A stretch of 30,953 bases of DNA from a virus. Both the position numbers and the translations under genes were made by a program. The notes under the pieces are model-generated. The model did no database searches. It saw only the letters and a list, made by a program, of their open reading frames with translations, and was not told the origin of the DNA. Within the stretch, counting starts at the first letter, position 1. Each line of letters starts with the position of its first letter. The stretch lies in the IMG/VR virus record IMGVR_UViG_3300033145_001867, positions 1 through 30,953 of that record, one strand, 5' to 3'. Below are positions 1 to 30,953 of the stretch, piece by piece.

Positions 1-10
1 ACAAGGGGCG

Positions 11-65
11 TGCAACAAATGAATAGTAGTAACTACAACAAACAACTTCATAAATAACAACAAAA
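11..65 (+). other. Phage left end with three transposase-binding-type boxes
   Basis: The box TGCAACAAAT lies at 11-20, TACAACAAAC at 34-43 and AACAACAAAA at 56-65, so the starts are 23 and 22 bp apart and all share CAACAAA. The first box is repeated in inverted orientation at 30820-30829, and a second inverted copy lies 23 bp further in. A 5'-TG terminus followed by repeated transposase sites at helical-turn spacing is the known arrangement of Mu-type ends (L1-L3, R1-R3). Bases 1-10 would then be flanking DNA. The exact terminus is an inference from the shared box and the TG...CA rule; no target duplication confirms it. Confidence 0.75.
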
Positions 66-180
66 GCGGACATTTGAATTGATGAATGACTTATAAACAT
101 TATTGGGGAAAGATTGGATTTTGGTTAGTATTTTTGGCGCTGAAAATGCAAATCTATCGAACGCGCGTACATTATATATA

Positions 181-651
181 TTACTCTGGCACTAAATCGG
201 CGTCAGATACCCAGCCTCTACGACCATTATTTCGCTTAACGTAATACCAAGGAACGGATATACCTCTAGTAGACAATACCTTTTTATTTAATATTTCGAG
301 TTTTTCACCTTTGTTGATTGTACCAATTTTTTTATTACAACCATCACCATATCTTTCCGTGCCAGCTTTTGAATACATATTTGAATCCCAGCCAACTGTT
401 CTGTATTTTTTTGCAACTGGTTTATTTTGTACCTTGCTCTTTGAGACAGAGGGCTTATATATCCATCCCTCTATACTTACCTTAATCCATTCTCCATCAG
501 ATGACATCTGTTTTACTTCGGTGTTCTTGAGGAGTAAGCCGATCTTTTTACCGTTTGGTTTATCTCTGATGTTCTCAATCTCTTTGTTAACATAATAGAT
601 TTGCGATAACGATATATGCGAAAACAACAATAAAACGATAAAATACTTCAT
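181..651 (-). CDS. Secreted SH3-domain protein, probable lysogenic-conversion gene
   Basis: The 156-residue product opens with a short signal peptide (Lys-2, hydrophobic residues 4-15, likely cleavage near residue 16). Two bacterial SH3-like segments follow: residues about 25-70 (NIRDKPNGKKIG, GEWIKVSIEGWIY) and about 85-154 (GTINKGEKLEIL, WYYVKRNNGRRGWVSDADL). SH3b domains bind cell-wall peptide or act as adaptor modules; no catalytic domain is present. A GGAGAG ribosome site precedes the start, and the start lies only 9 bp beyond the repressor stop on the same strand, so the two are probably co-transcribed in the lysogen. That position, outside the lytic operons, suggests a cargo gene expressed from the prophage, such as an envelope-modifying or exclusion protein. 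The exact role is unknown. Confidence 0.75.
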   Translation of the reverse strand: MKYFIVLLLFSHISLSQIYYVNKEIENIRDKPNGKKIGLLLKNTEVKQMSSDGEWIKVSIEGWIYKPSVSKSKVQNKPVAKKYRTVGWDSNMYSKAGTERYGDGCNKKIGTINKGEKLEILNKKVLSTRGISVPWYYVKRNNGRRGWVSDADLVPE

Positions 652-660
652 ACTTCTCTC

Positions 661-1014
661 CTATTTTGGTTTTGTAATTAATGATTTTAAATAATGATAT
701 ATATGATCCTCAAGGTCAGGGTGATCATATAGAATCTTCATAATCTCTCGTACGCGCACGCGTTCCTTATTATAAGTAGGTGCCGGCTCATTAACCGTCA
801 TAGACAAACTGTGATCCTTTTCACTCTCTCCTGTAAGTAGCCATAATATATCTACGCCATATATTTCGTGAATACGTAATAGATACCTTGAGGATGGCTC
901 TGACCGACCTTTGAGCCAATCTCCCACATTTCCAGGACTCGCTCCTATTGAAATGGCAAATTCTTTTTTATTTTTCCCTGAATCCTTAATAATTTTTTCT
1001 AAACGTCCAATCAT
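661..1014 (-). CDS. Phage repressor, Cro/CI-type HTH protein
   Basis: This 117-residue protein has an N-terminal Xre-type helix-turn-helix at about residues 5-60: KKEFAISIGASPGNVGDWLKGR is the core, followed by SSRYLLRIHEIYGVDILWLLTGE, the usual end of CI-family DNA-binding domains. The short C-terminal part (residues 75-117) is acidic and helical and could be for oligomer formation; there is no LexA-type Ser/Lys peptidase domain, so induction by self-cleavage is not expected. It is divergent from the early operon and its start codon adjoins the two operator-like sequences at 1015-1054, which also cover its own promoter region (TATAAT on the minus strand, at plus 1052-1057). Autoregulation together with repression of the early promoter is therefore likely. 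It is placed like Mu c, but it is not a Mu c sequence homologue as far as I can tell. Confidence 0.85.
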   Translation of the reverse strand: MIGRLEKIIKDSGKNKKEFAISIGASPGNVGDWLKGRSEPSSRYLLRIHEIYGVDILWLLTGESEKDHSLSMTVNEPAPTYNKERVRVREIMKILYDHPDLEDHIYHYLKSLITKPK

Positions 1015-1054
1015 AATACGAACTTAAGTATTGACAAATGCGTTCCTACGTATT
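1015..1054. promoter_or_regulatory. Paired repressor operators
   Basis: Two 18-bp sites share the plan AATRC-N8-GTATT: AATACGAACTTAAGTATT at 1015-1032 and AATGCGTTCCTACGTATT at 1037-1054. Their centres are 22 bp apart, about two helical turns, and they agree at further inner positions (C6 'G', C9, A12). One site overlaps the -35 hexamer and the other reaches into the -10 region of the early promoter. They also abut the repressor start. This is what a dimeric CI-type repressor would bind; binding by the adjacent gene product is inference. Confidence 0.65.
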
Positions 1055-1059
1055 ATATT
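1031..1059 (+). promoter_or_regulatory. Early lytic promoter
   Basis: TTGACA at 1031-1036 and TATATT at 1054-1059 are separated by 17 bp, close to the sigma-70 consensus. Transcription would start about 1066 and enter the early operon, whose first ribosome site is at about 1103-1114. The promoter is embedded in the two operator-like sequences, so it should be silent in the lysogen. A minus-strand TATAAT (plus 1052-1057) overlaps it and may serve the repressor gene, so the two promoters may compete for polymerase. Confidence 0.7.
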
Positions 1060-1118
1060 AACAGCAAATGATGCTATTTAACTAAATATCACACTAATCG
1101 CCAGGGGAAGTAAGGCGA

Positions 1119-1304
1119 ATGACTTTAAAAACTCCTACTAAATATTTTCAAGCAACCCAGGGTCTCAATGATAATTGCTTCCCCCAATTTGATTTGGGAC
1201 CCTTTTCCTCACTATCAAACAACTATAATAATTATAACACTGAAAGTAATCAATCGCAATATCAATTCAAAACTATTTTTGGGGGAGACTATGGTCAAAA
1301 ATAA
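1119..1304 (+). CDS. Possible 61-residue early leader protein
   Basis: A strong ribosome site (GGGGAAGTAAGG) sits just upstream of this ATG, which is the first start after the early promoter. The product is Asn-, Gln-, Ser- and Tyr-rich (LSNNYNNYNTESNQSQYQF in the middle) with no recognisable domain. Its stop overlaps the start of the next gene by 14 bp, which suggests translational coupling. Low-complexity composition and lack of a family make it uncertain whether the peptide itself matters or whether its translation is only a leader. I do not recognise it. Confidence 0.4.
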   Translation: MTLKTPTKYFQATQGLNDNCFPQFDLGPFSSLSNNYNNYNTESNQSQYQFKTIFGGDYGQK

Positions 1305-1740
1305 AAGGAATTATGACATTAACCAAGCCAATCTCTGGGACAACCTGGGAGTTGGAGCATTACGAAATTTTGAGATCGAACTGAAAGAGTCATTGAATGC
1401 GGCGGTGCGGGCTTACCTGGCGGGATCGCCGACGCGCAGCCGGCACACACTGGCGGGCGAGATCAGCCACCTGTTGGACCGGACAATCACCGAGGATATG
1501 TTGAACGCCTATATCAGCACGGGCAAGACAGACAATCATCCGCATGCCGACCTGGTCGCTGCAATCTGTAAGATCACGGGAGCGGTGAAGCCGCTGGAAA
1601 TTTTTGCGGGGCTTCTATCAGTGACGGTTGTAACCGCAAAAGACATGATCTTTGTGGAACTGGCAAAGGTTAGTGAGCAGATTGAAAAACTCACCAAGCG
1701 CAAAGAGGAAATCAAGCGGCAGGCGGGCAGCGTTCTATGA
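1291..1740 (+). CDS. Early phage regulatory protein, CII-like
   Basis: The start at 1291 is chosen because a GGGGGAG ribosome site lies just before it; an upstream ATG at 1168 in the same frame has no such site. The 149-residue product contains SRHTLAGEISHLLDRTITEDMLNAYIS (about residues 49-76), then a helical segment ending HPHADLVAAICKITGAVKPL, and a C-terminal charged coiled coil (about 125-145). This layout is common to a family of early proteins in transposable and other phages that resemble CII-type regulators, with an HTH that lets the promoter side ignore repressor control. The next gene overlaps by 4 bp (ATGA). Function as a DNA-binding early regulator is inferred; it may instead assist replication. 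Confidence 0.6.
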   Translation: MVKNKRNYDINQANLWDNLGVGALRNFEIELKESLNAAVRAYLAGSPTRSRHTLAGEISHLLDRTITEDMLNAYISTGKTDNHPHADLVAAICKITGAVKPLEIFAGLLSVTVVTAKDMIFVELAKVSEQIEKLTKRKEEIKRQAGSVL

Positions 1741-2042
1741 GGCGCAATATTATAGACCGCACGCGCGTACGGGAGATGGCGGAAATGGGATTGACCCGGA
1801 AAGAAATCGGAAGGCGGCTGGGATGCTCGGAGCGCCATGTTCGGCGGATTCTTTCCGAATGTAAAATGAATAATGTAGAATGTAAAATGAGCAAGGGGGC
1901 GGTGCGGGCTGATGAGCATCAGTGCTGGCGGGTGGCGTTTGCGGTTTTCGGATCGTACAGCGCTGTGGCGCAGCGGTTCGGGGTATCGCGTCAGGCGGTA
2001 TATGGAATAATTAATAATTATCAATTGTCAATTGACAATTAA
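1737..2042 (+). CDS. Small protein with two helix-turn-helix motifs
   Basis: The 101-residue product has an HTH of resolvase/transposase type at residues 12-40 (MGLTRKEIGRRLGCSERHVRRI) and a second at about 74-95 (SAVAQRFGVSRQAVYGII). The two are joined by a linker encoded partly by a period-7 DNA repeat (1858-1892), and the C-terminal tail (YQLSIDN) is encoded by another repeat-type sequence (2021-2041). The start overlaps the previous stop as ATGA, so expression is coupled. It probably binds DNA, either as an early regulator or a helper of transposition. The repeat-coded linker and tail are odd and may not be part of the ancestral protein. Confidence 0.6.
   Translation: MRRNIIDRTRVREMAEMGLTRKEIGRRLGCSERHVRRILSECKMNNVECKMSKGAVRADEHQCWRVAFAVFGSYSAVAQRFGVSRQAVYGIINNYQLSIDN
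1858..1892 (+). repeat. Period-7 repeat, five AATGNNN units, inside a gene
   Basis: Five consecutive heptamers each begin AATG (AATGTAA occurs twice, plus AATGAAT, AATGTAG and AATGAGC). The array is in frame within the double-HTH gene and encodes the linker KMNNVECKM. A related array lies at 3028-3055. Arrays of this kind occur widely in intergenic DNA of many environmental bacteria, so its presence inside a phage gene is notable. Confidence 0.75.
2021..2041. repeat. Period-7 TCAATTG repeat containing an 18-bp palindrome
   Basis: Three heptamers (TCAATTG, TCAATTG, ACAATTA) also form the perfect palindrome AATTGTCAATTGACAATT at 2023-2040. It covers the 3' end of the double-HTH gene and ends just before the GGAGGG ribosome site of the next gene. 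It could fold into an RNA hairpin or bind a protein, but similar CAATTGA repeats are common dispersed elements, and I favour that reading. Confidence 0.65.
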
Positions 2043-2055
2043 AATCGGAGGGATA

Positions 2056-2928
2056 ATGGAAAAAACTATTGAGAAGAAAATCGAAGTGAAATCACTGATG
2101 GTATTCGACAGCGACAAAGGCGACTTTGTGCAGGTGACGCCGGACATGCAGCGGCACGCGGCGTATGTGCATCAGCAGATCGCGATGGGCACGTTCATGA
2201 TCGCCCTGGCAATCAAGAAGATGTTCGACGAGAAACTCTATCTCGGGCTGGGCTGCTCAAACAAAACCGAGTACTGTGAAACGATGCTGCCCTTCGGGAG
2301 ACAACAGGCTTATAAGTATTATAAAATTGGTAAAAAATTCCAGAAATATCTTCCGGGAGACAGTGAAAGTGTCGCCCCGGGGCGACACTTTGAAGACCTT
2401 GGATATAAGAAACTCTACGAACTCACTAAACTCGACGACGCTGATTTCGAGGAGTTGATAGAGACGGGTGAGATTGACGGTTTCAAGATGGAGCAATTCA
2501 AGAAGCAGACTTATAATGAAGCGATGAAAGAAATCAATCTCCTGCGGCGCAAATCATCGAAGAAAATCTCCATTCTTGAAGAGGAGAATAAGAAACTAAA
2601 GTCAGAGATGCAATCCAGGGAGAGATTGATCGAAGAGGCTAATGAGAAATACAAACAGGCGTTGGAGATGGAAGACGTTTATGGACCGATGAAGACGAGC
2701 GTCGATGACCGGCGCCGGGTGCTCAATAACGCTATAGACATGTTGAATCACGCCACTAAGCTGATCCTGAACTGCAAGGTGACGGTTGACGATCCACCGA
2801 CGCTGAAGCACACCGCCGTCGAGGTCTATAAGATTCTGTTTATAACCGCTGAGTATTGGAAAGACTATAACGGTGAACTGCTACTGAGTATGGAAGATTT
2901 TGATATTCAGGTGCGGGATAAAGATTAG
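2056..2928 (+). CDS. Early phage protein with C-terminal coiled coil
   Basis: The ATG at 2056 is used because CGGAGGG lies 5 bp upstream; an in-frame ATG at 2032 falls inside a repeat. The product has 290 residues. Residues about 30-90 (HQQIAMGTFMIALAIKKMFDEKLYLGLG, then EYCETMLPFGRQQAYKYYKIGKKF) resemble the DUF3102-like phage and plasmid proteins in which a helical sensor segment precedes an HTH. Residues about 155-210 form a long charged coiled coil (LRRKSSKKISILEEENKKLKSEM). The C-terminal third is helical with no motif I recognise. A DNA-binding early protein that oligomerises through the coiled coil is the best guess. A short G+C-rich inverted repeat (GTCGCCCCGGGGCGAC, about 2371-2386) lies within the gene. 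Confidence 0.5.
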   Translation: MEKTIEKKIEVKSLMVFDSDKGDFVQVTPDMQRHAAYVHQQIAMGTFMIALAIKKMFDEKLYLGLGCSNKTEYCETMLPFGRQQAYKYYKIGKKFQKYLPGDSESVAPGRHFEDLGYKKLYELTKLDDADFEELIETGEIDGFKMEQFKKQTYNEAMKEINLLRRKSSKKISILEEENKKLKSEMQSRERLIEEANEKYKQALEMEDVYGPMKTSVDDRRRVLNNAIDMLNHATKLILNCKVTVDDPPTLKHTAVEVYKILFITAEYWKDYNGELLLSMEDFDIQVRDKD

Positions 2929-2937
2929 ATGATGAAT

Positions 2938-3009
2938 TGCGGAGTAGAGTAATGGTAACTCGCCAGCCTCATAAACTGGAATATGCAGGTTCGATTCCTG
3001 CCTCCGCTA
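2938..3009 (+). tRNA. tRNA with CAT anticodon (Met or Ile2 type), slightly degenerate
   Basis: A full cloverleaf can be drawn. Acceptor GCGGAG 2939-2944 pairs with CTCCGC 3002-3007, with a U-U mismatch at the outermost pair. D stem GAGT/ACTC (2947-2950, 2958-2961) has a GG-containing loop. Anticodon stem CCAG/CTGG has an extra C-A mismatch next to the loop (2967, 2975), and loop CTCATAA puts CAT at 2970-2972. The variable loop is 5 nt. T stem GCAGG/CCTGC (2985-2989, 2997-3001) has loop TTCGATT. The discriminator is A3009; CCA is not encoded. It lacks the three stacked G-C pairs of initiator tRNA, so it is an elongator or an Ile2 (lysidine) tRNA. It lies within the early operon and would be processed from that transcript. 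Confidence 0.85.
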
Positions 3010-3013
3010 CTAA

Positions 3014-3055
3014 CGGCGCAAGCGCCGAATGTAAGATGAAAAATGTAAGATGAAA
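3014..3055 (+). repeat. Hairpin CGGCGC-AA-GCGCCG followed by a period-7 repeat
   Basis: A perfect 6-bp hairpin at 3014-3027 lies 4 bp after the tRNA and has no T run, so it is more likely a processing or stability element than a terminator. It is followed directly by four heptamers (AATGTAA and GATGAAA, alternating twice) at 3028-3055. The last of these contains the ATG used by the GemA-like gene, so the repeat forms that gene's start and most of its leader. Confidence 0.6.
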
Positions 3056-3601
3056 AACATTAATAAAAAGCAGGTGAAGAAAATCAGGACAGTGGCATCG
3101 AAGGTGTTTGCCGATGACGGTGAATATCACGAGTGGCTGAAATCGAATTACGGGATTAAGAGCACGCTTGACCTGGGTTTTTATGAGGCGATCGAAGCGA
3201 TCAATCTGCTGGAAGGCGATACGTCATTCGTGGCGCGGCAGCGCAAGAACGATCCGAATAAGTGGCGCATCAGCAAGAGCCAGGCGTTGCGAATCTCAGT
3301 TCTGGAAGATTTGTTGGGCTGGGCGAATGAACCGGCGCGGCTGCTGAAATTTATAGACCGGCAAGTCAAGCATCCGGGTAAAAATATCACCGACCTTTCC
3401 AAGCAGGAAGCGCGCAAGGTGATCATCGGGATGCAGCGGATATTGAGCCGGGGATCCCAGGACGTCTATGATTGGATCAATAAAATGAATAACGGCGAGC
3501 TGGGTGCCCAGGGCGAAATGATCCGGGCAATCTACAGCGACAATCCGGAATCGCTTATGCAAAAAGTCAACAATCAAACGGTGGGAAAATATGTGGTGTA
3601 G
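3050..3601 (+). CDS. gemA: GemA-like regulatory protein (Mu gp16 family, DUF1018)
   Basis: The 183-residue product has the DUF1018 plan: an N-terminal segment INKKQVKKIRTVASKVF with a short helical domain (EYHEWLKSNYGIKSTLDLGFYEAIEAINLL, residues about 26-56), a linker, and a C-terminal domain with LRISVLEDLLGWANEPARLLKFIDRQV, then ITDLSKQEARKVIIGMQRIL (about 112-135). In Mu, GemA (gp16) modulates host gene expression and DNA relaxation during the lytic cycle. Neighbours are early genes and the transposase, consistent with that. The start codon lies in a heptamer repeat with no clear ribosome site, so initiation may be weak. The stop overlaps the next gene by 11 bp. Confidence 0.75.
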   Translation: MKNINKKQVKKIRTVASKVFADDGEYHEWLKSNYGIKSTLDLGFYEAIEAINLLEGDTSFVARQRKNDPNKWRISKSQALRISVLEDLLGWANEPARLLKFIDRQVKHPGKNITDLSKQEARKVIIGMQRILSRGSQDVYDWINKMNNGELGAQGEMIRAIYSDNPESLMQKVNNQTVGKYVV

Positions 3602-3794
3602 AACATGTAACGAAGAGATGATCCCATTTGGAATTTATCTCGAACACGATGAAAAAGATGGGCATATCTGCCCGGTCTGCGGGCTCTGGATCTACGACCG
3701 CAAAAAGATAGACCGGAGCGAGTGCGGCGCGGCGTGGCTGGCGATGAGAGACAGAAAAAAACGATTTGTATCAAAAGATTTACGGGCACAATGA
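3591..3794 (+). CDS. Small zinc-ribbon protein
   Basis: This 67-residue protein carries two CxxC pairs, C3-x2-C6 and C26PVC29, spaced as in a zinc ribbon, followed by a basic tail (MRDRKKRFVSKDLR). It overlaps the GemA-like gene at its start and the transposase at its stop (ATGA), so the three are translationally coupled. It may bind nucleic acid or act as a partner of the transposition proteins. No named family is recognised. Confidence 0.55.
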   Translation: MWCRTCNEEMIPFGIYLEHDEKDGHICPVCGLWIYDRKKIDRSECGAAWLAMRDRKKRFVSKDLRAQ

Positions 3795-5407
3795 TTAATA
3801 TCGACCTACACACTTTGCAAAGTGAACTGAACGCTGCCGGCAGAGGGGCGCGGGGATCTGTCATAAAACGTTACGCAGCGCTTTATGGTGTATCGCGGGA
3901 TACGATCTACCGGATGCTCCGGCGGGAGTACGGCAAAACTAAAACCGTCGAGCGGAAAAAAAAGATAGATCAGACGCTGATCAACGCTGTGGCGCGATTG
4001 AAAATTACCGGGATGAATCTGGGCGCAATCTCTACCAATAAGCGCAATCCGCGCGAGTTACCGACGGACATTGCGATTGATCTTCTTAAAAACGAATATG
4101 GCATCTGCGAAGCGGAAGACCTGACGGTTTCGACGGTGAATAGACGGCTGCGTGAATCGGGCTTTCGCACTCCGGATCCGAAAATCCGGGTTGAATGCGA
4201 ATACGCCAACCAGGAGCATCAGTTGGATTTCAGCCGGTCTAAATACTTCCAGATTGTTGAATTTGACCCTGAGAAAAACGATTGGATACTGAAAGTCTCA
4301 GGGAAAGAATTACACTATAAAAAAGGCGATCGCAACTTCCGGCTGTGGATCGCGCAACTGAAGGATTCCTATTCGAGAGCACGGCTGGCGCGGGCGTACG
4401 GAGCCACCGGCGAAAGCGCTATCATGGGTTTAGAATTCCTAAATTTCTGCTATACCCGGAAAGAAGACGATCACCCGCTGAACTATATACCGGATACGCT
4501 CAAGACCGACCAGGGCGCATTTGCGAAAAAGAAAGAGGTTCAGGCGGTCATGCGGGCATTGCAGATAGAATTAAAGAAATCGACGCCCTGGAACAAAGAG
4601 TCGCAGGGTAAAATAGAATCGGGATTTGTGACGATTTGGCGCCGGTTTGAGATGCGGCTGGCGATGAAATTAGGCGGTGGCGCAAAGCTGTATCTCTCTC
4701 AATACAATCAACTCTTGCATGAATTTATGATCAAAGACTTAGATCAAAAGCATACGGTTCGCACTCAGTATAAACGGGGTGAAGATTACCGGGTATCAAT
4801 GATAGAACATCCGCCGCGTGAGATCGACGAGAGCCTGTTCATTCATGCCTTCCGGACTTATGAGCGGACCGTAGATCAGACGCTAATGGTTACGATTGAT
4901 AATATTCCATTAGCATGTCCGGACTATACGATCGGGCAGCGGATCAGGATATACCGGAACATGAACGGCGAATACGAAGGCGAGTTGATGAGAGAAGACC
5001 GCAAGTCATTCACATTGCAGCCGTACCACACCTATAAACCGGGCGAATTCGAGCATCGTCCGCACGCAACCTACCGGCAAAAAATGGAAGTCGAAGCGAG
5101 GCAATTAGAAAAAGAACGACTTGCGACCAAGGACAGATCGGAAGATTGGAAGCAGTTCAAGCAGTCGATCCAGCCGGTAATCGAGCAGGAAGCGGCTTCG
5201 CCATTTAACGAGACGACCTCTAAGAATTTTGAGACCGAGCGGGAAGCCCGGCTGTATATCGGGAAGCGACTACCGAAGGGCAAGACATTCACCGACTACG
5301 AGGATCTGTTTATGCCGCTAATAAAAAAGGAATTGAATAAAAAGGCGGTGGATATGATCATTGAGCAGATCGCTATATATGAGCAGGTAAGCATACAAAA
5401 ATATTAG
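3791..5407 (+). CDS. DDE transposase, MuA-type
   Basis: The start at 3791 overlaps the previous stop as ATGA; an upstream in-frame start at 3722 would lie inside the zinc-ribbon gene. The 538-residue product has an N-terminal HTH (about residues 24-46, KRYAALYGVSRDTIYRMLRR), a second helical DNA-binding region (55-125), and an integrase-like RNase H core. Catalytic residues visible are D146 (HQLDFS), D240 (LKTDQG) and E276 (GKIESGF); the last two have 35 residues between them, the classical D35E spacing. Residues about 370-450 fit the Mu-type C-terminal beta-barrel (DYTIGQRIRIYRNMNGEYEGEL). It would bind the CAACAAA boxes at both genome ends, cut the 3' ends and join them to target DNA. The gene for its ATPase partner follows at 11 bp. 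Confidence 0.93.
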   Translation: MINIDLHTLQSELNAAGRGARGSVIKRYAALYGVSRDTIYRMLRREYGKTKTVERKKKIDQTLINAVARLKITGMNLGAISTNKRNPRELPTDIAIDLLKNEYGICEAEDLTVSTVNRRLRESGFRTPDPKIRVECEYANQEHQLDFSRSKYFQIVEFDPEKNDWILKVSGKELHYKKGDRNFRLWIAQLKDSYSRARLARAYGATGESAIMGLEFLNFCYTRKEDDHPLNYIPDTLKTDQGAFAKKKEVQAVMRALQIELKKSTPWNKESQGKIESGFVTIWRRFEMRLAMKLGGGAKLYLSQYNQLLHEFMIKDLDQKHTVRTQYKRGEDYRVSMIEHPPREIDESLFIHAFRTYERTVDQTLMVTIDNIPLACPDYTIGQRIRIYRNMNGEYEGELMREDRKSFTLQPYHTYKPGEFEHRPHATYRQKMEVEARQLEKERLATKDRSEDWKQFKQSIQPVIEQEAASPFNETTSKNFETEREARLYIGKRLPKGKTFTDYEDLFMPLIKKELNKKAVDMIIEQIAIYEQVSIQKY

Positions 5408-5417
5408 GAGGGAAATA

Positions 5418-6371
5418 ATGAGTAACAGACAGGTATTGAATCATTTCGGACTGAACCGGTTGGGAACTTACCGGGGTGAGAATTTTCAGAAAGCCGTAGG
5501 AGAGATCATTGACGCTATTAATGACAACGAGATGCTGGCAATTTGCGGCGATCCGGGGACCGGCAAATCGACGGTCTTCGCTGAAGCCGTGCAGTGCTTG
5601 AGACACAATCCTGACCGGGCGCCGATCTTTGTTAAGGTCAATGACTGGTTCCGGGAACGGTTGACGATCGCAAACATTATGAACGCCATTATTGAGGACT
5701 TAAGCAGAGAGGGACCGAAGCGCTGTCTCGAAGCGCGCTCCCGGCAGTGTGAACGTATCCTCGGTGAGAAGGCGGTCTCCGAGCACCGGAAAATCGTGGT
5801 TGTGCTCGAGCAAGGTCATCGGCTGCATCTTAATACGCTGATAGCGCTAAAAGAATTGCGCGAGGCAACGTTTGCCGGGCACGACCGGCTGTGCAGCGTG
5901 ATCCTGCTTGGACACCCGGAATTAAGAGCTAAGATCGCCCGCCGTAACGAGATCGCATTGAGAACGGAATTCCTGATGCTTGACGAAGCCCACGGCTGGA
6001 TGACGTTCAAAGAGCGGGTTAAGTATATCGAGGCAGTCTATGGAGAAGCTATAACGGAGAAAGCGCGTGAGCGGATCGCCTTCCGCAAGAAAACACCCCT
6101 GGAGATTTATTATTACCTGAAAGAAAAAATGCGGGAAGAGATGCAGGCGGGCTATGACATTATCGACGAGAAGGCGGTCGAGCCGACGCTCTTTGAAAGG
6201 AAGAGCGACCTGAAAGTATCTTACAATGAGATAGCCAAAGAGGCGAACATCTCCAAGACGGCGGTCAGTAACGCCTTCCAGGGCGAAGCCGAGCATCTGA
6301 TTCCGACTGTGATTGCCGCAATGGAACGGCTCCAAGAAAAGCAAATTAACGAAACAATCAGGAGAGCATAA
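5418..6371 (+). CDS. MuB-like AAA+ target-selection ATPase
   Basis: The 317-residue product has a Walker A motif GDPGTGKS at residues 44-51, a Walker B strand KIVVVLEQGH at 125-134, and GHPEL at 165-169 as the sensor-1 region, typical of the MuB/TniB/ExeA group. In Mu, MuB binds target DNA as ATP-bound filaments and activates the transposase. The Walker B acidic pair reads E-Q rather than D-E, which is unusual. A clear HTH lies at the C-terminus (about 267-289, VSYNEIAKEANISKTAVSNAF), whereas Mu MuB has its HTH-like domain at the N-terminus. It has a GGAGGG ribosome site, follows the transposase by 10 bp, and its last base is shared with the next gene. Confidence 0.88.
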   Translation: MSNRQVLNHFGLNRLGTYRGENFQKAVGEIIDAINDNEMLAICGDPGTGKSTVFAEAVQCLRHNPDRAPIFVKVNDWFRERLTIANIMNAIIEDLSREGPKRCLEARSRQCERILGEKAVSEHRKIVVVLEQGHRLHLNTLIALKELREATFAGHDRLCSVILLGHPELRAKIARRNEIALRTEFLMLDEAHGWMTFKERVKYIEAVYGEAITEKARERIAFRKKTPLEIYYYLKEKMREEMQAGYDIIDEKAVEPTLFERKSDLKVSYNEIAKEANISKTAVSNAFQGEAEHLIPTVIAAMERLQEKQINETIRRA

Positions 6372-6721
6372 TGTGGATCACTGATCATAATATTGTATGT
6401 AGTTATGAATTAGCGAAGCGGCTGCGGAATATCGGCGTTCCGCAGCGCAGTAAATTCTACTGGTGTAAATGGTGTGAACCGGGCAGGGAACCGATCTATA
6501 ACGTTAAGATGATTCCCAATGACCCCGGCGCGCCGGCGGCGTTTACGGTGTCGGAGTTGGAAGAGATGCTACCATACGAATACGTGCTGTTTAGAAATGG
6601 GAATAAATGGAGATTCTATCATTCATACTATGACGTTTATTATACTTGCAAAGCGGAAACACTTGCCGACGCCTTCGCATCTTTTATTATTCAAATAAAA
6701 CAAAACTTAGAGGAGAAATAA
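6371..6721 (+). CDS. Conserved-type small phage early protein
   Basis: The 116-residue protein has the pattern YELAKRLRNIGVPQRSKFYW near the N-terminus, AFTVSELEEMLPYEYVL in the middle and AETLADAFASFIIQIKQ at the end. The same order (paired 'sequence of amphipathic helix, FYW, EL..LP, ADA') recurs in small proteins of many phages whose function is unknown. It has no catalytic motif. It overlaps the ATPase stop by one base (AATG overlap) and precedes the DUF3164 gene, so it belongs to the early replication unit. Confidence 0.55.
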   Translation: MWITDHNIVCSYELAKRLRNIGVPQRSKFYWCKWCEPGREPIYNVKMIPNDPGAPAAFTVSELEEMLPYEYVLFRNGNKWRFYHSYYDVYYTCKAETLADAFASFIIQIKQNLEEK

Positions 6722-6723
6722 CA

Positions 6724-7335
6724 ATGGCACAGAAAGACAAAGACGGGAACTGGATTGATCCGCGCGGTCAGGCAGTTCCGCGGGCATACGTCAAGCCCTT
6801 GGATCGCAAACGTGATCATGAAGTCGAGATGGCGGTTAAAGAGGCTCTTGCGATTGAGAAGCGGATGAAGGTACTGAAAGAAAAGATAATTAGTCGGATA
6901 ATGAGATATCGCAACGCCGTCGAGAAAGAGACCGGCGTTAAACTTAAGGGTAAAGGCAATCTTTGCCTTACAAATTTCAGCGGAGATAAGCAGATCGAAT
7001 TCAGCATGAACGATATTATAGTTTTCGATGAGAAACTACAGATTGCAAGACATCTAATCAATGAATGTATTGGCGAATGGAGCAAAGGCTCGAATAAAAA
7101 CCTGAAGGTTATTGTCAACCAGGCTTTTGAATTAGACAAAAGGGGTAAAGTCAACACTATGGCAATTCTGAAGCTTCGCCAGTTGAACATCAAAAATGCA
7201 AAATGGAAAAACGCAATGGAGTTAATCAACGAAGCGATGAATATCACCGGCACGCGACAGTATCTGAATGTCCGCGTTCGTGAAAATTCCAGAGCGAAAT
7301 TCAGAACTATCAACCTAAATTTTTCGAGCATATAA
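6724..7335 (+). CDS. DUF3164 family protein (Mu-like early protein)
   Basis: The start at 6724 follows an AGAGG ribosome site in the previous gene's end. The 203-residue product matches the DUF3164 layout: N-terminal DGNWIDPRGQAVPRAYVKP, a long helical charged segment (about 27-75), a beta segment (LCLTNFSGDKQIEFS, 85-99) and the family's most typical part, FDEKLQIARHLINECIGEW (about 103-122) with IVNQAFELDKRGKVNTMAILKLRQL (130-155). This family sits beside MuA and MuB in many transposable phages. Its activity is not known; an early role in transposition or DNA binding is inferred from context only. Confidence 0.85.
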   Translation: MAQKDKDGNWIDPRGQAVPRAYVKPLDRKRDHEVEMAVKEALAIEKRMKVLKEKIISRIMRYRNAVEKETGVKLKGKGNLCLTNFSGDKQIEFSMNDIIVFDEKLQIARHLINECIGEWSKGSNKNLKVIVNQAFELDKRGKVNTMAILKLRQLNIKNAKWKNAMELINEAMNITGTRQYLNVRVRENSRAKFRTINLNFSSI

Positions 7336-7336
7336 A

Positions 7337-7564
7337 ATGGTCTGTCCTTTTTGCAAATCAAAGGGTTTCGTGCCAACTGAGGAATTTAGTCGCCCGATCA
7401 AAAACCTGGGCGGCAAAGAGTGCTTCAATACGGTGGATTATCGCCGCTACACCTGCCTGCTTTGCGGACGGGTCTTCAAGACAAAAGAGATCTATGATTG
7501 CGAAATCCAGGTCAGGGTAAATAATCAACTGACATTCACGGATATAAGCGCTGATGGCGATTGA
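7337..7564 (+). CDS. Small zinc-ribbon protein
   Basis: The 75-residue product has C3PFC6 and C35LLC38 in a ribbon layout of the NrdR/transcription-factor type, with a strand-rich middle (TVDYRRYTCLLCGRVFKTKEI). It follows the DUF3164 gene by one base and overlaps the next gene by 11 bp. It is likely to bind nucleic acid, possibly as an accessory regulator. The function is not known. Confidence 0.55.
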   Translation: MVCPFCKSKGFVPTEEFSRPIKNLGGKECFNTVDYRRYTCLLCGRVFKTKEIYDCEIQVRVNNQLTFTDISADGD

Positions 7565-8366
7565 TCAAGCCCGGCTGAAAAAATTTTTAAAGGAGATGAA
7601 GGCACTGAGGGATAATCTTAGTATTGAGAATTATTATAGATCCTTCAACGCTAAACTTTTGAATTATCTCGATAAAAACAAGATGGACGGCGCATCGTTG
7701 CGGGAATTCCGGAAAGTTGTGGAGCGATTCTACAACCCGGAATTCCGGCACTTCGCCGACGATTGCTTCCGACAATACAATGACCTGATGGATATGACTA
7801 ATACGCTCTATGCCGATTTAGGTCCTGCGGTCTCGCGGGACTTCACAAAAATTAAGGCAATCGAGAAGATTAATCGTACAAGGCTTGGCGAATACCGTGA
7901 CGCATCCGCTCAGGAGATAGCATGGCGCGTGCGCGAAGGCATTGCAAAAGGCTATAGCGCTACGGACCTTTCAAAGTATCTACAACCTATCGACGACAAA
8001 GTACAATACTATGCGCATACAATTGCCAAAACCCAATCTTCGGGATACGCCCAGGAGTGCAAAAATGAGAAGTCCCGCATTGCGGAAGTTTTCCTTTTTG
8101 AATTCACGGGTCCCGGACTGAGAGATAACTCACACGCTTTCTGTGTCTGCATGTATCTCGTGACCTGTCATATCGACGACATTGAACAGATGTTGAACGG
8201 AACCGGGATGCCGGTATTGACCTATAAGGGCGGCTTTAACTGCGTGCACGTCTTCGAGCCGGATCCATTCGCTACGGAAAAGACGGAAGGATACTGGCAG
8301 GAAGGCTATATCGGGAAGCGGCTGATCAGGGTGTATTCGCCGAATACATTGCAAGTAGGAAAATAA
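7554..8366 (+). CDS. MuF-like minor head protein (phage head morphogenesis domain)
   Basis: The 270-residue product ends in a region like the SPP1 gp7/Mu F domain. Residues 152-170 (YYAHTIAKTQSSGYAQECK) match the usual helix 'R/K-T-x-x-x-x-x-x-N', residues 184-201 (FTGPGLRDNSHAFCVCMY) match the 'D-x-R-x-R-x-x-C' loop, and residues 226-238 (KGGFNCVHVFEPDP) match the closing 'NC-x-H-x-x-x-P' motif. In other phages this protein sits by the portal and is packaged in or attached to the head. Here it is in the early operon, convergent with and about 5 kb from the portal gene. A role in the head is inferred from the domain; an early function is possible. Confidence 0.65.
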   Translation: MAIDQARLKKFLKEMKALRDNLSIENYYRSFNAKLLNYLDKNKMDGASLREFRKVVERFYNPEFRHFADDCFRQYNDLMDMTNTLYADLGPAVSRDFTKIKAIEKINRTRLGEYRDASAQEIAWRVREGIAKGYSATDLSKYLQPIDDKVQYYAHTIAKTQSSGYAQECKNEKSRIAEVFLFEFTGPGLRDNSHAFCVCMYLVTCHIDDIEQMLNGTGMPVLTYKGGFNCVHVFEPDPFATEKTEGYWQEGYIGKRLIRVYSPNTLQVGK

Positions 8367-8388
8367 CGTCAAAGCTAACTGACTGAAT

Positions 8389-8403
8389 CCCCCTTCAAAG
8401 GGG
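8389..8403. repeat. CCCCTT-CA-AAGGGG inverted repeat element
   Basis: A perfect 6-bp inverted repeat (8390-8395 and 8398-8403) sits in the spacer after the MuF-like gene, followed by GGGAAAAATTGAGGG. This belongs to a widespread dispersed sequence type (CCCCCTTTGAAGGGGG-like) in bacterial intergenic DNA. No T run follows in the short loop form, so it is a weak terminator at best. It directly precedes the ribosome site of the small membrane protein gene. Confidence 0.5.
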
Positions 8404-8426
8404 AACTGGGAAAAATTGAGGGAGAA

Positions 8427-8555
8427 ATGAAAAAAACTAAAATTGATTGGCAAGCGGCAATGATTATCCTGGTTATCCTGATGGGGCTGTACTTCCCCGC
8501 CAGGATTGCAGTGACATTAATTCAAAATGCGATTGAAATCCATGCCGAGAGATAG
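8427..8555 (+). CDS. Small single-span membrane protein (42 residues)
   Basis: The ATG at 8427 has a GAGGGAG ribosome site 4-5 bp upstream. The product has a basic N-terminus (MKKTKIDW), one hydrophobic span at about residues 10-24 (AAMIILVILMGLYFP) and an amphipathic tail. It is too short for standard gene calls. It could be a superinfection-exclusion or membrane-targeted peptide. Its stop lies inside the next gene. Confidence 0.5.
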   Translation: MKKTKIDWQAAMIILVILMGLYFPARIAVTLIQNAIEIHAER

Positions 8556-8826
8556 TAAGAAACGCCGGATATTACTATACTTCACCGATCGGCAATGGCA
8601 TACCGGCTTGGAGATGACGCAGCGCTTTGGCTGGGCGTGGAATCAGCGCAAGAATGAGATGCAGCGCCTTGGGCGGATCGAGTTTGAAGCAAGGACGGTC
8701 AGACACGATTCATCCAACTGGGAGTACCGGTTAGTGACGCCGAACGACGAGATCGATTTTGTTAATTGTTGCCGGAAGATCACGGCGTTCACGACGGAGA
8801 AAAACGGACAGATAGCGTTTGTTTAA
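8542..8826 (+). CDS. Winged-helix DNA-binding protein
   Basis: The start at 8542 (MPRDSKKRRIL) is chosen because it gives a compact domain; an in-frame ATG at 8527 adds five residues and neither has a good ribosome site, so re-initiation after the upstream peptide is likely. The 94-residue product has a winged-helix fold pattern: RRILLYFTDRQWHTGLEM (helix 1 and 2), TQRFGWAWNQRKNEMQRLGRI (recognition helix) and a wing (EFEARTVRHDSSNWEYRLV). It is near the end of the early operon, the place where Mu carries the middle-promoter activator Mor, so it is a candidate late activator. That role is inference. Confidence 0.55.
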   Translation: MPRDSKKRRILLYFTDRQWHTGLEMTQRFGWAWNQRKNEMQRLGRIEFEARTVRHDSSNWEYRLVTPNDEIDFVNCCRKITAFTTEKNGQIAFV

Positions 8827-8850
8827 CTATGAATTACGCGGATTACACTA

Positions 8851-9480
8851 ATGAATATGAATAGTAAATTTCAAATATCAAATTTCAAATCGCAAATCGC
8901 TAAAGAATTGGATATACCGGAAGCGGTAATCACTAATATCCGCCGCAAGGAGTGGGGCGCGGTGGTCGGCTACTTCAAATACCGCTGGAACCAGGACGGC
9001 TATGCGGCTTTGCAGCGCAACCAGGGCGCCGTGGAGCGCGTGGTGAAATACTTTCAGGGATTGAAAAAGTACCACGTTCTGAATGTCTCATTCGAGACCA
9101 AGAAGACCATCGCTATGTATATCGAACGCCTGGGTGTAGCGCCGCTGCTGGACGACATTAAGCAGGCACTGGCGGCGAATCCCCGGATTAAGACGCTGAA
9201 CTATTTCATCGTTACCGAGAAAGGCGCAAAAACTCCGCGCTGGGGAATGCTCTATTTTGATAAAATTAATAAGGAATGGGAAGAGCGTAAGGAAGCGGAG
9301 AAATTAGAAACTGGAAATTTGAAATTTGAAATTGGGGAGAGGGTCACGCCGGATTGGGTGATCGATGCCCGGAAGCGAATAGCGGAATTAGAGGCGAAGA
9401 GGCTGACGCTTGATCTTAGCGAATTTCAGGAGGTAGCAGCCCTTCGGGACAGGTTGGAGAAGAATTGGAAGAGAGACTAA
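8851..9480 (+). CDS. Unrecognised early protein with repeat-coded segments
   Basis: The 209-residue product starts in a period-7 repeat (residues 5-17 are encoded by 8868-8902) and contains a second repeat-coded segment at about residues 150-161 (9300-9334). Between them, residues 18-145 look like a real helical domain: LDIPEAVITNIRRKEWGAVVGYF, QGLKKYHVLNVSFETKKTIAMYIERLGVAPLLDDIKQALAANP. The C-terminus is a helical acidic/basic segment (WVIDARKRIAELEAKRL). I recognise no family. A DNA-related early role is plausible, with no direct evidence. Confidence 0.5.
   Translation: MNMNSKFQISNFKSQIAKELDIPEAVITNIRRKEWGAVVGYFKYRWNQDGYAALQRNQGAVERVVKYFQGLKKYHVLNVSFETKKTIAMYIERLGVAPLLDDIKQALAANPRIKTLNYFIVTEKGAKTPRWGMLYFDKINKEWEERKEAEKLETGNLKFEIGERVTPDWVIDARKRIAELEAKRLTLDLSEFQEVAALRDRLEKNWKRD
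8868..8902 (+). repeat. Period-7 repeat, five ATNNCNA units, at gene start
   Basis: Consecutive heptamers ATTTCAA, ATATCAA and variants (AT-CAA and ATCGCAA/ATCGCTA) fill 8868-8902 in frame with the 8851 gene. The array encodes the N-terminal residues KFQISNFKSQI. Just upstream (8831-8856) another dispersed-type sequence reads GAATTACGCGGATTACACTA, whose second half recurs before the gene at 9513. Confidence 0.7.
9300..9334 (+). repeat. Period-7 repeat, five GAAANNN units, inside a gene
   Basis: Five heptamers beginning GAAA (GAAATTT twice, plus GAAATTA, GAAACTG and GAAATTG) run in frame and encode LETGNLKFEIG. It is the near reverse complement type of the array at 8868-8902 (GAAATTT versus AAATTTC), in the same gene. 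Confidence 0.7.
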
Positions 9481-9512
9481 CTACGAATTACACTAATGGA
9501 GAGGAAAATAAC

Positions 9513-9743
9513 ATGAAGCGTGAATGGAACATTGTTGAATGCGAACTGACATACTGGCTGAATCGGAACTGGCCGGGGCAGGATCTCTTTATAGTAAAGA
9601 TGCGGAAGGGCACTTTTGAGATCCGCAGCTGGTCTAATCGCGATAAACAGGAATCTTTTAAAGTTTTGTCTCTTAACGGTCTGTATCCCGGCGCATCTGA
9701 GGTGAAGCAGTTAGAGAAAATATTAGGGAAAAGGAGTGAATAA
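9513..9743 (+). CDS. Small early protein, unrecognised
   Basis: The start at 9513 is set by a GGAGAGG ribosome site about 8 bp upstream. The 76-residue product (NIVECELTYWLNRNWPGQDL at the N-terminus, VLSLNGLYPGASEVKQLEKIL near the C-terminus) has no motif I recognise. It is the last clear gene of the early operon. Downstream, 9744-9902 holds only tiny open frames, one of them (9847, ten codons) with a GAGGTG ribosome site, and then the terminator. The 5' leader contains ACGAATTACACTAATG, a dispersed repeat type. Confidence 0.45.
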   Translation: MKREWNIVECELTYWLNRNWPGQDLFIVKMRKGTFEIRSWSNRDKQESFKVLSLNGLYPGASEVKQLEKILGKRSE

Positions 9744-9902
9744 TGGGATATAAATGTCCGGGATACTGAGAAGACTTTGGGCGTAATAAGAAGGCGCTTA
9801 TACTGCCGTAGAGGATAAGATTTAATAAACAAAACGAGGTGTAATTATGCAACGAGCGCCGCCTGAATATCGCCAATAATAAAAAAAAGCGAAAATTCAA
9901 TC

Positions 9903-9934
9903 AAAAGCCCCGTCAATTGACGGGGCTTTTTTTT
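9903..9934. terminator. Bidirectional terminator between convergent operons
   Basis: A near-perfect hairpin, GCCCCGTCAATTGACGGGGC at 9907-9926, is flanked by AAAA on the left and eight T on the right, so it works as an intrinsic terminator on both strands. It stands between the early operon (plus) and the head operon (minus, ending at 9963), the expected place. Confidence 0.9.
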
Positions 9935-9962
9935 ATTCGCCGGTAAGTTGACAGGTTTAGTT

Positions 9963-10388
9963 TTATCCTCTTTTCACCGCTATGCTGAGGGCAATAACGG
10001 TGAATCGATTGTCCTGGACGATGGTCCGGGCGCTGATGTCGGGGTCGCCGTTCTGGATCCAGAAGCGTTCGCCGTTGTAGATGAAACAGATATTGTCATC
10101 ATGCACGAGCCACTCCGCGAGGGTTGATACGGTGGCGAGATTATTGGTCTGTTTGGTCTTGCGGTCGAATGAGCGGGACTCCGTAATCACGAGTAGATCG
10201 AATTGATTCTCACGCTCTTCTGAAACAGGGTTGCCGGAGATGAACATCACATAGCAGGCGGGGAGTTTCTTATTCATCTTGATAGAGTCGGGCGCTAATT
10301 GTCCGGCATAGGCTTCTACGGTATTCAGTCCGAGCATGGCTTTAGCGGCGAGAATATGCGCGACGAGCGCGTTTTGAGTGGTATTCAT
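9963..10388 (-). CDS. DUF1834-family tail/connector protein (Mu gp37-like)
   Basis: The 141-residue product fits the DUF1834 layout: an N-terminal helix region (QNALVAHILAAKAMLGLNTVEAYAG), a PACYVMFISGNPV strand-turn segment and a C-terminal beta sheet (TIVQDNRFTVIALSIAV). In Mu the corresponding gene sits after the gp36 gene in the head-to-tail connection region. AGGAATT precedes the start. It is the last gene of the minus-strand head operon, ending 29 bp before the terminator region. The exact structural role is unknown. Confidence 0.7.
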   Translation of the reverse strand: MNTTQNALVAHILAAKAMLGLNTVEAYAGQLAPDSIKMNKKLPACYVMFISGNPVSEERENQFDLLVITESRSFDRKTKQTNNLATVSTLAEWLVHDDNICFIYNGERFWIQNGDPDISARTIVQDNRFTVIALSIAVKRG

Positions 10389-10412
10389 GATAATTCCTAA
10401 TTTTTATTTTGC

Positions 10413-10428
10413 CACAGAGGCACAGAGT
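10413..10428. repeat. CACAGAGG dispersed repeat (period 8)
   Basis: CACAGAGG and CACAGAGT are adjacent in the 49-bp spacer between two minus-strand genes, preceded by GC. The sequence GCCACAGAGGCACAGAG is one of the commonest short dispersed repeats of environmental bacterial genomes. It sits between the start of the DUF1834 gene and the stop of the gene before it. Confidence 0.6.
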
Positions 10429-10437
10429 TTTTCATTT

Positions 10438-10881
10438 TTAATTATTAGGATTTATATCGGTTAGATCGCTGCCCCGCAAACCGACGAACCATGAACCGAA
10501 CACGCGGGTTTTGGCGTCGATGTCGATCAAGTTCTCGTTATCGCTGTCGTGGACGGGGTTCGGTCTGGTGACGCCCGCCTGGTACTCTTTCAAGGCGTCC
10601 AGGGTTCTTTCGTAATCTTTGACAATCGTGGGTTTGGAATGGAAGTCGGTTTCTGACTGCTTAATGTCGAAGCAGCGTTTGCGGACAATATTAAGAAAAT
10701 GGATATTGAGCGGGTTGACAGCGGTGAAGTCGAAATCGACTTCCGGTATTGTGACAAAGTCATTCATTTCCAGGAGCGCCATATCGATTTCGCTTGATAA
10801 TACCGCTTCATCAGCATCGCAGAAATCCGTCCAGAGTGGGAACTTTGTTTTGATCCAGGTGATAGTTGCAGTTTCAGCCAT
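10438..10881 (-). CDS. Head-tail connector-like protein (Mu gp36 position)
   Basis: The start at 10881 is preceded by AGGAAAAG with 5-bp spacing; a further in-frame ATG at 10908 has none. The 147-residue product has WIKTKFPLWTDFCDADEAVLSSEIDMALLEMNDFV near the start and helical segments after (NPLNIHFLNIVRKRCFDI, KDYERTLDALKEYQAG), like the all-helical connectors of the gp6/gp36 type that finish the head. Sequence similarity to Mu gp36 (DUF1320) is weak, so the call rests on position just before the DUF1834 gene as well as size. Confidence 0.55.
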   Translation of the reverse strand: MAETATITWIKTKFPLWTDFCDADEAVLSSEIDMALLEMNDFVTIPEVDFDFTAVNPLNIHFLNIVRKRCFDIKQSETDFHSKPTIVKDYERTLDALKEYQAGVTRPNPVHDSDNENLIDIDAKTRVFGSWFVGLRGSDLTDINPNN

Positions 10882-10904
10882 ATCTTTTCCTATTGATTGT
10901 TGTT

Positions 10905-11378
10905 TCAAACATTAAGTCCTCGAATAATATCCGCCACCGCTTGATTTGCGCGGTCGTAGATTTGCTTCTTTTCGGCATCGCTCAGTCCGAAGAAGTGACG
11001 CACTACCCGGCTTTTTCCAGCGCCGCTTTTATCGTGATAGCGGGCGATCCGGCGCTTATGCGGATCGTTGATATAGACCAGAACCTTATCAAAATTCCGG
11101 CTGACGAGATGATCTACCCGGCGCATCATGCCAGTATATTCATCCCACATTAGATTAACGGGATGAGTGGAGAGCCCGGCTTTCTCGCGTTTCTTTTTGT
11201 AGGGCTCACTATACGGTTGGAATGGTGAACCGGAAACGTCTTTGCCTTCGCGGGTGCGTTTGCCGATGAAGCGCTCCGCCATTAATCCAAGGCGCTCCAT
11301 CAGGCTTTGACTGTGCAGTTTGTCAGCCAGGGCATTCAGCATTCGCTTGACTTTAGCGTCGTCAAATTTCACGGGCAT
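10905..11378 (-). CDS. Phage morphogenesis protein (Mu gpG / virion morphogenesis family)
   Basis: The 157-residue protein shows the family's features: a helical N-terminus, MAERFIGKRTREGKDVSGSPF, PYSEPYKKKREKAGLS, then VNLMWDEYTGMMRRVDHLV and a basic C-terminus (RRIARYHDKSGAGKSRVVRHFFGLS). In Mu, gpG acts in tail/head completion. It starts in the stop of the large terminase gene (TGATG), so the two are coupled, and it is followed by the connector-like gene. Assignment to the gpG/phage-tail S group is by layout. Confidence 0.7.
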   Translation of the reverse strand: MPVKFDDAKVKRMLNALADKLHSQSLMERLGLMAERFIGKRTREGKDVSGSPFQPYSEPYKKKREKAGLSTHPVNLMWDEYTGMMRRVDHLVSRNFDKVLVYINDPHKRRIARYHDKSGAGKSRVVRHFFGLSDAEKKQIYDRANQAVADIIRGLNV

Positions 11379-12898
11379 CAGCGGAACATCCTTCTGGTAA
11401 AGAGACGGTCTTTTTTCCAGGCACGTTTCTTGGTTGGCTTGAATGTCCCTGTGTCGAGATAACGGAAGATCAATATAAAAGCGGTAGCGGCGGCGTCGGG
11501 TCCGTCGAGTTTCTCTTTTGCTTTGCCGAAGCTGTAGAGCTGCTGAAGATAGCGTTTGAAATCCGTCTGACCTTCCAGTAGGTCGGAGTAGAGAAACATC
11601 TTCATCAGATGCGGATGGACCAGGTTCATAATGCGGCTTTCCTTATCTGCGCCGTAGAACTCCGTGGCGTTGCCTTTAGAAAAATGCGGCACGATAGTCA
11701 GGGTCTTTTTGCGCTTTTCCATCCATTGCAGATAATAGGGTTGCGCGAATGCCCACTGATTGAAGTCATTCTCGAATAACATTGCCTTCCAGTTCGGCAC
11801 ATTCTGACGGAGTTGATCCATATAGTCGAAAAGCAGCGGGTAAGACTCCCGGCGCAGATACATATCCAGCATGACCACCTCACGCTTGGCGGTGATTCCC
11901 AGGGTTGCCAATGACTTATAACACGATTCCGGGCTTTGTCCGTGCGCCGGATCGCAGGCGGTCAAGCTGGCGATGATTTTGATCAGGTTGAGGTTGACAT
12001 AGTGGATCATGTCGGGATAGAAGTTGTCGCCCCGCACATAAGGCCGATCCATATACTCGCCTTCCCAGACATCAAGCGGGATTTCCTTGCGCTTCTCCGC
12101 CCAGTACGCATCGCTGAATCGTTCCGGCCATGTGCTATGTCCGTCTTCATCGAGCGCCGGCTGACTGAAGTGATTATCGGGAAATTCTTTTTTCAAGCGC
12201 ATGATCGGGCAATCGATATTGATAGAGTTGCCCAGTGTGATCGAAAGCCCGTCATCTTCCATCTGTCCATAGATCTCGGACATTATAAAATTTGCGACCT
12301 TTTCGTTATCGTGTTCGGACGTGGCGGAGTTACGATTATAGAGATCGTCATTAATAGAATAACGGAAGCGTTTGAATTCCTCATCGACATAAGAGCGCAA
12401 TCCCATTTCCACGGAAGTAGCGAGCAGGACGGTATTATTAATAATGTGATAGCCTTTGCGGTCCTGGAGGACTTCGATATTGTAATCATAGCAGAGCATC
12501 CGGTTGCGCTGGATCATACGGCTCAGGGCGGCGGTGCGTTCACTGGCGACGTCCTGGGTTCGCAATGTGGTATTACAGATCCCGCCGACTCCGAGACAGA
12601 GCGGCTTGACAATTTTGGCAATATAAGTAAGCGCGGTCTTGCCGAGTTTGCGGAATCCCGAGATCGTATGCTTGCCGGTTTTTAGATTTCTAATATGATA
12701 ATGAACGTCAGTCCAGGGCGAATCGAATATTTTTGGAAAATAAATCTTGGCAAATTCGAGATCATCGGCGTCCGCTTTAGCCCGGCGTTCCTTTTTCTTT
12801 TCCGGGGTCAGTTCGGTTTCAACCGTTTCAAAAAGAATACGATCGAGGAAATCTTCAAAATCAATATTAAGACGTTTTAACTTAGAATTAGTAGTCAT
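11378..12898 (-). CDS. Terminase large subunit (Mu gp28-like)
   Basis: The 506-residue protein is of the right size for a TerL. An ATP-binding loop GFRKLGKTAL lies at residues 81-90 and a Walker B-like stretch SINDDLYNR at about 181-189. The nuclease half has the RNase H-type acidic residues D316 (ACDPAHGQ), E376 (LFENDF) and D468 (DGPDAAATAF). TerL drives DNA into the prohead and cuts it; in Mu, packaging starts beside the left end and takes in host DNA. A weak ribosome site precedes the start. The neighbours are the terminase small subunit upstream and the gpG-like gene downstream. Confidence 0.88.
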   Translation of the reverse strand: MTTNSKLKRLNIDFEDFLDRILFETVETELTPEKKKERRAKADADDLEFAKIYFPKIFDSPWTDVHYHIRNLKTGKHTISGFRKLGKTALTYIAKIVKPLCLGVGGICNTTLRTQDVASERTAALSRMIQRNRMLCYDYNIEVLQDRKGYHIINNTVLLATSVEMGLRSYVDEEFKRFRYSINDDLYNRNSATSEHDNEKVANFIMSEIYGQMEDDGLSITLGNSINIDCPIMRLKKEFPDNHFSQPALDEDGHSTWPERFSDAYWAEKRKEIPLDVWEGEYMDRPYVRGDNFYPDMIHYVNLNLIKIIASLTACDPAHGQSPESCYKSLATLGITAKREVVMLDMYLRRESYPLLFDYMDQLRQNVPNWKAMLFENDFNQWAFAQPYYLQWMEKRKKTLTIVPHFSKGNATEFYGADKESRIMNLVHPHLMKMFLYSDLLEGQTDFKRYLQQLYSFGKAKEKLDGPDAAATAFILIFRYLDTGTFKPTKKRAWKKDRLFTRRMFR

Positions 12899-12957
12899 AT
12901 TATAACAATTCCCGAAAGTCCAATAGAATTAAAATTGAACGGGTTTTGAACGTACAA

Positions 12958-13422
12958 TTAATCATCAAGCCTGCCCCGCAGAAAGTTTTTGAAATCTCTG
13001 ATCATCGATAGAAATTTATCATCAACGATTTTTGGGTAATACTTCTTAGCAAATTTCACTTCATCGGTGAGCATTGAAAACATTATATGTATCTGATATT
13101 TTGGGTCCACTATCTTTTTCATGGTGGCGGTAAGCTTAGCTAGATCGTCCGGGGTTTTGTCGGTGTAATTGCCGAGTAGATCATAGATACGCTGAAGTAT
13201 CTTGCGCGCAAGATTTTCCGGAGACACGGCTTCGTACTGCCGTAACATCTCTTCCTCACGGTAATCAATCCAGGTTTTGCCGTTTCGGTCTTTCTTGCGT
13301 CGCCAGTTGTCGATAGTCTGCCATGAAGGGCCACTTAGCTCCTCGGCTATCCGGCGGGGGCTAAGACCGTCCTGCACATAGAGCCGCCGGGCTTCGGCTT
13401 TGATTTTTGGACCGTAGATCAT
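12958..13422 (-). CDS. Terminase small subunit (DUF1804, Mu gp27-like)
   Basis: The 154-residue product opens with an HTH (KAEARRLYVQDGLSPRRIAEEL, then GPSWQTIDNWRRKKD, residues about 6-45), as expected for DNA recognition by a small terminase, followed by a helical oligomer-forming part (LARKILQRIYDLLGNYTDKTPDDLAKLTATMKKI). An AAGGAG ribosome site precedes the start at 13422. It is directly downstream of the portal and 59 bp upstream of the large terminase. In Mu the order is small terminase, large terminase, portal, so here the portal has moved to the front. Confidence 0.82.
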   Translation of the reverse strand: MIYGPKIKAEARRLYVQDGLSPRRIAEELSGPSWQTIDNWRRKKDRNGKTWIDYREEEMLRQYEAVSPENLARKILQRIYDLLGNYTDKTPDDLAKLTATMKKIVDPKYQIHIMFSMLTDEVKFAKKYYPKIVDDKFLSMIRDFKNFLRGRLDD

Positions 13423-13431
13423 ATTAACTCC

Positions 13432-14559
13432 TTATGGAAAAATAGAAGGCTGTTTGGTGAGCGGCTTCTGATCATCATAAACCTTGAGACCTAATTGACG
13501 GTATTCGTCGGGATTGATCGTCAAGCCGTGCCGGAAAGCGGTATCGATTATATCAAGATGCTCTTTCTTGTTAATCGGCTCTGATTTATCGAGTTGGAAT
13601 TTCGGATATTTGCCGTCGCCGAAATTGCGGTCGATGATATTGCGAATAAGTTTCTGAACATTGGAATCGATGAAATACATATCGTCAACGGCGATCTCGC
13701 GCTTGACCTTATATGAGCTGATATTCTCACCAACCTGTAAACCCTTTGATTGTTGGACGGCGTTCTCATGTCCGAGGAGGCTGATCGATATTCCGCAATC
13801 GCAGACCTCTTTGAAATCCTTATGATTGCCGGTGTTCCGGGTTGCTTCCTTAATTTCAATATTTGTGCTATCGGGCATGATCCCGCGTGACGATTGAGCC
13901 AGGGCTGTTATACCGGCTTTCAGTTCATCTTTCACATCCTGCGTCGCTCCGGGCGGATACTTGCCGATTATCCAGGGTTCGCCGAATGTCTCGAGAAACG
14001 ACGCCCATGATTCAAGCCCGAATTCTTTCAATATGTAATCGCGCAATACGGGGAACATAATCGGGACTTCATCGGTCTCGCAGACCAGGACGTCCCCCGG
14101 AATCTCGTCAAGGTTCTTACCGTTATCGATCTTTAGTTTGTAATCATCTTTGAGATCGTAACGAAAATACTTATGCTCGAATTTTTTGAAACTGACCGGG
14201 ACTTGTTTCTGGTAGCGGACTTCCCACTCGAAATCTATCACCGCGAATTTATATAGTGCGGCTTCATGGATGTTTTTAAATAGTTTGCGCATATCGAGAT
14301 TGTTCAAGACGGAAGCGATCCACTCGGCGCGTTCTTTATCGGGCGCTGAGTCGCTGTACGGGATGATACTGAAATCTTTCTGAAATCCGGCTTTACGTCC
14401 GATCAAGCAGCCGGCGACATGTGAGTCCAGGGCGGCGGTTTTCATCATCTCAATCAGTTCGCGATAGACGCCCCGTTTCCACTGAGCCACGACAGTCCGG
14501 TAGCGCGAGGGAGTGAAACTTACCGAGGGGATTCCGATTTTTCTATTGACTTTAAGCAT
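13432..14559 (-). CDS. Portal protein (DUF935, Mu gp29-like)
   Basis: The 375-residue product contains the DUF935 features: an N-terminal helix with RYRTVVAQWKRGVYRELIEMMKTAA, then LDSHVAGCLIGRKAGF, a beta-rich middle (FDFEWEVRYQKQVPVSF with KYFRYDLKDDYKL), EVPIMFPVLRDYILKEFGLESW, the FGEPWIIGKYPPGATQ loop, and ISISLLGHENAVQQSKGLQVG. It is shorter than Mu gp29 (over 500 residues), mostly because of a short C-terminus. As the portal it forms the dodecameric entry ring for DNA. AAGGAT precedes the start. It is the first gene of the minus-strand head operon. Confidence 0.85.
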   Translation of the reverse strand: MLKVNRKIGIPSVSFTPSRYRTVVAQWKRGVYRELIEMMKTAALDSHVAGCLIGRKAGFQKDFSIIPYSDSAPDKERAEWIASVLNNLDMRKLFKNIHEAALYKFAVIDFEWEVRYQKQVPVSFKKFEHKYFRYDLKDDYKLKIDNGKNLDEIPGDVLVCETDEVPIMFPVLRDYILKEFGLESWASFLETFGEPWIIGKYPPGATQDVKDELKAGITALAQSSRGIMPDSTNIEIKEATRNTGNHKDFKEVCDCGISISLLGHENAVQQSKGLQVGENISSYKVKREIAVDDMYFIDSNVQKLIRNIIDRNFGDGKYPKFQLDKSEPINKKEHLDIIDTAFRHGLTINPDEYRQLGLKVYDDQKPLTKQPSIFP

Positions 14560-14624
14560 GATAAATCCTTATTCTTTCCGTACAAAATTCATAAAACTGT
14601 CTCTTAATTAATAGAGAAACATCT

Positions 14625-14640
14625 TCACATGTACATGTGA
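14625..14640. promoter_or_regulatory. Perfect 16-bp palindrome in divergent head promoter region
   Basis: TCACATGTACATGTGA is its own reverse complement and sits in the middle of the 159-bp space between the portal gene (minus) and the protease gene (plus). No good sigma-70 pair is visible for either direction: TTGATA at 14642-14647 has no -10 hexamer at proper distance. A dyad activator site serving two weak late promoters is the likely reading, like the C-protein sites of Mu. The binding protein is not identified. Confidence 0.6.
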
Positions 14641-14718
14641 GTTGATACTTCTTTCATGTTATACCCGTTTCTTAGTAGAATTTCGGTGCAATGTGAATTG
14701 AAACCGGAATAGAGGAAA

Positions 14719-15729
14719 ATGGGATTGTTCAGTAAGAATAAACGGCAACTGCCAAAAGGGACCTACCTTAACAGTGTTGAGATTGTCAACGCTGACAATA
14801 ATCCCGACCTGATGATCAAGATCGTTCCGGTCGGTTATTTCCCGGAACACCCCAACGGTGCTCACGAAATTACAAAAGAACATATCCGGGAAATGGTTAA
14901 CAACCTGCAGAGTCAAGGGACCGACCTTCTTTTTGATTATGGGCATGAGTCGATCTGGTGGGCCGGAGCGCCTGCCGCCGGCTGGAGTCCGAAAGACAGC
15001 GCCGAAGCCAGAGATGATGGTCTGTATATCCGCTATCCCGAGTTCACACCCAAAGCATCGGAAAAAGTCAACGATAGAGAATTCCGCTATTTCTCGCCGG
15101 TGTACCGCATTAATGCGAAAGATAAATCCGGTCGTGAGATTGGCGCTGAACTGGTTTCTGTCGCGCTGACTAATATTCCATATATGGACAAAGAAATTGA
15201 TTCTATAAAGAATTCAAACCAAAAGGAGAATAAAATGGACGGCAAAGAATTACGCCAAAAACTGGGCTTAACAGAAGACGCCAGCGATGAAGTGGTGAAT
15301 TCTAAAATAGATGAGCTGGCAAAACTGAATAGCCAGCCACCGGAAACACCACCGGTAAAACCGGAACCCGAAGTCGAGAAGTCTGAAAGTGACGACAAAG
15401 TAAACAGCCGGATCGAAGCATTGGAAATAAAGTTGAAAGAACGTGAAGAGGCTGATAAAGAAATTAGGGTAGCGAACCTGATCAATTCAGCGATCAGCGA
15501 TTTCAAGATACTGCCGGCGCAGAAAGAGATCTGGGAGAATTCAGCGAAGTTGGATTATGACGGTACGAAAGCCAGGCTGGACTCTATTGCCGCGAACGCC
15601 GTGAAGCCTGCCGGCGTGACGGTGCCTATTGATACAGGCAAACCGAAAAGCCGTAACGAAAAGATCAACGCCGCCGCTGATTTTATTCGCGGCTTCAATC
15701 GTCAACCTCAATTCAAAGAAATTAATTAG
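14719..15729 (+). CDS. Prohead protease with C-terminal scaffold (Mu gpI-like)
   Basis: The 336-residue product has a Mu I-type protease at the N-terminus: LMIKIVPVGYFPEHPNGAHE (residues 31-50), LLFDYGHESIWWAGAPAAGW (70-89) with D73 and H76, and REFRYFSPVY with S126. Residues about 170-336 form a charged, coiled-coil scaffold (LKEREEADKEIRVANLINS). The protease would mature the prohead and digest the scaffold. GAGG precedes the start. In Mu the scaffold gpZ is made separately from an in-frame start inside gpI, and the same arrangement exists here (next entry). It is the first gene of the plus-strand late operon. Confidence 0.9.
   Translation: MGLFSKNKRQLPKGTYLNSVEIVNADNNPDLMIKIVPVGYFPEHPNGAHEITKEHIREMVNNLQSQGTDLLFDYGHESIWWAGAPAAGWSPKDSAEARDDGLYIRYPEFTPKASEKVNDREFRYFSPVYRINAKDKSGREIGAELVSVALTNIPYMDKEIDSIKNSNQKENKMDGKELRQKLGLTEDASDEVVNSKIDELAKLNSQPPETPPVKPEPEVEKSESDDKVNSRIEALEIKLKEREEADKEIRVANLINSAISDFKILPAQKEIWENSAKLDYDGTKARLDSIAANAVKPAGVTVPIDTGKPKSRNEKINAAADFIRGFNRQPQFKEIN
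15235..15729 (+). CDS. Nested scaffold protein (Mu gpZ-like) from internal start
   Basis: An ATG at 15235, in frame with the protease gene (its codon 173), is preceded by AAAAGGAGAA with 6-bp spacing, one of the best ribosome sites in the window. It would yield a 164-residue protein (MDGKELRQKLGLTEDASDE onwards) that is only the scaffold part. In Mu, gpI and gpZ share a C-terminus in exactly this way. The free scaffold would co-assemble with the major capsid protein. The call rests on the site and family precedent. Confidence 0.8.
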   Translation: MDGKELRQKLGLTEDASDEVVNSKIDELAKLNSQPPETPPVKPEPEVEKSESDDKVNSRIEALEIKLKEREEADKEIRVANLINSAISDFKILPAQKEIWENSAKLDYDGTKARLDSIAANAVKPAGVTVPIDTGKPKSRNEKINAAADFIRGFNRQPQFKEIN

Positions 15730-15740
15730 GAGAAATTGCC

Positions 15741-16685
15741 ATGAGATTACGAGAAATATCACCCGCCGATCCGGTCTCTCAGATAGCACTTGACGGCTTG
15801 ATCGAAACAGCTCCTATCCTGTTGGATGCGGAGTTCTATACCAGAGAGGGCAACGCCGACAACATTAAGGATGCTCCTTCCGGCGCCACACAAACCAAAA
15901 TAACGAGAAGCCTGAATGAACCCAATACGCCTATAGCCGGAGCAAGAACATACAGCCCGGCGACGAAAAAGATCGTATCTTTTGATTCCAAGGTCGATGT
16001 AATTTTGGAAGATCGTAATGAAGATGTCGAAGCTGAATTGATCAAACAGACATTGATTGACGCAAAAGAAGCCGGCTGGGTATTACAGGATCTTTTCTTC
16101 AACGGTGATGTTGGCGAAGATAGCGAGAACTTTGACGGGATGGTGAATCTGGTTCATGCAGACTGGATTAAGACTATCGAAGCGAACGGAATCTATGTTC
16201 CGGTCGGTAGTTCCGATACAAATGCTTCCCTACAACAGCTGGCTGTTGAGAAACTTCTGCAAGGTTTTGCAATGGTTCGCGGTGGAACCCAGATCGCTTA
16301 CATGAATGAGTACCTGAAAATACGCTGGTTGACCGTTGCGAAGGCGTTGGGTTATTATCGCCAGAGTAAAGACGAACTCGGCAATACGATCGATATGATC
16401 GGCAATGTAATCATTAAAGGCGCCAGCTATTCAAAAGCCGGTACGCCATTATTGCCCTTCACGGAGACCTGTGGAACCAGCACTAATACCTCTTCGATCT
16501 ATTGTGTTCGCTGGGGTGAAAGAACCAATCTCACCTGTCTCACCAGCGTCGGTTTGAAAGGGCGTTATGCCGGGCAGGTAGGCAATCAAATAATCAATAA
16601 CGTTAACCTTGATATGACGATGCACCTTCAGGACATTACATCTCTTGTCCAGCTGAAGGGCTTCCAGATCGAATCACCATCATAA
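15741..16685 (+). CDS. Major capsid protein, HK97-fold type
   Basis: The 314-residue product directly follows protease and scaffold and is read from a GGAG ribosome site. Features of HK97-like capsid proteins are an extended N-arm region with RTYSPATKKIVSFDSKVDVILEDRN (about 69-93), a long helix (EAELIKQTLIDAKEAGWVLQDLFFNGD, 96-122), and the C-terminal strands (NIDMIGNVIIKGASY and MTMHLQDITSLVQLKGFQI). DNA of the gene has codon use like its neighbours. The gene ends in front of a terminator. Identification is by position, size and fold-type pattern rather than by strong sequence match to Mu gpT. Confidence 0.8.
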   Translation: MRLREISPADPVSQIALDGLIETAPILLDAEFYTREGNADNIKDAPSGATQTKITRSLNEPNTPIAGARTYSPATKKIVSFDSKVDVILEDRNEDVEAELIKQTLIDAKEAGWVLQDLFFNGDVGEDSENFDGMVNLVHADWIKTIEANGIYVPVGSSDTNASLQQLAVEKLLQGFAMVRGGTQIAYMNEYLKIRWLTVAKALGYYRQSKDELGNTIDMIGNVIIKGASYSKAGTPLLPFTETCGTSTNTSSIYCVRWGERTNLTCLTSVGLKGRYAGQVGNQIINNVNLDMTMHLQDITSLVQLKGFQIESPS

Positions 16686-16698
16686 ACGGTCTAAGATC

Positions 16699-16735
16699 GC
16701 CCCGGAGTTTGGATCCCTCCGGCTCCGGGGCTTTA
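16699..16735 (+). terminator. Terminator or attenuator after major capsid gene
   Basis: GCCCCGGAG (16699-16707) pairs with CTCCGGGGC (16723-16731) over a 15-nt loop, followed by TTTAGTTT. Placed between the capsid gene and the next gene, it would lower downstream expression relative to capsid, or end a capsid-only transcript. The T run is short, so read-through is expected. Confidence 0.7.
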
Positions 16736-16763
16736 GTTTGAAATTAAAACAAGGAGAAAAGCG

Positions 16764-17246
16764 ATGAAACTTTTTAATAAATTTTCAATAGTATTAATGA
16801 TCATGCTCTTGTTTGTGAGCATGACATACGCCGGGATTATAACCGACGTGGACCGGCAGAAACTTCCGCAAGGGCAGACGTTCTACACTTATGCCAGTAT
16901 GGACAGCGCCGAGATCGACACGTCCCGAACATTCTCATTTTGTTTTTACGATGCAAAAAAGAGTACCGGCTCTACGATAATGCCGATCCCTTTTGCGTAT
17001 TTAAATTCCAGTATAGGCACGCCGAAAATTACGATTGTGATTGATGGCTCAATGGACGCCACTAACTGGATTGTGATTGACACCGTATCGAGTTCAGCTA
17101 CCGCTAAAACACTAACATACGGCACAGTTGATCTTGATAATAAGTATTATCCTTATAACAGATTACGCCTTAAAAGCGAGGCAACCGGAGCCGCTGCTAC
17201 AGTTAAGTTGTGGTTCTATATGTATTGGGAACGGGAGGATAAGTAA
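16764..17246 (+). CDS. Exported protein of unknown function in the capsid region
   Basis: A typical signal peptide is seen: KLFNK, then a hydrophobic core at residues 8-19, and cleavage likely after MTYA (A23). The mature part of about 137 residues is beta-rich and Thr/Ser-rich (KITIVIDGSMDATNWIVIDTVSSSATAKTLTYGTVDLD...), with GAAATVKLWFYMYWERE at the end. The gene has a strong AAGGAG site and sits between the capsid terminator and small structural genes. Capsid decoration proteins are not exported, so the signal is out of place. It may be a lysis or envelope protein, or a structural gene that gained a signal. I do not recognise its family. Confidence 0.6.
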   Translation: MKLFNKFSIVLMIMLLFVSMTYAGIITDVDRQKLPQGQTFYTYASMDSAEIDTSRTFSFCFYDAKKSTGSTIMPIPFAYLNSSIGTPKITIVIDGSMDATNWIVIDTVSSSATAKTLTYGTVDLDNKYYPYNRLRLKSEATGAAATVKLWFYMYWEREDK

Positions 17247-17479
17247 TGGCTAAGACGATTACGATCGAAAGCCCGGTAAAGAATTTCAGCGGAGTGCGGA
17301 ACACGGATTTCGGACAGGTGAAATTCTTCAAAGGTATAGCAAAAGTCACGTCGAAACGCCAGGCGGAATACCTGGTGAACCGTGGATATTTCTGCAAAGA
17401 ACTGGGCGCCTTGCGCCCGGAGCCGGAAGCTGCCCCGGAAGAAAACGACGCTCTAAAAGATAAAGGGAAACAGTCATGA
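17246..17479 (+). CDS. Small head/tail structural protein
   Basis: The 77-residue product (MAKTITIESPVKNFSGVRNT, then AKVTSKRQAEYLVNRGYF and an acidic tail EAAPEENDALKD) starts on the stop of the previous gene (TAATG). Small proteins of this shape, with 'F.GV...V.F..G.A.V' strands and a helix, occur behind capsid genes in many phages as head-completion or decoration proteins. The family is not certain. Confidence 0.5.
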   Translation: MAKTITIESPVKNFSGVRNTDFGQVKFFKGIAKVTSKRQAEYLVNRGYFCKELGALRPEPEAAPEENDALKDKGKQS

Positions 17480-17919
17480 GTATTGACAGAACAAAAACCC
17501 TGACGGGACCGTTCACACTTGACCTGCTTAACGTAACATCTGAAAGTAAATTCAAGATCGAAAACCTGAAAAAGGATAAGGTCACTTTTGATATTTTGCG
17601 CGATGTGGACGTCGAAGAACTGGAAGACGGATCTGAGGAATACTTCAAAGGCGGTGGTAAACTCAAGATTGAAGCGAATTTCTCTGAAGTTGACAATACC
17701 CAATTGGGTGCTTCCGGGGTGGAAGACACCAGTATTGTGACCGTCGAATTATCATTTCCGAATAAGAATAAGAAAATCACGATCACGGTTGATGTGCTTA
17801 CCGGCGGCGATCTGATCTACGGCGAAGTATCCGGAGGTAAAGGCAAAGTTACGATCCTGAAATCTATTCCGCTGGATGAGCATATTGATGACGTAATCAC
17901 GATAGCGCCGATTACATAG
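17476..17919 (+). CDS. Probable tail or head structural protein
   Basis: The 147-residue acidic, beta-rich product (FKIENLKKDKVTFDILRDV, then KIEANFSEVDNTQLGASGV and a strand-rich C-terminus, VTVELSFPNKNKKITITVDV) starts with ATGA overlapping the previous gene. The strand content and position between capsid genes and lysis genes suit a tail-tube or decoration protein, but there is no diagnostic motif. Unassigned. Confidence 0.5.
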   Translation: MSIDRTKTLTGPFTLDLLNVTSESKFKIENLKKDKVTFDILRDVDVEELEDGSEEYFKGGGKLKIEANFSEVDNTQLGASGVEDTSIVTVELSFPNKNKKITITVDVLTGGDLIYGEVSGGKGKVTILKSIPLDEHIDDVITIAPIT

Positions 17920-17926
17920 GAGCAAC

Positions 17927-18109
17927 ATGCAGCACTTGAAGGAAGTCGTCAGCAGCCCGGTTTTTTCTATCCCATTGAGTATCAGTGGAGTTCTCCAGTC
18001 ATTTATTTCATGGACAACTCCGCTGATTCAATACCTGATCCTGGTCTTGTCGCTGGTGGTGATCGCGCTGTCGGTCTGTATCAAATGGAAACAATTTAAA
18101 AAACTATAA
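17927..18109 (+). CDS. Small membrane protein, holin-like
   Basis: The 60-residue product has an amphipathic first half and one clear transmembrane span at residues 34-53 (LIQYLILVLSLVVIALSVCI) followed by a basic end (KWKQFKKL). A good AGGAG site (ATAGGAGCAACATG) is present. It is the first of three genes leading to a peptidoglycan-type enzyme, which suggests a single-span holin or pinholin. The size and topology fit; no sequence family is claimed. Confidence 0.6.
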   Translation: MQHLKEVVSSPVFSIPLSISGVLQSFISWTTPLIQYLILVLSLVVIALSVCIKWKQFKKL

Positions 18110-18123
18110 TCACGGAGGTTGAG

Positions 18124-18363
18124 ATGGGACTATCATTAATTGGCGGAGCTATTACCGGCATTAAATTTCTGGTTAAGGTTCCCTGGCGTAAAATCAGCAA
18201 AGAAGGCAAAGAGGCGATCGAAACCGTGAAAGCGGTCAAAATCGATGGCGTTAATGACCGTGCCGAAATCGAGAAAGCCTTTAAAGAAGTGTTGGACGTC
18301 GCTGACCTGATCTTCCCGAATATCAAGAACGTCTATAATTTACTGCATAAGGACGGCAAATGA
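18124..18363 (+). CDS. Small lysis-cassette protein
   Basis: The 79-residue product is helical: MGLSLIGGAITGIKFLVKVPW is a weakly hydrophobic N-terminus, and the rest (VNDRAEIEKAFKEVLDVADLIF) is amphipathic. GGAGGT precedes its start. It overlaps the next gene by ATGA. A holin partner or antiholin is possible because of position. Not recognised as a family. Confidence 0.5.
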   Translation: MGLSLIGGAITGIKFLVKVPWRKISKEGKEAIETVKAVKIDGVNDRAEIEKAFKEVLDVADLIFPNIKNVYNLLHKDGK

Positions 18364-18824
18364 GAATCAGGTTACTGGAAAAAGACTGCTGGTCACGACC
18401 GGGCTACAATGCTATTGTAACGGTGATCGACCGCCACGGTAAGGTGTATTCCTTCCGGGGCAGTAGCTGGCCAAACCCGTTCAAACCGAACCCGCCCTAT
18501 GACATTAAACTCAGCGACGCCTACCCGGCAATCGCCGAGGGTGAATACCCGGTAGAGTTCCGCAACGACGCGCATAACGGCAAGCCCGGTTTGAATATCA
18601 ATGACAACCGGGATATCCCGACTATCTGCCCGAACCCAAACCGGAAGGGCAATCCCTTGCTCGCCGATCATGTGGATATCCACTCCGGGCAGAATGAGAC
18701 GTGGCGCGGATCAGCCGCCTGTCTGACGATCCACCCCAGCGAATACGGGCAATTCTGCGATCTTTTCAGGCACGGTGAGACCGGAACTCTGGAACTTGAG
18801 CGCGAGATTAAGGAGGTAGCATAA
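18360..18824 (+). CDS. Putative lysis enzyme, L,D-transpeptidase/DUF5675-like
   Basis: The 154-residue product has the layout of small phage peptidoglycan enzymes in which a His precedes a Cys motif: ADHVDIHSGQNETWRGSAAC, with H108, S109 and C121, followed by LTIHPSEY. The upstream half (WPNPFKPNPPYDIKLSDAYPAI, GEYPVEFRND) resembles DUF5675-type proteins. The order H-x-G...C is also like the YkuD active site. No signal peptide is present, so a holin or signal-arrest partner would be needed to reach the wall. The holin-like gene two positions upstream fits. The enzymatic type remains uncertain. Confidence 0.55.
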   Translation: MRIRLLEKDCWSRPGYNAIVTVIDRHGKVYSFRGSSWPNPFKPNPPYDIKLSDAYPAIAEGEYPVEFRNDAHNGKPGLNINDNRDIPTICPNPNRKGNPLLADHVDIHSGQNETWRGSAACLTIHPSEYGQFCDLFRHGETGTLELEREIKEVA

Positions 18825-18826
18825 GT

Positions 18827-19534
18827 GTGGCTCGGGTTAAGAAGACTCCGTCCGAAATCTATCATGCAATCACTTCGGTTGAGCAAGTCGCCGCCACCGG
18901 CATAGTCAAGGTACATATCAATATTCGCAACCCCTTTCTGCAGAACGGCAGTTTAGGGGTTTTTCAGTTTAGGAAGCCCGGCGATCCGTCTTATAACGAC
19001 TGCACCCTGGCGCCCGATCAAGATGTTGACATCAACAATATCCCTCTCACCGGCTTCGATCGGCGGATCACCTTGTACTGGAATGCCGTGGATGACGTGG
19101 GCGTGGCGGCGGCTTTTCCCGGCGTCTCGATTAGAGTGGATTTCTATGACAGGACAAACCAGACGGGAAATATGACCGGTTATAGTATTGTCACCACGGA
19201 TATTGACTTCACGATCGGAACGGTAACTAAGATCACAAAGCCGAAGATCAACGATCCCTATCTCAATATCGAATTCTATAATCCACGCACAATTCGCCCC
19301 AGCCTCGTGCATTTCCTGTTTGAGATCGCCACGGATGAAGACTTCAATAATGTTGTGGCAAGTTTCAATTCGTCCTTATCACAGGCAGCGTGGGGTTGTG
19401 ATGGAGGAGCGTTCCCGGCGGATGGTATCCCCGGCATCACTGAACACAAAATAACACTTCAGGATGCTTCACTGGGATCTCTATCTGACCAGGATTACTA
19501 TTATCGAATTACGCCGAATGTTACTGATAATTAA
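18827..19534 (+). CDS. Tail protein with Ig-like domains, GTG start
   Basis: The start is GTG at 18827, preceded by AGGAGG at 18811-18816. The 235-residue product is beta-rich, with a first segment (VKVHINIRNPFLQNGSLGVFQFR) and a second Ig/FnIII-like one (LNIEFYNPRTIRPSLVHFLFEIATDED, then YYYRITP). It precedes the tail chaperone genes. A tail tube or tail-decoration protein is the likely identity. The sequence itself does not name a family. Confidence 0.55.
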   Translation: MARVKKTPSEIYHAITSVEQVAATGIVKVHINIRNPFLQNGSLGVFQFRKPGDPSYNDCTLAPDQDVDINNIPLTGFDRRITLYWNAVDDVGVAAAFPGVSIRVDFYDRTNQTGNMTGYSIVTTDIDFTIGTVTKITKPKINDPYLNIEFYNPRTIRPSLVHFLFEIATDEDFNNVVASFNSSLSQAAWGCDGGAFPADGIPGITEHKITLQDASLGSLSDQDYYYRITPNVTDN

Positions 19535-19550
19535 TTAAGAAGGGAAAAAA

Positions 19551-19958
19551 ATGAAGACATATACAATACAGGGACACTCATTCAGCCAGGACATTATGAA
19601 ACTCAGGCAGGATAAAGCATTGATCATGCTCTGGGCGGATAAGGATGTGAAGGTGCAGGAGATTTTCAAGGTTGACGGCGTGCTGGCGGCGCTGAAGTTC
19701 CTGGCGCAGAATGACATCTTAGACGATTTTCTCAGAATTATTCTGATCGGCGATACGTCAAAGATCGACTTTGACAAGCTCAGCAATGAGATACTAATCG
19801 AGATACTGAATGATTTTTTTTTCTTCAACAAACAGTGGCTTGCCGACGGCGTGAGCTTGTTGAGGCGATTGATTTTCTCTGCCCAGCCGAGCACGAAAGC
19901 GGGGTTATGGCAGAACTTGAAGAGCTCAGTCGCGACGAAGATGAAATCGAAGAAATAG
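19551..19958 (+). CDS. Tail assembly chaperone, upstream product
   Basis: The 135-residue zero-frame product is helical and acidic (ALIMLWADKDVKVQEIFKVDGV, ALKFLAQNDILDDFLRII). GAAGGG precedes the start. The gene lies before the tape measure, where siphophages and myophages encode two chaperones (G and GT of lambda) linked by a programmed frameshift; a slippery run of nine T lies inside (19814-19822). The zero-frame end after the slip is different in the fused product. See next entry. Confidence 0.8.
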   Translation: MKTYTIQGHSFSQDIMKLRQDKALIMLWADKDVKVQEIFKVDGVLAALKFLAQNDILDDFLRIILIGDTSKIDFDKLSNEILIEILNDFFFFNKQWLADGVSLLRRLIFSAQPSTKAGLWQNLKSSVATKMKSKK

Positions 19959-20089
19959 AGGTAATCGACCGCATGATCTATAGCCTGGCACAGGGAGATA
20001 TTACGAAGCGCAAGACGATCGAGAATGACTTCACGATCATCGATGCCCTTGAGTGGACGTTGACAGCAATGAAGGTGATGGGAAAATAA
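19551..20089 (+). CDS. Tail chaperone fusion made by -1 frameshift
   Basis: In the zero frame the sequence reads ...GAT TTT TTT TTC at 19812-19823. T TTT TTC (19817-19823) is a classic slippery heptamer. The -1 frame is closed by TGA at 19811-19813 but open from 19814 to the stop at 20087-20089, and it has no ribosome site of its own (its first start would be a GTG at 19835 with no SD). A -1 slip gives a 179-residue fusion whose extra domain continues to an acidic, helical C-terminus (EELSRDEDEIEEIEVID then IDALEWTLTAMKV). This matches the conserved chaperone frameshift of tailed phages. The slip site at the T run is seen; its use is inferred. Confidence 0.82.
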
Positions 20090-20092
20090 GAT

Positions 20093-22027
20093 ATGAGCGA
20101 TAATCAGTTGATCATTCGAATCGTCGCTGATTTGAAGGACATCAAGAGGAAACTTCCGGAGCTGGAAAAAGGTCTGAAGAAGACCGCTGACACCGGCAAG
20201 CGCGGCTTTAAGGCGATGGACGGGGCGATAGGAAGTTTTACGAAGAGACTTGGTGGGACTCTGGTTTCGATATATGCTTTGAAAAAAGTCTGGGATTTCA
20301 CTGGTAACGCGGCGATGAAACAGGAAGCGATTTTCCGAAAACTTCAGACATCCGTCGAGATCACCGGCATAAAGTACAGTGATGTCAAAGAAGAGATTGA
20401 CAAAACATTTGCATCATTGCAGGCACTAACGCAATATGGCGATACAGATTCCGCTCAGGCGTTGACTACATTATTGCAGCTTACAAGTGATTATGAAAAG
20501 TCGATGCAGGGCTTGCCGATGGTGCTTGATCTGGCAGCGACCGGACTCTTTGATGTGAACACCGCCGCCCGCTATGTGGCGATGGCATTCGAGGGAAACG
20601 TCGAGATGTTGGGGCGCTATATTCCTGAGCTGAAAGCCTCAAATAATGAGATCATCAAGACCGGTACCGCTGCTGAAAAGACAGCTGAATTCATGCGGAT
20701 ATTCAATGAAAAGTTTACAGGAACAGCCCAGAAAAACCTGGACTCCTCAACCACTAAAATTCAGCGCCTAAAAAACTATCTCTCCGATATGGGCGAAGCC
20801 GCCGGGGACAAAGCGGCTAAAGGGATCGGCGACCTCGCTGGTAATTTCACTGAATTCTTGATGATACTGGGTGAGACACAACTTGAAACCACGGTCCGGC
20901 AATTAAAAGAAATGGGCGTTGAAGCCGAGAAACTCGTTGGATTACAATACCTGGTCGATACCGAAAAAGCATTTAAAGCAATTGAGACGGGCAGTAAAGA
21001 CGTAGAGAAAACATTACAAAATCAGGCGTCATTATTAGGGATAGATATTGTTGAGTCTATCGGAGTTGCCGCACATGAATATAAAAAATGGATAGGCGAT
21101 CAAGTAAATGGCTGGGAAGCCACGCAGGTAGCGATTGACAATATAGACTACTCCAATCTAACATCCGCAAAAGTAAAAACTGTAATGAGCGGGTTAGTCA
21201 AAGAAGCCACAGGTTTGGGGTTAAAATATAATGAATTGACTCTACAGGAGATGGCTCAATACAAGACATTAAAAAACCAAATTAATGCACTTCAGGGTAT
21301 ATTAAAATCATTATCTGAATATGAGGAGTCTGTTGCTTTCTTGACAGGATTACAAGAAAAACAGGCAGAGGCGCTCAGCGGACAAACAGATGAAATAGAC
21401 CAACAAATCGCCAAAACAACAGCTATAATTGCATTAAAAAAAGAGGTGGCGGCGATTAAAATTCCGGAGATTGACGCCACGAAATGGTCATATACTTATG
21501 ATCAGCTGATCAACGATAATCGTGAACTGGTGAATGCACTCGGTTATGTGGGTGATACCATGAGCGATGTCATGGTGAACGGTGTGGATATGATGGAAGC
21601 AATGGAGCAGACCTTCAAGATGTTGATCGTCCAGGCGATCAAATACGCGGTGATCTGGTCGGCTATCAGCGCCTTTTTCCCAGGCTCCAGTGCGCTTGCC
21701 GGAGGTGGGTTTGGAGAATTCCTGATCAAGGGTCTTTTCGGAAGCGGCTTTGCCGGTGGGACAAGCGACGCGCCCGGGGGCTGGAGTATGGTAGGCGAAC
21801 AGGGACCGGAGATGATGTTCGTGCCTCAGCATAGCCAGGTCTATACGAGCAGTCAGACCAGGACGATCACGCAGAACCTGATGAACACGAGCGCCCTGGA
21901 GCGGAAACTGGACCAGGTGATTAACGCCATCCAGACAACGCCGCCGCGCTTAATCAACAGCCGGCTGAGGGGAGCGGACATTGAGCTATCCCTGGAACGA
22001 ACAAAACAAAACAAGATGAGCGACTGA
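20093..22027 (+). CDS. Tape measure protein
   Basis: The 644-residue product follows the chaperones and has the shape of a tape measure: N-terminal helical part (KDIKRKLPELEKGLKKTADTGKR, residues about 14-36), GLFDVNTAARYVAMAFEGNVEML and AEFMRIFNEKFTGTAQKNLDSS, two hydrophobic or Gly-rich stretches near 540-575 (AIKYAVIWSAISAFF, FPGSSALAGGGFGEF), and the usual C-terminal GGTSDAPGGWSMVGEQGPEM. By the 1.5 angstrom per residue rule the tail would be about 100 nm. The middle (about 20930-21470) is richer in A+T than the ends. It shares the last base with the next gene (TGATG). Confidence 0.92.
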   Translation: MSDNQLIIRIVADLKDIKRKLPELEKGLKKTADTGKRGFKAMDGAIGSFTKRLGGTLVSIYALKKVWDFTGNAAMKQEAIFRKLQTSVEITGIKYSDVKEEIDKTFASLQALTQYGDTDSAQALTTLLQLTSDYEKSMQGLPMVLDLAATGLFDVNTAARYVAMAFEGNVEMLGRYIPELKASNNEIIKTGTAAEKTAEFMRIFNEKFTGTAQKNLDSSTTKIQRLKNYLSDMGEAAGDKAAKGIGDLAGNFTEFLMILGETQLETTVRQLKEMGVEAEKLVGLQYLVDTEKAFKAIETGSKDVEKTLQNQASLLGIDIVESIGVAAHEYKKWIGDQVNGWEATQVAIDNIDYSNLTSAKVKTVMSGLVKEATGLGLKYNELTLQEMAQYKTLKNQINALQGILKSLSEYEESVAFLTGLQEKQAEALSGQTDEIDQQIAKTTAIIALKKEVAAIKIPEIDATKWSYTYDQLINDNRELVNALGYVGDTMSDVMVNGVDMMEAMEQTFKMLIVQAIKYAVIWSAISAFFPGSSALAGGGFGEFLIKGLFGSGFAGGTSDAPGGWSMVGEQGPEMMFVPQHSQVYTSSQTRTITQNLMNTSALERKLDQVINAIQTTPPRLINSRLRGADIELSLERTKQNKMSD

Positions 22028-23469
22028 TGGAAGTATTTCGGCTCTGGATTAATAGCATAGAAGTGACCGACTACCTGAAGGAGGAGTTCCGGGAGTTCGT
22101 CCAGCGGGCGGAGGGATCGTCGCTCTGGGACTTCTGGCTTGACAATCTCACGGCGGTATTCGGCATGGACGTACTGCCGGCTTTGGGCGTGACACATCTG
22201 ACGAGCGAGACATTGCGAATGACGACTTGCGAACTGCGCTATTACGAAAAGACGGTAATGAAGGGTTTTGTCGATAAGGTCCGGATAGATCCGCATGTGG
22301 ACAGCGCAGAGGTTGAGATCGACCTGGTAAGCAATGCCTGGGTGCTGTGTAAGACGAGTCTCACTTATCCCTCTAATCCATTCCAGACATCTAATACAGA
22401 AGAAGGCGACAGTATAAGCGAGATCATCAGGAAGGCAATCCAAAGAGTCTTTAATATGCCGGGCATCCGACTGCGCCCTTTCCCGACTTTGAACGTGATC
22501 GATGATGTGGATTTTATACAGTATAAAACAGCTATTTTAAATATTGTGGATTCACATCTTTGGAAGTATAGAGGCATATACAAAATAACGCAAACTGAAC
22601 ACCGCCTTTGTGGTAAAGTCGGAATTCTATCTTATGTTGATAATTTTCACTACAATGATAGTGATTTAGTCGAAAGAAATTTTTTAATTTTGGGCGAATC
22701 CGGATTTGTGGAAGAAACAAAGATAACATGCCTTATCGCGGCAGGCAATCTATATGCGAACAAAGGCTCGTCAGGCTCAGAACCAACCCTGATGGGGATA
22801 TCGATGCACGACGATTATGATAAAGAGATGTTAAAGTCAGACATCCATTCATATAATGGTTGGGGTAGTGATAAATTTGAAGTAAGCGCCATTAAATTTA
22901 TTTATAAATACAATGATAATATTTTATATGCCTTGGTTAAAGAAATACCTTATGAGAATAGTTTTAGAGATATTTTATATCGAATTTGCATAAGTGATTC
23001 TGACCGCTTCCGTTATAGTTACGATATTGCCACATTCGGGCAGGTGTTAAAGGACCTGGCAAAGATGTCGGATAGCATAGTCTGGATCACGCCGGACAGT
23101 AAGATTATAATGAAAGACCGGTCGGAAGTGGAGACGCTGCCGGTGATCGACGAAAGCGACTTGATTGGCTACCATTCCGAGGTATTGTCGTATGACGCAA
23201 AATTCAGCATTCCCAAAGCTTATGAGGTATTGAATAAGGCGCCTTATGATGTCGAAAGCGAGGTTATTAATTATTACGATTCACTGTTATCCGGAGAGTT
23301 CAAGCGCCACACGGCGAAGATATTGAAAGACAGGCTGATCAGCGAAGATCGCCTGGTTCTCAAGAGGTTGCCGGTCCGGCTCGATGGTGAGTTGGTGGAT
23401 TGCGGGATCGTGAAAGAGGCTCGCTATGAAGAGGACTTGATAACCTTAATAACAGAGAAGAGATTGTAA
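22027..23469 (+). CDS. Tail tip/distal tail protein
   Basis: The 480-residue product follows the tape measure, which is the usual place for the distal tail and hub proteins. The first 150 residues and the last 140 have core phage base composition, while the centre (about 22500-23010) is visibly A+T-rich, with many AAA, ATA and TTA codons (KYRGIYKITQ, NYNDNILYALVKEIPYE). Strands are frequent (HSAEVEIDLVSNAWVL). The central piece may be a variable, exchanged domain for host contact. The function is placed by context and not by motif. Confidence 0.6.
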   Translation: MEVFRLWINSIEVTDYLKEEFREFVQRAEGSSLWDFWLDNLTAVFGMDVLPALGVTHLTSETLRMTTCELRYYEKTVMKGFVDKVRIDPHVDSAEVEIDLVSNAWVLCKTSLTYPSNPFQTSNTEEGDSISEIIRKAIQRVFNMPGIRLRPFPTLNVIDDVDFIQYKTAILNIVDSHLWKYRGIYKITQTEHRLCGKVGILSYVDNFHYNDSDLVERNFLILGESGFVEETKITCLIAAGNLYANKGSSGSEPTLMGISMHDDYDKEMLKSDIHSYNGWGSDKFEVSAIKFIYKYNDNILYALVKEIPYENSFRDILYRICISDSDRFRYSYDIATFGQVLKDLAKMSDSIVWITPDSKIIMKDRSEVETLPVIDESDLIGYHSEVLSYDAKFSIPKAYEVLNKAPYDVESEVINYYDSLLSGEFKRHTAKILKDRLISEDRLVLKRLPVRLDGELVDCGIVKEARYEEDLITLITEKRL

Positions 23470-23939
23470 TGTTTCAAGGATCGGGACCGCCACAACTAAT
23501 TTATACAACGCCTTCGGGACGGCGGACGACAATCACATTCCCAAAGCCTCTGAAAGGCGGCAGGAATGAAGTATATAAGGATGAAACCAACCTGTACCGG
23601 AACGTCAAGGGGCGCATCAAGAGCGGCGAATTCTTATTGCGCTTTCAGGGCGAATACAATTTCGGGAAAGTTGACCAGGACACGCTCGATGATCTGGCGG
23701 CGGTTTACAATATTAGCCGTGAGGTTGTCTGGATTCCTTACAGCGATTACGCTATGATTAATTACTTGTGCCGAATTACGGTTTTTCCGCGTCCGCATCG
23801 GGGCACGACTAAGCGCGACTCCCTGATGGTCAGGGTTGAGGCGGTGGCGCCCACGAACAAGATACCCACGGCGGACAATATGCTTGCTATTGTGACCATG
23901 GGCAGAATTTTCAAAATATATGAAATTGAGGAGACTTAA
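23469..23939 (+). CDS. Small tail tip protein
   Basis: The 156-residue product starts on the stop of the tail tip gene (TAATG). It is strand-rich and basic (PSGRRTTITFPKPLKGGRNEVYKD, SGEFLLRFQGEYNFGKVDQDTL, REVVWIPYSDYAMINYLCRITVFPRP). Proteins of this size that follow hub genes often cap or decorate the tail tip. No family is named. Confidence 0.5.
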   Translation: MFQGSGPPQLIYTTPSGRRTTITFPKPLKGGRNEVYKDETNLYRNVKGRIKSGEFLLRFQGEYNFGKVDQDTLDDLAAVYNISREVVWIPYSDYAMINYLCRITVFPRPHRGTTKRDSLMVRVEAVAPTNKIPTADNMLAIVTMGRIFKIYEIEET

Positions 23940-23941
23940 TA

Positions 23942-24964
23942 ATGTCAGCGAGAATATCTTTTTTTCTGATTAATTCCGGATCCACGCTGCTAACGACAGC
24001 CGATAAGATAGACTTGTACAAGATGAGCGCGCCGACGGTGGTCGTAGCGAGCACCGATCCGGCGGGTGGGCAGTTGCCGATCTATGATAATCACGACGGC
24101 GTGTATTATATTGAGGCGGATAATGCCGATTTTCCAACGGGCAAGTACCTGGCGAAAGTCAATGGTGTGAGCCAAAAAGAACTCTATAATGTAATCCTGA
24201 TCAACGACGACCTGATCGAGCATCTCAGCAATCTCACGAAGCATAGAGAGATTGATGATACGGCGGGCGAAGGTGACACAACGAAACTCTACAGCGCAGA
24301 TAAGATAATAAACGAGTTAGCACTTAAGGCGGCAGTGGAGGATCTCGCAGCGCTGGAGCTTGCGATAGATGGGTTTGCCTCCGATAATCACAAACATACT
24401 GCAGCTGACGTAACTATAGCCGATGCCGGCGGGCATACGGCAGCGACGGAAGTTGAATCTGTCCTGCAGGAGATATATGGGAAAATAGGAAATGTTAAAT
24501 GGAATGGTGTGGCAGTCAGGCGAGGAGTTACTGAGGGAGATAGTTTAACTGAGGCCATCAAAGCCCTTGCAGCAGAAATAGACGCTGTAGATAGAAGCAT
24601 AGAAGCTGTTACGGGAGGAACAAAAACTGTAATTGTAGATACTGAATATGCTGTCAAATCAGTAACAACAGAGGCAGGCAAAACATCAGTTATGGTCACT
24701 TGTGCTGATTTTACGGGTTACAAAACACTCAATTACAAATTTGTAGGCAAAGCATATCCGGCTGGCCTAATGGCTTTATATATAGATGATGTTCAGAAGG
24801 CATCATGCTCAATTCAAGAAACAGATTACACTGATTTTACTGGTTCTTACAATATATCTTCTCTCACTGGTAGTCATAAAATAGAACTAAAGTTAGAGGA
24901 TGTTGTGCTCGAGCCAGAACCGGAAATCTATTCTAAATTGCACAGTATAGAAATGGAGGTGTAA
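23942..24964 (+). CDS. Tail fibre-type protein
   Basis: The 340-residue product has a beta-rich N-terminal domain (LTTADKIDLYKMSAPTVVVAST, GVYYIEADNADFPTGKYLA) like that of phage baseplate or fibre proteins, a helical linker (about 90-150, KLYSADKIINELALKAAVED), then a middle 'SDNHKHTAADVTIADAGGHT' seen in fibre collagen-like/tail fibre repeats, and a beta-sandwich C-terminus (SVMVTCADFTGYKTLNYKFVG, ISSLTGSHKIELKLEDVVL). From about 24640 on, base composition is more A+T-rich than upstream. GAGGAG precedes the start. Receptor contact or fibre support is inferred. Confidence 0.6.
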   Translation: MSARISFFLINSGSTLLTTADKIDLYKMSAPTVVVASTDPAGGQLPIYDNHDGVYYIEADNADFPTGKYLAKVNGVSQKELYNVILINDDLIEHLSNLTKHREIDDTAGEGDTTKLYSADKIINELALKAAVEDLAALELAIDGFASDNHKHTAADVTIADAGGHTAATEVESVLQEIYGKIGNVKWNGVAVRRGVTEGDSLTEAIKALAAEIDAVDRSIEAVTGGTKTVIVDTEYAVKSVTTEAGKTSVMVTCADFTGYKTLNYKFVGKAYPAGLMALYIDDVQKASCSIQETDYTDFTGSYNISSLTGSHKIELKLEDVVLEPEPEIYSKLHSIEMEV

Positions 24965-24968
24965 CGGC

Positions 24969-25385
24969 ATGACTATCACCATCCAACAGATGCGAGAAAT
25001 TTATAAGTTAGCGAGGGCGTTTGATAACCAAGGATTTGTTATTCCGGATAAAATCAGAGATCGGTTGAATAGTAACCAGTTGCCCGAAATGGCTCAGGAA
25101 ATGATAAGTGATTTACACGGTGTTAGTGAATATCTAAAATCATTTGCAGAAAACCTTCTGATGCCTGCTTACTGGTCAGGCATAGAAAATGGGAAAGGTT
25201 TCGGATTATTCTGTGACGATGAAGGCAACGTAAATATTGAAGTTGACCGGCTCAGAGTCAGGAAACGCAGTGCTAATCCTGAAAACTTATTCCAACAAAT
25301 TCACGGTGTTTCCGGAACTCTAATTGTGAGTTCCGTGGGTAAAATAAAAATGTTCAAAAAAACAAAGAAAGGAACAGAACAATGA
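24969..25385 (+). CDS. Unrecognised tail-region protein
   Basis: The 138-residue product has a helical N-terminal half (MREIYKLARAFDNQGFVIPDKIRDRL, MAQEMISDLHGVSEYLKSFA) and a strand-rich second half (ENGKGFGLFCDDEGNVNIEVDRLRV, SGTLIVSSVGKIKMF). A GGAGGTG ribosome site is present and the stop overlaps the next start (ATGA). It may be a chaperone or accessory protein for the adjacent fibres. Not recognised. Confidence 0.45.
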   Translation: MTITIQQMREIYKLARAFDNQGFVIPDKIRDRLNSNQLPEMAQEMISDLHGVSEYLKSFAENLLMPAYWSGIENGKGFGLFCDDEGNVNIEVDRLRVRKRSANPENLFQQIHGVSGTLIVSSVGKIKMFKKTKKGTEQ

Positions 25386-25804
25386 GCAATTTCATGTATA
25401 ACAGAGGAAAAAAAGGCATCATGGATGCCAGCATCGATCTTGATAATGACACGCTGAAAGTTCTCTTAATTGATAATGCCGGGGATTATATTCCTAATCC
25501 TGACCATGACAACGTTTCGGACGTTGTCGCTAACGAGATGAGCGGCGGGAATTATTCAAGACAGTTGCTGGCAAACGTGGCTATTACGGAAGATGATTCC
25601 AACGATCTTTCCGTTATGGACGCCGATGATGTAACGTTTGCGAGTATTAGTGCCGGCACGGCAAAGGGAGCAATTATTTTTAAAGATACCGGGAATGATG
25701 CAACTTCGCCGCTAATTGCGTGGATTGACACTAATTTCCCGATCACTACAAACGGCGGCGATATTATTATACAATGGAGCGCCAACGGTATTCTTGCTTT
25801 CTAA
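25382..25804 (+). CDS. Conserved-type phage structural protein
   Basis: The 140-residue product matches a common phage pattern: YNRGKKGIMDASIDLDNDTLKVLLID at the start, a middle with 'NPDHDNVSDVVANEMSGGNY' and a strand-rich end (SISAGTAKGAIIFKDTGND, GGDIIIQWSANGILAF). Proteins of this kind are found in many tailed phages near fibres or capsid genes and are virion components. It is coupled to the preceding gene. Confidence 0.6.
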   Translation: MSNFMYNRGKKGIMDASIDLDNDTLKVLLIDNAGDYIPNPDHDNVSDVVANEMSGGNYSRQLLANVAITEDDSNDLSVMDADDVTFASISAGTAKGAIIFKDTGNDATSPLIAWIDTNFPITTNGGDIIIQWSANGILAF

Positions 25805-25847
25805 AATAGGTTGAAGACCATAATGTCTAATAACCAAGGGAATAAAG

Positions 25848-27497
25848 ATGGATAATATTAAAAACTTTGCGGTGGGGGAATTAAGTGGTACTCTTTCGAG
25901 TTCCGCCACCTCTTTAACTTTAGCAACAGGGCAAGGGAGCCGTTTTCCGACGGCTCCCTTCAATGCCGTTATTTGGGATTCGACGAATTATAGCGATGCG
26001 GCTATGGCTTTCCATGCTGGAAAAGCGGAGATCGTGCGGGTAACAGCGGTCACTGGCGATACTTTCACGATTGAGCGGGCTCAGGAAGGCACGACGGCGG
26101 TGGCTTTTTTGGACGCGAACGCAATATATAAGGTTGCGCTTGGTGTGACAAAAAAGACGGTGGATGATATAGTTAATTCTATGCCTTCCGAGGGTATGAC
26201 CGCAGCAGAACGTGCAACTATGAACGATATTATTGTAGATGTTGCTGAGAATGCCTATCGTCACAATTTAGATGATTTGGTTTATGATGACGGAATGTTT
26301 GATATATTTGCTAATTTGGATAAGATTTCAGGGAACACAAATACAGCAATTACAACTCTTGATGATGCTGACCTCAAAGGAAAGGCGTGCCTCGCTGAGG
26401 ATCTTGGTTCAGGAGAATATGGAGAACAATATAATGTAAGCACTCTTAGTTCTAATGTAAATAGTGATGTTGCAAAGAACGATGGTTTTACTTACACAGC
26501 AGGAATTTGTCTTAGCCCCGATGGCACTAAATTGTTTATTGCAGGAGTATGCGCTGGTAAAAATACTATATCTCGGTATGATTTATCTACTCCATTCGAC
26601 ATTTCAACTGCTTCTACCTATTATCATTTAGATGTCAATACTTACATATTTTCGGTCAGCTCTGTTTGGTTTAATAGTGATGGATCTAAAATGTATGTTT
26701 TAGGTCAAAGTCAATCTAGTAATAAGTGGGCAATTGCTACTTATAATTGCGTCAATAACAATTACGATAATTATGGGGCTACTTTTTCTTCTATACATGA
26801 TTTACCAAATGATCCACCTACTAATTGTAATGATATGCATTTTAAGAGCGATGGTCTTAAGTTATTCGTAATAACTTACCAATATGTATATGAATATAAT
26901 TTATCTGTGGCTTATGATATGTCAACGCTTTCTTACGTTAGGTCTGTTAATATATATTCATACGCCGAGGAAAACGATCATAGGGGACTCGCTTTTAGTC
27001 ATGATGGAACAAAAATGATTGTTACTGGTACGGTAAATCAATCTATATATGAATATGATTTATCTGTGGCTTATGATATATCAACGCTTTCTTACGTTAG
27101 ATCAGCGGCACTAACGGGAATATTAGGTATATTTTTCAATAGTGATGGTACTATGTTATTTACAGTAGATAATGACGAGTTAATAGATTCTTGGGATGTA
27201 GGGGAAATGGTATATCCTTATTATTCTACTGGAGATATAACCTCTTCATCGAAAGTCTTTAATTTTGTACCAAGTAAAGTAGTAATTAGTCATGATGCAG
27301 ATGTTCCGGAAGGGGCAAGTATTACTTATGACATTATAGACCAGTATGGTCATACGGTTAATGTGGCAAATATTGATGAAGAAGTTGTTTTAACGGGAAT
27401 TACAGGTAACGAAATTACTATTAAAGTTAATTTTGTTGATGAAGACACTGCAACAACTCCCGCTTTATATTCATACGCTTGTTTCTTTAAGGAGTAA
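25848..27497 (+). CDS. Receptor-binding fibre with beta-propeller-like blades
   Basis: The 549-residue product has an N-terminal fibre-base domain typical of tail fibres (APFNAVIWDSTNYSDAAMAFHAG, KAEIVRVTAVTGDTFTIERAQ, residues about 35-90). From about residue 220 to 460 repeated units read like blades: SPDGTKLFIAG, NSDGSKMYVLG, KSDGLKLFVIT, SHDGTKMIVTG, NSDGTMLFTVD, each followed by a strand with 'YDLS' (YEYNLSVAYDMSTLSYV). The C-terminus (about 465-549) is a beta-sandwich. G+C falls markedly after about 26150, which suggests a swapped receptor-binding module. AAGGGA precedes the start. Confidence 0.75.
   Translation: MDNIKNFAVGELSGTLSSSATSLTLATGQGSRFPTAPFNAVIWDSTNYSDAAMAFHAGKAEIVRVTAVTGDTFTIERAQEGTTAVAFLDANAIYKVALGVTKKTVDDIVNSMPSEGMTAAERATMNDIIVDVAENAYRHNLDDLVYDDGMFDIFANLDKISGNTNTAITTLDDADLKGKACLAEDLGSGEYGEQYNVSTLSSNVNSDVAKNDGFTYTAGICLSPDGTKLFIAGVCAGKNTISRYDLSTPFDISTASTYYHLDVNTYIFSVSSVWFNSDGSKMYVLGQSQSSNKWAIATYNCVNNNYDNYGATFSSIHDLPNDPPTNCNDMHFKSDGLKLFVITYQYVYEYNLSVAYDMSTLSYVRSVNIYSYAEENDHRGLAFSHDGTKMIVTGTVNQSIYEYDLSVAYDISTLSYVRSAALTGILGIFFNSDGTMLFTVDNDELIDSWDVGEMVYPYYSTGDITSSSKVFNFVPSKVVISHDADVPEGASITYDIIDQYGHTVNVANIDEEVVLTGITGNEITIKVNFVDEDTATTPALYSYACFFKE
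26889..27100 (+). repeat. Direct repeat of 53 bp, offset 159 bp, in the fibre gene
   Basis: Positions 26889-26941 and 27048-27100 differ at only two of 53 bases. They encode the strand YEYNLSVAYDMSTLSYVR and its near copy. The offset equals 53 codons, one blade. The rest of the blade differs, so this is either a recent recombination/gene conversion or strong constraint at DNA level. Confidence 0.85.
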
Positions 27498-27498
27498 T

Positions 27499-27696
27499 AT
27501 GATGAATAAATTAGAAAGACCTGAACATAAAATCAAAACCCTGTCAAGTCCTCATAAGGTCATTGAAAAGAAAAAGATGGAACGTAAAGAACGCAAGCAA
27601 CTGCTACAATCCGCTCTAACTACTTTGAATAACAAAAAAACATTGAATCAAACAGATAAGGTTTTGAAAGTAGTCTTAGAAGAATTGATTGGATAG
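27499..27696 (+). CDS. Small basic protein between fibre genes
   Basis: The start at 27499 has AAGGAG 5 bp upstream; the ORF upstream of it overlaps the preceding fibre and is not used. The 65-residue product is very basic in its first half (HKVIEKKKMERKERKQLLQSAL) and helical. It may be a fibre chaperone or adaptor. Unrecognised. Confidence 0.45.
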   Translation: MMNKLERPEHKIKTLSSPHKVIEKKKMERKERKQLLQSALTTLNNKKTLNQTDKVLKVVLEELIG

Positions 27697-27705
27697 CTGG
27701 TAAAG

Positions 27706-30549
27706 ATGTCATACGCTAATTCGACATACGGGCAAGGCGCATACGGCTCAAGCCTGCAAAAAATAGCACAAACAGTAGCCGTCGCGCTTCTTAGTGTGAG
27801 CGTGACGGTCAGCGCTGTCACGGTCGTCGTAAAATCTAACCCCGGTTGTATCAGCGAAGACGTCAGCGTTTATAATAGCCACGTTAAGGTCTATGCTAAG
27901 CCTGGGCGAATAGACGAATCTGTTAATGTTTACAATTGTGCTGTCTGGGCAGGTATCGCAATTAATCCGGAAAGGATCGTTGACAGTCTTGAGATTTATT
28001 CCAGTTCGTTAATGATCGGAGAGGCGAGGCTTTTACAGGTTCGGATAAGTGATAGTTTAGATATATACACCCCGAATATTAGTGTTAAATCAAAAATTGA
28101 ACGCGTTACAGGCGTTCTAAACATCTACAATCCAAGTATAAAACTTAAATCTTACCCTGACTGTATTACTGACAGCATATCTCTATATACTCCGAATCTA
28201 AGAGTATATACCAAGTCTGAGCGAATAACCGATTCGATTGAATTATTTACTCTGAAAATTGAGGTCAAGTCTAATTCAACGACAATAAATGAACCGATAG
28301 ACGTTTATTCCGTTTCTATTGTTGTCAAATCTTATCAAGAGAGAATTGTCGATAGTCTTGAGATTTACGAACCGAACGCAAGTATCAAGGCGTTTGTGGA
28401 TCGGATAGTCAAAGAGATGTTTGTGGTTGACGCCAACATAACAGTAAAATCACATCCGGAAAGATTTTTGTTAAACCTGAATCTCCACGAGCCGAATCTT
28501 GTTTGTGTATCTCACCCGGATTTAATAATCAAAAATCTGAACGTATATACGCCAGTTGCATCCGTTAAATCCATTGTTGACAGAATAACCGAAGATGTGG
28601 CATTATTTAATATAAAAACGGTTATCTACTCCAAGCCCGAACAGATGGGGGATTCAATTGAAATCCGGACTTACAAGATTAAGGTTGTCTCAAGTCCCGA
28701 AAGAATAGATAATGATATTCAGGTATATATCGGACGCGCAATCGTTAAGGCTTGCCCGGTAAGAATTGCGGACAGTCTTGAGATTTACGAGCCGAATCTC
28801 GTTGTAAAGTCTATCGCTGACCGAATAGTTGAGGACATTACAATTTCCAATAATAAGTGTGTTGTTGTCTGTAATGTTGATACTATTTCAGGCGACCTGG
28901 GTTTATTTACGCCATTCCCAAAAGTTTGTGGTAAGCCTCAAAGGGTTGTTTTTGAGATTTACTACCCGGCGTTCACTGTAATTTTCGGCACGTTGACCGT
29001 GCCGATTACCCAAACGATATATCTGGCTGAAACCGACATTCTTCAGTCGCCGACTGTGATCGTGAAGTCCATAGTTGACACGATCGAATTAGACGTTCAG
29101 ATATTTGCGCCCGTCATAGAGACCGGGCAGTATACGATTGTGACGGAAATCGGGGGGCCGGGCTGGTTTGTCGGCGATATATTGCAAGCGCAGCGATATG
29201 ATTTCGACCGGTATGGCAACCTGGTTGAAATCTATAATATCTATGCGCATGTGCTAAATATACCTCAAGACAGTAGGTATGATATTCAGATTCTCGGCAC
29301 CCTGAGCGATTATAAAAAGTTTGAAGTCTTTTACGACGGTATAGAGTTCGCGCGGATCGGCAATGCTGTAAATGCCGACAGGCAAGATAGTATAGTAATC
29401 TCCAGTCTGCTGCCCGGGAGCCCGTTTATTGATGTTGTGGATGGAATTGACAGCCTGGGCAGCATCGGTAATATTGAACATTTGAAAACAAGGATTGGCA
29501 GATTAGACGGGCTAAATGATCCTGACTTCCCGAACATGGGAGATGGGCGGCAATATGGCATCTACACGAAAAACATCTACGCTAAAGGCGAGTTCATAAT
29601 ACTGAATCCGGATGGCGTGCGAAGCGATATTAACGTTGAAGAGGGGGCGACCAACGGGGCTGAATGGGGAACGAATCTTAGTGGCGTACCCAATAGATTT
29701 AAGGACGATGTCTCTACTACTGGTATATATGTAACACCTAATTATATGGGGTTCTATGATCAGGGCACAACAAGTTGGCCAATCAAGATAGCAAATGAAG
29801 CGGGAATTGGGAAGCTTTTTGTCGGCAATCAAGCGGCCTCCAAATATCTTTCTTGGAATGGTACAGATTTAATCACATCCGGCAATTTCTATATTAAAAA
29901 TCCTACACAAGTGCGTAGCGATATTAATGTAGAAGAAGGAGCTACTAACGGAGCTGAATGGGACTCAAATTTAAATGGTGTGCCAGATTACTTAGAAAAA
30001 ACTGATAATGTGACAGAGACGGGGATCTATTTTACGCCTAATCATATTGGTTTTTATGATGCAACCGTTCATGATTGGTTGATACACATATTTAATGCTA
30101 ACGGCGCAGGGCAATTTGAATTTAAGGATACGTATGGAAGCCGGTTCGCATTCCTTGGCGACGGTTCAAGAATGACCCTTGAATTGGTATCGCCTTCCGA
30201 CTATGAGGGTGAAGTCTTCAAAATTAAGGATGAGGATGGAAGCGCGATAGTGCTGGGGCGGGCAGGTCCAACGGAGTGGTTATACTGGTTAGATAATAAC
30301 AGCGCTTTTTGCGGTTCGGTTGGGATGCACGTAAGTTACGGCTTTATGCAGTTCAGGTCCGATGCAATAGCTAAGGCAGGCGGCTGGGATAACTTCTACT
30401 TTCACGATACAACAAAAGGTCAATTCTCGTCGTTGGGCTTTGATTCTGAGGGCAATCCTGTATTCTGTCTTGGCGGCGGAAAAATACGATGGAATACCAC
30501 GCTAAGCCGGCTTGAGAAGAACAATAGCGGGACATGGACTGAATTATAA
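27706..30549 (+). CDS. Large tail fibre with 20-residue tandem repeats
   Basis: The 947-residue product has a hydrophobic N-terminal region (VAVALLSVSVTVSAVTVVV, 24-42), about eighteen tandem repeats of 20 residues (residues 40-384; consensus hxVKSxPERIxDSLEIYxPN), a spacer and a middle region to about residue 620, and two copies of a fibre domain with the motif VRSDINVEEGATNGAEW (638-654 and 736-752). The C-terminus is strand-rich. Each repeat alternates hydrophobic residues, as expected for two strands, so a beta-solenoid shaft is likely. It follows the receptor-binding fibre and precedes the last small gene. The role in host contact or side fibres is inferred. Confidence 0.75.
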   Translation: MSYANSTYGQGAYGSSLQKIAQTVAVALLSVSVTVSAVTVVVKSNPGCISEDVSVYNSHVKVYAKPGRIDESVNVYNCAVWAGIAINPERIVDSLEIYSSSLMIGEARLLQVRISDSLDIYTPNISVKSKIERVTGVLNIYNPSIKLKSYPDCITDSISLYTPNLRVYTKSERITDSIELFTLKIEVKSNSTTINEPIDVYSVSIVVKSYQERIVDSLEIYEPNASIKAFVDRIVKEMFVVDANITVKSHPERFLLNLNLHEPNLVCVSHPDLIIKNLNVYTPVASVKSIVDRITEDVALFNIKTVIYSKPEQMGDSIEIRTYKIKVVSSPERIDNDIQVYIGRAIVKACPVRIADSLEIYEPNLVVKSIADRIVEDITISNNKCVVVCNVDTISGDLGLFTPFPKVCGKPQRVVFEIYYPAFTVIFGTLTVPITQTIYLAETDILQSPTVIVKSIVDTIELDVQIFAPVIETGQYTIVTEIGGPGWFVGDILQAQRYDFDRYGNLVEIYNIYAHVLNIPQDSRYDIQILGTLSDYKKFEVFYDGIEFARIGNAVNADRQDSIVISSLLPGSPFIDVVDGIDSLGSIGNIEHLKTRIGRLDGLNDPDFPNMGDGRQYGIYTKNIYAKGEFIILNPDGVRSDINVEEGATNGAEWGTNLSGVPNRFKDDVSTTGIYVTPNYMGFYDQGTTSWPIKIANEAGIGKLFVGNQAASKYLSWNGTDLITSGNFYIKNPTQVRSDINVEEGATNGAEWDSNLNGVPDYLEKTDNVTETGIYFTPNHIGFYDATVHDWLIHIFNANGAGQFEFKDTYGSRFAFLGDGSRMTLELVSPSDYEGEVFKIKDEDGSAIVLGRAGPTEWLYWLDNNSAFCGSVGMHVSYGFMQFRSDAIAKAGGWDNFYFHDTTKGQFSSLGFDSEGNPVFCLGGGKIRWNTTLSRLEKNNSGTWTEL
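27823..28857 (+). repeat. Tandem 60-bp (20-residue) protein repeats
   Basis: Residues 40-384 divide into eighteen units, sixteen of exactly 20 residues and two of 22 and 23. The most constant positions are K/S in 'VKS', E/D-R-I before the turn, S-L-E-I-Y in the second strand, and P-N at the end. Codons in neighbouring units differ a lot, so the repeats are old, though segments such as GACAGTCTTGAGATTTA recur exactly in units 3, 9 and 16. Confidence 0.8.
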
Positions 30550-30560
30550 AAGGAGATAGT

Positions 30561-30752
30561 ATGTCAGAAAATAGTAATAATTTACAAGAAGAAAATAACA
30601 ATCTTAAAAATCTCTTATTTAAGGTCAAGTCTGAAAATATTCAATTAAAGAAAGGTCTTGTGGTGCTTGAGGAAAGACTCTTTCGAATAGAGTATGCGGA
30701 TGAATATCAAAAAGATTCACAACAAATCAAAGGTATCTCAAAAAAAAAATAA
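30561..30752 (+). CDS. Coiled-coil protein at end of late operon
   Basis: The 63-residue product is a long charged helix with Asn and Leu at heptad positions (NLQEENNNLKNLLFKVKSENIQLKKGLVVLEERLFRIEY). AGGAGA precedes the start. It lies between the fibre stop and the right end of the phage. It may be a fibre trimerisation or assembly partner. No family is recognised. Confidence 0.55.
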   Translation: MSENSNNLQEENNNLKNLLFKVKSENIQLKKGLVVLEERLFRIEYADEYQKDSQQIKGISKKK

Positions 30753-30787
30753 TACAAGCTGGTTTTTTGTCAAGTGATGTCCACCGG

Positions 30788-30952
30788 TTAAAACCGGTTT
30801 GTTGCAGGTACGCAGGTCGATTTGTTGCAGGTTAGTTGTAGAATTTCGTCTAGTTCCTGGATACGTTGCTTCCAGCCCACCGGTCTTTCCGAAATTTGTC
30901 CGCGGGTGGCAATATCCCGGGCTTTTTCATAGATACTATTACCGCCGAGAGG
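30788..30952 (-). pseudogene. Host gene truncated by the phage right end
   Basis: An open minus-strand frame enters from outside the window (beyond 30953) and reads GGNSIYEKARDIATRGQISERP then VGWKQRIQELDEIL, with normal-looking codons, until about 30830. It then runs into the phage end (TGCAACAAAT) for 14 further codons and stops at 30788-30790. The host part (30830-30952) is more G+C-rich than the phage end. This is the usual picture of a gene interrupted by a transposable phage. The host gene is not identified; its C-terminus should be on the other side of the insertion. Confidence 0.6.
30797..30829 (-). other. Phage right end with two inverted transposase boxes
   Basis: Read inward on the minus strand, TGCAACAAAT starts at 30829 and TGCAACAAAC at 30806, 23 bp apart. 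This mirrors the left end (11 and 34, also 23 bp apart). The shared terminal box and 5'-TG end give the predicted right terminus at 30829. A weaker third site may lie near 30763-30772. A hairpin ACCGGTT-AA-AACCGGT (30783-30798) adjoins the inner box. The identical spacing at both ends is the main evidence. Confidence 0.75.
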
Positions 30953-30953
30953 C

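Follow-up and report, generated by a model that had tools for sequence, protein, structure and literature searches.

Phage Mu leaves a target duplication of 5 bp and B3 one of 6 bp, TG-CA ends are usual among such phages, and a 6-bp duplication is made by those Leptospira prophages that have TA-TA ends (PMC8705779). Phages of the D3112 type start with TGT and carry three 22-bp sites at each end (PMC4378225). The transposable phage described from Bacteroidetes, Flavobacterium phage fF4, has no sequenced ends, the sequencing of its genome termini having failed (PMC7761591). Exact ends are needed for recognising prophages of this kind, for mapping their insertion sites and for building mini-phage tools.

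The window analysed here is the whole 30,953-nucleotide stretch of DNA from an IMG/VR virus record (IMGVR_UViG_3300033145_001867). Its genes include those for a GemA-like protein, a DDE transposase (TnpA), an AAA ATPase (TnpB), a terminase, a Mu-like portal, a Mu-like protease, a major head protein, a tape measure protein and tail fibres. Among the marks of Mu-like phages, it carries the DDE transposase with its ATPase partner, GemA (PF06252), the protease (PF10123) and a Mu-type portal (phrog_113, with matches to Mu-like phages); 5'-TG...CA-3' termini were not found, the terminal 4-mer being ACAA/TTGT. We consider it very likely that the window is a nearly complete Mu-style transposable phage occupying positions 1-30839, with ends composed of a 4-mer, an arm and two boxes, and with TnpA-TnpB transposition that proceeds with a 3-bp stagger (Table 1). 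Two further genes were observed: a bacterial SH3 domain gene at 181-651 (minus strand), between the left end and the repressor-like gene, and a 270-aa gene at 7554-8366, near the transposition genes, which is kept in nearly all relatives and has no significant Pfam or PHROG match.

Table 1. Features of the phage ends and of the transposition region in the window
Feature	Position	Strand	Basis or remark
Left (early, 'A') phage terminus, ACAA	1..4	+	27 other ends aligned; conservation zero one base outward; contig begins here
Left terminal arm, GGGGCG (A-type, G-rich)	5..10	+	G-tract conserved in 14 early-side ends
Outer box L1, TGCAACAAAT	11..20	+	Probable transposase-binding site; exact sequence matches and aligned ends of relatives
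Inner box L2, TACAACAAAC	34..43	+	2 mismatches; 23 bp inward of L1
Possible third box L3, AACAACAAAA	56..65	+	Best of 21 windows here; not general in relatives
HTH repressor-like gene adjoining left end	661..1014	-	PHROG and Pfam repressor/HTH matches
GemA-like gene	3050..3601	+	PF06252, E 2.7e-6
TnpA, DD(35)E transposase, 538 aa	3791..5407	+	phrog_2610/phrog_310; rve/IS481-like; TnsB/IstA fold
TnpB, AAA ATPase transposition partner	5418..6371	+	PF13401, E 2.5e-13; phrog_296 DNA transposition protein, E 4.5e-17
Inner box R2, TGCAACAAAC	30797..30806	-	1 mismatch; 23 bp inward of R1
Outer box R1, TGCAACAAAT	30820..30829	-	Exact inverted copy of L1
Right terminal arm, CTAACC read inward (B-type, consensus CCGRCC)	30830..30835	-	Aligned ends
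Right (late, 'B') phage terminus, ACAA read inward (TTGT on + strand)	30836..30839	-	Aligned ends
AGA, predicted right copy of 3-bp target duplication	30840..30842	+	Inferred from six relatives; left copy would lie just outside contig
Host DNA flank, 114 bp	30840..30953	.	Outside conserved terminus

The preliminary description had reported that a 10-mer at 11-20 recurs in inverted orientation at 30820-30829 and that each copy is followed, 23 bp further inward, by a second box. Both statements were borne out: the 10-mer has exactly these two copies in the window (plus strand on the left, minus strand on the right) and no third, and the inner boxes lie at 34-43 and 30797-30806. The motif CAACAAA occurs 13 times in the window, compared with 4.85 occurrences expected, and five of the 13 copies sit at the two ends, including a third left-end copy at 58-64. 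The third left box that had been proposed is present, and outranks all 20 control windows in this phage; its counterpart was found in one relative only (G416), and the idea of a general third box across the lineage was dropped. The relatives carry the same pair of boxes 22-23 bp apart at their ends, so that the boxes are very probably subterminal TnpA-binding sites. The proposal that the boxes mark the ends of a transposable phage and supply a likely transposase consensus was upheld, while the true ends lie 10 bp further outward.

By sequence similarity, no cultured phage is close to the window phage. The closest TnpA proteins in the phage collection, those of Stenotrophomonas phages and of Pseudomonas phages such as the B3-like PM105 (PMC4777764), show ∼25% identity over half the protein. 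Used alone as a query against viral and genome contigs, TnpA brought up no close relatives, and searches with the two-box DNA pattern and with two further end patterns returned mostly chance matches. Queries with TerL and the capsid protein did find relatives, and alignments extended the reach; together they yielded ∼20 relatives among viral contigs and three prophages in MAGs. One of these MAGs is from Bacteroidetes, another from KSB1, and the third, which bears no label beyond 'bacterium', falls in the phylum of the KSB1 one. Whole-genome searches added the more distant prophages G026, G109 and G156 (Bacteroidetes phylum) and G491 (KSB1 phylum). Two boxes in inverted orientation, 22-23 bp apart, were seen wherever the end of a relative was present (G001, G002, G003, G006, G009, G010, G012, G416, G419, G026 and others; more than a dozen diverged relatives), and within each phage the spacing is equal at both ends (23/23 here, 22/22 in most). 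Both ends were available with short flanks in G002, G003, G009, G010 and G411, and with host DNA outside them in G012, G416, G419, G026 and G109. The window phage is a member of a lineage of transposable phages from Bacteroidota and KSB1-related MAGs, characterised by a TnsB/IstA-like transposase and 3-bp duplications.

Two observations on genome organisation were made in the course of these comparisons. The early gene block (window 1168-9480, the transposase region) is flipped with respect to the G-rich end in six relatives (G002, G003, G010, G011, G026 and G109) and unflipped in eight phages including the window; the TnpA tree needs ∼3 flips, at least two of them on well-supported branches. 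Locus L073 (1-6938; the near-identical contigs G420, G421 and G422) carries, at one fixed junction, a tail-side end that is perfect and comprises ACAACCGGCC and two boxes. This end adjoins SMC-like and YqaJ-like genes, with no transposase or other relative of the window phage there, and is perhaps a relic or a hybrid phage.

To locate the termini, 28 ends from the window and its relatives were aligned on the outer box. Conservation extends 10 bp outward of the box, as far as a terminal 4-mer whose first base has an information content of 1.17 bits, against ∼0 bits outside the 4-mer. The 4-mer is mostly ACAA, with the variants ACAG, ACAT, ATAA, ATAT, ATTA, TGTA, TGAA and TGAG; it is usually identical at both ends of one phage, and contains TG only in G010, G026 and G109. 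Between the 4-mer and the box lies a 6-bp arm; on the transposase side it is rich in G, and on the tail-fibre side it resembles CCGRCC. The search matrix for the left end of G419, the right end of G026, both ends of G109 and G491 already included the 10-bp arms, and their arm conservation is not independent evidence; flanks outside the 4-mer were never part of this matrix. In three cases (window, left; G002, right; G409, left) the contig itself begins with precisely the outermost base of the 4-mer, as expected if coverage ends with the last phage base. All other flanks of viral contigs without long host sequence are shorter than ∼115 bp, that is, within one read.

On the basis of these aligned ends, the phage is placed at 1-30839, which makes the window a nearly complete phage with only 30840-30953 as host DNA. 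Searches with this 114-bp piece gave no identity for the flank. The preliminary description had set the phage at 11-30829, with relatives conserved past these positions named as evidence against it; the relatives do retain 10 conserved bp outside each box, and their insertion scar lies outside those 10 bp. The idea that ACAA stems from a preferred target site was discarded, because ACAA/TTGT is situated between the scar copies and the phage, which is the wrong order for host sequence.

An identical 3-bp direct repeat, flush against the 4-mers, was found in six of the nine phages having both flanks (AGG in G012, AAG in G416, ATC in G419, GTC in G010, AAG in G026 and CGT in G109). At 40 other frames a 3-bp match occurred in no more than two phages, and matches of at least 4 bp (4, 5 and 6) likewise in no more than two at any frame. 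The repeat was absent in G003, G009 and G411, metagenome contigs with flanks of less than 110 bp, whose left and right flanks may derive from different insertions in the metagenome. Neither the 5-bp duplication of Mu nor the 6-bp duplication of B3 was found in the relatives, six of which have 3 bp. At the level of contigs, each relative has distinct host flanks and the contig flanks are short, which fits insertion at many sites and replicative transposition.

The scar was also examined through interrupted host genes. The G026 prophage, whose TnpA is only ∼30% identical to that of the window, interrupts a CTP synthase gene. When the phage was cut out together with the 10-bp arms and a single copy of the 3-bp repeat, the restored protein contained GGTVGDIESQPYLEAIRQ, which aligns without gaps to GGTVGDIESLPFLEAIRQ of Escherichia coli CTP synthase; when no repeat was removed, one extra residue resulted. 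In G416, excision of the phage with the arms and one 3-bp copy restores a 580-aa ORF. For the window phage, which has no left flank in the contig, a 3-bp scar is predicted from these relatives. It should be noted that the gene broken by the G026 prophage (L125 from 15802) would be expected to be essential, and that the genome is a species representative; this host likely has a second copy of CTP synthase, or the assembly is mixed.

The enzyme earlier called MuA-type is indeed a DDE transposase, with catalytic residues spaced D,D(35)E, but it is only distantly Mu-like. A Pfam search returned no Mu-specific family at E values up to 0.1, and phrog_310 ('transposase') matched at 4.8e-15. Matches to the IS481 and rve families are weak, and the NCBIfam IS481 score of 37.2 bits is far below the cut-off of 224 bits, too low for membership of IS481. 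The structural model (pLDDT 74, medium confidence) has TnsB of a type V-K CRISPR transposon and IstA of IS21 as its nearest solved folds, with Z 15-16.5 over 267-330 residues at ∼16% identity, and with high rmsd across domains in this medium-confidence model. MuA is not among the fold matches listed for TnpA, and its absence there does not exclude MuA likeness. Transposon-like loci were also observed on plasmids of Salinimonas, Megaera and Calothrix (L028, L029 and L030), in each of which a DDE transposase with ∼25% identity to TnpA is accompanied by an AAA ATPase and a resolvase; they are possible non-phage cousins.

Could the boxes have another origin or function? When both ends were subjected to 5,000 dinucleotide shuffles, 171 of these (3.4%) contained an inverted exact 10-mer; by itself such a 10-mer is unremarkable, which is what can be said for AT-rich chance repeats. 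The strength of the observation is the paired spacing: two identical 7-mers with equal spacing on both sides appeared in 0 of 5,000 such shuffles, as the earlier judgement of its improbability had anticipated, and the pair recurs in the diverged relatives, so that chance has a negligible probability. A role as repressor operators or as an enhancer, with the position at the ends being coincidental, could draw on the nearby repressor-like gene, TnpA being a predicted ligand of the boxes. This reading is unlikely, given that the boxes keep a fixed distance from both termini, including the one at the tail-fibre end, a long way from the repressor, and that their spacing is equal within a phage.

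Two other placements of the termini were weighed, both with a 5-bp duplication as in Mu. If the termini lay one base further in than those placed here (5'-CAA...TTG-3'), an exact TAGGA/TAGGA repeat would flank the G012 phage, and such a duplication was an early idea, dropped since other lysogens disagreed. G012 is the sole match at that frame among the nine phages, five of the six available lysogens disagree, and the restored CTP synthase of G026 receives T instead of a conserved P, which leaves this model very unlikely. Even less credence is due to a phage running exactly from 11 to 30829 with 5'-TG...CA-3' ends. TG does precede both outer boxes in the window, and TG-CA ends occur in Mu and in B3-like phages (PMC8705779); however, the relatives do not keep this TG (CG, CA and TA in G001, G002 and G009), the 10 bp outside are conserved, a 5-bp repeat at that frame was found in no phage, and the G026 CTP synthase would gain five extra residues. 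The TG...CA termini given previously are accordingly replaced by ACAA/TTGT.

Sequence comparison establishes how the ends are built, where the phage terminates and that the relatives have a 3-bp scar. We infer that TnpA binds the boxes, that TnpB chooses the target, that transposition is replicative and that the window phage has such a scar. Read inward, each end consists of the terminal 4-mer (here ACAA), the 6-bp arm and two tandem boxes (tGCAACAAAt) 22-23 bp apart. TnpA would bind the tandem boxes at both ends, as suggested by the anatomy and by its family, pair the ends and nick at the outer edge of the 4-mer. The ends would then be joined to target DNA picked with the AAA partner TnpB, the target strands being attacked 3 bp apart, so that repair would leave a 3-bp duplication. 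Since the geometry of a strand-transfer complex shows in the stagger that it makes, such a scar, if true, would mark a mechanistic difference between this group and both Mu and B3. The ends of this phage are also an example of how boxes that are conserved but internal can pass for termini.

The lineage probably represents a third class of transposable phages, beside the 5-bp Mu and the 6-bp B3/Tn552 classes. Its defining traits would be a 3-bp stagger at the target, a TnsB/IstA-like DD(35)E enzyme, a pair of tandem boxes at each end, and outer arms of 10 bp that are asymmetric and have terminal bases specific to the lineage. A search of the open-access literature (subscription papers being outside its scope) found no 3-bp duplication in transposable phages. 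Tn7/CAST TnsB and IS21 IstA, the top structural matches of TnpA, belong to transposons and not to phages, and share only ∼16% identity with it. Tn7/CAST and IS21 have subterminal tandem binding sites, and Tn7 makes a 5-bp duplication.

Non-TG ends are already known among transposable (Mu-like, proposed Saltoviridae) phages, namely in Burkholderia phage KS10 and in the Leptospira TA-TA prophages. KS10 resembles the window lineage in that each of its ends carries two A-rich repeats, suggested to be TnpA sites, and in lacking TG...CA termini; its repeats are 15 nt long and of other sequence, and no flanking direct repeat was detected (PMC2628397). The fF4 group likewise comprises ∼32-kb transposable-type phages of Bacteroidetes, but GemA was not found in fF4 (PMC7761591), whereas the window has a GemA-like gene; the phage collection search gave no match of fF4 to TnpA. 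The B3/BcepMu group, with its Tn552-related transposase and including the Leptospira prophages, shares an rve-type transposase with an ATPase and, in some members, non-TG ends (PMC8705779), and differs in its 6-bp duplication, as opposed to 3 bp here, and in the low TnpA similarity to PM105 noted above. With Mu/D3112-type phages the lineage has in common the DDE transposase and ATPase, GemA, the Mu-like protease and portal, host DNA at variable ends, and tandem transposase sites near both ends, of which those phages have three per end (PMC4378225). Unlike them, it carries two boxes per end at a fixed 22-23 bp, a TnsB/IstA-like TnpA, mostly non-TG termini and a duplication of 3 bp instead of 5 bp.

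Follow-up and report, generated by a model that had tools for sequence, protein, structure and literature searches.

A 20-residue repeat as the probable stalk of the distal half of a putatively split tail fibre in a Mu/B3-like phage

We analysed a viral DNA stretch of 30,953 nucleotides (IMG/VR record IMGVR_UViG_3300033145_001867, positions 1–30,953; hereafter the window) in which a tail fibre gene encodes an array of 20-residue repeats ahead of a domain common to Bacteroides phage fibres (Table 1). In our preferred reading, to which we give a probability of roughly 0.6, the repeats are a beta-structured stalk bearing the distal half of a tail-tip fibre that is split between two genes. The stalk would be elongated and probably homotrimeric, by likeness to most phage fibres, which are homotrimers, and it would hold module m2 and the probable receptor-binding C-terminal part (29662–30549) away from the tail tip. 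An ancestral fibre made as one polypeptide, with module m1 followed by m2, would have been split at the m1/m2 junction, the split presumably being the derived state, leaving the distal half with an N-terminus and a repeat stalk of its own. This explanation draws on the 20-residue periodicity, on a protein pattern kept at saturated codons and on the tail-fibre family of m2; on the presence of m1 and m2 in a single open reading frame (ORF) in most relatives and of m1 at the end of separate genes in two phages; and on the synteny with a second contig that has a repeat of its own, together with the surrounding tail, head and MuA/MuB-like genes.

Table 1 Features of the fibre region of the window
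Feature	Position	Strand	Basis
138-aa protein ending in module m1	24969..25385	+	PHROG and profile search
phrog_644 family protein	25382..25804	+	38% identical to L006-contig counterpart
549-aa tail fibre protein	25848..27497	+	N-terminus 33% identical to L006-contig counterpart
947-aa tail fibre protein	27706..30549	+	Single open frame
N-terminal segment, residues 1–39	27706..27822	+	YGQGAYG motif and Val-rich stretch (sequence)
18 repeat units, residues 40–404	27823..28917	+	Autocorrelation and segmentation
Two degenerate units, residues 405–450	28918..29055	+	Segmentation
Last clear unit VIVKSIVDTIELDVQIFAPV, residues 451–470	29056..29115	+	Segmentation
Module m2, domain common to Bacteroides phage minor tail and tail fibre proteins	29152..29661	+	tblastn, HMM
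Fibre C-terminal part	29662..30549	+	Position after m2

The repeat is evident from the protein sequence itself. Across fibre residues 31–480, BLOSUM autocorrelation has its maxima at lags 20, 40, 100, 60, 80 and 120 (0.52 to 0.32), while the best of 200 shuffles reaches −0.37 over all lags from 5 to 130. The initial annotation had placed eighteen units at 27823–28857; the repeat is real, but that span contains 17 units (residues 40–384) and the 18th (residues 385–404) ends at 28917. With the phase adopted here (unit 1, residues 40–59; unit 2, residues 60–79), the units of residues 40–404 are 20, 20, 22 and 23 residues long, followed by fourteen of exactly 20, which bears out the lengths of 22 and 23 proposed for units 3 and 4, and the unit columns agree with the proposed consensus hxVKSxPERIxDSLEIYxPN. 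Counting the two degenerate units and the last clear one, the array comprises about twenty units (~21).

Mean identity among the sixteen 20-residue units is just 23% (120 pairs, with units 1 and 2 entered in a phase shifted by one residue), and identical residues between units share codons in 215 of 552 cases, compared with 205.7 expected from codon usage. Low identity and codon sharing at chance level indicate an old protein architecture rather than a young DNA repeat, and the pattern suggests long divergence with the protein pattern kept by selection. The closest pair of units (starting at residues 205 and 345) is 65% identical in amino acids and 68% in nucleotides. Exact recurrence of DNA segments, noted at the outset, holds for short stretches only: 14 nt recur in three units (within 27967–27998, 28336–28367 and 28756–28787) and 17 nt in two of those three, and Tandem Repeats Finder detected no array in the repeat region. 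A young DNA tandem repeat is ruled out by the absent array and the saturated codons.

The first description of the repeat as one not recognised among fibres holds across the libraries searched, since the repeats have no match in Pfam, NCBIfam, PDB or phage sequences. Scans of viral contigs and genomes with single proteins returned no relative; the repeat profile gave 53 pattern matches in viral contigs, none of which was confirmed, and 0 of 164 in genomes, a set that contains no positive control. Using tblastn, neither the window repeats nor those of the second contig matched phages at better than E 7–9, and in plasmids only m2 was matched, so that no second copy of the 20-residue repeat was found in the viral contigs, genomes, phages and plasmids searched. 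Among the titles listed from an open-licence library, none concerned a comparable phage shaft repeat of 20 residues.

Structure prediction gives the shaft no backing: AlphaFold2 monomer models reach a pLDDT of 41.9 for five units (3 alignment rows) and 40.3 for residues 1–700 (10 rows, the other nine mainly over m2). Because m2, the intended positive control, also reached a pLDDT of only about 44–64, the low values for the repeat carry little weight. Foldseek found no match at E ≤ 0.001 with the low-confidence model, whose quality makes the result not meaningful. Within the units, columns 3, 10, 14 and 16 are hydrophobic in 93–100% of the fourteen regular copies and column 17 in 79%. The propensity profile (Chou–Fasman values) has three strand zones and three turn zones per unit, and the sequence statistics weakly favour three short strands per 20-residue unit as the sub-structure.

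Two fold types compatible with a stalk are given equal weight, each as a tentative candidate. One is a single-chain beta-solenoid, in which one unit would be one coil with three faces (strands at about positions 1–4, 9–11 and 14–17; turns at 5–8, 12–13 and 18–20), forming a stiff rod. Hydrophobic power sits in the periods 20/3, 20/6 and 20/9 (column-permutation p = 0.0075) and beta-minus-turn propensity follows the third harmonic (p = 0.019), but these values become 0.08 after correction for the choice of harmonic and fold, and 0.10 after correction for harmonic choice, respectively. In the AlphaFold2 models, which are of low confidence, strands or bridges fall near unit positions 1–4, 10 and 14–17; regular solenoids, however, often give good structure models, which a pLDDT of about 40 is not, and Gly is scarce in the units (5 in 280 residues).

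The other candidate is a trimeric shaft resembling the triple beta-spiral of the adenovirus fibre and reovirus sigma1, with an insertion giving the 20-residue unit. In those fibres too, a distal head is preceded by short beta repeats with Pro or Gly at the turn, and 57% of the fourteen regular units of the window repeat have Pro or Gly at column 19. The triple beta-spiral template, as set out in a figure legend (PMC3150272), spans 15 residues with sites c, e, g, k and m hydrophobic and site j Pro or Gly. With one inserted residue it fits the repeat at p = 0.02–0.04, whereas the strict form of this spacing fits at chance level (p = 0.44), the repeat has no sequence match to these proteins or others in PDB, and site c is polar, with a hydrophobic residue in only 7% of units. 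A plain triple beta-spiral was accordingly rejected, as the strict spacing fails and the one-insert fit gives up site c. A left-handed beta-helix was also rejected: hexapeptide starts have a density of 0.071 compared with 0.048 in shuffles (p = 0.027), where nearly 1 in 6 is required.

A string of small beta-sandwich domains, Ig-like or otherwise, with about four units per domain, is improbable. The two to three strands per unit suggested by the AlphaFold2 models would supply at least 8 strands in four units, but the periodicity is strongest at lag 20, lag 40 is not exceeded by lags 80 and 100, and the repeats have no Pfam match. Separate Ig-type domains, which the initial annotation had named as the outcome that would speak against a shaft, were not predicted, and the autocorrelation shows no super-period of 80–100 residues.

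The fibre shaft that had been proposed for the repeats is well supported by their position: they lie among the tail genes, on the N-terminal side of a tail-fibre domain shared with Bacteroides phages. Residues 545–650 of the 947-aa protein match the tail fiber protein family phrog_33450 (1.7e-9, PHROG search), and residues 544–652 match 57 phage records by tblastn (51 Bacteroides phages and six labelled Bacteriophage sp.). Module m2 matches two PHROG families (phrog_33450 and phrog_22546), one of them annotated as tail fiber; its HMM matches the window at 5.2e-56, with the window sequence among the training rows, and its profile found nothing in PDB under E 0.39. Scans with the m2 alignment confirmed 84 viral loci, of which 80 were kept, and gave 35 loci in genomes; in two overlapping Bacteroidota samples, m2 matches at E ≤ 1e-6 occurred in 5 of 395 genomes for the phylum of G001 and in 8 of 391 genomes for the class of G022. 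Among the best 12 matches listed, m2 is 32–36% identical over about 105 residues to Bacteroides phage tail fibre and minor tail proteins, including those of hankyphages, which are described as transposable (PMC12135933), a trait that the gene content of the window also indicates. Unlike the window fibre, Bacteroides phage fibres have m1 and m2 in one polypeptide and no 20-residue stalk before m2.

Residues 1–39 of the fibre, possibly the attachment end, have no family match, and residues 33–73 have weak PHROG matches to phrog_21271 and phrog_5758 (E 0.02–0.6). A scan with the motif M-x-YGxGxYG returned mainly short basic proteins and was uninformative on the fibre. The gene also contains an internal duplication (29617–29690 and 29911–29984, 77% identical DNA) that starts just before the C-terminal part.

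Profiles of m1 and m2 were each trained on five sequences, for m1 including the window and L123 and for m2 including the window; across 139 stretches they placed m2 in 139 ORFs. Leaving out m2 segments of under 60 residues (L258 and L259) and those more than 90% alike gave 66 representatives of this Bacteroidota-phage fibre family. In 60 of these, m1 lies upstream of m2 within the same ORF, always in the order m1 then m2 (60/60) and with a median gap of 12 residues. The six representatives without m1 in the same ORF are the window, L006, L132, which looks frameshifted, L257, cut off at its beginning by the edge of its stretch, and L131 and L254, in which m1 did not exceed the profile threshold. 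Only in the window and the contig comprising L006 and L123 are m1 and m2 found in separate genes several kilobases apart, with m2 behind a repeat region. The window m1 (25227–25370) ends 4 residues before the C-terminus of its gene (24969–25385). It is highly improbable that m1 and m2 are really one gene in this phage and that the split arose as an artefact of assembly or a frameshift: L048 and L132 do carry m1 and m2 in overlapping, frameshift-like frames, but in the window 3.8 kb and two long genes separate the modules, and the L006/L123 contig independently shows the same kind of arrangement.

This second contig (IMGVR_UViG_3300001242_000057; L006, P0002) is clearly the nearest viral contig by m2 (39% identity, query residues 1–158, E 2e-28). 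Its m1 is likewise split off, with the m1 gene at L123:1–846 and the m2 fibre gene at L006:4551–6644; m1 ends 0 residues before the C-terminus of its gene, and the neighbouring genes, including part of those between the m1 and m2 genes, are common to both phages. One of the window genes in this interval, the 549-aa tail fibre protein (25848–27497), has beta-propeller-like repeats (Pfam SGL, 1.4e-6). As in the window, the L006 fibre has a repeat region between its N-terminus and m2: residues 16–150 are internally repetitive (self-alignment 98 compared with at most 64 in 60 shuffles, at offset 43), with about six units of 20–23 residues by eye, which differ in sequence from those of the window. 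MAFFT set the two repeats in a sensible register. When the window units were made into a circular profile and scored on ORFs of at least 120 aa (2,911 ORFs), the profile gave 12.4 on the L006 repeats compared with 11.4 ± 1.9 for shuffles (251 of 1,000 at or above). The two repeats were consequently rejected as proven homologues, the profile scoring those of L006 no better than shuffles; the stalks occupy the same place and are similar in build, and homology is not claimed. Among the tail-fibre genes of this contig, between those for m1 and m2, a GIY-YIG endonuclease domain is encoded at L006:3264–3935, and a homing endonuclease at this site could be relevant to the origin of the fibre split.

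Solved phage fibre shafts comprise a small set of beta folds, and the 20-residue repeat has no sequence match to any of them. Among phage tail proteins, T4 gp5 also has a regular beta repeat, its triple-stranded beta-helix being described with an 8-residue VxGxxxxx unit (PMC4576200), whereas the window unit has 20 residues. With some 21 copies of an unmatched unit, the fibre is a natural test case for fibrous-protein structure prediction. If the repeats are indeed the stalk of a split fibre, they may be a length-adjustable rod, and the split-gene arrangement would show how distal fibre parts become modular, although the split with a stalk is seen in two phages only. A bolder proposal, which we consider rather unlikely, is that the repeat represents an as yet unsolved beta-fibre fold, a single-chain or trimeric stalk with three strands per unit, and that the m1/m2 split is the route by which these phages gain stalks of adjustable length.

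Judged from its sequence, the window is a transposable phage of the Mu/B3-like kind. It encodes a MuA-like transposase (phrog_310, 4.8e-15) and a MuB-like protein (phrog_296, 4.5e-17; both PHROG search), and tblastn of the MuA-like protein leads to B3-like phages. Its head and tail genes include those for the portal, terminase, head protease, major head protein, neck and tape-measure proteins. A Bacteroidota host is suggested by m2 and by the terminase, which is weakly similar to those of Flavobacterium and Winogradskyella phages (24–25%, E 5e-6 and 2e-4). A tRNA-Met (CAT) gene lies among the early genes at 2938–3010 (Rfam, 62.4 bits), and at the left end a small secreted-looking SH3-domain protein (PF08239; 181–651) adjoins a CI-like repressor.
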